DNA of 64,000 nucleotides from Aquificota bacterium (GCA_018771605.1 CP076324.1:1116001-1180000), one strand, 5' to 3'. Numbered from the stretch's first letter, positions 1 through 64,000 are shown. Numbers and translations are program-made. Notes: a model not told the origin generated them from the sequence alone.

Positions 1-1440
1 GGAATGGACTACTTCCTTGACTTTGTAAAGGAATATTTGATTGAAAAGTATGGTGAAGTGGTCCTTGCTGGCGGGTATAAGGTATATACCACCGTGGATA
101 AGGACCTACAAGAGCATGCAAGAAAGGCTCTAAAGCGTGGAATAGAAAGGGTTGCAAAGGCCAACGGCATACCTTTTTTGCCAGAGGACCCCTATGAGAT
201 AGAAAAGAAATATCAAGAACAAACTGTAGAAGAAAAGCCGGGCAAGGTATACATAGGCAAGGTTGTAAGCGTAGAGGGTGATAGCCTTGTAGTTGAGCTA
301 AAAGACAGACAGTATGAAGTGGACAGAACAAGCCTTCCTGTAGAAAAGGGAGATTATGTGCTTGTGAGGTTTTACAAAAGTAAAAAAGGTCTAAAGGTAG
401 AGGTGCTTCCAGACCTTCAAGGTGCCTTGGTAAGCCTTGACGCAAAAACGGGAGCAATAAAGGCCATGGTGGGAGGTTATTCTTATCTTAGAAGCACCTT
501 TAACAGAGCTGTATACGCCAAGCGCCAGCCCGGTTCTGCCATAAAGCCCATTATCTACCTTGCCGCTCTTATGAAAGGTTATACGCAAGCCACTCTTATA
601 GATGCAACCCCAAGAAGTTTTTATGACCCTTCCACGGGTAAGGAGTGGACGCCAGACAATTACGAGGGTGCAGAGTATGGAAAGGTAACCCTAAGGACAG
701 CCCTGGCCAAAAGTATAAACACGGCTACGGTAAACCTCCTTGCAGATATAGGCTTTGACACACCTATAGAAATTGGAAAACTTTTAGGAATTGAATTAAA
801 ACCTTATTATTCCATGGCCCTTGGTAGCATAGAGGTTACACCCCTCCAGCTTACCTCAGCATTTCAGGCTTTTGCCAATCTTGGCACTTTTTGTAAGCCC
901 TATTTTATAAGAAAGATAGTAGGTCCAGACGGGTCCATACTGGAAGAGAATTCTCCCCAATGTCAGCAAGTCCTTCCGCCCCAAGAGACGAGGGTTTTGG
1001 TTGATATGCTAAGAGCTGTAGTTCTTGAAGGCACGGCAGTGGCTGCAAGCTCCTTGCAAAGGGTAGTGGCTGGAAAGACTGGCACAACAAACGATTATAT
1101 GGACGCATGGTTTGTGGGCTTTTCTCCCGATATTGTGGCGGGTGTTTGGGTAGGCTTTGATATAAAGAGAAGTATGGGCAAAGGTATGGCTGGCGCAAGG
1201 GTGGCCTTGCCCATATGGATAGATTACATGTCCGTAGCAAGTTATATGTATCCATATAGCGATTTTCCCATCCCCGATGGTGTGGTGGTGGTAAACTGTC
1301 CACAACCTATGCTCTTTGTGGCAGGCACAGAAGGTGCGTGTAAGGGAGAAGAACCTAATCAAAGCAATGAGCTTGAAGGTATAGTGGACCCAAAGTATAT
1401 GAAGAAGGAAGAGGGTCCTAAGGTAAAGGAGATACCTTAA
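1..1440 (+). CDS. mrcA: Penicillin-binding protein 1A, C-terminal part (5' truncated by window edge)
   Basis: Class A penicillin-binding protein that polymerises and cross-links peptidoglycan at the outer face of the inner membrane. The reading frame is open from the first base, so the glycosyltransferase half lies before the window. The linker region and the whole transpeptidase domain are visible. Counted from the ATG at 4, the nucleophile motif SAIK is at about residue 178, the second motif is in KSINTA, and the KTG box is in AGKTGTTND. The tail after the KTG box is short and hydrophilic. The stop overlaps the start of the next gene by one base (TAATG). Confidence 0.93.
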   Translation, partial: GMDYFLDFVKEYLIEKYGEVVLAGGYKVYTTVDKDLQEHARKALKRGIERVAKANGIPFLPEDPYEIEKKYQEQTVEEKPGKVYIGKVVSVEGDSLVVELKDRQYEVDRTSLPVEKGDYVLVRFYKSKKGLKVEVLPDLQGALVSLDAKTGAIKAMVGGYSYLRSTFNRAVYAKRQPGSAIKPIIYLAALMKGYTQATLIDATPRSFYDPSTGKEWTPDNYEGAEYGKVTLRTALAKSINTATVNLLADIGFDTPIEIGKLLGIELKPYYSMALGSIEVTPLQLTSAFQAFANLGTFCKPYFIRKIVGPDGSILEENSPQCQQVLPPQETRVLVDMLRAVVLEGTAVAASSLQRVVAGKTGTTNDYMDAWFVGFSPDIVAGVWVGFDIKRSMGKGMAGARVALPIWIDYMSVASYMYPYSDFPIPDGVVVVNCPQPMLFVAGTEGACKGEEPNQSNELEGIVDPKYMKKEEGPKVKEIP

Positions 1441-2015
1441 TGAAAGAAATTCTCCTTGAAAGCACCTTTGTCAGCATAGACATAGAAGCTACAGGTTTTG
1501 ACCCATCAAAGTCCGACATTATTGAAATAGCCTGTGTAAGGGTAGAAGGGGGTATAATCACGGAGAGGTTTTCCACCCTTGTAAACCCTGGCTATCCCTT
1601 ACCCCAAAGAATAACAGAGCTTACGGGCATTACTAACGCCATGCTTGTAGGAAAGCCAAAGATAGAAGAGGTCCTTCCTAAGTTTTTAAAATTTATTGGA
1701 GACAGCATTTTGGTAGCCCATAGAGTAGAAAAGGACATAGCTTTTATTGACAAGTATTACAGAAGGCTTTATGGCAAGAGGTTTAGACCTCCCCATATAT
1801 GCACGCTAAGCCTGGCCAAAAACGTGCTTCCAAACCTAAAAAGGTATTCCCTCAAGGACCTCGCAGACCAGTTTGGCATAGAGTATAGGAGGATCCATAG
1901 AGCGATGGACGATGCCCAGATAACGGCACTGGTATTCCTTGAGCTTCTAAAAATACTTTGGCACAGGCTTGGCATAGGAGACTACCTTGAGGTCAAAAGG
2001 CTTTCAAAGGGTTGA
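1440..2015 (+). CDS. DnaQ-type 3'-5' exonuclease (DEDDh)
   Basis: Single-domain exonuclease of the DnaQ/DEDDh superfamily, 191 residues. Exo I is SIDIEATGF (D14, E16), Exo II includes D99 in HRVEKDIAFI, and Exo III is HRAMDD (H153, D158). Such stand-alone proteins serve as polymerase proofreading subunits or in DNA/RNA end trimming; the sequence alone does not decide. It overlaps the preceding gene by one base and its 3' end overlaps the convergent restriction endonuclease gene by 12 bp. A second DnaQ-like gene lies at 42410-43036. Confidence 0.9.
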   Translation: MKEILLESTFVSIDIEATGFDPSKSDIIEIACVRVEGGIITERFSTLVNPGYPLPQRITELTGITNAMLVGKPKIEEVLPKFLKFIGDSILVAHRVEKDIAFIDKYYRRLYGKRFRPPHICTLSLAKNVLPNLKRYSLKDLADQFGIEYRRIHRAMDDAQITALVFLELLKILWHRLGIGDYLEVKRLSKG

Positions 2016-2960
2016 GATAATATCTTTTATTAGTGATCTCAAGCCAGCTGTGTTAACAAAGAAATTCTTCTTGTTCCTTTTTAAGGCTACTTCAATGTCT
2101 TTTCTTTGTTTTTTAACCTTTTTGCCAACACTCTCTATGAACTTATTGAAGTATAAACCATCCATAAAAGATAGATAATGGACGTATTCTTTTCTTTCTT
2201 GCTGTTTTATAAAATCTATTAATTCAGCCACCTGCTTATCTTGCGCACCTCCAGACTCTTTAATATGCTTTGCTTCTATCACAATATACCGTTCGCTTAT
2301 TTTTACAACCAAATCTGGCTTTTTCCCTTGATGTTTTTGACCAAATTCATACTTAATTTCCATAACTTTGCAAAATTCATTAAACAACACTTCATCGCCC
2401 TGATCTGGTAAAAAATAAGCTACTAAATTCTTTCTTAAATCTTCTAAATTACCAACCCTGCTTACTTCCTTCCCAATACATTCTTCTAACAGTCTTATAA
2501 CCTTGTTTATACCACCTATACCCTTCTTCCTAGATGCACCACTATCGTACAAAGCTTGAGCTACTATATCTGTGTATCCAAGTTTATCGTATAGTTTGCG
2601 TCTTTTTTCACAGTAGCTATCCAATAGATGTTTTAAAGTTTCTTTACGTACCTCATCTGGCATGCTCTTAAATATTGAATAAGACATATCAAGAACTTTC
2701 CAAAAGGCTACAAACTCTGTATATTGAATTTTATCCGTGGAAGTTAGGATATTGTATATATCCTCTATGAGGGATTCATCCAATTTATCCTTTTCTTTAA
2801 GCACACAATAGCATACTATAAGGTCCCGCAGTTGCCATATTTTATTAATCAAATTCTTATCTTCAACTATTATCTCATCGGATATGTAGAGAGGATCTAT
2901 CAAAGGCTCTGGATTTTTCAAAGACTCTTCCCAATAATAAAGGTTTTCCTTTATACCCAT
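2004..2960 (-). CDS. Type II restriction endonuclease, PD-(D/E)XK type
   Basis: Probable restriction endonuclease of 318 residues paired with the adenine methyltransferase at 2951-4375, with which it overlaps by 10 bp. The catalytic motif is visible near residues 215-231: KKPDLVV (D216) then IEAKHIKE (E229, K231). It is followed by GGAQDKQVAELIDF, a helix pattern common after the ExK motif in this fold. The N-terminal 200 residues are helical and unrecognised. The DNA is more AT-rich than the neighbouring penicillin-binding protein and dnaJ genes, which fits horizontal gain. The target site cannot be read from the sequence. Confidence 0.75.
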   Translation of the reverse strand: MGIKENLYYWEESLKNPEPLIDPLYISDEIIVEDKNLINKIWQLRDLIVCYCVLKEKDKLDESLIEDIYNILTSTDKIQYTEFVAFWKVLDMSYSIFKSMPDEVRKETLKHLLDSYCEKRRKLYDKLGYTDIVAQALYDSGASRKKGIGGINKVIRLLEECIGKEVSRVGNLEDLRKNLVAYFLPDQGDEVLFNEFCKVMEIKYEFGQKHQGKKPDLVVKISERYIVIEAKHIKESGGAQDKQVAELIDFIKQQERKEYVHYLSFMDGLYFNKFIESVGKKVKKQRKDIEVALKRNKKNFFVNTAGLRSLIKDIISTL

Positions 2961-4375
2961 AATACCTTTTTCCTTTTCCTGTTTTTTATATATGACACTA
3001 AACCCTCTCCATCTTTTTTTGATATAAGGTCCTTAAGCGTCAATTTTTCCTCATCATTCATTTCCAAAATAGGAAAGGTTTGAATTAAGGCCTTTGCCTG
3101 AGAAAGACCAAGATATTTGCGTGTATATTCACTATCGGAGTATTTATAGGTGGTCATGAACTCACTGTCCGTTATTTCCCTAAAATATTCAAGAACAAGG
3201 TTAAAGTAATCTCTTAAGAGAATTTGGTCTTCTATGCTTAATGTAGGATGAAGAAACACTTGTATTGGATGAGTTCTATACTTTTCCTTAGAAACCAAAA
3301 TCCCGTCCGCTTCAAAAAAATCCCTTATTCTGTATAAGCCAGCCCTGCCTTTTGCCGTGCCAGTATCTAAGGTTTTTATAAAAAGGATATTTGACCTTAT
3401 TTTCTGCGCCAACTTTTCGTTTACATATATTTTTTTCTTTTTATACTTTCCACCTTCAAAATCATTAACATCTATAACTTCCACTTCAATCTGGCCTTCA
3501 TTCTTCTTTACATCGTCAAGCAACAGATAAAATTGAACTTCTAAGGGTTTATCCGCTTTGGCAGATTTTACAAACTCTTCAAACTCAAGGCCAGCACGGT
3601 AATTATTTTTAGGGTCAAGCACATATATACGCTTTTTTTTATCATGATTTATCTTTAGACCTTCAAAAACTATCCTTTCATGACCATAGACATTTTTCCG
3701 TTCAAAGAAACAGATTACTACGTTTGTACCCGTAAAATCAAATATAGGTCTTTCAAAAATTATTGCCTTTTTAATTGTATAGTAAGCTAAAAAATCCTTT
3801 CTTATTTTATTTGAAACAGAAGCACCGAATAAAAAGTTTGACGGAATTATGTAAATCATCTTTCTAATACCATGCCTTAGGTCGTTAATAAGCGCAAGTT
3901 GATACAGGTCTTGGTATCCTTCCTTCTCACCTTTAAAGTATTTCAAATACTTCCGTGTTTCCTCATGCTTCATTATATAGCCAAGATATAAATACGGTGG
4001 ATTAGTTATATGAAAAACTGGATAATCCATCCTTAGCAAAAATTCAGGATAATCCTCAATAGTATCTCTTACCTGAATGTTCCTTTCTGCAACTTCTTTC
4101 GGAATGCCGTATTCCATTGCCTTCTCAATAGCCTTCTTTACCATATTCTCTTGAATGTCAAACAGAAAGATGTGTTTTTCAAAAAATTCTATCCTCCTTT
4201 CCTCTGGTATGGCCTCCAACATTGGAAGAATTAGATTTCCCTCTCCAGAAAACATATCAACCCAAAGATAATCATACAGATGCGCCTTAATTTCCGGAAA
4301 AATATACTCCATAAAGACCTCTGTAGGAGTAGGATAGTATCCTAAGAACCTTCTTTTAAGATTTGTGTTCATCAC
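2951..4375 (-). CDS. Type II DNA adenine-N6 methyltransferase
   Basis: Modification enzyme of the restriction-modification pair, 474 residues. Motif X-like GYYPTPTEV is near residue 12, the AdoMet motif I is DMFSGEGN (residues 40-47), and catalytic motif IV is NPPYLY (125-130), typical of N6-adenine methylases. The region after about residue 230 probably carries target recognition. Its start lies inside the last 20 bp of dnaJ on the same strand, so dnaJ, methylase and endonuclease look co-transcribed with the methylase made first. AT-rich composition suggests insertion behind dnaJ. Confidence 0.85.
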
Positions 4376-5450
4376 TTAAAAATTTTAAGGTAATACCTTT
4401 TATCCTTTCAATAAATCCCTTTTCCACATACACCCCTTCATCCTTCAACTCTTTTGCCATTTTTTCCAAAAGGCTTCTTAAGTTACCGCTTACATTCTTT
4501 GGCACCTCTATACGAAAGCTTATTATGAGGTTGCCCGCACCTCCTTGCGTGGGAAAGCCCTTCCCCAGTATAGTCTTTGTGGACCCACATTCTGTCCCAG
4601 GCTGGACAAAAACTTCTATTTCTTCTCCGTCAAGGCCTTTTACCTTAAAAGTGCCACCCAGCACGGCCATAGGAAAGGAGATAAGCTTTTCCATATAAAG
4701 GTCCTTTCCAACCTTTCTAAAAACATCATGAGGCTTTAGGCTTACTCTAAGGTATAGGTCTCCCGGTTCCCCTCCTCTTTCTCCCGTATGCCCAAGGCCA
4801 GATACCTTTAGAACTTCCCCTTCGTCCGTTCCGGGTGGTATGCTTACCCTCACTTTGCTCCTCTTTGCCACCCTTCCCCTTCCACCGCAGGTGGGACAAA
4901 GGTTCTTTATTATATAGCCCCTACCTTTACAAACAGAACAAGGCCTGGGAAAGTTAAATATACCGCTTACCCTCCTTCCAGTGCCTCCACAGGCGTGGCA
5001 TGTGATCCTTTCCATTTCTCCCCTGTAGCCCTTGCCCTCACAGTCCGGACAGTCTATCCACCTTTCATACTCTATCTCCTTTTCCGTTCCAAAGCCAGCC
5101 TCCTCAAGGGTCAATTCAAGCTTTAGCCTTATATCCTGGCCCCTTTTGGGCTTTGGCGCCCTTCTCATACCTTGCCATATGCTTTCAAGAAAGTCCTGAA
5201 TGTACTCCATAAAATCTCTGTATCTTTTTTCATCGCCACTCTGCAATATGCGGTCATACTCTTGTCTTTTTTGTTCGTCTGAGAGAATGTGATAGGCTTC
5301 GTTTATCTCTCTAAAGCGTTCTTTGGCCTGAGGGTCTGGGTTTATATCTGGGTGCCACTCCTTGGCAAGCCTTCTGTATGCCTTCTTTATTTCTTCCTTT
5401 GTGGCATTCCTGCTTACTCCAAGTATCTGGTAGTAATCCTTTATGGGCAT
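4356..5450 (-). CDS. dnaJ: Chaperone DnaJ
   Basis: Hsp40 co-chaperone that stimulates DnaK ATPase. The J domain occupies residues 1-70 with the HPD motif in EWHPDIN. There are four CxxCxGxG zinc-binding repeats: [24 protein letters not shown] and CPTCGGRG. Two C-terminal beta domains follow. At 364 residues it is a normal-length type I DnaJ, with a short region instead of a clear Gly/Phe-rich linker. The upstream gap to the divergent znuA-like gene is only 30 bp, and a TATACT box lies 8 nt before the ATG. Confidence 0.96.
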
Positions 5451-5480
5451 GGATTAAAAGTATATGTTAAAATTAAAACC
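5451..5480. promoter_or_regulatory. Compact divergent promoter region, dnaJ / znuA-like gene
   Basis: Thirty bases separate two divergent starts. On the minus strand TATACT (5459-5464) lies 8 nt before the dnaJ ATG. On the plus strand TAAAAT (5468-5473) lies 7 nt before the ATG at 5481. There is no Shine-Dalgarno site on either side, so transcripts may begin at or next to the start codons. The -35 elements would lie inside the opposite genes. This is inference from box positions only. Confidence 0.4.
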
Positions 5481-6320
5481 ATGCCATTCATAATCCTAAT
5501 ACTGCTTTTAATGCCCCTTATATCCATCGGAAAGGAACTCTTGCTTGCCACAACCTATCCAATATACTACCCTTTGAAGTATATAGCGGGCGATAGGTTT
5601 GAGGTGGATGTGCTAATAAAAGGCCAATCGGACCCACACCACTATGAATTAAAGCCGGGAGACATAAAAAGGATACAAAAGGCAAAGGCCTTTTTCTACC
5701 TTGGAGTGGAAAGCTGGGAGAAAAGGTTGGCAAACAGACTTCCTAAGGGAAAGGCCTATTCCCTTGAAAGAAATATAAGCTTTATAAAAGTAGGCAACAG
5801 CCTTGACCCGCACCTTTGGCTATCACCAAGGGCCTATTCTCAACTTGTGGAAAATATAAAAAAGGCTTTGATTAGCATTGACCCTTCTGGTGCGGAAGAA
5901 TACAAAAAAAGGTCTGAGGAGTTCTTAAAAGACCTAAAGGTACTTGACGAGGAGTATAAAAAAACGCTTTCTAAGTGCCAAAGCAGGGCGATTGTCATTA
6001 CCCACCTGTCTGTTCTTTACCTTGGAAGGGATTATGGCCTTGAGGTTATAGGCCTAAGAGGCTTGCATGCGGAGGAGGAACCAAAGCCTTCGGAGATAAG
6101 GAATATGGTGGAAAGGATAAAGAAAAGCAAAGTCAAAACACTCTTTCACGAGCTTGGCTATGATGAGGCCTTGGCAAAAAGGATAGCCCAAGAGGTGGGA
6201 GCCAAGATAGTTCCCTTTAACACCTCCCTCTTCCCAGAAAAGGCGCAGGATGACTACTTCTCTATAATGAAAAGGAATTTGGAAAGACTTTCTGAGGGTC
6301 TAAGTTGTCCGACAAGGTAA
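5481..6320 (+). CDS. znuA: Zinc/manganese ABC transporter substrate-binding protein (ZnuA-like)
   Basis: Periplasmic metal-binding protein of the cluster 9 ABC family, 279 residues. The ATG at 5481 is chosen because it gives a signal peptide (MPFIILILLLMPLISIG); the open frame upstream overlaps dnaJ. Metal ligands are visible: H in SDPHHYELKP, H in DPHLWLSP, H/E in RGLHAEEEP, and the last acidic ligand near the C-terminus (KAQDDY). A His-rich loop typical of zinc-specific members is absent, so Mn or another metal is possible. It overlaps the ATPase gene by 16 bp. Confidence 0.85.
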   Translation: MPFIILILLLMPLISIGKELLLATTYPIYYPLKYIAGDRFEVDVLIKGQSDPHHYELKPGDIKRIQKAKAFFYLGVESWEKRLANRLPKGKAYSLERNISFIKVGNSLDPHLWLSPRAYSQLVENIKKALISIDPSGAEEYKKRSEEFLKDLKVLDEEYKKTLSKCQSRAIVITHLSVLYLGRDYGLEVIGLRGLHAEEEPKPSEIRNMVERIKKSKVKTLFHELGYDEALAKRIAQEVGAKIVPFNTSLFPEKAQDDYFSIMKRNLERLSEGLSCPTR

Positions 6321-6979
6321 TAGAGGTAATAAACCTTAGCTTTAGGTATAAAAGGGATGAACCACTTATAGAAAATTTAAGCTTTGAGGTAAGAAAGGGA
6401 GAGTTCTTTGGCATCCTTGGCCCTAACGGCGCTGGTAAAAGTACACTCCTCAGGCTCATCCTTGGCTTTTTAAAACCACAAAGTGGTGAGGTTAGGCTCT
6501 TTGGCCAAAGGCTTGATAGCTTTTCCCAATGGCAAAGGGTAGGCTATGTGCCCCAAAGGTTTGCAGTGGAGAGGGCCTTTACGGGCAACGTGGAAGAATT
6601 GCTCAGAGCTTCTGCTCCAAAAGAGAAGGTAGGCTGGATCATAGCCTTCCTACACCTTGAAAACGTGCTTAAAAGGCCCTTTACAAAGCTCTCCGGCGGA
6701 GAACAGCAAAAGGTCTTGCTTGCCATGGCACTTGCCACAAACCCAGACCTAATACTATTGGATGAGCCAATGACAGGGCTGGATATACACGCCCAAGAGC
6801 ATATAGAGTATGTGCTAAAAGAGATAGCTAAAGACAGGACGGTGGTAGTGGTCTCTCACGATATTGGCTTTGTTTTGAGAAATGCCACCAAAATCCTATG
6901 CCTTGGCATGCCCTTCTGCAAAGTAATCAAGCCCCAAGAGTTTGAAAGTTTGATTAGAGAACTCTACCGGTTGCATTAA
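6305..6979 (+). CDS. znuC: Metal ABC transporter ATP-binding protein (ZnuC-like)
   Basis: Cytoplasmic ATPase of a metal-uptake ABC transporter, 224 residues. Walker A is GPNGAGKST, the signature is LSGGEQQ, Walker B is LILLDEP, and the switch His is in VVSHD. The best start is TTG at 6305, inside the end of the binding-protein gene, implying translational coupling. The expected permease (ZnuB) is not next in line: the following gene is an unrelated lipoprotein. The permease must be elsewhere or lost. Confidence 0.88.
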   Translation: MSDKVIEVINLSFRYKRDEPLIENLSFEVRKGEFFGILGPNGAGKSTLLRLILGFLKPQSGEVRLFGQRLDSFSQWQRVGYVPQRFAVERAFTGNVEELLRASAPKEKVGWIIAFLHLENVLKRPFTKLSGGEQQKVLLAMALATNPDLILLDEPMTGLDIHAQEHIEYVLKEIAKDRTVVVVSHDIGFVLRNATKILCLGMPFCKVIKPQEFESLIRELYRLH

Positions 6980-6991
6980 AATATAATCTCC

Positions 6992-7408
6992 ATGATAAAG
7001 TTTTTAATCCTTCTTTTCCTTATCTTCTCCTGCCAGCCTCTGCCTAAGGATGTGCCTTTGGAAAAGTATAGGAACCAGTTTATAGAAGGGCAGGTGTTTT
7101 TGGATGATAGCCTACGAGGCAAAGTGCCAAAGGGTGATCACTTCCTTATAATCTCTGTAAGGGACTTGGAGAATCCTATGCCTATAGCGGTTTTAAGGGT
7201 GAAAAATCCTAAGCTTCCTTACCACTTTAAGATAACCGGCAAACACAAGCTAAGCCACGATAGGATAATGGAGGGTCAAGTGGTGCTAACGGCACGCATA
7301 AGTCCATCGGATAAGGCGGAGGTCCAAAAGGGAGACCTTATTGGCTCTACAAACGCCTTGGTGGGAACAAGGGGTGTAAAGATAATAATAAATACAGAGG
7401 TGAAGTGA
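6992..7408 (+). CDS. Lipoprotein resembling the CcmI C-terminal domain
   Basis: Small exported protein of 138 residues. The N-terminus is a lipoprotein signal with Cys in LIFSCQP. The mature part resembles the periplasmic C-terminal domain of the cytochrome c maturation protein CcmI/CycH: GQVFLDD, a VP segment, PMPIAVLRV, LPYHFKI and VVLTARISPSDKAEVQKGDL follow that family's order. This suggests a role in apocytochrome handling or metal-protein assembly, but no TPR or membrane half is present. A TATAAT box at 6982-6987 lies 4 nt before the ATG and no SD is visible. The stop overlaps the next start. Confidence 0.6.
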   Translation: MIKFLILLFLIFSCQPLPKDVPLEKYRNQFIEGQVFLDDSLRGKVPKGDHFLIISVRDLENPMPIAVLRVKNPKLPYHFKITGKHKLSHDRIMEGQVVLTARISPSDKAEVQKGDLIGSTNALVGTRGVKIIINTEVK

Positions 7409-7878
7409 TGGAGAGGTTGGTTAGATTCTTTGTGGAAAGAGGTAAGGCTATAGCTATACTTCCTGCTCTTAGCCTTTTTATAAGCGCCGTTTTCCTTGGC
7501 TTTTACGGTGTTTACCTTTCCTTTGAAGCCATCTATAAGGTTTTTACAAGTCCAGAATATCTTGATACGGCTGTGCTTTCTACCAAGTTTATAGCCGTAA
7601 TGGACATACACCTACTTTCCGTTATCCTGTATATCTTTGCCGTAGGCCTCTATGAACTATTTGTGGGCAAGCTAAACGTGCCTGAGTGGCTAAAGATTGA
7701 GAGCATAGACCAGCTAAAGGCCAAGCTGGCAAGCGTGGTCATCCTCATCCTTGCCATAACCTTTACAAAGAATGTGGTAAAGTGGAAAGAGCCTATGGAG
7801 ACTCTCCTTTTTGGTGTGGCCATTGCTGTAGTGATAGGAGTGTTTATCTTTTATTATAAGGTGAAAGAAGAACACTGA
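7405..7878 (+). CDS. YqhA-family (UPF0114) inner-membrane protein
   Basis: Integral membrane protein of 157 residues with about four hydrophobic segments. The pattern VMDIHLLSVILYIFAVGLYELF and the following LNVPEWL are typical of the YqhA/UPF0114 family, whose function is unknown. Start is GTG at 7405 or ATG at 7408, both overlapping the preceding stop. The last base of its stop codon is the first base of the next gene's ATG, so the lipoprotein, this gene and the sigma-54 activator look like one unit. Confidence 0.75.
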   Translation: MMERLVRFFVERGKAIAILPALSLFISAVFLGFYGVYLSFEAIYKVFTSPEYLDTAVLSTKFIAVMDIHLLSVILYIFAVGLYELFVGKLNVPEWLKIESIDQLKAKLASVVILILAITFTKNVVKWKEPMETLLFGVAIAVVIGVFIFYYKVKEEH

Positions 7879-9386
7879 TGGAAAGGAGCTTAAACCTTAG
7901 AGAGCTTACCATAATAAACGAGGTTGCCAAAATCCTGAGTAAAGGCTTTGAGTTTACCAAAAGCTTGGAAGAGCTTTTAAAGGTCCTATACTCCTTTTGG
8001 GATGTAAGGTATAGCTATGTGGCCCTATATTCGCCAGAGATAAAAGCCTTAAAGATAGTTAAAGCCTTTGGGCTAACGGAGGAGGAGGTAGAGAGGGGCA
8101 TCTTTAGAAGGGGCGAGGGAGTGGTGGGAAAGGTCTATAAGGATGGTGTGCCCGTATTCCTTTCCGATATAAGGGTAAATGCCTACCTTAACAAAACGGG
8201 TTTGAGGGAGAGGCTTGAGGGTAATATGAGCTTTGTGGCCGTGCCTATTAGGTTGGGTGGAGAGCCATTGGGCGTGCTTGCAGTGTTCAAAGACTTTGGT
8301 GAGGAGAGTGTAGAAAGGGGTGTGGAGCTTCTTATGATAGTGGGGACTATGATAGGTATGCTGTATAAGTTGGATGAGAAGATGAACCAAGAAAGGCAGG
8401 AGTGGGAGGAGGAAAGAAGACTCTTAACAAAGGCTTTGAGTGAAAGGTATAATGTGGAGGGCATAGTTGGCAAAAGCCTTGCCATAAGGAAGCTACTTGA
8501 CCTTATAGAGAGGGTGGCGCAGACAGATGTTAACGTGCTTATCACCGGCGAGAGCGGAACGGGCAAAAGCCTTGTGGCAAAGGCCATACACTTTATGAGC
8601 AAAAGAAAGGAAAAGCCCTTTATAACCATAAACTGTAGCGCCATACCAGAGACCTTACTTGAGGCGGAACTCTTTGGCTATGAAAAAGGGTCCTTTACGG
8701 GAGCTTACACTTCAAAGAAGGGCAAGTTTGAGCTGGCAAACGGTGGAACCATATTTTTGGATGAGATAGGAGATATGCCCCTTGCCCTACAGCCCAAAAT
8801 ACTCAGAGTCATACAGGACAAGGAGATAGAGAGGCTTGGCAGTGAAAAGACCATAAAGGTGGATGTGCGCATAATATCCGCCACAAACAAAGATTTGAGA
8901 GAACTTGTAGCTCAAGGGCATTTTAGAGAGGACCTCTACTACAGGCTCAACGTGCTACCCATACACATACCACCCCTTAGAGAAAGAAAGGAGGATATTC
9001 CCATACTCGTGGACCACTTCCTTGAGGTATTTAACCAAAGGTATAACAAAAAGGTAAAGTTCCATCCAAAGGTGATTGAGATCTTTATGGAATACCCTTG
9101 GTATGGAAACGTTAGAGAGCTTGAGAATGCGGTGGAAAGGTTGGTTATATTGAGGGATGGCCTAATTAGGGAATCGGACCTACCACCCTACTTCTTTACA
9201 AGGCTTGATACTTCTGAGCCAAGGAACATACCGCAGGTCATAGAAAGCACAGAAAGGGAAGAGATACTAAAGGCCCTTGAAAAAACAGGTTATGTAAAAT
9301 CAAGAGCAGCAAGGCTTCTTGGATACACACTAAGACAGCTTGACTACAGGATACGAAAGTACAAGATTGAAATAAAGAGGTATTGA
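7878..9386 (+). CDS. Sigma-54-dependent transcriptional activator with GAF domain
   Basis: NifA/NtrC-type bacterial enhancer-binding protein, 502 residues. A GAF sensory domain spans about residues 20-165. The AAA+ domain has Walker A GESGTGKS, the sigma-54-contact loop GSFTGA (a GAFTGA variant, near residue 271), Walker B FLDEIGDM and R-finger segments. A Fis-type helix-turn-helix lies in the last 50 residues. The ligand sensed by GAF is not predictable. rpoN itself is at 60380-61456. The stop is followed after one base by the GTG of the next gene. Confidence 0.92.
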   Translation: MERSLNLRELTIINEVAKILSKGFEFTKSLEELLKVLYSFWDVRYSYVALYSPEIKALKIVKAFGLTEEEVERGIFRRGEGVVGKVYKDGVPVFLSDIRVNAYLNKTGLRERLEGNMSFVAVPIRLGGEPLGVLAVFKDFGEESVERGVELLMIVGTMIGMLYKLDEKMNQERQEWEEERRLLTKALSERYNVEGIVGKSLAIRKLLDLIERVAQTDVNVLITGESGTGKSLVAKAIHFMSKRKEKPFITINCSAIPETLLEAELFGYEKGSFTGAYTSKKGKFELANGGTIFLDEIGDMPLALQPKILRVIQDKEIERLGSEKTIKVDVRIISATNKDLRELVAQGHFREDLYYRLNVLPIHIPPLRERKEDIPILVDHFLEVFNQRYNKKVKFHPKVIEIFMEYPWYGNVRELENAVERLVILRDGLIRESDLPPYFFTRLDTSEPRNIPQVIESTEREEILKALEKTGYVKSRAARLLGYTLRQLDYRIRKYKIEIKRY

Positions 9387-9387
9387 G

Positions 9388-10080
9388 GTGAAGGTAAGGA
9401 TAAAAAGAAGTCCTCTCGCAAGGGAGGAGTTTGAAATAGATGTAGAAAAGGACCTTACCCTTCTTGAGGTCCTATACAAGATAAAGGAAGTAGACCCCAC
9501 CCTCTCCTTTAGAAGCATGTGTAGGGCTGGCATATGCGGGACTTGTGCAGTAAAGCTAAACGGAAAGCCTGTGCTTGCATGCTCCACAAGGGTATTACCT
9601 TCAGAGGAAGAGATTTTTATAGAACCCCTTGACGGCTTTAGAGTCATAAAGGACCTTGTGGTGGACCACGAAGAGATGTATTTGAAATTAAAGAGGTCAA
9701 AGGTTTGGCTCTATCCATCCGAATCAAATGTAAGAGTTGATGAGAGGATAAACCTTAAAAGCTCAAGAAGTTGGGAGTGTATCCTTTGTGGCATATGCGA
9801 CAGCGTTTGTCCTGTGCTTTCCACATCATCCCTTTTTGGAGGGCCCATAATCTTGACAAGGCTTTATAAACATCTCATAGACCCGAGGAACGCAAACCAA
9901 GAGGCCACCGTAAAGACCTTACACTCCCTCAAGCCAGACCTTTGCACCCATTGTATGAACTGCTCTTATGCATGTCCCAAAAGGCTTATGCCAGAGGGCC
10001 TTATAAGAGAGGAAGAAAATCTTTTGGTGGAAAAGGGGCTTTTGCAAAAACAAGCAGGCTTTGACTTTTTGAGCTTCTAA
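9388..10080 (+). CDS. sdhB: Succinate dehydrogenase/fumarate reductase iron-sulfur subunit
   Basis: Electron-transfer subunit of succinate:quinone oxidoreductase, 230 residues. The [2Fe-2S] site is CRAGICGTC with a later C in VLAC. The C-terminal part carries CILCGICDSVCP and CTHCMNCSYACP for the [4Fe-4S] and [3Fe-4S] or second cubane clusters. Start is GTG at 9388. The flavoprotein and membrane subunits are not nearby, so the enzyme's genes are dispersed. In autotrophs using the reductive TCA cycle it probably acts as fumarate reductase; that is inference. Confidence 0.9.
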   Translation: MKVRIKRSPLAREEFEIDVEKDLTLLEVLYKIKEVDPTLSFRSMCRAGICGTCAVKLNGKPVLACSTRVLPSEEEIFIEPLDGFRVIKDLVVDHEEMYLKLKRSKVWLYPSESNVRVDERINLKSSRSWECILCGICDSVCPVLSTSSLFGGPIILTRLYKHLIDPRNANQEATVKTLHSLKPDLCTHCMNCSYACPKRLMPEGLIREEENLLVEKGLLQKQAGFDFLSF

Positions 10081-10091
10081 AGGAGGAAAAT

Positions 10092-11096
10092 ATGAAAGAG
10101 TTTTTGGACCTAAAACTTTCAGACCTTGGAGTAGGCACATACCTTGGAGAACTTGACCAAAAGACTTCCGAAGGTTATAAGGAAGTTATCAGGCTTGCCG
10201 TAAGGGAAGGGATAAATGTGATAGACACGGCCATAGTTTACAGGTATATGAAAAGCGAAAGGGATATAGGGGATGTGCTTGAAGAGGTAGGAAGGGAAAG
10301 GGTGATCCTTTCTACAAAGGGAGGGTATATTCCCTACGATGTGGACTCTAAGGTTGACCCAAAGGACTACTTTTATGAGAACTTTATAAACACAGGCATA
10401 GTAGACATACAGGAGATGACGCCACAGGGCCATTACCTTTCCGCAAAGTTTATAAACTGGTGCTTGGAAAAGAGCCTTGAGAATATGAAAACTTCTTACG
10501 TAGATGTGTATTTTCTCCATAACCCAGAGGAACAGTTAAACTTCATAAGTAGAGAGGCCTTCAACAGGAAGATAAGGGAGTGCTTTGAATACCTTGAGGA
10601 AGAAGTAAAGAGAGGCAGGGTAAAATACTATGGTCTTGCCACTTGGTCTGGCTTTAGAGTGTCGCCCGCAAGCAGGCAGTACCTTAACTTAAAAGAGCTA
10701 TTAAGCATAGCAAAAGAGGTGGCTGGTGAGGACCACCACTTCAAGTTCATACAGCTTCCTTATAGCCTTGGTATGCCAGAGGCCTATACTATGAAAAATC
10801 AAGAGATAGACGGAGAAAAGCTTTCCACCATTGAAGCTTGCCAAAGGCTTGGCCTTTATGTATATACGAGCGCCAGCATATACCAAGGTAGGGTGATAGG
10901 CAGGGTGCCAAAGGAGCTAAAGGAAAAGCTAAAAGTAGATAGCGATGTGCTATCAAGTCTTCAGTTTGTGCTTAGCACACCGGGCGTGGGTACAGCCCTT
11001 GTGGGCATGAGTAAGGTGGACCACCTTAGAGAGAACTTAAGAATAATGCATATTCCAAGGCTAAGTCCTACGGAGTTTATAAGCCTTTTTAAATAG
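10092..11096 (+). CDS. Aldo/keto reductase
   Basis: NAD(P)H-dependent oxidoreductase of the aldo-keto reductase superfamily, 334 residues. Catalytic residues fit: D in NVIDTAIVYR, Y four or five residues on, K in STKGGY and H in YFLHNPEE. An extra segment of about 40 residues (including KVDPKDYFYENF) follows the Lys strand. It starts after AAAGGAGGAAAAT, a strong SD, and is 11 bp behind sdhB. The substrate is unknown. Confidence 0.85.
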   Translation: MKEFLDLKLSDLGVGTYLGELDQKTSEGYKEVIRLAVREGINVIDTAIVYRYMKSERDIGDVLEEVGRERVILSTKGGYIPYDVDSKVDPKDYFYENFINTGIVDIQEMTPQGHYLSAKFINWCLEKSLENMKTSYVDVYFLHNPEEQLNFISREAFNRKIRECFEYLEEEVKRGRVKYYGLATWSGFRVSPASRQYLNLKELLSIAKEVAGEDHHFKFIQLPYSLGMPEAYTMKNQEIDGEKLSTIEACQRLGLYVYTSASIYQGRVIGRVPKELKEKLKVDSDVLSSLQFVLSTPGVGTALVGMSKVDHLRENLRIMHIPRLSPTEFISLFK

Positions 11097-11248
11097 ACAC
11101 AAAGTAGGCATTACTTAGGTCAAGCAATGGCAGAGCCTTGTCTTATAAAGCTTTTTGAGTTTGGAATACCATAGCCTTTGGCTTTACTATTTATAAAACC
11201 CATTGAGGGGCGTAAAAGGTCATAGAAAGTAGTTATAAAGATTGAGCC

Positions 11249-12433
11249 ATGAGGGATTTTTTACTTTTTTTGGAAAACAGAGATAGGTTTGCGGTGGGGC
11301 TTTTTAGGCAGTTTAGCATTGAAGAAACCCCAAGCAAAGTTATCATAATCACGCCCACCCTTGAACACAAGAGGTGGGTCTTGGAGTATATAAAAGCAAG
11401 GCTATCCGATTATGGTAAGGAGATATTTGTAAAATCAAAGGAAGAAGAGGAAAGGGAAGATATAAAGGATGGCATTCAGCCCAAGTTCAGCTTTGAAAAC
11501 TTTGTGGTGGGTAAGTCCAACGAGCTTGCCTATAGGGTATGCTTTGAAGTGGCTTCAAACCCCGGTAGCTACAGCCCCCTATTTATCTATGGTGGTGTGG
11601 GTCTTGGTAAAACCCATCTCCTTCATGCCATAGGGAACAGGTCCAAGTCTTTGGGCTACAAGGTAGTATATAGGCAGGCCAGCGACTTCTCGGAGGAGAT
11701 GATAAAAAGCCTAAGGCAGGACAAAATGGAGGAATTTAGAAAGTTATACTCCAACGTGGACCTTTTGCTTTTGGATGATGTGCAGTTCCTTTCGGGAAAA
11801 GAAAGGACCCAGGTGGAGCTTTTTAGGATTTTTGAAAGCCTTCAGGCAAAGGAAAAGCAGATAGTCTTTGTAAGCGATAGGCATCCAAGGGACATAAAGG
11901 ATGTTTCCGAAAGGCTTCTTAGCAGGTTTGCCAGCGGTCTCATACTGGAAATAGGTCTGGATGAGGATACAAAGCTTTCCATAGTCAAAAACAAGCTTTT
12001 GCTTTTTGGTCTTCCTTTGGACAAAAGGTATATAGACTACGTTATGGAAAATACGGGCTTTAGCGTAAGGGAGATAGAAGGCTTTATAAAAACCCTTAAG
12101 CTTACAGGCATAAGGGAAGAAGTAAAGAAAAGTCCAAAGAGGGAAGAGGAGCTTCTGGCCCTTATTGCCAAGCACTTTATGCTAAGGGTGGAGGACCTAA
12201 AAAGGGAAACAAAGGAAAGAAAGATAATTAGGGCAAGGCAGATAGCCATGTACTTTTGCAAGGTGTTGCTACGAATGAGCTACTCAGAAATAAGCAAACT
12301 TTTTGGTAAATCAGACCACACTTCGGCCCTTTATGCCATTAAAAAGGTAGAAGAAAAAAGACAAACAGACAAGAAGTTTGACTACATGCTTCAGGTTTTG
12401 GAAAAGAATTTAAGAAGGTTTATAAAGGAGTAA
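11249..12433 (+). CDS. dnaA: Chromosomal replication initiator DnaA
   Basis: Replication initiator, 394 residues, shorter than most DnaA because domains I and II are reduced to about 85 residues. AAA+ motifs: Walker A GVGLGKTHLL, Walker B LLLLDDVQFL. Domain IV carries the DNA-binding signature KSDHTSALYAIKK. The short form is as known for Aquifex. A TATAAA box at 11234-11239 lies 9 nt before the ATG and no SD is present. I see no cluster of DnaA boxes in the 152-bp upstream gap, so an adjacent origin is not supported. Confidence 0.95.
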   Translation: MRDFLLFLENRDRFAVGLFRQFSIEETPSKVIIITPTLEHKRWVLEYIKARLSDYGKEIFVKSKEEEEREDIKDGIQPKFSFENFVVGKSNELAYRVCFEVASNPGSYSPLFIYGGVGLGKTHLLHAIGNRSKSLGYKVVYRQASDFSEEMIKSLRQDKMEEFRKLYSNVDLLLLDDVQFLSGKERTQVELFRIFESLQAKEKQIVFVSDRHPRDIKDVSERLLSRFASGLILEIGLDEDTKLSIVKNKLLLFGLPLDKRYIDYVMENTGFSVREIEGFIKTLKLTGIREEVKKSPKREEELLALIAKHFMLRVEDLKRETKERKIIRARQIAMYFCKVLLRMSYSEISKLFGKSDHTSALYAIKKVEEKRQTDKKFDYMLQVLEKNLRRFIKE

Positions 12434-12444
12434 ATTTTATATCC

Positions 12445-13995
12445 ATGCTGGTAAGGTTAACCCTTGAAAACTTTTTTCTTATAAAGGGTGAAGAGCTTTA
12501 CTTTGATAAGGGGCTAAACGTGATAACTGGAGAGACTGGAACGGGGAAATCTCTCACCATATCTTCACTTCTATTCCTAATGGGTGAAGATGGTGATTAC
12601 CCGGAAGGCACATGCGTGGAGGCAGAGCTTTTTTCCGAGGGTGAAAGCGTAGTCCTAAGAAGGGAGGTAGTAAAAGGAAGGAGCAGGTATTACCTTGATG
12701 GAAGGGGTAGCAACAGAAGGGTGGTAGAAGAAATCCTTTCTTCTCAGGTGCTTCTCCAAGGTCAAAACGATAGGACAAAGATAACGCGATCGGACTTTCA
12801 AAGGGATGTTTATGATAGATTTGTGAAGGCTCTTGAAGCAAGGAGCAGGGTGGAGAAGGTTTATGAGGAGGTTTTGGACCTAAGGGAAAGGCTAAGGAAT
12901 ATAAGAGAAAGGAGGATTGAAAGGGAGATAAGGAGAAGACTTATTGAGGAGGAGATAAAAGAGATAGAAGGCATAGGCCTTTCTCCAGAGTTTTATGACC
13001 AGGTCAAAAAAAGGCTTGAAGAGATAAACTTGGCGGAAAGGATAAACAACCTTGTGCTTTCGGCCCTTTCTGGCCTTGAGGCAAGCGCAGAAGGCCTAAA
13101 GGTGGCAAGCAAGGCCCTAAGGGAGCTTTCAAGCTTTAAGGATGTAAAGGAGCAACTGGAAAGTCTTGAGCCAATAAGGGATGTGCTTTTTGAGATAGAG
13201 AGGTCTTTAAGGACTATGCTTGTCTCCTACAGCCAAGAGGAGCTTGATAGCCTAAATGAGAAGGTCTTTAAGGTTCAAAGGCTTGAAAGAAAGTATGGTA
13301 TGAGCTATAGAGAGCTTTGGGACCACATGCAAAGGCTAAAGGAAGAGCTTAAAAGATTTGAAGAGGAAGAAAGTCCAGAGAAGCTGGAAGAAGAACTAAA
13401 AAGGAAGGAGGAGGAGCTTGAAAGGTTATACGATGAGCTAAGCCAGATAAGGCAGAGGGGGAAGGAGGAGTTTGAAAGGAGGGTTTTGGAATATTTGAAG
13501 GATATGGGGCTTGAGAAGGCAAGCTTTAAGGTGCATTTTGAGGAGAAGGTGGGAAGGTATGGTAAAGAGCAGGTAAAGTTTTTATTCTCTTCCTATGGTA
13601 GGGATGAAAAAGAGGTCTCCGATGTGGCCTCTGGTGGTGAGGTCTCAAGACTTTCCCTTGCCCTTTTTATGCTTTCGCCACCAGCCCAGACCTACGTTTT
13701 GGATGAGGTGGATGCTGGCATAAGCGGTATTACTTCCATAAGGCTTGCAAAGCTTTTGAGGGAGCTTTCAAAAAACACCCAGCTTATAGTTATAACTCAT
13801 CAGCCAGCGGTGGCCTGTGCAGGAGACAAGCACTTTACTACAAAAAAAGAATACATGGGGGACATTCCCTTTATCAAAGTGGTTGAACTGCAAGAAGAGG
13901 AGCGCCTTGAGGAGATAGCAAGGCTTATGGGAAAGGTGAATGAAAACACCTTAAGGGGTGCAAAGGACCTAATAAAGGAGGTTTGCGGTGTTTGA
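12445..13995 (+). CDS. recN: DNA repair protein RecN
   Basis: SMC-like ATPase in double-strand break repair, 516 residues, slightly shorter than the usual 550. Walker A GETGTGKS lies near the N-terminus, LLQGQND follows, a long Glu/Lys/Arg-rich coiled coil spans roughly residues 130-340, and the C-terminal half has ASGGEVSRLSLAL (signature) and YVLDEVDAG (Walker B). It lies 11 bp behind dnaA and its 3' end overlaps the glycosylase gene by 8 bp, so the three form a replication/repair unit. Confidence 0.92.
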   Translation: MLVRLTLENFFLIKGEELYFDKGLNVITGETGTGKSLTISSLLFLMGEDGDYPEGTCVEAELFSEGESVVLRREVVKGRSRYYLDGRGSNRRVVEEILSSQVLLQGQNDRTKITRSDFQRDVYDRFVKALEARSRVEKVYEEVLDLRERLRNIRERRIEREIRRRLIEEEIKEIEGIGLSPEFYDQVKKRLEEINLAERINNLVLSALSGLEASAEGLKVASKALRELSSFKDVKEQLESLEPIRDVLFEIERSLRTMLVSYSQEELDSLNEKVFKVQRLERKYGMSYRELWDHMQRLKEELKRFEEEESPEKLEEELKRKEEELERLYDELSQIRQRGKEEFERRVLEYLKDMGLEKASFKVHFEEKVGRYGKEQVKFLFSSYGRDEKEVSDVASGGEVSRLSLALFMLSPPAQTYVLDEVDAGISGITSIRLAKLLRELSKNTQLIVITHQPAVACAGDKHFTTKKEYMGDIPFIKVVELQEEERLEEIARLMGKVNENTLRGAKDLIKEVCGV

Positions 13996-14662
13996 GGAGA
14001 TATTAAAGATAAAGGAAAAGGTCAAGCCTTATGTGGATAAAAGACTATCTGAGTTCAAAGAACTGGGGGAGAAGGGAAAGACCACCTTTGATTTTAGACC
14101 CTTTGCGGACAATGTGTATGAGGCAGACCTTTTTTCCGAGCTTTGCTTTTGCATACTTACAGCCAACTCTTCTGCGTTGATGGGCATAAAACTGCAAAAG
14201 GCCATAGGCATAGAGGGCTTCAAAAGCATGAGCTTGGAAGAGCTTGAAAAGGCCATCTCTTCCGCAGGCCACAGGTTTGCCCGCCAAAGGGCAGAGAGGA
14301 TAGTCAAGGCAAGGGAGAATTTTCATAGAGTTATGGAGCTTTTAAAGAACTCTAAGAATGCCAAGGAGATAAGAGAGCTTTTGAGCGATAGCTGTTCCAA
14401 GTATAAGGTGGAAGGCTTTGGCCTAAAGGAGGCTTCCCATTTTCTCAGAAACATAGGCTATGAGAACCTTGCCATAGTGGACAGGCACGTGTTCCGATAC
14501 CTCAAAGAAAAGGGCCTTTTGCCAGACTATAAGACCATCACAAGGAAGATATACCTTGAGGCGGAAAAAAGGCTTGAAGAGGTATGCGAAAGGCTTGGCA
14601 TGACCCAAGCAGAGCTTGACCTTTATGTTTTTTACTATAAAACGGGAAAAGTGTTGAAGTAA
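13988..14662 (+). CDS. 8-oxoguanine DNA glycosylase/AP lyase, Ogg2 type
   Basis: Bifunctional base-excision repair enzyme of the HhH-GPD superfamily, 224 residues. The helix-hairpin-helix is VEGFGLKEASHFLRNIG with catalytic Lys K147, and the catalytic Asp is D165 in AIVDRHVFR. The compact size and the lack of an N-terminal A domain fit Ogg2, found in thermophilic bacteria and archaea. Start is GTG at 13988, overlapping recN. The stop is immediately followed by degenerate CRISPR-repeat fragments. Confidence 0.87.
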   Translation: MFEEILKIKEKVKPYVDKRLSEFKELGEKGKTTFDFRPFADNVYEADLFSELCFCILTANSSALMGIKLQKAIGIEGFKSMSLEELEKAISSAGHRFARQRAERIVKARENFHRVMELLKNSKNAKEIRELLSDSCSKYKVEGFGLKEASHFLRNIGYENLAIVDRHVFRYLKEKGLLPDYKTITRKIYLEAEKRLEEVCERLGMTQAELDLYVFYYKTGKVLK

Positions 14663-14680
14663 TTTACATCACTTTACATC
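14663..14680. repeat. Degenerate fragments of the CRISPR repeat at the array's distal end
   Basis: Two tandem partial copies of the repeat edge, TTTACATC (14663-14670) and CTTTACATC (14672-14680), abut the first full repeat. They are shorter than a spacer-repeat unit and look like slippage or erosion at the old end of the array, directly after the glycosylase stop. Confidence 0.7.
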
Positions 14681-15306
14681 CTTTACATCCCACATAGTTC
14701 AGATAAAACGGCAAAGAGGTGCAAAGTGTGAGCCTGCAGGTGCCCTACTTTACATCCCACATAGTTCAGATAAAACCGGTCCAAAGCTCATAAAACTTCC
14801 CAGACTTTCCAGCCTTTACATCCCACATAGTTCAGATAAAACGAGAACCAGGGAAGGGCAGAAATCATACTTGCCAAAAACCTTTACATCCCACATAGTT
14901 CAGATAAAACGAGAAAAGGAGGGGGTTCATACCATGCAGAATCCCCTCTTTACATCCCACATAGTTCAGATAAAACCTACAGCCAAGTTCGGCAAATCAA
15001 GCAATGCAGTAAGCTTTACATCCCACATAGTTCAGATAAAACAAACGTGCTGAAAATAGCTCATGAGTATCTCACCACCCTTTACATCCCACATAGTTCA
15101 GATAAAACGATTGATTTAAGCAGAGTTAAGTCCTTGCTTGAACTCTTTACATCCCACATAGTTCAGATAAAACGCAAAACCAAAAGGTAGCCGTGTATTA
15201 TCTCCTGCAAAACTTTACATCCCACATAGTTCAGATAAAACACACCGTCAAGAGGAAAAGATATATATTCTGAGAGCCTTTACATCCCACATAGTTCAGA
15301 TAAAAC
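14681..15306 (-). CRISPR. CRISPR array, 10 repeats of 29 nt, 9 spacers of 36-39 nt
   Basis: Repeats start at 14681, 14748, 14814, 14882, 14948, 15014, 15080, 15145, 15213 and 15278; all appear identical. On the plus strand the repeat begins CTTTACATCCC and ends CAGATAAAAC. Read on the minus strand it begins GTTTTATCTG and ends GGGATGTAAAG, the form of type I-B and related thermophile repeats, so transcription is probably leftward with the leader at the right. Spacers are all different. No cas gene lies in the window, so processing must rely on a locus elsewhere. Confidence 0.95.
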
Positions 15307-15607
15307 CTACCACCTACCACCTAAATCTAATATAGATAATACACCAATTTTAGGAATCTGTCAAGTGGTTCAAGTGAAGCAAAATTTCCGCGAACCTTCA
15401 GTTGGGAATTGAGAATTTTTCGCAAAAAGACTTCTAAGCCTTGATATATCTTATCCAGAAGGTTATGAACCTAAAAGGTAGGTTCACGGATGATTAAGAG
15501 ATGATAAAGTAAATTTTTGCATTTTTGTCTCAAAGAGTTTTTGCACGCAGGAAGTATGCTTTAAATAATTTTAAAAACACAAAGGGAGTGATTAATCTCA
15601 TAAACTT
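15307..15607. promoter_or_regulatory. Probable CRISPR leader / nuo upstream region
   Basis: About 300 bp of AT-rich non-coding DNA between the array's right end and the nuo operon. Placement next to the predicted leader end of the repeats, and the absence of any ORF, support a leader. It contains a perfect 8-bp inverted repeat with a 5-nt loop (TGAACCTA...TAGGTTCA, 15466-15486), which could bind a protein or form a hairpin. Just after R10 there is a short CTACCAC direct repeat. Confidence 0.5.
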
Positions 15608-15636
15608 TTGCATGAGGGTTCAATATGGCTTAAAAT
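15608..15636 (+). promoter_or_regulatory. Candidate promoter of the nuo operon
   Basis: TTGCAT (15608-15613) and TAAAAT (15631-15636) are separated by 17 nt. The ATG of nuoI1 lies 11 nt after the -10 box and has no SD, so the transcript would have a leader of only a few bases. The -35 match is poor; the call rests mainly on the -10 box and spacing. Confidence 0.4.
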
Positions 15637-15647
15637 AATAGCCCACT

Positions 15648-16253
15648 ATGGGTATAAAAAAGGTAGACAGGAAAGCCTTCCTTAACCTTATAGAGACGGT
15701 GCTATTTGTGGATTTTATAAAGGGCCTTTCGGTCACGCTAAAAAACCTTTTTCGCAGGCCTATCACCACCAACTATCCCATTGAAAAGCTAACGCCACCT
15801 AAGAGGTATAGAGGGGCCCATGGCCATTTTGTTTGGGATGGCACAGAGCCAGACTCTCTAAGGGCCATAGAGAAGTTTATGAGCTATGAGAAGGGTAAGA
15901 GCAGGTGCGTGGCCTGTTATATGTGCCAGACAGCCTGTCCTATGCCAACCCTCTTTAGAATAGAGGCGGTGCAGATGCCCGACGGGTCTAAAAAGGTAGT
16001 TAGGTTTGATATGAACTTGCTTAACTGTCTTTTCTGTGGTCTATGCGTGGATGCTTGTCCTGTGGGCTGTCTTACCATGACAGACCTTTATGAGCTTGCT
16101 GGCTATACAAGAAGGTCTGCGGTGCTTAAAATGGACAAGCTTGAAGAGAACGCCATAGACTGGAAGAAGAGAAGGGGCAATGAGCCCGACCGTATATGGA
16201 TTGACGATGAACATAGAGAAAGACTTTGGGGGAAGATAGAATGGAGTGGATAA
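15648..16253 (+). CDS. nuoI: Complex I subunit NuoI, copy 1
   Basis: Peripheral-arm subunit carrying clusters N6a and N6b that pass electrons towards quinone, 201 residues. Two [4Fe-4S] motifs are complete: CVACYMCQTACP and CLFCGLCVDACP. The N-terminal amphipathic part (ITTNYPIEKLTPPKRYRG) is typical. It heads a six-gene set I-J-K-L-M-N that lacks its own A, B, C, D and H genes. A diverged paralogue is at 25080. It overlaps nuoJ1 by 28 bp. Confidence 0.93.
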   Translation: MGIKKVDRKAFLNLIETVLFVDFIKGLSVTLKNLFRRPITTNYPIEKLTPPKRYRGAHGHFVWDGTEPDSLRAIEKFMSYEKGKSRCVACYMCQTACPMPTLFRIEAVQMPDGSKKVVRFDMNLLNCLFCGLCVDACPVGCLTMTDLYELAGYTRRSAVLKMDKLEENAIDWKKRRGNEPDRIWIDDEHRERLWGKIEWSG

Positions 16254-16729
16254 TCTTTGGCTTTTTGGCCTCTTGGGCTGTTTTGTCCGTGATGGGTGTT
16301 CTATTTTTGAAAAACCCAGTGCATGCCCTTCTATCCTTTGTTAGCCTTATACTGGCGGTGGCTGGCATGTTCCTTCACTTGGGTGCGGAGCTTTTAGCAG
16401 GCTTACAGCTTATAATCTATGCGGTTGCCATAGTGGTCTTTTATGTCTTTGTGATAACCACCATTCCTTGGGAAAAGGTCAAAAGGTTTGAAGGCTTTTA
16501 TAAAAAGGAGTTTTTCTTTGGCTTTCCCATTTTGCTTTTGGCCTTTGGAGGCTTTGCCTATGCCATACTTAAAGGCAACTTTGCCCATGTGGGTGTGGCG
16601 GGCCAAGATAATGTAAAGGAGGTAGGTAAGAGCCTTTTTACCACTTACCTCTTTCCTCTTGAAGTGGCTTCTGTTATACTATTGACAGCCATGATAGGAG
16701 CCATCCTTCTTGGAAGGAAAGAGGAGTGA
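16226..16729 (+). CDS. nuoJ: Complex I subunit NuoJ, copy 1
   Basis: Membrane subunit of 167 residues with five hydrophobic helices. GAELLAGLQLIIYAVAIVVFYVFV is the conserved TM3 segment with the pi-bulge region and a conserved Glu before it. The C-terminal TAMIGAILLGRKE ends like other NuoJ proteins. The start lies inside nuoI1. The gene end is affected by the 19-nt tandem duplication described at 16716. Confidence 0.92.
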   Translation: MGEDRMEWIIFGFLASWAVLSVMGVLFLKNPVHALLSFVSLILAVAGMFLHLGAELLAGLQLIIYAVAIVVFYVFVITTIPWEKVKRFEGFYKKEFFFGFPILLLAFGGFAYAILKGNFAHVGVAGQDNVKEVGKSLFTTYLFPLEVASVILLTAMIGAILLGRKEE

Positions 16730-16750
16730 GCGGAGGAAAGAGGAGTGAGC
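16716..16750 (+). repeat. 19-nt tandem duplication at the nuoJ1/nuoK1 junction
   Basis: The 16-nt string GGAAAGAGGAGTGAGC occurs at 16716 and again at 16735, offset 19 nt. It duplicates the end of nuoJ1 together with the GTG start region of nuoK1, giving two SD-like GGAGG/GAGGAG blocks. Only the second GTG (16745) is followed by the NuoK frame. The junction at nuoJ2/nuoK2 has no such duplication. Confidence 0.85.
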
Positions 16751-17047
16751 ATAGAGAAGGCTTATATCCTTATAAGCATCTTTTTATTCCTTTCGGGCCT
16801 GCTTGGTGTTATCATAAGAAAGAACCTTATAACCCTTCTCATAAGCACGGAGCTTATGCTGAACGGGGTAAACTTGGCACTTGCGAGCGTGGATAAGATG
16901 GTTGGCGGTGTGGAAGGGCAGGTTTTTGCACTGTTTGTATTGGCGGTGGCTGCTTCTGAGGTGGCCGTAGGCCTTGGCCTGATAGTGGCTCTCTTTAGGC
17001 TTAAGGGCTATGAAGGCTCTTCTGAAATTACGCACCTGAGGGAATAG
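16745..17047 (+). CDS. nuoK: Complex I subunit NuoK, copy 1
   Basis: Three-helix membrane subunit of the proton path, 100 residues. The two conserved membrane Glu residues appear in STELMLNGVNLAL and ASEVAVGLGL. The start is GTG at 16745. Its paralogue at 26214 has the same organisation. Confidence 0.93.
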   Translation: MSIEKAYILISIFLFLSGLLGVIIRKNLITLLISTELMLNGVNLALASVDKMVGGVEGQVFALFVLAVAASEVAVGLGLIVALFRLKGYEGSSEITHLRE

Positions 17048-17048
17048 G

Positions 17049-18953
17049 ATGGAAGGGCTACTAATACTACTTTCACCCTTAATAGCCTTTTTGGTAATAG
17101 GCCTATTTGGCTCAAGGCTGGGAGATATGGCATCTGCCATCCTTTGCGTCCTTGGTGGACTTTTCTCCTTTCTTTTCTCCCTCTGGGCCACAGCAAAGGC
17201 ACTCCAAGAACCATTTAGCGTAAAGCTCTATGACTTTTTGCCCCTTGGCAATTACACACTGTCTTTGGGACTCTACTTTGACCCCCTTTCCTCTATTACC
17301 GCCTCTGTAGTGACCTTCGTTGCTACTCTTATCTTCATCTACTCTATTGGTTATATGTCTAACCTCTTTGGCCAGTGGACCTTTAAGTTCTACGCTTACC
17401 TTTCCCTGTTCCTCTTTGCTATGCTTCTGATTGTCTTGTCTGACAACCTTCTTGGCATCTTCTTTGGCTGGGAAGGTGTGGGATTGGCTTCTTACCTTCT
17501 TATAGGCTACTTTCACACACAAAAGAAGGCAGCCAACGCATCTTTGGAAGCCTTTACACTAAACAGAATAGGAGACTGGTTTTTCCTCTTTGGCATAATA
17601 GCAAGCTTTTACCTTTTTGGCACACTAAACATAGTGGAGATATTTAGCAAGCTAAGTGGTGTGGATAAGGCCCTTTTGGGTCTTGCCTGTTTGTTGCTTT
17701 TTGGTGGAGCGGTAGGAAAGTCTGGGCAGTTGCCACTGCACACATGGCTACCAAACGCCATGGCAGGTCCAACGCCAGTGTCAGCCTTGCTACACGCAGC
17801 CACCATGGTAGCGGCAGGAGTCTATATGGTAGCAAGGCTATATCCCATGTTTGAGAGCGCACCACAGAGTTTAAAAGTGGTAGCGGTAATAGGCGGATTA
17901 ACGGCCCTGTTTGCAGCATTGGCAGCAACCTCACACACAGATATAAAGAAGATAATAGCCTTTTCCACCATGAGCCAACTTGGGCTAATGTTTTTGGCCT
18001 TAGGCCTTGGGGACAAGGTAGCGGCCATGTTCCACCTTACCACACACGCCTTTTTCAAAGCCCTACTCTTTTTATCGGCAGGTTCCATAATCCATGCCTT
18101 TCACCACCATGTGCATGACATATACGAGGTAGGCAATTTAAAGAAGTATATGCCCATAACCTACGCAAGCTTTTTAGTAGGAGCCTTAGCATTGGCTGGA
18201 ATATTTCCTCTATCGGGCTTTTGGAGCAAGGACATGATAGTAGCCACGGCCTATGAGGCAAGCTTTGGCTGGGGGCTATTGGCATCGGTAGTAAGCTTAC
18301 TAACAGCCTACTACATATTCAGGGAAGGCTTTGTAATGTTTCATGGCAAAGAGAGGCACCATGGAGAGGAGCCACATGAAAGCCCTGGAGTGATGTTGGT
18401 GCCTATGGTAGTTTTAAGCATAATGGCAGTGGTAGCGGGCTTTTTTGAAGGATGGTATAGCAAAGTTTTTGGAGCGGAGAAAGAATTGCATTTAAACATA
18501 GCGGTGTTGTCAGTGGCCATAGGGCTAACAGGCATAGCCATAGCCTATGTGGTGTATATAAAGGGCATAATAAATCCGGAGAAGGCCTATGAGGCCCTAA
18601 AGCCTTTACATACTACCTTCAAAGAGCAGTTCTTTACAGAAAGGCTTTACCATAAGGTTTTGGCAAAGGGCTATATGTCCCTCTCAAGGGTGCTTTTCTT
18701 GGTGGGGGACAGGTTTATCATAGATGGCTTTCTAAACTTATTAAACTTTCTATACTTTAGGGTGGTTAAGTTCCTTTGGATGAAGCTGGATATAATGCTT
18801 GTGGACCTTTTTATCAATGGTGTGGCAAAGCTTGCCTACTGGACTGGTAAAAAGGTAAGGAATGTACAAACGGGCCTTTTGAATAACTATGTAAGCTTTT
18901 TATTGATTGGTGTGATTTTAATACTTGGCATAATTCTGTACAGTATGAGGTGA
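17049..18953 (+). CDS. nuoL: Complex I antiporter-like subunit NuoL, copy 1
   Basis: Distal proton-pumping subunit with the lateral helix, 634 residues. Key segments: GWEGVGLASYLLIG (conserved Glu), GKSGQLPLHTWLPNAM, HAATMVAAGVYMVAR and SHTDIKKIIAFSTMSQLG (functional Lys). Residues 4-538 are encoded by DNA almost identical to nuoL2, but the C-terminal 95 residues, which form the lateral-helix anchor, are unrelated in sequence and 29 residues longer than in copy 2. Confidence 0.95.
   Translation: MEGLLILLSPLIAFLVIGLFGSRLGDMASAILCVLGGLFSFLFSLWATAKALQEPFSVKLYDFLPLGNYTLSLGLYFDPLSSITASVVTFVATLIFIYSIGYMSNLFGQWTFKFYAYLSLFLFAMLLIVLSDNLLGIFFGWEGVGLASYLLIGYFHTQKKAANASLEAFTLNRIGDWFFLFGIIASFYLFGTLNIVEIFSKLSGVDKALLGLACLLLFGGAVGKSGQLPLHTWLPNAMAGPTPVSALLHAATMVAAGVYMVARLYPMFESAPQSLKVVAVIGGLTALFAALAATSHTDIKKIIAFSTMSQLGLMFLALGLGDKVAAMFHLTTHAFFKALLFLSAGSIIHAFHHHVHDIYEVGNLKKYMPITYASFLVGALALAGIFPLSGFWSKDMIVATAYEASFGWGLLASVVSLLTAYYIFREGFVMFHGKERHHGEEPHESPGVMLVPMVVLSIMAVVAGFFEGWYSKVFGAEKELHLNIAVLSVAIGLTGIAIAYVVYIKGIINPEKAYEALKPLHTTFKEQFFTERLYHKVLAKGYMSLSRVLFLVGDRFIIDGFLNLLNFLYFRVVKFLWMKLDIMLVDLFINGVAKLAYWTGKKVRNVQTGLLNNYVSFLLIGVILILGIILYSMR
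17059..18664 (+). repeat. 1.6-kb near-identical direct repeat, nuoL1 copy
   Basis: Matches 26531-28136 at a constant offset of 9472 bp. By eye I find only about five mismatches in 1606 bp: four in the first 110 bp and one (T/C, Met versus Thr codon) at 18028. The similarity starts at about codon 4 and stops sharply at codon 539, inside the genes. Flanking nuoK and nuoM copies are clearly diverged, so this points to gene conversion rather than a fresh block duplication. Confidence 0.95.
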
Positions 18954-18956
18954 AGC

Positions 18957-20456
18957 ATGGAAGGCTTTCCTTTGATTTCTATAAGTATGATACTGCCTTT
19001 GATAGGCAGTCTTGTAATCCTTATTGCAAGGGAGGCCCTTTCTAGGTGGATAGCTGTAGCCTTTAGCGGTTTTGTTTTTCTCCTTTCTTTGATTTCTTTG
19101 TTCTTCTTTGATTTTTCCAAGGCGCACAAGGTTCAATTTGAGGAAAGGTATAGCCTTATTCCAGAGCTAAACTTAAGCCTTCACCTTGGCTTTGATGGCC
19201 TTTCTTATCTTATGTATATTCTTACCACCCTTACCTCTCTCTCCGCCATACTATGGTCCACAAGGGACCATCAGATAAGCCATAGGTTAAAGGAATACTT
19301 TGTGTGGTTTTTGTTAACAGAGAGCTTCCTGGTGGGTGTTTTTGCCAGCCTTGACCTTATGGTCTTTTATGTCTTTTATGAGCTAACCTTGGTGCCAATG
19401 TTCTTTGTTATAGGTATATGGGGCTACAAGCTAAGGATGTATTCGGCCTATAAGTTCTTCATATATATATTTGTATCCTCCCTCTTTTTGCTTCTTGGTA
19501 TAGTAAGCATTGCGGTCCAGCATTACAAACAGTTTGGTAAGTTTTCCTTCAACTACTTTGACCTTATAAACAACAGGTATAGCCTTGAGTTTGAGGTTTT
19601 TATGTTCCTTTTGTTCCTTATCGCCTTTGCGGTAAAAACGCCCATAGTGCCTTTCCATACATGGCTACCGGACGCCCACGGTGAGGCACCAACGGCTGGT
19701 TCTGTGGTCCTTGCAGCCATACTCCTTAAGATGGGCACCTACGCACTCCTTAGGTTCAACATAGGCCTGTTTCCAGAGGCTTCCGTGTTCCTTATGCCAC
19801 TTATGGTCCTTTGGGGCATATTCTCCATAGTCTTTGCCTCTTGGTTCACCATAAGCCAAAGCAATGTAAAAAGGTTTGTGGCGTACTCTTCCGTTAGCCA
19901 TATGGGCTTTGTAGTAGCTGGTATGTTCCTCCTAAATGCAGAAGGTCTAAGGGCCAGCATTACAGAGATGTTCGCCCATGGCCTTACCTCCTCCGCTCTG
20001 TTTATGATGGCAGGCTTTATATACAACAGGCTTCACAGCTTTAACATGCAGGCCCTAAAAGGTAGTATAAAGTTCATGCCCTTGTTCGCCGTGCTTGTGG
20101 CCATTACAGGCTTTTCCTCCATGGGCCTTCCCGGTGGTTCCTCCTTCTGGGGTAAGTTCCTCACCATAGTGGGTGCAAGAGAATACAGCCTTATACTTGC
20201 CTTCCTTGTAATAGTAGGTGCTTTCTTTAGCGCCGTGTATGTTCTTTACCTTTTGAAAACCCTCTACTTGGATACAAAGGAAGAGAGCAGGCTTGTGCAT
20301 TTTACCGATATAAGGGGTTATAAGCTCCTTGCTTACCTTCTCGTTGTGGTGCCGATGCTTATGGTTGGCTTTCTTCCCTTCCTATTCTTCGCCTTTTATG
20401 ACCCTTACATAGACCACCTTCTAAAAGCCATCATAATAAGGATAGTGGGGGGCTAA
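18957..20456 (+). CDS. nuoM: Complex I antiporter-like subunit NuoM, copy 1
   Basis: Proton-pumping membrane subunit, 499 residues, about 14 helices. The conserved Glu is in YELTLVPMFFVIGIWG and the Lys-containing segments are FAVKTPIVPFHTWLPDAH and SNVKRFVAYSSVSHMG. It differs from NuoM2 throughout, unlike the nuoL copies. It follows nuoL1 by 3 bp. Confidence 0.94.
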   Translation: MEGFPLISISMILPLIGSLVILIAREALSRWIAVAFSGFVFLLSLISLFFFDFSKAHKVQFEERYSLIPELNLSLHLGFDGLSYLMYILTTLTSLSAILWSTRDHQISHRLKEYFVWFLLTESFLVGVFASLDLMVFYVFYELTLVPMFFVIGIWGYKLRMYSAYKFFIYIFVSSLFLLLGIVSIAVQHYKQFGKFSFNYFDLINNRYSLEFEVFMFLLFLIAFAVKTPIVPFHTWLPDAHGEAPTAGSVVLAAILLKMGTYALLRFNIGLFPEASVFLMPLMVLWGIFSIVFASWFTISQSNVKRFVAYSSVSHMGFVVAGMFLLNAEGLRASITEMFAHGLTSSALFMMAGFIYNRLHSFNMQALKGSIKFMPLFAVLVAITGFSSMGLPGGSSFWGKFLTIVGAREYSLILAFLVIVGAFFSAVYVLYLLKTLYLDTKEESRLVHFTDIRGYKLLAYLLVVVPMLMVGFLPFLFFAFYDPYIDHLLKAIIIRIVGG

Positions 20457-20457
20457 G

Positions 20458-21909
20458 ATGGAACAGCTGGTAAGATTGGAATTTCCCAACCTTTGGCTTG
20501 TCCTCCCAGAACTTATAGTACTGATAACGGGCTTTATCCTCTTTAGCTTAGACCTTATATACAAAAGGATAAACCATGCCCTTGCCATAAGCGTAAGCCT
20601 CACAGGCTACATAATAGCTTTGCTCTTTCTTGTCCTAAACCCTAACATGAAGGGAGAAACCTTTTACGGCTTGTATTATAGGGATAGCTTTTCAACTCTG
20701 GTGCAGGTCTTTATGCTCCTCCTTACCATATTCCTCCTTGGCTTTACATACAAGTATTACAAGCACAAAAGGTCCTTATACGGAGAGTTTTATTACATCC
20801 TTAACTTTTCCTTGGTAGGTGGCATGTTCCTTGCCTCTTCCTATAACCTTATAGTGCTTTATGTGGCCCTTGAGGCCGTATCCATATCCTTTTACATCCT
20901 TACGGCCCTTCTTAGGTCCGACTTTAACTCCAAGGAAGGTGCCTTCAAATACCTCATGCTTGGTGGCCTTTCCATAGCCTTGGCCTCTTATGGTGCCGGC
21001 TTTATGTATCTATACTCTGGCTCTTTGGACCTAAGGTATATCCTCACCCATGTAGGTGAAAACCACTACTTTTTAGTTTTGGGCCTTGTGCTTTTCCTTA
21101 TAGGCTTTGCCATAAAGATAGGAGCTGTGCCTTTCCACTTTTGGCTTCCAGATGCCTACCAAGGCGCTCCTACGCCCATAACGGCCTACATGGCTTCCTT
21201 TGGAAAGCTTGCCTTCTTTGCTCCCCTTGTAAGGCTAATGCCCTACGCTCAAGAACACTTCTCCTACGCTTGGATAACCACCGTAGGCATCATATCAGCC
21301 CTCACCATGCTTTATGGAAATCTGACAGCCCTTGTGCAAAAGGATGTAAAGAGGCTTTTGGCTTACTCTTCTATAGCCCATTCTGGATACATAATGGCAG
21401 GTATTGCCATTGCCAAGGTTATCGGCCTAAAGGCTGTGATCTACTTTTTGATAGCCTATGCCCTTATGGGCTTTGGTAGTTTTATGGTGCTTGCCTTGCT
21501 TGAAAGGGTTCCCAACTGGGAAAACAGGCTTGAACAGTTTTCTGGTCTTAGGTTTTCCTCTCCTTGGCTTGCCTTGTCTTTTATGATAATGCTCCTTGCC
21601 CTTCTCGGTGTTCCGCCCACCGTTGGCTTTGTGGGAAAGGCTTTAGTCTTTATGTCCCTTTCCTTTGGAAGCCTTTGGTGGCTTGCCCTTGTGATGATAG
21701 TGGCTACCGGTATATCCACGGGATATTACCTGAGGATAACGGCCCTTATGTTTATGAAGGAGCCTAACGGGGAATTTAGCCTTTCTCTTTCCGGTGCAGA
21801 AAAGTTGCTTATAATGCTTATAACCATAGGCGTTGTCTTGCTCGGTGCTGTGCCTACAATATTATGGAACTTTGTTAGTGCTTCGGCAGAAAACCTTTTT
21901 ATGAGGTAA
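20458..21909 (+). CDS. nuoN: Complex I antiporter-like subunit NuoN, copy 1
   Basis: Proton-pumping membrane subunit next to the quinone-proximal end, 483 residues. Family segments: YVALEAVSISFYILTALLR, IKIGAVPFHFWLPDAYQGAP and QKDVKRLLAYSSIAHSGY. It starts one base after the nuoM1 stop. It closes the first I-N set and is followed after 5 bp by nuoA. Confidence 0.94.
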   Translation: MEQLVRLEFPNLWLVLPELIVLITGFILFSLDLIYKRINHALAISVSLTGYIIALLFLVLNPNMKGETFYGLYYRDSFSTLVQVFMLLLTIFLLGFTYKYYKHKRSLYGEFYYILNFSLVGGMFLASSYNLIVLYVALEAVSISFYILTALLRSDFNSKEGAFKYLMLGGLSIALASYGAGFMYLYSGSLDLRYILTHVGENHYFLVLGLVLFLIGFAIKIGAVPFHFWLPDAYQGAPTPITAYMASFGKLAFFAPLVRLMPYAQEHFSYAWITTVGIISALTMLYGNLTALVQKDVKRLLAYSSIAHSGYIMAGIAIAKVIGLKAVIYFLIAYALMGFGSFMVLALLERVPNWENRLEQFSGLRFSSPWLALSFMIMLLALLGVPPTVGFVGKALVFMSLSFGSLWWLALVMIVATGISTGYYLRITALMFMKEPNGEFSLSLSGAEKLLIMLITIGVVLLGAVPTILWNFVSASAENLFMR

Positions 21910-21914
21910 AAGAT

Positions 21915-22286
21915 ATGGGCTACTTGGCGCTGTTGATATTCTTTGTTATTATGCTTGGCCTTGCGCTGGTCTTTGTGTTTATAAACTATATACTTGGTCC
22001 CAAGTCCCAAGATGCACTTCAGGACTATCCTTATGAATGTGGTGTGCCTTTGTATGATCAATCCGCCCAGGCCACCTTTCATCAAGGTTATTATCTCTTG
22101 GGCCTTTTGCTCCTGCTCTTTGACATAGAAGCTGCCTTTCTCTTTCCTTGGACGGTAGTGTATAGATACCTTGGCGTATTTGGCTTTATTGAGATGTTCC
22201 TATTTATCCTTATACTTACCTACGGGCTTTTATACGCTTGGAGAAGAGGTGCCTTAAACTGGCAGTTTGAAGAAGAAAGTCTATAA
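21915..22286 (+). CDS. nuoA: Complex I subunit NuoA
   Basis: Three-helix membrane subunit near the quinone site, 123 residues. YPYECGVP carries the conserved Cys loop and LLFDIEAAFLFPW the conserved acidic helix. Only one nuoA is in the window. The usual next gene, nuoB, is missing here; nuoCD follows directly. Confidence 0.94.
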   Translation: MGYLALLIFFVIMLGLALVFVFINYILGPKSQDALQDYPYECGVPLYDQSAQATFHQGYYLLGLLLLLFDIEAAFLFPWTVVYRYLGVFGFIEMFLFILILTYGLLYAWRRGALNWQFEEESL

Positions 22287-22298
22287 AGGAGTTGAAAG

Positions 22299-24017
22299 AT
22301 GCCTTGGGCAAAGGGTGAAGACTTTATTGACCTAAAGGAAAGGTTTAGAGAGCTACAGATAGAAGAAAAACCAACCATTACGGCCCTACACATACCAAAA
22401 AGCGACCTTATAGAGCTTCTAAAGGCTTTAAAAGAAGAAAAGGGCTTTAAACTTTTCCTTGACCACTCGGTTATTGACTTTCCAGACAAAAAGCCAAGGT
22501 TCCAGGCCTTTTACATACTCTACAACGTGGATGAAAGGAAAAGAGTAGTAGTAAAAACATGGACCGATGGCGAACTCCCTTCCATAGAAAAGCTCTGGTT
22601 TGCAGGCAAATGGGCCGAAAGGGAATGCTACGATATGTTTGGCATCAAATACGAAGGGCATGAGAACCTTGTAAGGGCCTTTATGTGGGAAACATACCAG
22701 TATTATCCTCTACGGAAGGACTTCCCTCTGGAAGGCTACGCTACCGAATACCTTCCTTCCTTGAACGAGGTCCTTTGGGGCGACAACCTTCAGGGCCTTA
22801 TGAACTACGATAAAATGCACACGCCTGTGCCAACCCTTGAGGACCTTGAGATTACAGAAAAGAAAAGACTAAAAAAGAAGGCACAGATAGTGCTTAATTG
22901 GGGACCCTTGCACCCAGGCACTCACGGAACTATGTGGTTCCTCTTTGACCTTGAAGGGGAAAGGGTCTATCAGTGCGATGTTATATTGGGCCAGCTACAC
23001 AGGGGCGTGGAAAAGCTGGCGGAGAATGAGATGTATAATCAGTTCTTGGTCTACACGGACCGTATGGATTACCTTTCTGCCCTGTGTTCCAATCAGGCAT
23101 GGGTTGTGGCCGTAGAAAGGCTTCTTGGCATAGAGGACCTTGTGCCAGAAAAGGCAAAGTATATAAGGACTATGATGTCCGAGCTTCAAAGGATAAACTC
23201 TCACCTTCTTTGGCTTGGCACCTACGCCCTTGACCTTGGAGCATTGACCATATTCCTATATGCCTTTAAAGAAAGAGAAAAGCTTATGGACATAATAGAG
23301 GGCATAACGGGTGCAAGGCTCACCATATCTTATCCAAGGGTGGGTGGTGTGCGCATGGACCTGCCAGAGGGAGCATTGGAAGTGATAAAGGCCTTTATAA
23401 AGAGATTTCCTAAAGAGCTTAAGGAGTGGGAAACCATACTAAGCAGAAATAGGATTTGGCTAAGGAGAAACATAGGCGTTGGTGTGATAAGTAAAGAGGA
23501 TGTTTATTTCTACGGTCTTACCGGCCCTGTGGCAAGGGGTTCTGGCGTGCCTTATGACCTTAGAAAGTTTGAACCTTACGATGCTTACGGATGGGTGGAG
23601 TTTGATATTCCCGTGGGAGAAAATGGAGATGTTTATGATAGATACCTGGTAAGGCTTGAGGAGATGAGACAAAGCCTTAGGATCATTGAACAGTGTGTGA
23701 ATGTCTTAGAAAGGATGCCTAAGTCAGCGCCCTTCTTTGCCGAATCTCCAGACCCCAAAAAGATAAAGCTTTCCTTGGATGGTATAGGTCTAAAAGTGCC
23801 AGAGGGAGAGATATACTCCTCTGGAGAGAACCCAAGGGGTGAGCTGGGTTTTTACATATACTCCACCGGCGGTATAAAGCCTTACAGGGTAAAGATAAGG
23901 CCCGGCTCCATGTACAATCTATGTATATATCCAAAGCTTATGAAGGATAGGGTTATTGCCGACGCAGTGGCCATTTTGGCAAGCCTTGACCCAGTGGTAG
24001 GAGAAATAGACAGGTAG
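22299..24017 (+). CDS. nuoCD: Complex I fused subunit NuoCD
   Basis: Fusion of NuoC and NuoD, 572 residues. The NuoC part (about 1-185) has AERECYDMFGIKYEGHENL and YPLRKDFPLEGY. The NuoD part starts near LNWGPLHPGTHGTMWF (quinone-site His) and continues with GQLHRGVEKLAE, YTDRMDYLSA (quinone-site Tyr) and ITGARLTISYPRVGGVR. NuoCD fusions are known in other bacteria. The NuoB partner that normally seals the quinone pocket must be encoded outside the window. Confidence 0.93.
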   Translation: MPWAKGEDFIDLKERFRELQIEEKPTITALHIPKSDLIELLKALKEEKGFKLFLDHSVIDFPDKKPRFQAFYILYNVDERKRVVVKTWTDGELPSIEKLWFAGKWAERECYDMFGIKYEGHENLVRAFMWETYQYYPLRKDFPLEGYATEYLPSLNEVLWGDNLQGLMNYDKMHTPVPTLEDLEITEKKRLKKKAQIVLNWGPLHPGTHGTMWFLFDLEGERVYQCDVILGQLHRGVEKLAENEMYNQFLVYTDRMDYLSALCSNQAWVVAVERLLGIEDLVPEKAKYIRTMMSELQRINSHLLWLGTYALDLGALTIFLYAFKEREKLMDIIEGITGARLTISYPRVGGVRMDLPEGALEVIKAFIKRFPKELKEWETILSRNRIWLRRNIGVGVISKEDVYFYGLTGPVARGSGVPYDLRKFEPYDAYGWVEFDIPVGENGDVYDRYLVRLEEMRQSLRIIEQCVNVLERMPKSAPFFAESPDPKKIKLSLDGIGLKVPEGEIYSSGENPRGELGFYIYSTGGIKPYRVKIRPGSMYNLCIYPKLMKDRVIADAVAILASLDPVVGEIDR

Positions 24018-24026
24018 GAGGAAAGG

Positions 24027-25076
24027 ATGGAAGGTGTTTTGGCTTGGCTTGTGATAACCATTATAAAGATACTGGTAATCCTGGGTATAGTGCTTGGCAT
24101 AGGTGCCTACCTTACCCTTGTGGAAAGGAAGGTGGCAGCCCACATTCAAAGAAGACCGGGACCTATGGTAGTAGGATGGCATGGCCTACTACAGCCTTTG
24201 GCAGACGGCCTTAAGCTCCTTACAAAGGAGGACCTATTCCCAAGGTATGGCAACAGGTTTTTGTATAACCTTGCCCTTGTAATGGCCTTAGTACCTGCCA
24301 CCCTTGTTTTTGCAGTAGTCCCCTTTGGCCCAGAGTTTGAAGCTTTTGGTATAAAGATAAAGCCCATACTTACCGACGTAAACGTAGGGCTTCTTCTGGT
24401 TTTTGCCCTTGGTTCCATGGCCGTATTTGCCATAGCCTTGGCTGGCTGGGCCTCCAACTCTAAGTATGCCCTAATAGGCTCTATGAGAAAGGCTGGCATT
24501 ATCATCTCTTATGAAGTGGTCATAACCTTTGCGGTAATGGGACCCATCATATTGGCCGGCACCCTTTCCACCTACGACATAGTTCAAAAGCAGATAGAAC
24601 AAAAGCTTTGGTATATATGGCTTCAGCCCTTGGCCTTTGTGGTTTATATGTTTGCCATGCTGGCGGAAACTGGAAGGGTCCCCTTTGACATACAGGAGGC
24701 CGAGGCAGAGCTGGTGACAGGCTTTACCGTGGAGTATGGTGGTATGAAGTTTGGTCTTTTCCCCCTTGTAGAGTGGTATGTGGAGGTGCTTTCCCTTTCG
24801 GCCATTGCGGTGGTCCTCTTCTTAGGTGGCTGGTCCCCCATAAACATACCCTTTCTTGGCTTTGTAGACCCTCTTTTCTTCCTTGGTCCATTTTCGCCCT
24901 ATGTTTGGTTTGTCTTAAAAGTAAGCCTTCTTTTCCTCTTTGTCCTTTGGCTACACTGGACTCTTCCAAGGTATAGGATTGACCAGATAACCGAAACGGC
25001 ATGGAAGGTAATGCTTCCGCTTACCTTTATTAACTTGGTGCTAACGGCCATAGTGGCACCCCTTGTATGGAGGTAA
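24027..25076 (+). CDS. nuoH: Complex I subunit NuoH
   Basis: Quinone-site membrane subunit linking the arms, 349 residues. VERKVAAHIQRRPGP, LLQPLADGLKLLTKED and ETGRVPFDIQEAEAELVTGF (the Glu-rich E-channel loop) are all present. It has strong SD AGGAGGAAAGG before the ATG. Only one nuoH is present for two sets of J-K-L-M-N genes. Confidence 0.95.
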   Translation: MEGVLAWLVITIIKILVILGIVLGIGAYLTLVERKVAAHIQRRPGPMVVGWHGLLQPLADGLKLLTKEDLFPRYGNRFLYNLALVMALVPATLVFAVVPFGPEFEAFGIKIKPILTDVNVGLLLVFALGSMAVFAIALAGWASNSKYALIGSMRKAGIIISYEVVITFAVMGPIILAGTLSTYDIVQKQIEQKLWYIWLQPLAFVVYMFAMLAETGRVPFDIQEAEAELVTGFTVEYGGMKFGLFPLVEWYVEVLSLSAIAVVLFLGGWSPINIPFLGFVDPLFFLGPFSPYVWFVLKVSLLFLFVLWLHWTLPRYRIDQITETAWKVMLPLTFINLVLTAIVAPLVWR

Positions 25077-25079
25077 AAC

Positions 25080-25703
25080 ATGGTTAAAAAGGTTTTTGAA
25101 AGGCCCTTGAGCTGGTTTGAAAGGATACTCTTCTTGGATTTTATAAAAGGCCTCTCCATAACCATAAGGCATGCCTTCAGAAAAACCATAACCACCCACT
25201 ATCCTTATGAAAAGCTCACGCCACCAAAACGTTTTAGGGGCTTTTTTGGACATAAGGTAGTGGATGGAAGAGAGCCACAGCCCGCCTTTGACGAGTGGGT
25301 GGAGAGGTTTAAGATAAAGGTGGAGCCTGGGAAAAGCAGGTGCGTAGTATGTATGCTTTGCAAAAGGGCATGCCCTGTGCCACAGCTTTTTGAGATAGAG
25401 GGTGAGAAGCTTCCGGATGGGAGAAGAAGGGTCTCAGTCTTTAATATGAACATGATGCTTTGCACCTTTTGCGGTTTTTGCGTAGATGCCTGTCCTGTGG
25501 ACTGCCTTTTCCAGAGTGATATTCATGAGACGGCCAGCTACACAAGGAAGGATGCGGTGCTTGACCTTGAGACCTTAGAAAGGATAGGAAGGGATTGGCA
25601 AAGAAGAAGGGAGGATGAACCAGATAGGATATGGATAGATGACCACCAAAGGCAAAGGCTGTGGTATGAAAACTCCATAAATCTACCGGAGGTAAAAAGG
25701 TGA
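25080..25703 (+). CDS. nuoI: Complex I subunit NuoI, copy 2
   Basis: Second [4Fe-4S] subunit, 207 residues, motifs CVVCMLCKRACP and CTFCGFCVDACP. It shares the ITTHYPYEKLTPPKRFRG and EDEPDRIWIDD segments with copy 1 but is diverged elsewhere and has a longer tail. It belongs to the set that includes A, CD and H. Its end overlaps nuoJ2 by 4 bp. Confidence 0.93.
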   Translation: MVKKVFERPLSWFERILFLDFIKGLSITIRHAFRKTITTHYPYEKLTPPKRFRGFFGHKVVDGREPQPAFDEWVERFKIKVEPGKSRCVVCMLCKRACPVPQLFEIEGEKLPDGRRRVSVFNMNMMLCTFCGFCVDACPVDCLFQSDIHETASYTRKDAVLDLETLERIGRDWQRRREDEPDRIWIDDHQRQRLWYENSINLPEVKR

Positions 25704-26233
25704 TCCAATGGATAGTTTTCTTGCTCTTTTCTGCCTTGGCAATCTTTTCCGCCCTTGGTGTAGTTTTTTTGCCTAATCCTATCTATGTAATACTTGCCCT
25801 TCTTTCCGTTCTCGTTTCTGTGGCTGGTATATTCTTTGTGGCTGGTGCGGAGCTTGTAGGAGCCATCCAGCTACTTATATACGCCGTTGCTGTGGCCGTC
25901 TTTTACGTCTTTGTGCTAACTGCAGTCCCTTGGGAAAAGGCTCTTAAAAAGGACAGCCACTATAGGGTAGCGGGTGTGCTATCCTTTCCTCTTATATTGC
26001 TACTTTACTTGGAGATGGTCCTTGTCTTCCTCATAGGTGTAAGCGTATCTCCCAAAGGTCAATTTAGAGAGCTTATACAAAAGTTTGGCAACACAGAGGT
26101 AGTAGGTGTTATACTGTTTAGTAAGTACTTTTTGGCTTTTGAACTGGTTTCTTTGGTTCTTCTTATTGGTATGATAGGCGCTGTTTTGATAGGAAGGAAG
26201 GAGGCTCAGGTTTATGAAGATGATACCCCTTGA
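25700..26233 (+). CDS. nuoJ: Complex I subunit NuoJ, copy 2
   Basis: Membrane subunit of 177 residues. AGAELVGAIQLLIYAVAVAVFYVFV is the conserved TM3 region and GMIGAVLIGRKEA the C-terminal one. Start is GTG at 25700 (GTGATCCAATGG) overlapping nuoI2; its 3' end overlaps nuoK2 by 20 bp. Confidence 0.92.
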   Translation: MIQWIVFLLFSALAIFSALGVVFLPNPIYVILALLSVLVSVAGIFFVAGAELVGAIQLLIYAVAVAVFYVFVLTAVPWEKALKKDSHYRVAGVLSFPLILLLYLEMVLVFLIGVSVSPKGQFRELIQKFGNTEVVGVILFSKYFLAFELVSLVLLIGMIGAVLIGRKEAQVYEDDTP

Positions 26234-26522
26234 AGCATATTTGATACTTAGCATTGTTCTGTTTGGCCTTGGTGTTTTTGGTATGATAGTGCGCAGGAAT
26301 ATGGTAACAGTGCTTATGAGCATGGAGCTGGCTCTAAATGCGGTAAATATACTTTTCGTAGGTGCAGACGCCCATCTTAGCTTGGTGGATGGCCAGGTCT
26401 TTGCCCTCTTTATTATAGCCCTTGCTGCCGCAGAAGCGGCCGTAGGCCTTGGTATAATAATAGCCATATTTAGGCTAAGGAAGGTAGATTCTACAGATGA
26501 AATAGTGGATATGAGGGGCTAA
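26214..26522 (+). CDS. nuoK: Complex I subunit NuoK, copy 2
   Basis: Three-helix subunit, 102 residues, with the membrane Glu residues in SMELALNAVNILF and AAEAAVGLGIIIAI. The ATG at 26214 lies within nuoJ2; an internal ATG at 26220 is the alternative start. Confidence 0.92.
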   Translation: MKMIPLEAYLILSIVLFGLGVFGMIVRRNMVTVLMSMELALNAVNILFVGADAHLSLVDGQVFALFIIALAAAEAAVGLGIIIAIFRLRKVDSTDEIVDMRG

Positions 26523-26523
26523 G

Positions 26524-28341
26524 ATGGAAATACTAATACTACTTTCACCCTTAATAGCCTTTTTGGTAATAGGCCTGTTTGGCTCAAGGCTGGGAGATAT
26601 GGCATCTGCCATCCTTTGCGTTCTTGGAGGACTCTTCTCCTTTCTTTTCTCCCTCTGGGCCACAGCAAAGGCACTCCAAGAACCATTTAGCGTAAAGCTC
26701 TATGACTTTTTGCCCCTTGGCAATTACACACTGTCTTTGGGACTCTACTTTGACCCCCTTTCCTCTATTACCGCCTCTGTAGTGACCTTCGTTGCTACTC
26801 TTATCTTCATCTACTCTATTGGTTATATGTCTAACCTCTTTGGCCAGTGGACCTTTAAGTTCTACGCTTACCTTTCCCTGTTCCTCTTTGCTATGCTTCT
26901 GATTGTCTTGTCTGACAACCTTCTTGGCATCTTCTTTGGCTGGGAAGGTGTGGGATTGGCTTCTTACCTTCTTATAGGCTACTTTCACACACAAAAGAAG
27001 GCAGCCAACGCATCTTTGGAAGCCTTTACACTAAACAGAATAGGAGACTGGTTTTTCCTCTTTGGCATAATAGCAAGCTTTTACCTTTTTGGCACACTAA
27101 ACATAGTGGAGATATTTAGCAAGCTAAGTGGTGTGGATAAGGCCCTTTTGGGTCTTGCCTGTTTGTTGCTTTTTGGTGGAGCGGTAGGAAAGTCTGGGCA
27201 GTTGCCACTGCACACATGGCTACCAAACGCCATGGCAGGTCCAACGCCAGTGTCAGCCTTGCTACACGCAGCCACCATGGTAGCGGCAGGAGTCTATATG
27301 GTAGCAAGGCTATATCCCATGTTTGAGAGCGCACCACAGAGTTTAAAAGTGGTAGCGGTAATAGGCGGATTAACGGCCCTGTTTGCAGCATTGGCAGCAA
27401 CCTCACACACAGATATAAAGAAGATAATAGCCTTTTCCACCATGAGCCAACTTGGGCTAATGTTTTTGGCCTTAGGCCTTGGGGACAAGGTAGCGGCCAC
27501 GTTCCACCTTACCACACACGCCTTTTTCAAAGCCCTACTCTTTTTATCGGCAGGTTCCATAATCCATGCCTTTCACCACCATGTGCATGACATATACGAG
27601 GTAGGCAATTTAAAGAAGTATATGCCCATAACCTACGCAAGCTTTTTAGTAGGAGCCTTAGCATTGGCTGGAATATTTCCTCTATCGGGCTTTTGGAGCA
27701 AGGACATGATAGTAGCCACGGCCTATGAGGCAAGCTTTGGCTGGGGGCTATTGGCATCGGTAGTAAGCTTACTAACAGCCTACTACATATTCAGGGAAGG
27801 CTTTGTAATGTTTCATGGCAAAGAGAGGCACCATGGAGAGGAGCCACATGAAAGCCCTGGAGTGATGTTGGTGCCTATGGTAGTTTTAAGCATAATGGCA
27901 GTGGTAGCGGGCTTTTTTGAAGGATGGTATAGCAAAGTTTTTGGAGCGGAGAAAGAATTGCATTTAAACATAGCGGTGTTGTCAGTGGCCATAGGGCTAA
28001 CAGGCATAGCCATAGCCTATGTGGTGTATATAAAGGGCATAATAAATCCGGAGAAGGCCTATGAGGCCCTAAAGCCTTTACATACTACCTTCAAAGAGCA
28101 GTTCTTTACAGAAAGGCTTTACCATAAGGTTTTGGCTTACGGCTATCTTTTCTACTCAAGGGTGCTATATGCCACGGCGGAAAGACAGCTTATAGATGGT
28201 TTGGTAAATTCTTCCTATGTGGGCGTGCGTGCCTTGGGTGGTCTTTTAAAGGCCTTGCAGGCAGGCAAGCTTAACCTATATATACTCTTCCTTTCTGTTG
28301 GCTTTTTGGCCCTTTTATTCTTAGTAATCTTTTGGAGGTAA
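26524..28341 (+). CDS. nuoL: Complex I antiporter-like subunit NuoL, copy 2
   Basis: 605 residues. Residues 3-537 are the same as NuoL1 except for one visible change (Thr for Met in KVAATFHLT). After LAYGYLFYSRV the sequence departs completely: the C-terminal helix region is shorter and ends in LALLFLVIFWR. The different lateral-helix ends presumably fit the different NuoM/NuoN partners of the two sets, while the channel part is kept uniform. Confidence 0.95.
   Translation: MEILILLSPLIAFLVIGLFGSRLGDMASAILCVLGGLFSFLFSLWATAKALQEPFSVKLYDFLPLGNYTLSLGLYFDPLSSITASVVTFVATLIFIYSIGYMSNLFGQWTFKFYAYLSLFLFAMLLIVLSDNLLGIFFGWEGVGLASYLLIGYFHTQKKAANASLEAFTLNRIGDWFFLFGIIASFYLFGTLNIVEIFSKLSGVDKALLGLACLLLFGGAVGKSGQLPLHTWLPNAMAGPTPVSALLHAATMVAAGVYMVARLYPMFESAPQSLKVVAVIGGLTALFAALAATSHTDIKKIIAFSTMSQLGLMFLALGLGDKVAATFHLTTHAFFKALLFLSAGSIIHAFHHHVHDIYEVGNLKKYMPITYASFLVGALALAGIFPLSGFWSKDMIVATAYEASFGWGLLASVVSLLTAYYIFREGFVMFHGKERHHGEEPHESPGVMLVPMVVLSIMAVVAGFFEGWYSKVFGAEKELHLNIAVLSVAIGLTGIAIAYVVYIKGIINPEKAYEALKPLHTTFKEQFFTERLYHKVLAYGYLFYSRVLYATAERQLIDGLVNSSYVGVRALGGLLKALQAGKLNLYILFLSVGFLALLFLVIFWR
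26531..28136 (+). repeat. 1.6-kb near-identical direct repeat, nuoL2 copy
   Basis: Partner of 17059-18664. The 9.5 kb between the copies carries nuoM1, N1, A, CD, H, I2, J2 and K2. Recombination between the direct repeats would delete that block and leave one hybrid nuoL. Confidence 0.95.
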
Positions 28342-28344
28342 AGG

Positions 28345-29820
28345 ATGGAAAAGCTTCTTAACCTTGCCATATTTCTTCCATTGCTTGGTGCCATAGCGGT
28401 TGGCATTGTCAGAAAGGAAAAGTTTTCAAAGCTTATCTCCTTGGCTATCTCCTTTGTAGTTTTCCTCATAATGCTATACCTCTTTGTAAACTTTGACTGG
28501 TCTTTAAAAGGTTTCCAGTACATCACAAAGGTAGACTGGATACCTTCCCTCGGTATTTCTTACCATGTGGGTGTGGACGGCATGGCCATATCCCTACTTT
28601 TGATGACCTCTTTGGTCTTTTTGGTTGCCTTTTTATGGTCCTGGAAGATAGAGGACAGGCCAAACCTTTACTTTGCTCTCTTCCTTGCTTTGGAGACTGC
28701 CTGTTTGGGTGTTTTTTCCGCCTTAGACCTATTCCTCTTTTACCTATTTTGGGAAGGTATGCTCATTCCCATGTATTTCATCATAGGCCTTTGGGGCCAT
28801 GATAGAAAGGTCTATGCTGCCAACAAGTTCTTTGTATATACCTTCTTCGGTAGCGTTTTCCTCCTTCTTGGCCTTGCCAGCATAGTGGTCTATGGCTATA
28901 TGATGACCGGCAAAATATCCTTTGACTACCTTTTCCATCTTAGCTTTTCCTATCCTATGCTTTTGCAAACCATTGCCTTCTTCCTCTTTGGCATAGGCTT
29001 TGCGGTAAAGATACCCATGTGGCCAGTGCATACATGGCTTCCTGATGCTCACGTGGAAGCGCCAACGGCCGGCTCTGTAATACTTGCCGCCGTGCTTTTG
29101 AAGATGGGCACCTTTGGCTTTGTGAGGTATTCTTTGCCCCTTTTCCCTGAGGCAAGCAAACAGTTCATACCACTTATCTTCTTCCTTAGCCTTGTAGCCA
29201 TAATTTACACTGCTATGATGGCCATAGCCCAAACGCATATCAAAAGGCTTATAGCCTACTCTTCCATAAGCCACATGGGTGTGGTAACCCTTGGCACCTT
29301 TGCCATGGACCACAACGCTCTAAACGGCGCCATATACATGATGATAGCCCACGGTCTTTCCTCCGCAGCCCTCTTTATGTCCGCCGGCTTTATATACGAC
29401 CGTATACACTCCTACCATATGGATGATCTGGGAGGATTGGCCAGGTATGTACCAAAATTGGCTGTGTTCTTTATGATAGCTGGACTTGCAGGCATAGGCT
29501 TTCCGGGCTTGGCTGGCTTTGTGGCTGAGTTTTTGGTCTTCCTCGGCACCTACAAAAGCTTCCCCATATGGGCCTTCATAGCAGGCTCTGGTGTGGTTCT
29601 GTCCGCCGCCTACTTCCTATACATGTATAAAAGGGTCATGTTTGAAGAGGAAACTCTCTCCGAATACAGGCTTGAAAAGTGGAAGCACCTAAAGGACTTA
29701 GAAGCCCATCACACCCTCTCCTTTGTGCTTATAATAGCCTTAGCATTGCTCATGGGCCTTTATCCTTACCCCTTTGTAAAGATAATAGAGCAAACCACCA
29801 AATACGTGTTGGGAGGCTAA
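28345..29820 (+). CDS. nuoM: Complex I antiporter-like subunit NuoM, copy 2
   Basis: Proton-pumping subunit, 491 residues. Conserved Glu in FWEGMLIPMYFIIGLWG; Lys segments FAVKIPMWPVHTWLPDAH and THIKRLIAYSSISHMG. Only moderately similar to NuoM1 at 18957. It starts 3 bp after nuoL2. Confidence 0.94.
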   Translation: MEKLLNLAIFLPLLGAIAVGIVRKEKFSKLISLAISFVVFLIMLYLFVNFDWSLKGFQYITKVDWIPSLGISYHVGVDGMAISLLLMTSLVFLVAFLWSWKIEDRPNLYFALFLALETACLGVFSALDLFLFYLFWEGMLIPMYFIIGLWGHDRKVYAANKFFVYTFFGSVFLLLGLASIVVYGYMMTGKISFDYLFHLSFSYPMLLQTIAFFLFGIGFAVKIPMWPVHTWLPDAHVEAPTAGSVILAAVLLKMGTFGFVRYSLPLFPEASKQFIPLIFFLSLVAIIYTAMMAIAQTHIKRLIAYSSISHMGVVTLGTFAMDHNALNGAIYMMIAHGLSSAALFMSAGFIYDRIHSYHMDDLGGLARYVPKLAVFFMIAGLAGIGFPGLAGFVAEFLVFLGTYKSFPIWAFIAGSGVVLSAAYFLYMYKRVMFEEETLSEYRLEKWKHLKDLEAHHTLSFVLIIALALLMGLYPYPFVKIIEQTTKYVLGG

Positions 29821-29823
29821 GAA

Positions 29824-31206
29824 GTGAATTGGAATGTCCTATTGCCTGAGCTTGTGCTTGCCTTTGGCATACTCCTTCTTTTTATACTTGACCTCTTTGC
29901 CAGCAAAAAACACTATAGGACTCTTACATACATATCAGCCCTTGTGCCAATAGCCTCTTTGATAAGCCTACTTTTTGTGAATTACCCCTCAAAAACCCTC
30001 TTTGACCTCTTTGAAGTAAACTCTTTAAACCTGCTTGGAAAGGCAGTAATATACTTGCTTACAAGCTTGGCCATCTTTTCCATGCAGGACTATTATGAAA
30101 AGAAGAACTCTGTATACACAGAACTCTCTTACCTTCCCCTTATGCCCACCCTAGGTCTTTCTATCCTCCTTTCTTCCAACAACCTTGTCCTTCTCTTCCT
30201 CTCCCTTGAGCTTGCAAGTATAAGCATGTATGTGCTTGTGTCCCTTCAAAGGGATGAATACTTTTCAAAAGAAGCCGGCTTTAAATACCTTGTAATAGGT
30301 GCGGTAGGCACATCCATGCTTGCCCTTGGCTCTGCCTTTTACTACGCCAGCACCGGTAGCCTCTTTTTCAAAGAATACAGGGACGAAAACAGCCTATTTT
30401 TGCTTGCCATGTTCCTCATACTCTCCGCCTTGGCACTCAAAGCCTCCGCAGTCCCATACCACTTTTGGACACCAGACGCCTACGAGGGTGCCCCCACACC
30501 TATAACAGGATACTTATCCTCCGTGCCAAAGGTGGCCATCTACTTCTTCCTTGTAAAGCTCCTATCTTACTTTTACCATCTTAAGCAATGGCTTATCCTT
30601 GTAGCCCTCCTTTCTCTCCTTTCCATGTTCTACGCCAACTTTGTGGCCTACGCCCAAAGGTCTGTAAAAAGGCTCCTTGTTTACTCCACCATAGCCCATG
30701 CGGGCTACTTCTTCCTTGGACTGGCCACAGCCCAGCCAAACCTTCAAAAGGCTCTGCTATTTTATGTTTCCCTATATGCCTTTGCAAGCCTTGGAAGCTT
30801 TGTCCTTATGGCCTCCCTTGAAAAGAGGGAAGGCTTTAGCCACCATATACTTGACTACAGAGGGCTGTTTAAAGACCACCCAGCCCTTGCCTCCATCTTT
30901 GCCCTATTCCTCTTTGCCTTCATAGGCATTCCACCCATGGCCCTCTTTGTTGGTAAGCTTGGCCTCTTTATGGGTCTTGTAAACTCCATGCTCTTCCCCC
31001 TTGCCCTTGCCTTTGTAGTTGCCAGCATCATATCCGCAGGCTACTACCTTAGAGTTATAGCCTCCATGTTCCTTGAGGAGGGTGAAAAGAAGTATCCACC
31101 TGCCAAGGTCTCCGGTGGAGAGGCCCTTACCCTTATGGTCTGTGCCTTGCTTGTGCTAATCCTGGGTATTTTTCCCCATCTTTTCTATGACCTTATTAGG
31201 TTCTGA
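29824..31206 (+). CDS. nuoN: Complex I antiporter-like subunit NuoN, copy 2
   Basis: Proton-pumping subunit, 460 residues, start GTG at 29824. Segments LFLSLELASISMYVLVSLQR, LKASAVPYHFWTPDAYEGAP and QRSVKRLLVYSTIAHAGY are diagnostic. Its TGA overlaps the ATG of the metallo-beta-lactamase-fold gene, so that gene is probably part of the same transcript. Confidence 0.94.
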   Translation: MNWNVLLPELVLAFGILLLFILDLFASKKHYRTLTYISALVPIASLISLLFVNYPSKTLFDLFEVNSLNLLGKAVIYLLTSLAIFSMQDYYEKKNSVYTELSYLPLMPTLGLSILLSSNNLVLLFLSLELASISMYVLVSLQRDEYFSKEAGFKYLVIGAVGTSMLALGSAFYYASTGSLFFKEYRDENSLFLLAMFLILSALALKASAVPYHFWTPDAYEGAPTPITGYLSSVPKVAIYFFLVKLLSYFYHLKQWLILVALLSLLSMFYANFVAYAQRSVKRLLVYSTIAHAGYFFLGLATAQPNLQKALLFYVSLYAFASLGSFVLMASLEKREGFSHHILDYRGLFKDHPALASIFALFLFAFIGIPPMALFVGKLGLFMGLVNSMLFPLALAFVVASIISAGYYLRVIASMFLEEGEKKYPPAKVSGGEALTLMVCALLVLILGIFPHLFYDLIRF

Positions 31207-31841
31207 TGCTTTTAAAAGTCTTACCGGTTGGCCTTCTTTCTGTAAACTGTTCCATAGTGGTGGATGAGGAAAGTGGTAAGGCCCTTGTGGTAGACCCCGG
31301 AGCGGACCCACAAAGGATAATAAAAGAGCTACAGCCCTTTGAACTTGTGGGCATTGTGGCCACCCATGGACACATAGACCATGTGGGACAGGTAAAAACC
31401 CTAAAGGAACACTTTAATGCACCCTTTTACATGCACCCAGCGGACAAGTTTCTTCTTAGCAACCCCCTCTGGCCCGGCTTTGAAAGACAGATAGGAGCCA
31501 ATTTCCCCTGCCCAGACCCAGATGTAGAGCTAAAGGATGGAATGGAGATAAGGTTTGGAAAAAGCAAACTTAAAGTTATTCACACTCCCGGGCATACTCC
31601 CGGCCTTTGCTGTCTTTATTCAGAGGAGGATAAAACCCTAATAGCGGGAGACCTTCTTTTTAAAGGCGGTGTGGGAAGGTGGGACCTTCCGGGCGGAAGC
31701 CTTGAGGACCTAAGGAAGTCTTTGAAAAGGATATTCTCAGAGCTTGAGGACGATGTGCTTGTTATAACTGGGCATTATGAGGAGACTACCATAGGACAGG
31801 AGAGGCTTTTTAATCCATACCTTAGAAGCCTTTTTGCATAA
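31206..31841 (+). CDS. MBL-fold metallo-hydrolase (glyoxalase II-like)
   Basis: Cytoplasmic metallo-beta-lactamase-fold hydrolase, 211 residues. The metal motif is ATHGHIDHVGQ (HxHxDH), with further ligands in HTPGHTPGL, AGDLLF and ITGHYE. The family includes hydroxyacylglutathione hydrolase-like thioesterases; the exact substrate is unknown. Overlaps nuoN2 by one base. Confidence 0.88.
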   Translation: MLLKVLPVGLLSVNCSIVVDEESGKALVVDPGADPQRIIKELQPFELVGIVATHGHIDHVGQVKTLKEHFNAPFYMHPADKFLLSNPLWPGFERQIGANFPCPDPDVELKDGMEIRFGKSKLKVIHTPGHTPGLCCLYSEEDKTLIAGDLLFKGGVGRWDLPGGSLEDLRKSLKRIFSELEDDVLVITGHYEETTIGQERLFNPYLRSLFA

Positions 31842-31878
31842 AATTTTTTTGTCTCATTTATTTTTATCATAAAAACTA

Positions 31879-32403
31879 ATGAAGCAGTATATTAATAGTA
31901 TGAGGACCATAAGCAAAGAGGAATTAAAAGAGCTTTATGAAAAGGACTTTCCCCTTTGGGTGGAGAAAAACTTGGAACTCCTTAGAGAAAAAGCCTACGA
32001 CTTGGTAGACTGGGAGAACCTTCTGGAGGAGATAGAGGATATGGGACTAAGACATCTTGAGAGTTGTATGAGCCATCTGGCGGTGATTTTGGAGCATCTT
32101 TACAAATGGGACCACTTTAGAGGGCTAACAAAAGCTGGAAAAGAAAAAGGAGGGCTTAGTTGGATAAAGAGTGTGGAGAATGCAAGGGATAGGATAGTGG
32201 TCCTCTTTAGGAGATACCCAAGCCTCAAGGCTAAACTACCGATGGAGCTTCAGTCTGCCTGGATTGAGGCGGTAGGTAATTTAAGAATATGGCTTAGAGA
32301 ATTGGGAGAAGACCCAGACCAATATCATATCCCAGAAGAATGCCCCTACACCTACGAAGAAGCCATGAAAAGAGATTTAAGAAAGGAGGCAATAGATGAA
32401 TAA
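31879..32403 (+). CDS. DUF29-family protein
   Basis: Helical protein of 174 residues matching the DUF29 pattern: [42 protein letters not shown] and CPYTYEEAM. Function is not known. The ATG at 31879 has no SD; ATG at 31900 is an alternative. It follows a T-rich stretch (31843-31866) that could act as a weak terminator for the nuo transcript. It overlaps trpB by 8 bp. Confidence 0.8.
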
Positions 32404-33598
32404 AATCCATACCTATCCCGATGAAAAAGGCTATTTTGGAGAGTTCGGCGGAAAGTTTGTTCCGGAAACTCTAATGTATGCCCTTGAAGAGCTGGAAGAG
32501 GCCTATAAGGAAGTAAAGGAGGACCCATCCTTTTGGGATGAATTTAACCACTACCTTAAAAGCTTTGCAGGAAGGCCCACGCCACTGTATTTTGCAAAGA
32601 ACTTAACCCAGTATGCTGGAGGAGCAAAGATATACATAAAGAGGGAGGACCTTCTGCACACAGGAGCCCACAAGATAAACAACACCTTAGGACAGGCACT
32701 TCTTGCCAAGAGGATGGGAAAAAGGAGGATAATAGCGGAAACGGGTGCTGGCCAGCATGGTGTGGCAACGGCTACTGCCTGCGCCCTTTTGGGGCTTGAA
32801 TGCGTAGTATATATGGGAGAAGAGGATGCGGAGCGCCAGAAGCTAAACGTCTTTAGGATGAGGCTATTGGGTGCGGAAGTAAGGGTGGTAAAAAGCGGAT
32901 CAAGGACCCTAAAGGATGCTATAAACGAAGCCTTAAGGGATTGGGTGACCAATGTGGAAAATACCCATTACATAATAGGCTCTGTGGTGGGACCTCATCC
33001 CTTTCCCATGATGGTTAGAGACTTTCAGAAGGTGATAGGTGAGGAGACAAAGGCACAGCTTATGGAGTTGGAGGGAAGGCTTCCCGATGCGGTGGTCGCC
33101 TGCGTAGGTGGAGGCTCAAATGCCATGGGCATATTCTATCCCTTTATAGAACATCCAGAAGTTAGGCTCATAGGCGTGGAGGCTGGAGGCCTTGGTCTTG
33201 AGACTGGCAAGCATGCAAGCTCCATAAACGGTGGCTCTCCGGGTGTGCTTCATGGCATGAAGTCTTACTTTTTGCAGAATGAGGAGGGGCAGATCCTTAC
33301 AACCCATTCCATTTCCGCAGGGCTTGATTACCCTGGAGTGGGCCCAGAACATGCCTACCTTTTCAAAAGCAAAAGGGCAGAATATACCTATGCCACAGAC
33401 CAAGAGGCCCTTGAGGGCTTTAAACTCCTTTCAAGGCTTGAAGGCATAATACCGGCCCTTGAGCCAGCCCATGCGGTCCTAAAGGTGATTGAACTGTCAA
33501 AAGATATAGGGAAGGAAGGCATAGTAGTCTTTAATTTGTCTGGAAGAGGTGATAAGGATATGCTTCATGTGATGAAATACTTAGATACTATGCTATAA
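32396..33598 (+). CDS. trpB: Tryptophan synthase beta subunit
   Basis: PLP enzyme joining indole and serine, 400 residues. The Schiff-base Lys is K93 in [17 protein letters not shown] and the phosphate-binding GGGSNA loop are intact. It is the TrpB1 type by length and N-terminal sequence ([13 protein letters not shown]). No trpA is adjacent. The ATG overlaps the DUF29 gene and is preceded by AGGAGG. Confidence 0.96.
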
Positions 33599-33606
33599 TA
33601 TTCCTC

Positions 33607-36664
<3,058 letters not shown>

Positions 36665-37084
36665 CCATAATACTATACTTGCCCATTTTTAACGTAGGGG
36701 TAGGCTCACCCCCTATCTCTAAATAGGTATCTCCAAAGGACAACCATTACATAAGCAATGGTGATGCAACTACCGTTTTTTTGCTAAAAATAAATGAGAC
36801 AACCAATATAGTGGCACGTTAACGCTTACACTAAAAAAATTTTCAAATAAGGCACAGTATACTGTACTACAAAGAACGAATTTCTTACATAGTGTTAAAA
36901 AACATATGATATAAATCATATCTTTTTTGAAAATTATAAAAAGTATAGGATTTTCCTCATAATTTTTTGAAATGTAATAGAAAGTTTACTAAATGAAATG
37001 CATATATACTTAAAACACTATATCCTTGACTGTAAAACAAAAAGACTATAAAATAAATCACAAACTTTTAAAAGGAGGTAAGGC
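36665..37084. other. 420-bp intergenic region with possible terminator and promoter
   Basis: No ORF or RNA gene is visible. Near the rph end there is an imperfect stem (TAGGGGT 36695-36701 with ACCCCCTA 36708-36715) and further on ACCATT/AATGGT (36743-36762) followed by a T7 run at 36776-36782; either could end rph transcription. The second half is strongly AT-rich and leads to the promoter at 37026. Confidence 0.45.
37026..37054 (+). promoter_or_regulatory. Sigma-70 type promoter of the symporter operon
   Basis: TTGACT (37026-37031), 17-nt spacer, TAAAAT (37049-37054). A strong SD, AAAGGAGGT, lies at 37071-37079 before the ATG at 37085. The same -35 sequence and spacing occur at the tRNA-fMet promoter in this window. 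Confidence 0.7.
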
Positions 37085-37321
37085 ATGTTAACAAAAGAGC
37101 AGTTAGAAAATTATTGGCGGGAAAACCGCAACCTTATGCTTTTAGTTCTTTTTATATGGGCCTTAGTTTCTTATGGTGCTGCTCTTATATCAGGCTGGCT
37201 CAATAAAATAGTTATCTTTGGTTTTCCGCTTGGTTATTACATGGGCGCCCAAGGTTCCCTTATTGTATTCCTTCTTCTCATAATCTTTTATGCGAAAAAG
37301 ATACGCCGGGTGAGAAATTAG
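37085..37321 (+). pseudogene. Symporter small subunit (DUF4212), 3' end cut by an IS
   Basis: Two-helix membrane protein that pairs with SSS-family solute:sodium symporters. The N-terminal pattern YWRENRNLMLLVLFIWALVS and the second helix match DUF4212. The gene is native up to YAKK; the IS then supplies IRRVRN and a stop. The lost tail, MDQIDKKYGVEEE, survives right of the IS at 38290-38331. The product loses 13 hydrophilic residues that are strongly conserved in the family but keeps both helices, so some function cannot be excluded. Confidence 0.88.
37280..37302 (+). repeat. 23-bp target-site duplication, left copy
   Basis: Begins ATAATCTTTTATG and ends CGAAAAAGAT; it is repeated exactly at 38269-38291 on the other side of the IS. 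It is the codon stretch for LIIFYAKK of the interrupted gene. Twenty-three base pairs is far longer than the 2-14 bp made by most IS families. Confidence 0.92.
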
Positions 37322-38268
37322 ACCTCAAGTTCACCCCTCCTATAATAGCTATATCCAATAGCATAAGCATATACATACACAAGCACACAAGTTAAAGTCC
37401 TCCACCCACTACCAGCATTAAAAAGCTTTATCTGACTTATAACACCTTCCACTACCTGCCTTTTTGCCCTCATCTCCCTACTACCACACACAATCACACC
37501 TTCACAACCCCTATAACCCCTATCTCCATACACCACACAACTCTCCACAAGCTTCCTAAACCATAAACTCCTTCTCTTCCTTTCCCTAAATGCCCTAACC
37601 TCATGCACACTTCCAAAGCTTATCCACACATCATAAACTCTTCCCCACCTATCACATAACACCATCATCAACATGCCATACCTGACCTCCTCAAACTCCA
37701 CTACCTTCCCATTGTCTCTCCGAACTATCTTCCTTCTCCTCTTTGCCCACCATACCTTCCCTCTTACCCTCCTTATCTTCTGTGTCCTCGCCCTGTTTAC
37801 ATTGGCTATGTCCACTATGGTTCCATCTATTACAAGTTCTATCTTCTTACCATACAAAAGCCTTGCTAAAATCATAAGCTTCAATCTATAAAGCTTGTAT
37901 TCTCTCAATATCCTGTATACTCTCTTGAGTCTGTATCTTCTGAAGATATGCCATGATTGTATGGATGGGTCAATAAGTAGTTTAGCTAAGGTGAGGACTT
38001 TTGTATTGGTTATGTAGGAGAGTATAAAGATGGTTGCTATATGGATGTCTGTGAGTTTAGGCTTTCTGCCTGCTTTTGGTTTTGGCACATTAAGGAATGG
38101 CAAGGCATTTTCAAGGTCTTTTAGGATTTGTTGGTAGATGCGTAGGTAAGGTGGTATAATTTCCATGATAAAAACCTCCGATGATTTTTAGGGCTACTAT
38201 TATAGTAGCCCTGCTGTCTTTTTATTGATATGGAAGGTTTAGCTTAAAGGGAATTTCTCACTCGGCGT
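37303..38268 (-). mobile_element. Insertion sequence, 966 bp, one transposase gene
   Basis: Ends are terminal inverted repeats: left ACGCCGGGTGAGAAATT, right the reverse complement of ACGCCGAGTGAGAAATT (one mismatch in 17). The single ORF on the minus strand fills most of the element. It sits in the DUF4212 gene between exact 23-bp direct repeats, so insertion looks recent. The family cannot be fixed by eye; the DDE domain resembles the IS5/IS982 group, but the long duplication recalls IS1202-like elements. Confidence 0.92.
37318..38166 (-). CDS. DDE transposase of the IS
   Basis: Transposase of 282 residues, apparently intact. Catalytic triad candidates are D in VIDGTIVDIAN, D in VYGDRGYRG and E in RQVVEGVISQIK. 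The N-terminal 100 residues (KPKLTDIHIATIFILSY) are helical and probably bind the ends. A very basic middle segment (WWAKRRRKIVRRDN) is notable. The stop lies 16 bp inside the left end and overlaps the tail of the truncated DUF4212 frame. Confidence 0.9.
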   Translation of the reverse strand: MEIIPPYLRIYQQILKDLENALPFLNVPKPKAGRKPKLTDIHIATIFILSYITNTKVLTLAKLLIDPSIQSWHIFRRYRLKRVYRILREYKLYRLKLMILARLLYGKKIELVIDGTIVDIANVNRARTQKIRRVRGKVWWAKRRRKIVRRDNGKVVEFEEVRYGMLMMVLCDRWGRVYDVWISFGSVHEVRAFRERKRRSLWFRKLVESCVVYGDRGYRGCEGVIVCGSREMRAKRQVVEGVISQIKLFNAGSGWRTLTCVLVYVYAYAIGYSYYRRGELEV

Positions 38269-38331
38269 ATAATCTTTTATGCGAAAAAGATGGATCAGAT
38301 TGACAAAAAATACGGAGTAGAGGAGGAGTAA
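38269..38331 (+). pseudogene. 3' remnant of the DUF4212 gene plus right target duplication
   Basis: The duplicated 23 bp are followed by codons for MDQIDKKYGVEEE and TAA. The GAGGAGGAG in this remnant is also the ribosome-binding site for the ATG at 38333, so the large-subunit gene keeps its own translation signal. Transcription from 37026 now has to pass the IS. Confidence 0.85.
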
Positions 38332-38332
38332 G

Positions 38333-39130
38333 ATGGTAGATAAGGGATTTGTTGAAAGGCTTAGGAAGGTTTACGCCATCTATACAGGTGGTCTTATACT
38401 ACTTCTCATACTCCTTTACATAGGTGAAAAACTTTTTAATCTATCTCCTGTGTTCATAGGATATGTTTTTCTATTTGGAACAATTGCGGTTTATGCAACC
38501 ATAGGAATAATATCAAGAACTGGAAAAGTGGCAGAGTACTACGTGGCAGGAAGGAGGGTGCCTGCAATTTTCAACGGTATGGCCACAGCCGCCGACTGGA
38601 TGTCTGCAGCATCCTTTATTGGTATGGCTGGCGCTCTTGCCCTTCAGGGTTATAACGGCCTTGCCTTTATTATGGGATGGACTGGTGGTTATGTGCTTTT
38701 GGGGGTTTTGATAGCTCCTTATCTTAGAAAGTTTGGTGCTTATACCATCCCAGACTTCCTTGATGCCAGGTATGGCGGAAAGATACCAAGGCTTGTGGGA
38801 ATAGTGGCCACCATTATAGTTTCCTTTACCTATCTTACAGCCCAGATAACTGGCGTGGGTATTATAGTCAGCAGGCTTTTGGGTCTTCCCTTTGAAGTGG
38901 GAGTCTTTTTAGGTCTTGCTGGTATATTGGTATGTTCCTTTTTGGGCGGTATGAAGGCGGTCACATGGACTCAGGTGGCCCAGTATATAGTGCTAATCTT
39001 AGCCTACCTTATACCCGTGACTGCTCTGTCTTTTAAATACACAGGAAACCCCATATCCCAAATCTCCTACGGCTTTGCCCTTCAAGGTATAGAACAGAAG
39101 TTCGCTCAGCTAAAAGATGACCCAAAGTAG
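38333..39130 (+). pseudogene. Solute:sodium symporter large subunit, N-terminal half ending at an amber codon
   Basis: SSS-family (ActP-like) cation/solute symporter, first 265 residues, about six helices with AEYYVAGRRVPAIFNGMATAADWMSAASFIGMAG, the characteristic sodium-site region. The frame stops at TAG (39128-39130) after LKDDPK and then stays open in the same frame to 40333, so one base change to AAG, CAG or GAG would restore a 666-residue protein. The stop falls in a charged loop, not in a helix. Confidence 0.85.
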
Positions 39131-39223
39131 ATAGAGGTAAGAGAGATACACAAAAAGAAGGCAGAAGAGTTAAAGGCTAAGATAGAAGCCCTCCCAGCAA
39201 GCTGGGAACAGGGCAAAAAGGAC

Positions 39224-40333
39224 TTGGAAGAGAAGCTAAAGGCTATGCCAGCGGAGGACCCCAAGAGGGCAGAGATAGAAAAACAGCTCAAGGAATACCC
39301 CAAGTCTCCACAGGAGGCAAAGGAAAAGTGGACAGAGGCTATGAAAAAGGAACAAGAGGCCTCCAAGCCTCCCAAGTCCTACGTGGCACCACCCTCCGAT
39401 GCCAAAGGCATGGCTAACTTCCTTGCCCTCACCCTTATGCTAATGCTTGGCACGGCAGGACTGCCCCACGTTATAATGAGGTTTTACACCACACCCACTG
39501 TTAGAGAGGCAAGGACCTCCGCAGGTTGGGCCCTTTTCTTCATATTGCTCCTTTACATAACAGCCCCGGCCTATGCAGCCTTTGGTAGGTATGAGATGCT
39601 AAACCTTGTGGGCAAAGCCTTCAGTGAGCTTCCAGACTGGGTACAAAAGTGGGCAAAGGTAAACCTCATAAGCATAAAGGACCTAAACGGCGATGGCATT
39701 GTGCAATTTGCGGAGATCTCCATACACCCCGATATGATAGTGCTTGCAACGCCAGAGATAGCTGGATTGCCTTACGTGATAGCAGGCTTTGTGGCGGCTG
39801 GTGGTTTGGCCGCAGCCCTATCCACAGCGGACGGCCTTCTCATAACCATCTCCAACGCCATATCCCACGACCTGTATTACAAGATCATCAATCCTAACCT
39901 CTCTCCTTCCACAAGGGTGAAAATTGGAAAGGCGCTGCTTCTTGTGGTGGCTTTGATAGGTGCTTATGTGGCAAGCTTTAGGCTTGCCATAATAGTGGAG
40001 CTTGTGGCTTGGGCTTTTTCCTTGGCTGGTGCTTCCTTGTTCCCCGCCTTGGTGCTTGGCATATGGGACAAGAGGATGAACAAGCAAGGAGCTGTAGCCG
40101 GCATAATAGTGGGGCTTGGCGTTACTATGATTTACCTCTATCTTAGCCGTTTCCAAGGTGTGGAGCTTTTTGGCATAAAGCCCATAGCCGCCGGTATATT
40201 TGGTATGCCCCTTAACTTCATAGTGGCCCTTATAGTCTCAAGGCTAACACCCCCACCACCTCAACAGGTTCAGGAGTTTGTGGACCACATACGTTATCCA
40301 AAGGGTGCAGTAAAGGCTGGCGAAGAGGAATGA
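39224..40333 (+). CDS. Solute:sodium symporter large subunit, C-terminal half
   Basis: Continuation in the same frame as 38333-39130. It opens with a charged insert rich in Lys/Glu/Pro, then the remaining helices with GTAGLPHVIMRFYTTPTVREAR, LAAALSTADGLLITISNAISHD and ASLFPALVLGIWDKR, typical of SSS proteins. The first in-frame ATG after the amber stop is at 39224, with no good SD, so it may not be translated on its own. The 3' end overlaps the next gene by 4 bp. Confidence 0.8.
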   Translation: MEEKLKAMPAEDPKRAEIEKQLKEYPKSPQEAKEKWTEAMKKEQEASKPPKSYVAPPSDAKGMANFLALTLMLMLGTAGLPHVIMRFYTTPTVREARTSAGWALFFILLLYITAPAYAAFGRYEMLNLVGKAFSELPDWVQKWAKVNLISIKDLNGDGIVQFAEISIHPDMIVLATPEIAGLPYVIAGFVAAGGLAAALSTADGLLITISNAISHDLYYKIINPNLSPSTRVKIGKALLLVVALIGAYVASFRLAIIVELVAWAFSLAGASLFPALVLGIWDKRMNKQGAVAGIIVGLGVTMIYLYLSRFQGVELFGIKPIAAGIFGMPLNFIVALIVSRLTPPPPQQVQEFVDHIRYPKGAVKAGEEE

Positions 40334-40560
40334 TAGAGCAGGTGTTAAACTACAGCCTTGCCTTTTATATGTGGCTCGTCCTCGGGCGGGCCGCCCTTTC
40401 CTTTTTTACCACAGACAGAAGAAACTTCTTTTATAACATGCTCTATGTGCCAACAGAGCCTATATACAAACTATATAGGTCCTTTTTGCCTTGCTGTCAT
40501 ACCTTGGCCATATTAATAAGTCTTTTGATCCTTAGATACATGGTCATAAAATTATTCTGA
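40330..40560 (+). CDS. Small YggT-like membrane protein
   Basis: 76 residues, two hydrophobic helices. LAFYMWLVLGRAALSFF and YVPTEPIYKLYRSFLP fit the YggT pattern (a turn with TEP before the second helix). Function unknown; in this position it probably belongs to the symporter operon, since start and stop overlap both neighbours (ATGA at the front, TGATG at the end). Confidence 0.6.
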   Translation: MIEQVLNYSLAFYMWLVLGRAALSFFTTDRRNFFYNMLYVPTEPIYKLYRSFLPCCHTLAILISLLILRYMVIKLF

Positions 40561-42413
40561 TGCTTGACGCAGAAAGGTTTTTATCGGAGATAGAACCCTT
40601 TAACTATCTTGATAAAAAAGAGATTCAAAGCATAGCCCACAACCTTCTGGTGGAATATTACAAAAAGGGAGAGATAATATTCAAAGAAGGCGCTTCACCC
40701 TTAGACTTTCTTTATATTTTAAGAAGCGGTAGCCTTGTGCTTGAAAGGGAGGGAGAGGTAATTGAATACATCCACGAAGGAGAGTGCTTTGGATACATAT
40801 CCCTTATGACCTCAAGCCCTCCAAGCTCCACAGCCAAGGCAATAGAGGACAGTGTGGTATTCCTTTTAAACAAAAAAATATTTAACAAGCTTATAAGCAC
40901 CAACGAAAACTTCAGAGAGTATTTTGCCAGAAAGCTTGCCAAAAGGATGCAAAATGTGGCAAGCAAAGGTCTCTCCTCTGTGGAAAGGCATAGGGAGATT
41001 TCCCTTGAGGATATAAATCTTAGGCCCATTTTGGTAATGGAGGGAAATCAAAGGGTAGAAGAGGCCATAAAAGAGATGGTATCAAAGGACAGCACCTATG
41101 TGCTGGTTAAACTTCCAGAAGGCATGGACATAATCACAGAGAGGGATGTGCTTAGAAAGGTGCTTGCCAAGGGCCTAAGGCCAGAAGAAGTAAAACTCAA
41201 AGATGTGGCAAGCTTTCCGGTGGTATGGATAGAGAGCAAAAGCACCCTTTACGATGCCATGGTTTTGATGGCAAGACATGGAATAAGAAAGCTATTGGTT
41301 AAGAAAAACGGTGATCCAGTGGGAGTTTTGGAGGATAGGGACCTTATAGCTTACGAAAGCAAAAACGCAGTTTTGCTTATAAAGGAGATAGACAAGGCAA
41401 AGACTGTAGAAGACCTAAAATATCTCTACGGCCTTGTGAAAGAACAGACCCTGGACCTTGTCTTTCAAGGCACAGACCCAGAAAGGCTTGGAGAGTATAT
41501 ATCGGAGATAAACGACCGGTTTATGAAGAGGGCAGTTTATGTTGCCATGAACAGATTGGGAGAGGAGCCCTTGGTGCCTTTTAGCATTATGGTGCTTGGA
41601 AGCGAAGGAAGAAGAGAGCAAAGCCTACGGACAGACCAAGACAATGCCTTAATCTACCAAGACTATCCCCTTTTGGACTTTGACCCCAAAAAGTACTTTG
41701 AAAGATTTTCAAAGGTTTATATAGATACACTGCTTGAGATAGGCTTTCCGCCATGCCCTGGTAATGTGATGATCTCAAACCCCTTTTGGAGAAGGTCTGC
41801 AAAGGAATGGCGGTCTGCTGTAAAGGATTGGATTGAAAAGCCAAAGGAAGAAAACATATTAAACGTGGCCATCTTTTTTGACTTTAGAAACGTGTTTGGA
41901 GACCAAAGTATTACAGAGGACCTTTGGAGTTTTATACTTCAAACACTTAAGGAAAATCCGGGCTTTTTGCCTTTCCTTGCAGTGGATGCGGTGCGCTTCA
42001 AGCCCCCCATAGGCTTTTTTGGAGACTTTGTGGTAGAAAAAACGGGAGAACACAAGGGAGAGATAGAGATAAAGAAAGGTGGAATATTTCCCATAACGCA
42101 AGGCATAAGGGCCCTTGCCCTTGAGATGGGTATAGAGAAAAGGAATACTTTTGAAAGGATAGAGGAGCTAAAAAGACTTGGTGTGTTTTCTGAAGAGTAT
42201 GCAAAGGACCTAAAGGAGGCCTATAGATTCCTTTTGAGCCTGAGGTTTAAATTCCAAGCACAGAAGATAAAGGAAGGGAAAGAGCCAGACAACTACATAA
42301 ACCCCAACAGGCTATCTAGGGCGGAGAAGAACACCCTAAAGGATGTGTTCAAAATAATAAAAGAGTTTCAAGAGTTTTTGTATGAGAGGTATAACTTGAG
42401 GTTCTTTGAATGA
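40560..42413 (+). CDS. Signal protein with cNMP-binding, CBS pair and DUF294 nucleotidyltransferase domains
   Basis: 617 residues. A cyclic-nucleotide-binding fold spans about 1-120, a CBS pair about 155-275, and a GlnD-like DUF294 nucleotidyltransferase starts near 330 with GSEGRREQSLRTDQDNAL, followed by the DUF294 C-terminal helical domain. Such proteins regularly lie beside acetate-type symporter genes and are thought to control uptake; that is family knowledge. The gene is intact although the symporter is broken. Confidence 0.9.
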   Translation: MLDAERFLSEIEPFNYLDKKEIQSIAHNLLVEYYKKGEIIFKEGASPLDFLYILRSGSLVLEREGEVIEYIHEGECFGYISLMTSSPPSSTAKAIEDSVVFLLNKKIFNKLISTNENFREYFARKLAKRMQNVASKGLSSVERHREISLEDINLRPILVMEGNQRVEEAIKEMVSKDSTYVLVKLPEGMDIITERDVLRKVLAKGLRPEEVKLKDVASFPVVWIESKSTLYDAMVLMARHGIRKLLVKKNGDPVGVLEDRDLIAYESKNAVLLIKEIDKAKTVEDLKYLYGLVKEQTLDLVFQGTDPERLGEYISEINDRFMKRAVYVAMNRLGEEPLVPFSIMVLGSEGRREQSLRTDQDNALIYQDYPLLDFDPKKYFERFSKVYIDTLLEIGFPPCPGNVMISNPFWRRSAKEWRSAVKDWIEKPKEENILNVAIFFDFRNVFGDQSITEDLWSFILQTLKENPGFLPFLAVDAVRFKPPIGFFGDFVVEKTGEHKGEIEIKKGGIFPITQGIRALALEMGIEKRNTFERIEELKRLGVFSEEYAKDLKEAYRFLLSLRFKFQAQKIKEGKEPDNYINPNRLSRAEKNTLKDVFKIIKEFQEFLYERYNLRFFE

Positions 42414-43036
42414 AGGCCTTAAAAAGGTGGCTATACAAAAGGTTAAAGCCAGAAGCTTGGCACAAGTTCCATTGGGAGATAGACAGGGAAAGGCCCATTG
42501 AAGAGGCATGCTTTGTGGTCTTTGACACAGAAACCACCGGACTGGACCTAAAGAGGGATGAGGCCATAAGCATAGGAGCGGTAAAAATAGAAGGTTTAAA
42601 AATAGACCTTTCCAAAAGTTTTTACAGGCTTTTAAAGCCTTCAAGGGCCTTTGCAGACTCCATAAAGGTGCATGGCATAACACCCCAAGATTTAAAAGAG
42701 GCAAAGGAAAGAAGGGAAGTGTGCCAAGAGTTTATAGAATACGCAAAAGGTTGCCTTTTGGTAGGCTACTTTGTGCATATAGACATAGCCATGATAAGAA
42801 GGCTGGCAGAAGAAGAATGCGATGGCTTCTTTTACCCTTATGCCCTTGACCTTTTAGATATGATAGGTGAAGAAAGGGCTTCTTCTTTGGAAGATCTTGC
42901 AAAGAAGTTTAAAATTCCCACTTCTACCCTTCATAACGCCTTGGAAGATGCTTACACAACGGCACTTATTCTACTTAGAGTTTTAAGACATGAAAACTAC
43001 AGAAAGGTAAGGGACTTGCCTTTAAAGGTAGTTTGA
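42410..43036 (+). CDS. DnaQ-type 3'-5' exonuclease
   Basis: DEDDh exonuclease, 208 residues. Exo I VFDTETTGLD, Exo II in HIDIAMIRRL, Exo III HNALEDAYT. It has about 35 residues before the exonuclease domain. The pairing with a DUF294 gene next to an SSS symporter is a recurring neighbourhood in bacteria. It overlaps the preceding stop by 4 bp and is the last core gene before the defence-type island. Confidence 0.9.
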   Translation: MKALKRWLYKRLKPEAWHKFHWEIDRERPIEEACFVVFDTETTGLDLKRDEAISIGAVKIEGLKIDLSKSFYRLLKPSRAFADSIKVHGITPQDLKEAKERREVCQEFIEYAKGCLLVGYFVHIDIAMIRRLAEEECDGFFYPYALDLLDMIGEERASSLEDLAKKFKIPTSTLHNALEDAYTTALILLRVLRHENYRKVRDLPLKVV

Positions 43037-43783
43037 GTGTATATTAAAAATATGGTATACAAAAACCCGCCCCTTGTGGAGGCTTTGTGCGTAATCCATT
43101 TTACAGAACCCTACCCATGGGACCTAACACTCTTTGGCCTATTTTATGAAAGGTTAAAAAAGGACTTTCCATATAAAGAAAGCTATGCTTTGATGGGAGT
43201 TGAACAAAAGCCTACGGATAAAGGCTTGGAGCAGAGGATAGAGTCTGGCACGCCTTTGGTAAAGTTTTTTAGTCAAAATAGGGAAAGGATAGTGCAAGTT
43301 GCCCCACGCACCTTAGCGATAAGCAGGCTTTCTAATTACTCATGGGAGGATTTTAAGAAGGACATCTTGGAAATTTCTAAAATATACACAGAATTGACTA
43401 ATTACACCAATATTAAAGCATTGAACTTGGCTTACATAAATCTTATAAAATTTGACAGTGCTAAAACACATCCTTCTAAGTATATTAAACTATACCCGTC
43501 CCATATAACCGGAAGGGAGGATTTCTCCTTACTTTTGAGGGCAGAAATTCCTTATGATAAAGGCGGGAAGCTTATATTAACATTAAACAGGCCAATGGAA
43601 ATGGATAAAAATTTACTTGTTTTTGAATTGGCGTACTCCATGGAACTCCCAGAAGGTATGTCCTTTGAAGATATGGAAGGTATGCTTGACGCCTTTCATT
43701 ATGAAATAAAAAGGGCCTTTGAGGAAAGCATTACGGATGATGCCCGTGCAGTCTTTGGAGGAGTGGAACATGATAGGTTATGA
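43037..43783 (+). CDS. TIGR04255-like protein
   Basis: 248 residues. The start KNPPLVEALCVIHF and the later VAPRTLAISRLSNYSWEDF and LNLAYINLIKF fit the sporadic TIGR04255 family, often found beside mobile or toxin-like genes; function unknown. GTG at 43037 directly follows the exonuclease stop; ATG at 43052 is equally possible. From about 43380 the DNA turns markedly AT-rich. It overlaps the next gene by 14 bp. Confidence 0.65.
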   Translation: MYIKNMVYKNPPLVEALCVIHFTEPYPWDLTLFGLFYERLKKDFPYKESYALMGVEQKPTDKGLEQRIESGTPLVKFFSQNRERIVQVAPRTLAISRLSNYSWEDFKKDILEISKIYTELTNYTNIKALNLAYINLIKFDSAKTHPSKYIKLYPSHITGREDFSLLLRAEIPYDKGGKLILTLNRPMEMDKNLLVFELAYSMELPEGMSFEDMEGMLDAFHYEIKRAFEESITDDARAVFGGVEHDRL

Positions 43784-44186
43784 CCAATATACAACCTTAG
43801 CATACCCTTATAAATATCCAATTGGGAGCATAACCTTTGCAACAACAGAATACATTATGAAAAAACTTGAACAATTTGAGGAGGAAGGCTTATACACATT
43901 TGAGGATAAGGAAGAAATAATAAGGTTTTTAATAAAAAATCCAGATTTAATCCAAGAGTTATACTCTGCACATCAGCATATTTGTAAAGTTTTTGGCGAG
44001 TGTAATATACATGTAAAGCTATATAAAGACCCAGAAGAAAACACGGAGGAGATTTTAATAGTCATAAAAAGTAAAAATCCACCAGAAAAGATTCTGGAAC
44101 TATATGAAAGATTATTTGAAGATTGGTATATAAAGATTATGGACAAGGTATTTCCAAGGCTTGATTACACAGTAGAAACCACATGA
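43770..44186 (+). CDS. Small acidic protein paired with HEPN gene
   Basis: 138 residues from ATG 43770, chosen over the upstream in-frame start because GGAG lies just before it. FLIKNPDLIQELYSAHQHI, then a beta-rich middle with KLYKDPEENTEEILIVI, then ERLFEDWYIKI resembles small proteins commonly placed before HEPN genes. A toxin-antitoxin-like or nucleotide-handling pair is plausible but not shown. Overlaps the HEPN gene by ATGA. Confidence 0.5.
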   Translation: MIGYDQYTTLAYPYKYPIGSITFATTEYIMKKLEQFEEEGLYTFEDKEEIIRFLIKNPDLIQELYSAHQHICKVFGECNIHVKLYKDPEENTEEILIVIKSKNPPEKILELYERLFEDWYIKIMDKVFPRLDYTVETT

Positions 44187-44527
44187 GCTTTAATTGGAAA
44201 GATTATGTAGATTTAGCAGAAGAACTATTAAAAAGGGGAGATGAGGCAAGCCATAGAAGTGCTGTTAGCAGGGCCTATTATGGTGTTTTCTGTATAGCAA
44301 GGAATAGGCTATCAATGACTTATGACAAGTCAAGGTCTGTGCATTGGCAAGTTATAGAAAGGCTTTGGAAATCAAACAATCCAAAGCATAAAAAGCTGGC
44401 TAAAATATTATCAGACCTTAAGAGAGCCCGTGAACGGGCGGATTATGAGGAAGATTCTTTCAAATGGGAGGATGCAAAAATAATGGTATTGTTAAGTAAG
44501 GAGGCCTTAAGCCTGTTGAAAGAGTAA
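44183..44527 (+). CDS. HEPN-domain protein
   Basis: 114-residue all-helical protein. SAVSRAYYGVFCIARNRL and RARERADY are hallmarks of one HEPN branch. The RNase-type RX4-6H motif is not evident in the second helix, so catalytic toxicity is uncertain. Translational coupling (ATGA) with the preceding gene supports a functional pair. Confidence 0.75.
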   Translation: MSFNWKDYVDLAEELLKRGDEASHRSAVSRAYYGVFCIARNRLSMTYDKSRSVHWQVIERLWKSNNPKHKKLAKILSDLKRARERADYEEDSFKWEDAKIMVLLSKEALSLLKE

Positions 44528-44540
44528 AATATATACAGCC

Positions 44541-47500
44541 ATGTTTATTACCAACGAAAAGCAAAAAAATTTGGGGGAAAGGCTTAAGGCTGTAATAAAG
44601 GATAGTAAGGAGCTAAAGTTTTTGACAGCCTTTTTCTATTTTTCGACCATTCCAGAGCTTTATTCCGCATTGAAAGAGAGGTATGAGAAGGGGGATATGC
44701 AAGAGGGCTTTATAAAGGTCTTGGTGGGGCTAAACGTGGACCTTGCCACCTACAGAATATACGAGCATACCTTTGTAGAAGACCCAAGGAAAGACTTTTT
44801 AAAATCCCTTGAGAGGGCTTTCAATTCTCAGGACTTGGACATAAAAGAGGTCTACGAGCAGGCAGAATTCTTTTTGAGGCTTTTGGAAGAAAAAAAGCTT
44901 ATCTTAAAAAAGACGAGGGAGCCAAACCATGCCAAGCTTTACCTATTTAAACTCTCATCGCCTGCTATAACATACCCCCTTTTTATAACTGGAAGTAGCA
45001 ACCTAACAAGGGCTGGCCTAAACCACCAGCATGAGTTCAACATAGAGATAGGATTGGCGGAGTATGGAACAAAGGCCGAAGAGTATTTTGACAAGCTATG
45101 GGAAGATGCCGTAGAGATAAGCCCGGAGGATGTTATAAAAACCATAAGAGAAAAAACCTTTATGAAGGAGATAACACCCTTTGAAGCTTGGCTTTATCTT
45201 CTAAAGCTTTACCTTGAGCTCAACACAAGCTTTGAGAAGGAAGAGTGGGAAAGGGCGGAAGAGATTTTGAGAGGAGCAGAATATGAGCCTTATAAATATC
45301 AGGTTGAGGCCATATTGCAAGGTGTTAGGAGCCTAAAGGAGTATAACGGTGTGCTTTTGGCAGATGTGGTAGGACTTGGGAAATCTGTTATAGCTTGTGG
45401 CATTGCCAGAATGCTTGGTAAAAGAGGCTTGGTAGTCTGCCCACCCCATCTTGTGGGAGATAAAAGTGCAAACTGGGGATGGAAAAAGTATTTAAATGAT
45501 TTTAAACTTCACGATTGGGAAGTATGGTCCTTAGGAGAGCTTGAAGATGTATTGGATTTTGTAAAAAGAAACCCTGATATTGAGATAGTTATAGTGGATG
45601 AGGCCCATAGGTTTAGGAACGAGAAGACAAAAAGATACCACTACTTGCATGAGATATGCAGGGGAAAGATGGTAATGCTACTTACGGCCACACCCTTTAA
45701 TAACAGGCCATCGGACATATACGCCCTTTTGAAACTTTTTACCGTGCCCGCCAGGTCAAACTTGGTCCTTGATGAGGACATTGAAAGCCTATTTAAAGGC
45801 TACGAGAATGAGTTTAGAAGGCTTTTGAGGGAAAAAAGAGAGGCCCAAAGCAATAGAAAAAAGGAGATAGAAGAAAGGCTTAGAGAAATAGCAAAGGAGA
45901 TAAGGAGTATTATTGAACCAATAACCATAAGAAGGAACCGCTTGGACCTAAAGTATTATGGTGAAGAAATACCAATGCCAAAGGTGGAAGACCCAATAGC
46001 ATGCTACTATGAACTCACCAAAGAGCAATCTGAGTTTTACGATGAGGTCATAAGGTCCTTTGAAGAGGATGGAGAATTTAAGGGAGCCATATACTACCCT
46101 GCAAAGTATTTGAAGGACAAGGAAGAAGATGCCTTTATGGAAGAGTCTCAAAAGAACCTTTACAACTTTATGAGGAGGCTTTTGGTAAAGAGGTTTGAAA
46201 GTAGCTTTAAGGCCTTTGATGAGAGCATAAACAACTTTATAGGATTACACAATAAGGCTTTGGATTTTGTAAAAAGGACAAAAACCTTTATCCTTGACAG
46301 AAAATTTATGGAGGACCTTTTGGAAGAAGAGGATGATGAGAAGATAGAAAAGGCCATAAAGGAATACATTGAAAAACTGGAAGAAAATACAAAGGACAAA
46401 AAATACCAGAAGGTCTACAAGCTTGAAGACCTAAGAGATGAATTTGAAAAACACATAGAAGGGGATATTGAGCTTTTCAAGAGGATAAAGGAAAGGATGG
46501 AGAGCCTGAGGCTTTTGGAAGAGGACCCAAAGGTGGAAAAACTAATACAAGAGGTGAAAAAATACATAGATGCTGGAAGAAAGGTTTTAATCTTTACCGA
46601 GTATGTGGATACGGCCAACTATCTTGATGAAAAACTCAAAGAAGTATTCGGTGATAAGGTATCGACGGCCACAGGCCAGCTTACTAAGCACATGGTGGAC
46701 AAAATAAACAACAACTTTAACGCAGAAAAGGATGATGAAGGGAAATACCATATACTTATAACAACGGATAGACTATCAGAAGGTTTTAACCTACACAGGG
46801 CTGGTGTGGTCATAAACTACGATATTCCTTGGAACCCAGTAAGAGTAATACAAAGAGTGGGAAGGATAAACAGGATTGGCAAAAAGGTCTACGATGAGAT
46901 ATACATTCTAAACTTCTTCCCAACGGAGAGGGGAGAGAGCGAAACAAGACAAAAGCAAATAGCCCAAAGCAAAATGTTTATGATACACGATATACTTGGT
47001 GAGGATGCGAAGATATTCTCTCCAGAAGAGGAGCCAAGCCCATCAAAGCTTTATGAGAGATTAACCAAAAACCCAGAGGAGCTGGAAGAAGAATCCTTTA
47101 TCACATCACTGCGCAAAGAATGGGAAGCCTATCAAAAGGAGTATGGAGACATCATACAAAGGCTTGAGAATATGCCCACACGCCTAAAGGTGGCCAAGCC
47201 CTACCAAAGGGATGAGCTGATAGTGGTGGTAAAAAGTGGCACAGACCTTTTTGTGGTAAAGAAGGACAAAGATGGTATAAGGTCTGTTGGCTTTGAAGAT
47301 GTGTATGAGTCAGTAAAGGCACAGCCAGACACGCCAAGATTGCCCCATAGCCCAAGCTTTTGGGACAGCTACAATAAGCTTTTGGAACATCTTGAAAAGG
47401 GGCAAAGAACTAAGTATGCAAACAATTCAAGAAACATAAACTCTGCCTTTAGTGTGATAAGAACTGTGGAAAAGAAGTATGGGCAGATGCTAAGCGAGGA

Positions 47501-47753
47501 CGAAAGGGAGTTTTTACAGAATATAAAGAAGGACATAGAAAGCTATAGAACACTTACGGAAGAGGCCATAAGAAGGATACAAGAGTGGGGAGAATACTTA
47601 GATGATTTAGAAAAGCTAAAAGAAAGCATAAAGGAGCTTATGGATGAGCTTGGAAAGGACTTTTTGGAAAAAGCCGTAAAGGACAAGGGAAAAGAAAAGT
47701 TGATTATAATATCCATAGAAAACAGGGGACAGGAAGATGGAGAGGCTTATTGA
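44541..47753 (+). CDS. PLD-nuclease/SF2 (SNF2-like) helicase fusion
   Basis: 1070 residues. An N-terminal phospholipase D-type domain shows NHAKLYLF (H130, K132) and GSSNLTRAGL (151-160). The helicase core has ADVVGLGKSVIA (Walker A, from about 274), IVDEAHRFRNE (DEAH 353-356), LLTATPFNNR, and in the second lobe LIFTEYVDTANYL, LITTDRLSEGFNLH and QRVGRINRIG. A charged coiled-coil insert lies between. Overlap of 17 bp with the methyltransferase gene indicates one defence module. It resembles the DrmD/helicase partners of DISARM-type systems, but the PLD fusion is not the classic form. Confidence 0.85.
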   Translation: MFITNEKQKNLGERLKAVIKDSKELKFLTAFFYFSTIPELYSALKERYEKGDMQEGFIKVLVGLNVDLATYRIYEHTFVEDPRKDFLKSLERAFNSQDLDIKEVYEQAEFFLRLLEEKKLILKKTREPNHAKLYLFKLSSPAITYPLFITGSSNLTRAGLNHQHEFNIEIGLAEYGTKAEEYFDKLWEDAVEISPEDVIKTIREKTFMKEITPFEAWLYLLKLYLELNTSFEKEEWERAEEILRGAEYEPYKYQVEAILQGVRSLKEYNGVLLADVVGLGKSVIACGIARMLGKRGLVVCPPHLVGDKSANWGWKKYLNDFKLHDWEVWSLGELEDVLDFVKRNPDIEIVIVDEAHRFRNEKTKRYHYLHEICRGKMVMLLTATPFNNRPSDIYALLKLFTVPARSNLVLDEDIESLFKGYENEFRRLLREKREAQSNRKKEIEERLREIAKEIRSIIEPITIRRNRLDLKYYGEEIPMPKVEDPIACYYELTKEQSEFYDEVIRSFEEDGEFKGAIYYPAKYLKDKEEDAFMEESQKNLYNFMRRLLVKRFESSFKAFDESINNFIGLHNKALDFVKRTKTFILDRKFMEDLLEEEDDEKIEKAIKEYIEKLEENTKDKKYQKVYKLEDLRDEFEKHIEGDIELFKRIKERMESLRLLEEDPKVEKLIQEVKKYIDAGRKVLIFTEYVDTANYLDEKLKEVFGDKVSTATGQLTKHMVDKINNNFNAEKDDEGKYHILITTDRLSEGFNLHRAGVVINYDIPWNPVRVIQRVGRINRIGKKVYDEIYILNFFPTERGESETRQKQIAQSKMFMIHDILGEDAKIFSPEEEPSPSKLYERLTKNPEELEEESFITSLRKEWEAYQKEYGDIIQRLENMPTRLKVAKPYQRDELIVVVKSGTDLFVVKKDKDGIRSVGFEDVYESVKAQPDTPRLPHSPSFWDSYNKLLEHLEKGQRTKYANNSRNINSAFSVIRTVEKKYGQMLSEDEREFLQNIKKDIESYRTLTEEAIRRIQEWGEYLDDLEKLKESIKELMDELGKDFLEKAVKDKGKEKLIIISIENRGQEDGEAY

Positions 47754-50700
47754 AAACCTGATAAACCAATGTTCCTTGAGTAATCTTAGAAAATTCTTTG
47801 AAGAAAAGCTAAGAATACAGCTAAAGGAAAAGGAATTTGAAGATATTCTACCAAAGGAAGATTATGAAGAATACTTTGGAAAGCTTTATGTTTTAAAGCC
47901 TTATGGAAAGGAAAACATAAAGTTAAAGGATGATATTATAGCCATATATGCTATAGAGAGCAAAAAGGAGCTATCGGAAAGAAGCAGTAAAAAAAGGCAG
48001 TTTGAGCTTGCAAAAAGGCTTTGGGGCTTTGAAGACGGTGGCTTTTTTGTCTTTTATGATAAAAAGGGCAATTTTAGGTTCTCTTTTGTTCATAAGATTT
48101 ATGAAGGTGCAAAGCACAAGTTTAGCCACTACAAGAGATATACCTACTTTGTCCAAAAGGGAAAGCCTTACAGGACCTTTAAAAAAGCCTTATTGGAATT
48201 ACAGCTTGATAGCATAGAGAGTATCACAGAAGCCTTTGCAGTCCAGCCACTTATAAAGGAATTTTACAAGGAAATTCAAAACTGGTATGCTTGGGCTTTG
48301 AAAGACGATAGAGTGTGGTTTCCCGGTGGGACAAAGGAGGAGAACCTTATAAGGCTTATTACAAGGCTTATATTTGTATGGTTTTTGAAAGAGATGAAGC
48401 TTGTGCCGGAGGAAATTTTTGACGAGGAGAGGTTAAAAGATATAGTTAAGGACTTTGGAGAAAAGGATTACTACTACAATGCCATACTTCAAAATCTATT
48501 TTTTGCCACACTAAACAGGGAAATAGGCAAAAGGGAGTTTGCAAAGGAAGGGGATTTTTTACAAAACAGAACACACTTTGGAGTTAAAAACCTATACAGA
48601 TATCAAAGCTTTTTAAAGATTCCGCCAGAGGACTTTATAAAACTCTTTGAGAAAACACCCTTTATAAACGGTGGGCTTTTTGAGTGTTTGGATGAAGACA
48701 GCCAATATGTGGATGGCTTTTCAAGGGAAGAGAGCAAAAGGGCAAAGATTCCAGATGAGTTTTTCTTTTTGGTTGAAAGAACAGAAGACCTGTCTTACTT
48801 TTATGGCACGAACGCAAGAAGGGAAAAGGTAAGAGGACTTATAAACATCCTTAAAGACTATAACTTTACGGCCGATGAAAACTCTCCTGTGGATGTGGAA
48901 GTATCTTTGGACCCAGAGCTTTTAGGGCATATCTTTGAAAACCTTTTGGCAAGCTACAACGAGGAGATACAAACCACCGCCAGAAAGGCCACAGGTTCTT
49001 ATTACACGCCAAAGGAGATAGTGGATTTTATGGTGGAGGAAAGCCTGAAGGAATACCTTAGGACAAAAACAGGCATTGAGGAAGGAAGCGTAGAAAAGCT
49101 TTTTGGCTTTGAGGAAAATGTGGAGCTAAGCGAGGAAGAGAGGCACAAGATTCTTAAAGCAATAGATGAGATAAAGGTATTGGACCCTGCCGTAGGTTCT
49201 GGAGCCTTTCCTATGGGAGTTTTACACAAGCTTGTTTATCTGCTTGAGAGGATAGACCCAAACAATGAGCTTTGGTATGAACTGCAATACCAAAAGGCAT
49301 TAAAAGAGGCGGAGGATATACTAAGGATAGAAAACAAAGACACAAGGGAAGAGCTTTTAAAGGAGCTTAACGAAAACTTTGATGAGGCAATAACTTACCC
49401 AGACTATGCCAGAAAGCTTTATATTTTGCAAAACTCCATATACGGTGTGGATATTCAAAACATAGCCATCCAGATAACCAAGCTAAGGTTTTTCCTATCT
49501 TTGATAATAGACCAAAAGCCAGACCCAAGCAAAGAAAACCTTGGCATAAAGCCACTTCCACACTTGGAGACAAACTTTATAACTGCAAATACTTTGATAG
49601 GCTTGGAAAGCCAACGACAGCTTGAAAGTCCTAAGATAACTCAGCTAAAGGCAGAGCTAAAGAAGCTTTACAAAAAGCACTTTTCCATAAGGTCAAGGGA
49701 GGAGAAGAAAAGGATTCAAGATAGGGCAAAGGCTATAAGAGAAGAGATAAAACAAGAGCTTGAAAGAATAGGCTATTCAAACGATACGGCTCAAAAGATA
49801 GCAGAGTTTGATATCTTTGACCAGCTTGCAAGGGCAGACTGGTTTGACCCAGAGTGGATGTTTGGAGTGGATGATGGCTTTGATATTGTGATAGGTAATC
49901 CGCCGTATGTGAGGCAGGAAAAGATTAAAAATTTAAAGCCTGATTTACAAAAGCAAAAGTATGAAGTTTTTACATCCACGGCGGACCTTTATGTGTATTT
50001 TTATGAAAAGGGCTATAAGCTTTTGAAAGACAAAGGCATACTTTCCTTTATCACTTCCAACAAGTGGATGAGGGCAAAGTATGGAAAAGCTTTAAGAGAA
50101 TTTTTAAAGAATAATACTACCATACTGGAGATTATAGATTTTGGAGGCTATCCTGTTTTTGAGCAAACGGTGGATACCTCTATAGTGCTTTTTAGAAAAG
50201 AAAAGCCAACTGCGGACCATTGCCTTAGGTATGCCATAGTGCCATCAGATTTGAAAAATCACAGCCAAGCCATAGAGTATATCAAAAGCCAATTAAAAAC
50301 CAATAGACTTCTCCAGTCCAAACTATCGGAAAGTGCTTACACCTTGGCCGATGATAGAGTTTTAAAGCTAAAGGAAAAGATAGAAAGGATAGGAAAGGCG
50401 TTAAAGGAGTGGGATGTGAAGATTTATCGTGGAATTATAACAGGCTTTAACGATGCTTTTATTATCACTACTGAAAAAAGGAACGAGATTTTAGCAAATT
50501 GTAAGGATGAAGAAGAGAGAAAGAGGACGGAAGAGATTATAAAGCCAATATTAAGGGGAAGAGATATTGGAAGGTATTATTACAAGTGGGCGGGATTGTG
50601 GGTAATTTTGGCTACAAAGCATACAATAACTTCTTGCGTCTTAGATTACTTAAAAAAACATAAAGAAGCTTTAGAGAAGAGGGCTGGTAATCAAGAATGG

Positions 50701-51204
50701 TATGAACTACAAGCACCACCAAGCAAAGAAAAAATAAGTTTGCTTTTATTGGATAAAATAGGTTATTCTGATGTAGGTTTTAGATTTGCTTTTATACAGA
50801 ATGGAATTGTTGGGCTTAATACAACCTATTTTATAATACCTTACAAAAATAGAGAAAATAGAAGAAGAATTTTGCTATATTTACTTGGAATTTTAAACTC
50901 CAAGCTAATTATGTTCTATTATCGCAATACTGCCCAAGTTTTATCAGAGGAAGCTACAAGAGGTTTTTCAATATATGTAGAACAACTCCCCATCCCTCCC
51001 ATCACTCCCCAAACCCAACCCCTCGCAGACCAAATAGTCCAAAAAGTCCAAGAAATCCTCACGCTTACCCAATTCCCCGATTTTGAGACCAGCCAAGAAA
51101 AACAGCAAAAAGTCAAAGAACTTGAAAGAGAAATAGACCAACTTGTTTATAAGCTTTATGGCTTAACGGAGGAGGAGATAAGGATAGTGGAGGGAGAGTT
51201 ATAA
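47737..51204 (+). CDS. Large Eco57I/PglX-like DNA adenine methyltransferase
   Basis: 1155 residues. TGSYYTPKEIV precedes motif I VLDPAVGSGAFPMG (near 481), and motif IV is GNPPYVRQ (near 719), followed by STADLYVYFYEKG and SFITSNKWMRAKYGK. The N-terminal 350 residues are unassigned and I see no PD-(D/E)XK there. The C-terminal target-recognition part (about 50430-50950) is clearly more AT-rich than the flanks, then the next 120 bp are unusually C-rich on the coding strand: a mosaic that suggests exchange of specificity. Probably the modification arm for the PLD-helicase. Confidence 0.85.
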   Translation: MERLIENLINQCSLSNLRKFFEEKLRIQLKEKEFEDILPKEDYEEYFGKLYVLKPYGKENIKLKDDIIAIYAIESKKELSERSSKKRQFELAKRLWGFEDGGFFVFYDKKGNFRFSFVHKIYEGAKHKFSHYKRYTYFVQKGKPYRTFKKALLELQLDSIESITEAFAVQPLIKEFYKEIQNWYAWALKDDRVWFPGGTKEENLIRLITRLIFVWFLKEMKLVPEEIFDEERLKDIVKDFGEKDYYYNAILQNLFFATLNREIGKREFAKEGDFLQNRTHFGVKNLYRYQSFLKIPPEDFIKLFEKTPFINGGLFECLDEDSQYVDGFSREESKRAKIPDEFFFLVERTEDLSYFYGTNARREKVRGLINILKDYNFTADENSPVDVEVSLDPELLGHIFENLLASYNEEIQTTARKATGSYYTPKEIVDFMVEESLKEYLRTKTGIEEGSVEKLFGFEENVELSEEERHKILKAIDEIKVLDPAVGSGAFPMGVLHKLVYLLERIDPNNELWYELQYQKALKEAEDILRIENKDTREELLKELNENFDEAITYPDYARKLYILQNSIYGVDIQNIAIQITKLRFFLSLIIDQKPDPSKENLGIKPLPHLETNFITANTLIGLESQRQLESPKITQLKAELKKLYKKHFSIRSREEKKRIQDRAKAIREEIKQELERIGYSNDTAQKIAEFDIFDQLARADWFDPEWMFGVDDGFDIVIGNPPYVRQEKIKNLKPDLQKQKYEVFTSTADLYVYFYEKGYKLLKDKGILSFITSNKWMRAKYGKALREFLKNNTTILEIIDFGGYPVFEQTVDTSIVLFRKEKPTADHCLRYAIVPSDLKNHSQAIEYIKSQLKTNRLLQSKLSESAYTLADDRVLKLKEKIERIGKALKEWDVKIYRGIITGFNDAFIITTEKRNEILANCKDEEERKRTEEIIKPILRGRDIGRYYYKWAGLWVILATKHTITSCVLDYLKKHKEALEKRAGNQEWYELQAPPSKEKISLLLLDKIGYSDVGFRFAFIQNGIVGLNTTYFIIPYKNRENRRRILLYLLGILNSKLIMFYYRNTAQVLSEEATRGFSIYVEQLPIPPITPQTQPLADQIVQKVQEILTLTQFPDFETSQEKQQKVKELEREIDQLVYKLYGLTEEEIRIVEGEL

Positions 51205-51231
51205 TAAAAAGCATGAAGGAGGGAAAGTGAA

Positions 51232-52026
51232 ATGACAAACATAATCTCAGAAGCTTTTGAGAAGTTTATTGAGGAATGTCTTAAAAATTATGAGATTAGT
51301 CCAAACTTTGAGAAGTTGGTTCTAATAGCAGACAGCCAAACCAATGGTAGATTTACACCGTTGATAAAAATTATAAAGCACTGGAATGGAAGGATTGGAG
51401 ATATTATGGACCCTTTATTTTTAGAAGCTGTAGCTTTATGCATATTTTATAAATCTCCATTGAAGAGTAAAAAGCCATCACAATATCCTAAGTTTAAACG
51501 CTTTGATGATTTTCCAAAGGCTTTGAAAATGTTTTTCTCCAGTCAGATATTAATAGAAGCTTTACGAAACGGCTTAGAGATATTACCCTTAGAGATGTTA
51601 CCTTTATATATCCGAGGCAATAAACTACCAGAGGCCAAGCCTACCAAGTTAAAGGAATTTCTTTATGATGTAAAGAATTTTATAGAAGATTTTAGAAAAG
51701 TAGAGGACAGCATAAGATATAGAAGAGTGGTGGATGAAGTATTTCCAGAGCATCTTGGTTTAACCCCTGAAGAGGTAAAAAAGAAAAAGAGAAGGATTGT
51801 AGAATATATCTTTGAAATAGCGGGCAAGGGCTATATACCAGATGTAATAATAGACCAAATGGTAGCCGGATTTAACATAGATTTACTTCTTACCTTTAAT
51901 GATATAGGAGCCATTAAAAACACAGCATCAAAAATAACAGAGGCAATTGAGCTATCTAATACATCACCAGAAAGAGCAATGGAAATTTGGAGAAACATAT
52001 TAGGCAACTGTTTTCCATCTGTATAA
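51232..52026 (+). CDS. Hypothetical protein in defence island
   Basis: 264 residues, mostly helical, AT-rich DNA, SD GGAGGGAAAG before the ATG. The segment GRFTPLIKIIKHWNGRIGD...FLEAVALCIFY resembles the helical region after the catalytic core in nucleotidyltransferases of the CD-NTase/poly(A) type, but no GS-DxD catalytic motif is present. It could be a stand-alone relative or an unrelated protein. I cannot assign a function. Confidence 0.6.
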   Translation: MTNIISEAFEKFIEECLKNYEISPNFEKLVLIADSQTNGRFTPLIKIIKHWNGRIGDIMDPLFLEAVALCIFYKSPLKSKKPSQYPKFKRFDDFPKALKMFFSSQILIEALRNGLEILPLEMLPLYIRGNKLPEAKPTKLKEFLYDVKNFIEDFRKVEDSIRYRRVVDEVFPEHLGLTPEEVKKKKRRIVEYIFEIAGKGYIPDVIIDQMVAGFNIDLLLTFNDIGAIKNTASKITEAIELSNTSPERAMEIWRNILGNCFPSV

Positions 52027-52100
52027 AACATGACCTAAATCATAAACACAACCCATTGAGTTCCTTGAAATATTTTAATGGGACAATTTTAAGCTATAAC

Positions 52101-52120
52101 AATATGATATGCACCATATT
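52101..52120. promoter_or_regulatory. Inverted repeat upstream of the ATPase gene
   Basis: AATATG and CATATT separated by 8 nt, within a 136-bp AT-rich gap that separates the ATPase/PIN unit from the preceding gene. It could be an operator; the position, 43 bp before the ATG, fits, but no regulator is known. Confidence 0.3.
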
Positions 52121-52162
52121 ATGAAAAGGAATGATAAACTCACATGCTAAAATATTAGTGCA

Positions 52163-53337
52163 ATGATTACAGAACTAACAATTTCTAACTTTAGGTTCAT
52201 AAAGAAGCAAAAATAAAACTTGGTGCTTTAAATGTGCTTTATGGACCAACGGCAAGCGGAAAATCCAGCCTACTATATGCTCTTATGGTATTTAACAAAA
52301 TAATAACCAATCCAAACCAACCCATAGATAATTTCTTTGACCTTGGATTTATAGACCTTGGAGGCCTAAAAGAGTGCCTTTATGGAAAGGATGAAGAATT
52401 GGCCATGGAAATATCTTACTCAACAAACTCTGGAGAGTTTGGTATATCCCTAAAAAAGGACAAAGCAAACACCTATCTTAAATACAAAAACATTAAGCTA
52501 ACTGCGGAGTTTAGCATACCTTATAAACAGACAAAGATATTTGAGACAAAAATAGACCTTAAAACTCTAAAAGGTAAAGCCTATTGGAATGGTTTTTATG
52601 TGCTTGGCTTGTCTGGAAGCGTGGAGGAAGAAGGACAAACTGGAAATTTAATCTCTAAGCTTAATGAAATAGCCAACACTATTAAACAGGTTGATATAGC
52701 ACCGCATAACCGTGGATTTTTTGAAGCTTTTTATTCACACTACCTAAGGTATGAAGTTCCACACGTCCTTATATCCGATGAAGAGGTAGCATCAGCCATA
52801 ATAAACCAAGAAGACCTTGTACCAAAAATAAGCAAAGCTTTGGAAGAGATTGCAAACAAAAGCTTTAGGATACATCCTATCCAAGGCATACCATTATCAA
52901 GATTTCTTATACAGGAAAAAGGTTCAAATCAAGAGATTTTAATTACCAACGAAGGCTTTGGAATTAATCAGGTAGTTTATATGTTTGCAAAGCTTTATCT
53001 AAAAGACAAAAAGATAATACTCATAGAGGAACCAGAAATACACCTACATCCATCCATTATTAGAAAGCTTGCAAAAATTATGTGTAAAATTGTGGAGGAA
53101 GAGAACAAACAGATTATATTGACTACACATAGTGAAGTTTTTGTATCTTCCTTATTGTCTGCCATTAGAAGGAAGGATATATCACACAAAAAGGTAAAAT
53201 TCTATTTGGTAGAAAAGGAAAAGGGAGAGACCATATTTAAGGAGCAGGAATGTGATGAAAGAGGGAGGATAAAAGGCGGGCTTTCTTCTTTTATGGAAGG
53301 AGAATTAGAAGACCTAAAAGCATTTTTTGAAATTTAA
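52163..53337 (+). CDS. AAA (OLD/RecF-like) ATPase with a frameshift near the 5' end
   Basis: ABC-type ATPase with Walker A YGPTASGKSSLLYAL, Walker B IILIEEPEIHLHPSIIRKL and switch His TTHSEVFVS. The long frame opens only at GTG 52234, just before Walker A. The missing N-terminus is in another frame: ATG 52163 gives MITELTISNFRFIKK before a stop, and one added A in the A-run near 52201 would join it to EAKIKLGALNVLYG, the standard N-terminal strand. So this is a fresh frameshift, a sequencing error in a homopolymer, or a phase switch. The PIN-like gene follows after 2 bp. Confidence 0.8.
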
Positions 53338-53339
53338 AA

Positions 53340-53798
53340 ATGATTTTGGTAATAGATGAATGGATATGGCATGAGCTTAGAGGGGAATATGAAAGAAAAG
53401 AGCGGGAAAAGGCAATAAGGTTTTTAATAAAAATGATAGAAAAATGTGATAAACTGGCTGTAGCCCATAAATCAAAGTTTGAAGAGAAGTTATGGAAATT
53501 TTTAAAACAAAGTGATACTGAGAATAGGATGATAGTAAGAATACTTACTCACAAGATACTTTATAACAGTGATAAATACCTTGAAGTTCAATTAAGAGGA
53601 AGGGATATAAATATTGAATGCGTTAATATTGACGATAAATATTTAGTAAACCTGTGCTATCAATTGATAGAGGATTACAGCGAGAAAGAAGTTATGTTTA
53701 TAACCACGGATAGGAAATTAATAGAATGTCTTAAGAAAGAAAGTAGCAAAATAAATTGTTATACGAAGGAAGATTTTCTGGAGAACTATCTTGATTAG
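53340..53798 (+). CDS. PIN-like nuclease, partner of the AAA ATPase
   Basis: 152 residues. MILVIDEWIW (acidic strand 1), CVNIDDKYLVNLCYQL and FITTDRKLIECLK are spaced as in PIN-fold RNases, which use three or four acidic residues. An ATPase-nuclease pair of this kind would parallel known two-gene defence systems such as PARIS, Gabija or Septu with a different nuclease. Fold assignment is by motif pattern only. Confidence 0.55.
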   Translation: MILVIDEWIWHELRGEYERKEREKAIRFLIKMIEKCDKLAVAHKSKFEEKLWKFLKQSDTENRMIVRILTHKILYNSDKYLEVQLRGRDINIECVNIDDKYLVNLCYQLIEDYSEKEVMFITTDRKLIECLKKESSKINCYTKEDFLENYLD

Positions 53799-53834
53799 AT
53801 TTTATTATCTCTCCAAACGGCTATAATATAAACC

Positions 53835-56800
53835 ATGGGGGGTTTTGATAGTGTCCTTGGGTTTGTCTTTGAGGGGGCCTTTAAGCTGGGGTTTTTAAAA
53901 GATAGGATTCCTGACTATAAGGATTTTACTGAGGGTGTTTTTGCCAAGCTAAAGGGTGAAGCAGAAAGGGCAGAAGATGAAGAGCTTGTAAGAATAATAG
54001 AGGATATAGAGAGAGCCTTTGACAAGTATGATGTTTTTAATCCACCTGAGAATATGAGGGAGCTAAGCAGGCTTTATGTGAGTTATACAGAAGATGGGGA
54101 AGGGCAGGGTATAAGAAGGGAGTGGAAGGAGATATATACTAAGCTTGTCTTTGCCATAGGCTATGCAGGTGGGTATTTTTACAACAAGAGCCTTAAGGAT
54201 GTGGAGCTTAAAAGGTATGAGATGGGGGAAGAGTCGGATGAGATCATATGGCAGAATGCGGACCTGGTCTTTGTGGAAGGTAAAACGCTTCATATAGTAG
54301 ACTTTAAGCTTGGTGGAACGAGAAAGGTTTTAAGAGATATTTTAACTGGTTCAAGAAATAGGATACCTATACAAACCTACGGTATACCAGTAAATCTGTC
54401 TTTGGGTGAGCTGGAGTTTTATAACTTTTTAGAGAAGTTTATGCAAGTGAAGGAAAAGTTGAGGGAGTCGGAGGATGTTTTTGTGGAAAATAAGGGGCTT
54501 TTGCAGGTGCTTTCTTATGCGGTAGATTTTCTCTGTTCTGAAGAGGATCCTATAGATGAGGTTAGCTTGGAGCTTTTGTATCCAGTGCAGGAGCCTTTGA
54601 GCCTTAGGTTTTTTGTAAAAAACAGAGAGGGGCTTGTAAAGTTTGCAGAGGAGTTAAAGGAGCTGTATAAGGATATAAAGGGTAAGGAAAAGCTTTATAG
54701 GGAAGTGGATGTAGAGCCAGAAAAGGAGGGGGCAAGGAAAAAGAGAGTAAGAGAAGAGGTAAGTAAAAGAATTGGAGAGCTGGAAGAGGAGATAAAGAGA
54801 AGGGAAAAAGAAAAGCTTGTGCTTAAGACTGGAGATATAAATGCTGTTAGGGATGATGTTAAAAGAAGACTGGAAGATTTTATGAAAAGGCCTGAGCCTT
54901 GTAAGGCTATTGCACTTCTTCACTCCGCCGGTAGTGGAAAGACTTCAAGGACGAGGGAGCTTATACTTGGTATGGAAGGGAAGCATGTGGTCCTTTATAT
55001 GGCTACGCGCCTAATCCTTTTAAACAGAGAGATTGATAAACTTAGAGAGGTAAAAAAAGAGTCCTCTAAAAGTATAGAACTGGTTTATGAAAGGGGCAAG
55101 TATAAAGGTAATGTAGCCATAGATAGGGGTACTCATTTTAAGTCTGTGGGAGGGAAAAGAGAGGGTAAGCTACAGGCTACGGTGAAGAAGATATATGAAT
55201 TGGTGCAGGATAAAAGGCCAGATTTGGTGTGGGCCTTTGCCACCATTCAAAGCTTGGTAGAGACCGCCCGCGGTGGTAAAACTTCAGAACACTTAGATAC
55301 ACTTTTGGGACCATACTTTAAAGATTATCACATACACATAATCCTTGATGAATTCCTCGGTTATAAAAACGGCTTTTTTGCCATAATGGAGATGCTTAGG
55401 TTTTTAGAAAAAGTAAGAAGTAAAGGAAGGAAGGCAAGCCTTTATATCTTTGACGCCAACGGCTATTCTCCAAACCTTTTGTTAAAGCTTATGGAAGAGT
55501 ATAAAGAGTTTGAAGTGGTGCCAGATTCCTTAGTTTTGAGCCAATATGAGGATGAGGTAAAGACCTATTATAAAGACATTCCTTTTGAGGTATATGCCAA
55601 GCATGGCTTTCCAGCCAATGGACTTGTGGTAAGTAAGAAGTTTATTAGAGTGGAAAAGAAAGAAGAAATTCCAAAGCATTTGGCAAGTTATATAAAAGAA
55701 ACCTTAAATAACAAGGAAAGCACGGGCTTTGCCTTTATTCAAGATAAGGAGATTATTAACGACCTTGTCAGAGAATTGGAAGTTTTTGGGCTTTCTTCCA
55801 TAAGGGTGCATGCCAGTTCTAAAAAGAGCCAAGAGCAGATAAATAATGGCTGGGAAGATGTGATTTTAGGCACTTCATCTGTTTCAAGGGGTCTTGACTT
55901 TAGCAGGCCACACAAGCCGGTGGATTATATATACATAGTGGTCCAATCATGGGGCATAGAAAACAACTTGGTGGAGACCATACAAGCCTTGTCGCGTTCA
56001 AGGGGGGATGAAATAACAGAGAACAGGCCAAAGCATCTTCATCTGATTTATATAATAGACCAAAATATAGACAACGCCGTAGATAACATAGCCAGTTATA
56101 TGGATCATCCTGACAAGGACCTTGTAAGGCTTATATACACAAAGGAACAGCTGGAAGGCTTTTTGGACCTTGATGTAGCTATCACAAAAATTGTAGAACA
56201 GTTCCTTTCAAAGCCAGAAGATAAGGTGCTTGTGCCAGTGCCTACACAACACAAGAGCAGGTATATAGACAACGTAATATCCAGGTATGAAAACGCAGTA
56301 GCCTTTGTGGATGATATATATGATATAGAAAAGCAAGAGGATATACGCGATTTTAAGGAGCTTTTGAAAAATATAGCGTACACCTATACATCCATCAAAA
56401 GGACTTTTCAGAAGTTTAGCTACTACCATCCTTACATACTCCTTGAGGATTATGAAATCTTTTTCCGCATAGACAATGAAAAAAGATGGAAGCTTAAAAA
56501 ACTCTTTGAGAGTGTAAAACCTATCTTGAAAGAACACAATAATGAAAGAACGCAGGAGCTGGAGGAATTTTTGGAAGAAGTTTTGCCTACAGAGGAAAAC
56601 AAAGCGCCGTTGATTATACCTGTTTATTCTATGGTTTTTGTAAATAACTGGCTAAGGGAAAATGAAAAGCTTGAGCTTAAGATAAGTAAGAGAGCTGGTA
56701 GGGGTAATGCGGAGGTCTTGGGTGGCGATTTGGAGCCAAGGACTCTTTGCTATTTGGGTAGTCATATAGAGTATGCCTGCATACCTTTGGGAGAAAACTA

Positions 56801-56876
56801 TCCTTATAAAGAGGTTTTAAGTGGCAGGTTTGCCAAGTTTCCTGTAAAATTTATCAAAAGCCTTTTGGAGGGGTAA
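53835..56876 (+). CDS. RecB/Cas4-like nuclease fused to an SF2 helicase
   Basis: 1013 residues. Nuclease part about 90-235: ADLVFVEG (D143), IVDFKLGG (D156, K158) and QVLSYAVDF (Q224, Y228) reproduce the D-DxK-QxxxY order of RecB/Cas4-type nucleases. A coiled coil (290-335) leads to the helicase: HSAGSGKTS (Walker A, 363), YMATRLILLNREI, FATIQSLVE, IILDEFLGY (Walker B, 502), LYIFDANG, then GTSSVSRGLDF (679) and QALSRSRG (717). TATAAT at 53822-53827 is 7 nt before the ATG without SD. It is followed after 3 bp by the PIWI-like gene. Confidence 0.8.
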   Translation: MGGFDSVLGFVFEGAFKLGFLKDRIPDYKDFTEGVFAKLKGEAERAEDEELVRIIEDIERAFDKYDVFNPPENMRELSRLYVSYTEDGEGQGIRREWKEIYTKLVFAIGYAGGYFYNKSLKDVELKRYEMGEESDEIIWQNADLVFVEGKTLHIVDFKLGGTRKVLRDILTGSRNRIPIQTYGIPVNLSLGELEFYNFLEKFMQVKEKLRESEDVFVENKGLLQVLSYAVDFLCSEEDPIDEVSLELLYPVQEPLSLRFFVKNREGLVKFAEELKELYKDIKGKEKLYREVDVEPEKEGARKKRVREEVSKRIGELEEEIKRREKEKLVLKTGDINAVRDDVKRRLEDFMKRPEPCKAIALLHSAGSGKTSRTRELILGMEGKHVVLYMATRLILLNREIDKLREVKKESSKSIELVYERGKYKGNVAIDRGTHFKSVGGKREGKLQATVKKIYELVQDKRPDLVWAFATIQSLVETARGGKTSEHLDTLLGPYFKDYHIHIILDEFLGYKNGFFAIMEMLRFLEKVRSKGRKASLYIFDANGYSPNLLLKLMEEYKEFEVVPDSLVLSQYEDEVKTYYKDIPFEVYAKHGFPANGLVVSKKFIRVEKKEEIPKHLASYIKETLNNKESTGFAFIQDKEIINDLVRELEVFGLSSIRVHASSKKSQEQINNGWEDVILGTSSVSRGLDFSRPHKPVDYIYIVVQSWGIENNLVETIQALSRSRGDEITENRPKHLHLIYIIDQNIDNAVDNIASYMDHPDKDLVRLIYTKEQLEGFLDLDVAITKIVEQFLSKPEDKVLVPVPTQHKSRYIDNVISRYENAVAFVDDIYDIEKQEDIRDFKELLKNIAYTYTSIKRTFQKFSYYHPYILLEDYEIFFRIDNEKRWKLKKLFESVKPILKEHNNERTQELEEFLEEVLPTEENKAPLIIPVYSMVFVNNWLRENEKLELKISKRAGRGNAEVLGGDLEPRTLCYLGSHIEYACIPLGENYPYKEVLSGRFAKFPVKFIKSLLEG

Positions 56877-56879
56877 AAA

Positions 56880-59210
56880 ATGTTTGAAAGCAGGTTTAGG
56901 ATGGAAGATGAGAGGATGGATGCCTTTGCAAAGGGGGAGCATTATGGTAATAACTTTATGTATGCAGGCCTTTTCTATAGCTACTACCAGAGGTATATGG
57001 ACAGTATAGCCAACTTCTTTCACAAGCTTGTAAGAAAGGAAGATGTGAAGGTCGCCTTTGAGAAGTTTTTATACGAAGATAAGCCTGTGGAGGGTCCAGC
57101 TAAATACTCTATTGGTAAGCTGCAGGGGTGGTTAAAGCCTTGGGGCATATTTAAAAACACACAGACTGCCAGTTTTCCAAGGTCTGCACCAAACAGTAAG
57201 TTCAACGTGCTTGAACTAAAGGTTTCTCCATCTTCTGAAATGGGTGAGAAGGCTGGGCTTGTATTTTTGAAAATAAGGGGTTATGAGGATATGGAGTTTG
57301 GAAAGGAAGTAGAGTGGAGGGCAAAGAAGGACCTTATGGATGAGTGGATAAGGCTGAGTGAAAGCGAGGCGGTAAGGGAATACCTTAAGGAGGTAAGGGA
57401 AGTTTACAATCTTTTAGAGGATGCCCTACCGAGAGATTATTATAGACCTCCTACTTCAAGGATAGCCTACTATCTTTTTCCTATAGAGCTAAGGTCTTTT
57501 GGCGGGTCTGTGATTGTTTCAAAGGCAAGCCTATACAAAAGAAGGGAAGAGACAAGGAAAGAGCTTTGGAAGGAAATATTGAAGGAGTTTGAATCTACAG
57601 AGGACAACAAAAGAGCTAAGAAGGATCTGGAGTTTGCTTTGGAAGAGAAAGGGAAAAAGCTTGATTATCTTGAAAAGCTTTTGGAGAAGGCTTTAGACCA
57701 AGATCATTTGAATACTTTGAGAAGGGACTGGAAGGAGTTTTTAAGAAAGTGTTTAAAGGGTGAAAGTGATAAGCTTTCTGCGGTCTTTGTGGGAAAGGTG
57801 CCAGAAAAGAATCCACCTTGGGTATCCTTTGGCACTTACCATATTCCGAGCGTGGAGCTTGAGCTTTATGTCTTTGCGGAAGAGGGCTTTGAGCTGGAAG
57901 TAAATGGAAAGACTTATAAGGCGGAGGATATAGTAAGGATTTTAAATAGGGAGTTTTTAAACTTTAGATTTTTGGGAAATGCCAAGATAAAGTTGGTAGG
58001 GTCTGTAAAGCTCCTGGATGAGCTCTTTGGCAAGAATGGTGCCCTTGAAATTATCAAAGGATACAATTTGGAAGAGAGAACGCTAAAAAACAAAGATTCT
58101 GTGGACCTTGTATATTCCCTTGCCTATTTTTCTGCGAGGCTTTCAAACCTTATAGCCCAGATAAAGGATGGAAAGCTTAAAAACAAGTTTGTGGGAATTT
58201 TAATACTTTTGAACACAGAGTTTGAGGAGGGTGATAGGTATGCCCTTTGGGATGTGGTTAGCTTCATTTATGATTACTTTGGCGTGCCTGTTCAAACTAT
58301 TACCAAAAGGTCCTTGCGGTCTATATTTGATAAAGATAAAAAGTCTGGTACAATAAAAAACCTTGCCATAAGCCTTTATAAAGATTCAAAAGTTTTAGAG
58401 GTTGAATTTGACGGCTTTGACCTTCCAAAGGAAGCTGTGGTCTATGCGGTGGTAGAAAAGCCATCACCTAGGTTTTTCTACAGACGTGGAGAGATAGATG
58501 GTGGGTCAAGACACTATCTTTATGAAGTCTATAAGATAAGCATAAAGGAAAAAAGGGCCAAGATAGAGCTGGAGAAAAAATATTTTGAACTGCATGGTAT
58601 GAGGGAGCTTGGAATAGAAAGTTTTATTGAAGAAAAGAAGAATTATCAAAATACCAAGTTCTGTTTTATAACCACCTTAAGAGATTCTAAGCTTGGAGAA
58701 CTTTATACCAAGCTTTCCACTCCAGAAGAGGAACACAAATTTTTACTCATCAGGTATGACGAGCTTAAAACGGCATACTTTTCCGATAAGTCAAGGCAAG
58801 ATTGCTACATAGTCTATACACAGGAGATGAGAAAGCTTTTTGAAAGGCTTGGCATACCAATAGAAAAGGATGCGGCGGCCATAGCCCTAAAGCCAGCCCA
58901 TCCACCTTCCATGGAAGAGGATATGTACCATCCTTCTTTACAGCTTTTCTTTACAGAAAGGGTAGGCTGGGAAAGGGATGATGTCTATTCTGAAAGGAAA
59001 AACCTCTTCATCTTTACAGTCCTTGCCCTCTCTATGTATGAAAGCGAGTCCTATATGACACCTTTTAGCAAGCTTAGCCTTTGGACTAAGGAAAGAAACT
59101 ATTATCTTACTATAAGAAGGAATTACAAAGAGTATGCGTTTCCGTTAAAATCTGTACTTTATGAGATGCTTATGTTTGTTCAGGAAAGGCCTGGTGGTAA
59201 AGAATCTTAG
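56880..59210 (+). CDS. Divergent MID-PIWI (Argonaute-like) protein, candidate
   Basis: 776 residues; N-terminal 300 residues unrecognised. A MID-like part lies at about 435-502: KFVGILILLNTEF, a Tyr helix (Y454), FGVPVQTITKRSLRS (Q472, K476) and TIKNLAISLYK (N494), in the order of the Argonaute pocket for the guide 5' end. The C-terminus (682-760: YHPSLQLFFTERVG, FTVLALSMYES, TPFSKLSLWTKE, YYLTIRRN) parallels the last PIWI strands and helices. The first catalytic Asp position reads VYAVVEKP, so slicing is unlikely. Strong SD; coupled to the nuclease-helicase. Confidence 0.55.
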   Translation: MFESRFRMEDERMDAFAKGEHYGNNFMYAGLFYSYYQRYMDSIANFFHKLVRKEDVKVAFEKFLYEDKPVEGPAKYSIGKLQGWLKPWGIFKNTQTASFPRSAPNSKFNVLELKVSPSSEMGEKAGLVFLKIRGYEDMEFGKEVEWRAKKDLMDEWIRLSESEAVREYLKEVREVYNLLEDALPRDYYRPPTSRIAYYLFPIELRSFGGSVIVSKASLYKRREETRKELWKEILKEFESTEDNKRAKKDLEFALEEKGKKLDYLEKLLEKALDQDHLNTLRRDWKEFLRKCLKGESDKLSAVFVGKVPEKNPPWVSFGTYHIPSVELELYVFAEEGFELEVNGKTYKAEDIVRILNREFLNFRFLGNAKIKLVGSVKLLDELFGKNGALEIIKGYNLEERTLKNKDSVDLVYSLAYFSARLSNLIAQIKDGKLKNKFVGILILLNTEFEEGDRYALWDVVSFIYDYFGVPVQTITKRSLRSIFDKDKKSGTIKNLAISLYKDSKVLEVEFDGFDLPKEAVVYAVVEKPSPRFFYRRGEIDGGSRHYLYEVYKISIKEKRAKIELEKKYFELHGMRELGIESFIEEKKNYQNTKFCFITTLRDSKLGELYTKLSTPEEEHKFLLIRYDELKTAYFSDKSRQDCYIVYTQEMRKLFERLGIPIEKDAAAIALKPAHPPSMEEDMYHPSLQLFFTERVGWERDDVYSERKNLFIFTVLALSMYESESYMTPFSKLSLWTKERNYYLTIRRNYKEYAFPLKSVLYEMLMFVQERPGGKES

Positions 59211-59219
59211 CTATAAAAC

Positions 59220-59293
<74 letters not shown>

Positions 59294-59306
59294 TAGCCAA
59301 AGTATT

Positions 59307-59335
59307 ATTATACTGCTAAATTTCTATCAAGTCAA
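59307..59335 (-). promoter_or_regulatory. Promoter of the initiator tRNA
   Basis: On the minus strand TTGACT (59330-59335), 17-nt spacer, TATAAT (59307-59312), 13 nt before the tRNA 5' end. It overlaps the last codons of the M24 peptidase gene. Confidence 0.85.
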
Positions 59336-60383
59336 GAGAAACTTTTGAAAGAGGTTCTCCCACGCCCCTTATTACGGCCACTATATTTTCAAGCCTTACG
59401 CCAAACTTACCGCCAAGGTATATGCCCGGCTCTATGGTAAAGACCATACCTTCTTCTATTATAACGTCCTTATCCACTCCCTTGTAATACACCCTTGGGA
59501 ACTCATGGATCTCTATGCCCACACCATGGCCTGTAGAATGTATAAAGAACTTTCCATAGCCTTTCTTTTTTATGTAATCCCTTGCAGTCTTGTCTATCTC
59601 TGAAATCTTTCTTCCCACCTTTACCTTCTCAAGGGCAAAAAGATGGGCATCTTTTACTATGTTGTATATTTTTTTGAACTCTGAGCTTGCCCTTCCTAAA
59701 TGCAAGGTGCGCGTAAAGTCTGTGCAGTAGCCCTTCCAAAGGAGGCCCATGTCTATCAAAAGAGGCTGGCCATGTTTTATGGGCCTTGTGGAGGTCTCCC
59801 AGTGGGGTATGGCGCTACCTTTACCGCTTGCCACTATGGCTGGAAAGCTCTCACCCATGGCACCAGCCTTAAAAAACTCCGAGACAATAAGGGACCTTAA
59901 TTCAAGCTCTGTCATGCCTTCTCTTATCTTGTTTAGTATGCTCATATAAACCCTGTCGCTTATTCCTACTCCCTCCCGCATTAGGTTTATCTCTGTGCTG
60001 TCCTTTATGGCCCTCATATGCTTCAAAAAGCCAGCCTTGCCAACCCATCTGAGGCCCCCTTTTAGCCTCCTTCTAAACTCACAGCTCACCCTGTCCTCCT
60101 CATAGCCAACTTTGAAGGCACCTATTTTTTTAAGTAGCCTTTCTATAGCCTTTATCACATTGCCTTCCAAAAGGATCACATCCCAATCCTTTAGCTCCTC
60201 CTTTGCCTTCTGATAGTACCTTCCGTCCGTCAAAAGATGGTGAGAGTGCTTGCTTACTACCACATAGGCATGGCTGGACCTAAAGCCAGAAAGGTAAAAG
60301 ACATTGGGCTGTGAGGAAAAGAGGAAGGCGTCAAGGTTATTTTTCTCCAAAAGGTTTTGAACTTTCGCTATCCTTTCTCTCAT
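59316..60383 (-). CDS. M24-family Xaa-Pro peptidase
   Basis: Dinuclear metallopeptidase, 355 residues, creatinase N-terminal domain followed by a pita-bread fold. Metal ligands: D in LLIDMGLLWKGYCTDFTRT (two Asp), H in STGHGVGIEIHE, E in FTIEPGIY and E in RLENIV. It acts on peptides with proline in position 2. The start overlaps the end of rpoN by 4 bp. Confidence 0.92.
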   Translation of the reverse strand: MRERIAKVQNLLEKNNLDAFLFSSQPNVFYLSGFRSSHAYVVVSKHSHHLLTDGRYYQKAKEELKDWDVILLEGNVIKAIERLLKKIGAFKVGYEEDRVSCEFRRRLKGGLRWVGKAGFLKHMRAIKDSTEINLMREGVGISDRVYMSILNKIREGMTELELRSLIVSEFFKAGAMGESFPAIVASGKGSAIPHWETSTRPIKHGQPLLIDMGLLWKGYCTDFTRTLHLGRASSEFKKIYNIVKDAHLFALEKVKVGRKISEIDKTARDYIKKKGYGKFFIHSTGHGVGIEIHEFPRVYYKGVDKDVIIEEGMVFTIEPGIYLGGKFGVRLENIVAVIRGVGEPLSKVSLDLIEI

Positions 60384-61456
60384 TTTTCAAGCATCCTTCT
60401 ATACTTATTTACCGTCCTTCTTGCTATTTTAATACCTTTTTCTTGCAATATCTTAGAAAGCTCTGCGTCTGACTTGCCCTTTCCTTCACCCTCCAGAAGT
60501 TCTTTTAAGGCCCTTAAAATCTCTTCTCTGCTTAGACCTTCCTTCCCTTCCCTTACAAAGAAGAACCTTAGGGGGTATATGCCCATGGGCGTCCTTGCAT
60601 ACTTTCTTCTTACTATCCTGCTAACGGTGGAAAGGCTCACACCCGCTCTTTCTGCCACCTGACTGAGAGACAGGCTTTTTAGTGGCTCTCCCTTCAGCAA
60701 AAAGCCCTCTTGCCTTTCCAGTATTAGGTCGCATGCCACCCTCAAAACCCTCCTTCTTAGCTCAAGTATAAAGGAAAGGGGCTTGGAACCTTCTATCTCC
60801 AAAAAGTCATCCATAAGGAAGATATACCACTGTTTGCCATCGTGTTCAAAGACCACATCCACACTACCGCTCTGATAGACTGTTTCCTCCCCCTCAAAGG
60901 GACTAAGCTTTAACCTAGATAGCACTTCCCTTGCCCTGAGGCTTTTGCTTTCACCCTTTAACACTTCCAAGACTTCCTTGTGCAGGTCCTTTTCCTTAGG
61001 GTATAACTCTTCCAGCTGGAGGAGTATAAACTCTTCTAGGTCTTTGCAGGCAACGCCCAAAGGCTCTATCTCCCTCTTTATAAAATCCCTTATATCTTCC
61101 ACATACTCTTGGCTCACTCCGTAGTGGTTTGCTATATCCTTTATCCTTCCTACAAAAAAGCCTCTGTGGTCAAGGTTGGCAACTATCTCAAAGGCTATAT
61201 CCAAATCTAAGCCATCAAACTCATACCTTATCTGTTCTTCTACCTTTTTGATCTCGCTTTCCCTGTAGCTTATCTGAGGTTCCTTGTAGTCTTGATAAAA
61301 CCACCTTGGCCTTGTGCGCAGTGTTAGCTTTATGTGTGGCTTTTCTTCTATCTCTTGAAGAAGCTCTTCTGAAGTTTTTGTAAGCAGTTCAAGGCCTCCT
61401 TCAAGCCTTAGCAAAAGCTTTGGCTTTACTTGAGGCTGTAGCTTTATCTTCTTCAA
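60380..61456 (-). CDS. rpoN: RNA polymerase sigma-54 factor
   Basis: Alternative sigma factor needed by activators such as the one at 7878. 358 residues, short for the family. Region I is present but poor in Gln (LLLRLEGGLELLTKTSEELLQ). Core-binding region in the middle, a helix-turn-helix SLSQVAERAGVSLSTVSRIV, and the RpoN box IARRTVNKYR at the C-terminus are clear. Its start overlaps the CorC-like gene by 4 bp. Confidence 0.92.
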   Translation of the reverse strand: MKKIKLQPQVKPKLLLRLEGGLELLTKTSEELLQEIEEKPHIKLTLRTRPRWFYQDYKEPQISYRESEIKKVEEQIRYEFDGLDLDIAFEIVANLDHRGFFVGRIKDIANHYGVSQEYVEDIRDFIKREIEPLGVACKDLEEFILLQLEELYPKEKDLHKEVLEVLKGESKSLRAREVLSRLKLSPFEGEETVYQSGSVDVVFEHDGKQWYIFLMDDFLEIEGSKPLSFILELRRRVLRVACDLILERQEGFLLKGEPLKSLSLSQVAERAGVSLSTVSRIVRRKYARTPMGIYPLRFFFVREGKEGLSREEILRALKELLEGEGKGKSDAELSKILQEKGIKIARRTVNKYRRMLEK

Positions 61457-62700
61457 GCCTTTTCCTCCTCCTTTTGGGTTATAAAGAGGCTAACTATCCT
61501 GTTTCCTTCCATCTTATCCACTACAAACTTAAATCCATCGTAGACAAACTCATCCCCTTCTTCGGGCACCTTTGAAAGCATGGCCATCACAAAGCCCCCA
61601 ATGGTATCATACTCATAGTCTTCGGGAAGGCTAAAGCCTATTTCCTTTGCCACCCTTTCCACATCCACCCAACCGCTTACCAAGTAGGTGTTCTTTGAAA
61701 GCTTGATTATGTCTTCTTCCCAGCTCTCCTGCACATCGCCAAAGATATACTTCATTATGTCATAAACGCTCACAAGGCCAGAAAGCTCCCCATGCTCTCC
61801 CACCACTAAGGCTATCTGTGTGCCTTTGCTTCTCATCTCCTTTATAAGGTCTATTATGCTAAGTATCTCTGGCACAAAAAGGGCTTCCCTTTTTAGTTCT
61901 CCCAATTTTCTCTTTAGATTAGCATATAAAGGCACAATATCCTTTACATAGAGTATGCCCGTTATGTGGTCTGGGCTTTTTGAATAAAGGGGTATTTTGC
62001 TGTGTTTTTTATTTATTATCTCCTCAAGGGCCTCCTCAAGGGTTAGCTCCTCCCACAACATAAAGATGTCTGGTTTTGGGGTCATTATCTCCTTTACTGT
62101 AATATCCCTTAGGCTTATGGCCCTTTCTACCGGTTCAATCTCCTTTTTGTCAAAGTAGCCCATGGATAGGCCTACCTCTATAAGCTCCAAAAAGGCCTCC
62201 CTTGGCTCCTTCTCCTTTTCCTCCACCTTTATCATCTCTATCAATCTGTTTACTGGCATAGAAAGGACTTTTCTTATTGGATACATAAGCTTGTGTATTA
62301 GGACAAAGGGTATGTAATAGATGGGTGCAAGCCTTGTGGTAAAGGGTAAAACCATATTTTTGGGAAGAACCTCGCCAAAGAGGAAGATGAGGGTGCTTGA
62401 AAAGAGGACCGCAATGCCCGCCCCCTTAGAGCCAAAAAGGTCTACAAAAAGCTTGGTGCCGTAAGAAGAGATAAGTATATTTACCAGCTCGTTGCCTATG
62501 AGTATGGTTAAAAGCACCTCCCTTGGCTTTGAAAGGAGGCGAAGCAAGGCCGAGTATATGCGCCTTCTTCTTTTTAGTTTGAGTAAGTAGGGGTTTGCTC
62601 CAAAGAAGACCACTTCGGAAGCGCTAAAGAAGCCAGAGAGGAAAAGTAGAAAGGTTAATATTAGAACTTCAGTATAGATTGCATGAGAGGATGCGTCCAT
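61453..62700 (-). CDS. CorC/HlyC-family transporter (DUF21-CBS)
   Basis: 415 residues: DUF21 membrane domain (about 1-175, with GFFSASEVVFFG and FGEVLPKN), a CBS pair (about 200-315; MTPKPDIFMLWEE, KIPLYSKSPDHITGILYVKD) and a C-terminal CorC domain (DTIGGFVMAML). The family is linked to magnesium/cobalt export or resistance. It overlaps the ABC ATPase gene by 32 bp. Confidence 0.9.
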   Translation of the reverse strand: MDASSHAIYTEVLILTFLLFLSGFFSASEVVFFGANPYLLKLKRRRRIYSALLRLLSKPREVLLTILIGNELVNILISSYGTKLFVDLFGSKGAGIAVLFSSTLIFLFGEVLPKNMVLPFTTRLAPIYYIPFVLIHKLMYPIRKVLSMPVNRLIEMIKVEEKEKEPREAFLELIEVGLSMGYFDKKEIEPVERAISLRDITVKEIMTPKPDIFMLWEELTLEEALEEIINKKHSKIPLYSKSPDHITGILYVKDIVPLYANLKRKLGELKREALFVPEILSIIDLIKEMRSKGTQIALVVGEHGELSGLVSVYDIMKYIFGDVQESWEEDIIKLSKNTYLVSGWVDVERVAKEIGFSLPEDYEYDTIGGFVMAMLSKVPEEGDEFVYDGFKFVVDKMEGNRIVSLFITQKEEEKA

Positions 62701-63580
62701 CCACCATTACCTCCTTAACTCCTTCTTTACACTCCTTTAACCTATACTTGCACTGGGACAAAAAGGGGCATACACCTTCCCATTCCTCTTGGGGCATATC
62801 TTCCAGATAGGTTTTCCTTTGAGAGGGGTGTTTTACAGGCATGGTGCTGATAAGGTATTGGGTGTAGGGATGGAGTGGCCTTTTTAGCACCTCTTGCGCA
62901 CTTCCCATCTCCATAAGCTTTCCCTTATAAAGAACGGCTACCCTATCACCTATCCTTTCCACAGCCCTTAGGTCATGGGTGATAAGCAAGGTGCTTATAC
63001 CCTCTTCCTTTAATTTTAAAAATAGGTCCAAGATGCCCGCACGGTAGGACATATCCAAAGAAGAAGTTGGCTCATCCGCCACTATAAGCTTGGGCCTTAA
63101 AACAATGGCCCTTGCAATGGCAACCCTCTGCCTTTGACCGCCCGAAAGATTTTCTGGCCTTCTTTCCAAAAACTCCTCACCAAGCCCAGCCTTTTGCAAG
63201 GCTTCTATTACCTTCTCTTTCCTTTGAGAAATGCCATGCACCAAAAGAGGTTCTTCTACGATCTCTGAGACCTTCATGCGTGGGTTTAGGGAGGTCCTTG
63301 GGTCCTGAAAAACTGCAGAGACGAGCTTGGTGTATTCCTTTCCCATTTTAAAGGGGTCCTTTCCTTCAAAGTGTATGAGGCCAGATGTTGGCCTTTCAAG
63401 CCTTAGGATTAGTTTGCCTATGGTGCTTTTGCCAGAGCCAGACTCCCCAACTAAAGAAAAGACCTCGCCATGGCTTATAGAAAGGCTTACATCCCTCACA
63501 GCCCAAACAAGCCTCTTTGTAAAAAGTCCTACTTTAAAAAGCTTGGAAACTTTTTCCAAACTGAGAAGACTACTCTTCAT
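62669..63580 (-). CDS. Oligopeptide/dipeptide ABC transporter ATP-binding protein
   Basis: DppF/OppF-type ATPase, 303 residues. Walker [10 protein letters not shown], signature [14 protein letters not shown], Walker [13 protein letters not shown], and the C-terminal HPYTQYL region with a Cys-rich end ([15 protein letters not shown]) that may bind an Fe-S cluster. No permease or binding protein is adjacent. The start overlaps hemN by 4 bp. Confidence 0.9.
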
Positions 63581-64000
63581 ATAGTTCTGGAAAACCTTCT
63601 TTCCTTATTTGCCTTAATGTATTGGTCAAAGACCATGGCTATGTTCCTGATAAGTAGCCTACCCTCTGGCAAAACCTTTATGCTTCTATCTTCTATCTTC
63701 AAAAGGCCATCCCTTTCCATATCCTTTAGGTCCTCAAGCTCTGCCGTAAAATGCTCCTCAAAGTCTATGTTGAACATCTTCTCTACCTTTTCAAAGCTAC
63801 ACTGGAAGTTGCACATAAGGTCCATTATCACCTCACGCCTTATTATATCCTCCTCGTTGAGTATGTAGCCACGCATGGTGGGAAGCTTACCCGCATCTAT
63901 GGCCATGTAATACTCCCTTATGGTCTTGTAGTTTTGAAAGTATGCATCGTAAAGCATACCAATGGAAGTGGCCCCTATGCCTATGAGGTCCACGCCCTTT
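63577..64000 (-). CDS. hemN: Oxygen-independent coproporphyrinogen III oxidase, C-terminal part (cut by window edge)
   Basis: Radical-SAM haem-synthesis enzyme; only the last 140 residues are inside the window and the frame runs off the right edge. [42 protein letters not shown] and [18 protein letters not shown] align in order with the HemN C-terminus, ending in RFSRTI. The radical-SAM Cys motif is beyond the window. Confidence 0.9.

Follow-up and report, generated by a model that had tools for sequence, protein, structure and literature searches.

Our analysis of the two nuoL genes of a thermophilic Aquificaceae bacterium confirms that they share an almost identical core, and the best explanation as a whole, which we consider highly probable, is gene conversion of this shared NuoL core with the two forms of the lateral helix (HL) spared. 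The window analyzed is a stretch of 64,000 nucleotides from a genome consisting of one 1.72 Mb contig, and it carries genes of two complex I clusters in the order I1 J1 K1 L1 M1 N1, followed by A2 CD2 H2 I2 J2 K2 L2 M2 N2. The remaining genes of cluster 1 (A1, B1, CD1, and H1) lie at ~250 kb in the genome, ~0.9 Mb from I1-N1. Both NuoL proteins were assigned by matches to TIGR01974, in their models a single long helix precedes the final one, and the solved structures nearest to these models are NuoL/ND5 chains. The features of the window are as follows:

15648..17047, plus strand: nuoI1, nuoJ1, and nuoK1 (Pfam), 5' of nuoL1 and not homogenized, with 35-50% of fourfold sites the same as in their paralogues.
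17049..18953, plus strand: nuoL1, 634 aa, a long-tailed NuoL above the cut-off of NCBIfam TIGR01974 / NF005141.
17059..18664, plus strand: homogenized tract, copy 1, covering L1 residues 4-539 (TM core and first lateral-helix turns), 1606 bp with 5 differences and sharp edges.
18665..18953, plus strand: L1-specific tail, the rest of the extended HL and TM16, placed in the 'long' class by the tail tree and family survey (model helix 530-607).
18738..18818, plus strand: 27-residue HL extension, approximately residues 564-590, located by ungapped alignment and lag-27 self-similarity.
18957..20456, plus strand: nuoM1, 499 aa (TIGR01972; M1 clade 100%).
20458..21909, plus strand: nuoN1, 483 aa (TIGR01770).
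21915..26522, plus strand: nuoA2, nuoCD2, nuoH2, nuoI2, nuoJ2, and nuoK2 (Pfam), between both nuoL genes and lacking nuoB.
26524..28341, plus strand: nuoL2, 605 aa, a canonical-tailed NuoL above the cut-off of NCBIfam TIGR01974 / NF005141.
26531..28136, plus strand: homogenized tract, copy 2, 1606 bp with 5 differences to copy 1 and sharp edges.
28137..28341, plus strand: L2-specific tail, the rest of the canonical HL and TM16, 'short' class (model helix 527-579).
28345..29820, plus strand: nuoM2, 491 aa (TIGR01972; M2 clade 100%).
29824..31206, plus strand: nuoN2, 460 aa (TIGR01770).

Directly 5' of nuoI1, a CRISPR array (29-nt repeat CTTTACATCCCACATAGTTCAGATAAAAC, spacing ~66) is present at 14637-15306 of the window, a spot that is occupied by A1-B1-CD1-H1 in relatives such as G018.

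Direct comparison of 17059-18664 with 26531-28136 (offset 9472) revealed 5 differences and 0 gaps over 1606 bp, which confirms the original prediction of about 1.6 kb of near-identical DNA with about five differences and edges inside the genes. Dense mismatches extend rightwards from 18665 and leftwards from 17058, so that low homology begins where the tract ends on both sides, and a whole-genome search recovered these two copies and no third copy of the tract. The differences are located at copy-1 positions 17105, 17150, 17156, 17162, and 18028. Four of the five are synonymous third-position changes within the first ~110 bp, and the fifth is a missense change (Met327 in L1, Thr in L2). By comparison with the five relatives sampled, all of which have Met at this position in both copies, Met is the ancestral state and the Thr of L2 the derived one.

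To the right and left of the tract the paralogues are strongly diverged, as had also been predicted, with protein identities within this genome of 54% for I, 41% for J, 46% for K, 42% for M, and 38% for N. The NuoL core is identical at 258 of its 262 fourfold-degenerate sites, the NuoL tail at 6 of 11, and the neighboring paralogues at 35-50%. Taking into account that these sites agree in the tract and not in its neighbors, the near-identity reflects gene conversion at the DNA level, and purifying selection as its sole cause is ruled out by the silent sites.

To place this locus within its family, we compared 14 genomes with both full nuoL copies, including the present one, in which core identity within each genome ranged from 93.4 to 100%. 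In the core tree the two copies of each genome are sisters in 14/14 pairs (14 label changes), and an AU test rejected L1 as a clade (p 2e-4). In the tail tree the L1 and L2 classes are separate (2 label changes), same-genome pairing of tails being rejected in the four of four genomes tested (AU test, p < 1e-3), and M1 and M2 are each monophyletic with 100% support. Since core pairs are sisters while tails and M genes split by class, conversion has acted separately in essentially every sampled lineage. The fourfold sites and the trees thus agree with the earlier proposal that the channel-forming core was converted and the C-terminus left distinct; the proposal that this was a recent event does not hold, as conversion recurs across the family.

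It should be noted that nuoL conversion in Aquificales is already known, and is neither recent nor unique to the present genome. Wang & Chen (2018; PMC6053082) describe nuoL in this order as a case of long-lasting recurrent concerted evolution in 6 species, detected in a scan that dealt with full-length concerted evolution and gene balance. The features of such evolution were found here as well, with paralogues closer to each other than orthologues and similarity at silent sites. Among the genomes compared, we take G016 to be Aquifex aeolicus, G066 Hydrogenobacter thermophilus, G022 Thermocrinis albus, and G023 a Hydrogenobaculum sp. In G066 the copies lie ~0.5 Mb apart around the chromosome and differ at 1 base in 1620 (99.94%), which shows that adjacency is not required for conversion. 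Aquifex NuoL2 has been said to branch with Alphaproteobacteria (PMC3879981), a statement at odds with both G016 copies analyzed here and possibly made about another gene.

Near-identical copies would also be expected if nuoL had recently been duplicated, or replaced horizontally, in this lineage alone. This is extremely improbable, because all 14 genomes show the pattern, their class-specific tails starting close to a common junction, and every pair is sister in the core tree; the trees rule it out. A collapsed assembly, in which one core was copied to both places, is likewise very improbable, although this repeat does interrupt short-read assemblies. For instance, the single contig of G014 has both ends at nuoL2 and lacks most of that gene (L195:2-400 and the end of L127) because the repeat broke the assembly. 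The two copies nevertheless carry five real differences, single-contig relatives vary in within-pair identity (93.5-99.9%) with similar edges, and nuoL concerted evolution was found independently in 6 species (PMC6053082). The worry about misassembly raised with the original prediction therefore carries little weight, given one contig here and recurrence of the pattern in 13 further genomes, many of which are single contigs.

The tract nearly always ends where HL departs NuoL towards NuoM. Measured from an LYH motif at this point, the 3' edge falls at -1 to +12 aa in 9/14 genomes, at +31/+32 in three, exactly at the insertion point of the long tail, and at -49/-52, ~50 codons earlier, in the other two (G018/G061). 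The three genomes with the +31/+32 edge are presumably Hydrogenobaculum-like. In 7 draft genomes the contigs break in the repeated core; those carrying either copy begin at one common base, and the two sequences diverge at 0 to +13 aa from LYH. In an alignment with E. coli NuoL, the tract end (LYHKVL) would correspond approximately to F549, next to P552. In E. coli, P552 is on the part of the amphipathic helix (HL) that runs from NuoL to NuoM, with L565/N566 nearest to the latter (PMC3274701). The homogenized part would thus be what sits on NuoL's own body, and the spared part the reach over NuoM and NuoN together with the last TM helix.

By sequence comparison the tails form two old classes. 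Tails of the L1 class, and only these, harbor 27 extra residues inside the helix in an ungapped register, and this segment, which had escaped the original prediction, repeats the one preceding it (lag 27 score 14.4, next best -3.0 among lags 6-39; equalled by 4 of 2000 column shuffles). The exact placement of the extension is ambiguous, being an internal repeat (D554..D559/N563 versus D581..D586). The duplicated node reads D-x-x-x-I-D-G-x-x-N and, in the alignment with E. coli NuoL, would match D563-N566, the contact with NuoM. AlphaFold models show an unbroken HL, 78 residues long in L1 (530-607) and 53 in L2 (527-579), at a low pLDDT of ~58-72. In a survey of 64 family genomes, one strong long tail was found in 51, one strong short tail in 49, and both in 41, and none of the 64 had two tails of one class; the genomes without one of the tails are mostly drafts. 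In outgroup families of this order nuoL is single and short-tailed (L189-L191), so the long tail is the derived one.

Rearrangements through nuoL were identified in several relatives. In G066, one locus reads I1 J1 K1-L(short)-M2-N2 and the other I2 J2 K2-L(long)-M1-N1-A2-CD2-H2, an arrangement that would arise if the segment between the nuoL repeats was excised, the circle opened between H2 and I2, and reinserted. G016 carries A1 CD1 H1 I1 J1 K1-L(short)-M2-N2 and H2 I2 J2 K2-L(long)-M1-N1-A2, and a contig of G024 carries this permutation with the opening between CD2 and H2. Since the tandem order is retained in Hydrogenobaculum-like genomes, G018/G061, G022/G072/G076, and genomes of the host's own genus, parsimony suggests at least two independent crossover events. 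In each of them the tail keeps its M and N genes, and the K, J, and I partners change. This cohesion is consistent with co-adaptation of tail and M/N genes without proving it, because tail and M genes are adjacent and physical linkage alone predicts the same outcome. The earlier idea that the C-terminal anchors are specific to each membrane arm is therefore right in outline, except that the G066 and G016 crossovers tie the tail to the M/N module and not to the whole arm. In G016, nuoH2 is seemingly split into two overlapping ORFs of 259 and 100 aa (L126:9205-10253).

Conversion and its recurrence, the boundary, both tail classes, the duplication, the linkage of tail to M/N, and the crossover products are thus established by the data. 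Taken as a whole, the most probable sequence of events starts with two tandem membrane-arm clusters (A1 B1 CD1 H1 I1 J1 K1 L1 M1 N1 and A2 CD2 H2 I2 J2 K2 L2 M2 N2) that predate the split of the Aquificaceae, and whose membrane-arm subunits have all diverged except for the antiporter core of NuoL. Homologous recombination between the nuoL repeats, presumably RecA-dependent, keeps converting this core from its first codons to approximately the LYH motif, where HL departs NuoL, and halts there because the downstream sequence belongs to two old, diverged classes. L2 has the canonical HL with M2/N2, and L1 an HL with the in-helix duplication of 27 residues, including the NuoM-contact node, with M1/N1. 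The NuoL core would in effect be one common part, like NuoB and NuoF, each encoded by a single gene, and would be kept twice only since each copy carries the HL that fits its own M-N module. A mismatched HL is inferred to be harmful, hence selection on the tails, and the length of HL would matter for pump number or geometry.

It is possible, although we give it distinctly less credence, that the pattern is purely mechanical, an early insertion and drift having left the tails too diverged to convert, with no selection on their identity. The tract does stop at the onset of low homology on both sides, and the edge position varies, the three Hydrogenobaculum-like genomes converting right to the insertion point. 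Since conversion there runs ~28 codons further, there is no bar to sharing the first HL segment, and retention of the tails needs no selection because diverged sequence and a 27-codon insertion would stall recombination anyway. Selection on the tails, as originally proposed, is plausible. Three observations speak against mechanics alone: each tail class is conserved internally (17 invariant columns and a mean identity of 65% in the long class); tails are kept one each in 41 genomes; and K, J, M, and N presumably began equally similar, yet were not kept homogeneous. The first two of these indicate that each tail is under constraint.

The two clusters also appear to draw on common parts. Cluster 2 has no nuoB, as A2 ends at 22286 and CD2 starts at 22299 (12 bp gap), and the sole complex I-type nuoB of the genome is encoded at G000:C1:251698-252024, between A1 and CD1. 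Only one nuoF was found in the genome. The two complexes must therefore share NuoB and NuoF, or one of them is incomplete. NuoB-sized genes are few in six relatives as well (PF01058 search, by size only).

For 2M-type complex I (Chadwick et al., 2018, cited in PMC9040806 and PMC6606698), an HL insertion of 26 residues has been described and interpreted as making space for an additional pump (PMC9040806, PMC6606698), and a lengthened NuoL is a hallmark of such complexes (PMC6606698). By analogy, the long-tailed arm could be a four-pump complex I, with a second NuoM-contact node and M2 from the neighboring cluster as the fourth antiporter. The 27-residue duplication of the contact node resembles that 26-residue insertion, lengthened NuoL proteins mark 2M complexes, the modelled helix measures 78 versus 53 residues, and the genome has one NuoB gene and one NuoF gene for both clusters. 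We nonetheless regard this possibility as unlikely: there is one M per cluster, the tree shows M1 and M2 to be unrelated to the second M of 2M-like clusters, an extended HL occurs elsewhere with one M per cluster (L043, L080, L082), and the helix models are of low confidence (pLDDT 58-72). A second nuoM was not found in the long-tail cluster, which encodes three pumps, and descent of M1 from the second M of 2M complexes is ruled out by the tree.

The genome's other antiporter genes, a HyfF-like gene and a split HyfB-like gene beside group 4 hydrogenase-like genes, are unlikely candidates for a fourth pump. The HyfB-like gene is split over two overlapping frames of 202 and 405 aa (L202:4504-6226, G000 ~182 kb), owing to a frameshift or sequencing error. 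A bolder and quite improbable extension is that two versions of complex I are built from partly common parts (one NuoB, one NuoF, one NuoL core), the version with the duplicated-node HL taking up an extra NuoM from the other cluster and moving more protons per cycle. If true, the added pumping could, e.g., power the reduction of ferredoxin needed in the reductive TCA cycle.

Compared with related systems, the present case is alike in gene, bacterial order, and recurrent two-copy conversion to the nuoL case as given in the available text of Wang & Chen (PMC6053082), to which our analysis adds the stop at HL, the two tail classes, the 27-residue duplication, and the crossovers permuting the operons. 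With tufA/tufB, as described in the same text, it shares a two-copy protein gene held identical by conversion over long times, and it differs in that nuoL is homogenized in part only, with a repeated boundary and distinct remainders. The likeness to 2M complex I lies in a NuoL HL insertion of similar length (~27 residues here, ~26-28 in 2M complexes); unlike in those complexes, the long-tail cluster here lacks a second nuoM, and M1 and M2 arose inside Aquificales. We found no published account of a tract that nearly always stops where HL departs, of two spared tail classes, one with a 27-residue duplication in a three-pump cluster, of 41 genomes with exactly one tail per class, of nuoL crossovers permuting clusters in at least two lineages, or of a single complex I nuoB and a single nuoF in such a genome.

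Concerted evolution bounded by a protein domain is thereby added to the known whole-gene kind: family-wide, one gene is homogenized up to a structural junction and held in two classes beyond it. In addition, the natural crossovers reveal which part of NuoL travels with which neighbor, which bears on the disputed role of HL, and the long-HL complex I of Aquificaceae, lacking the expected extra pump gene, offers a direct test of whether HL length counts pumps. Outside Aquificales, L043, L080, and L082 have an extended HL (tails of 94-99 aa) and a single nuoM in the cluster, a further exception to the expected pairing of a long HL with two nuoM genes. Finally, a Chloroflexota NuoL (L071:1565-3754) has a tail of 123 aa with apparently three contact nodes and two nuoM genes in its cluster, and its HL was perhaps lengthened twice.
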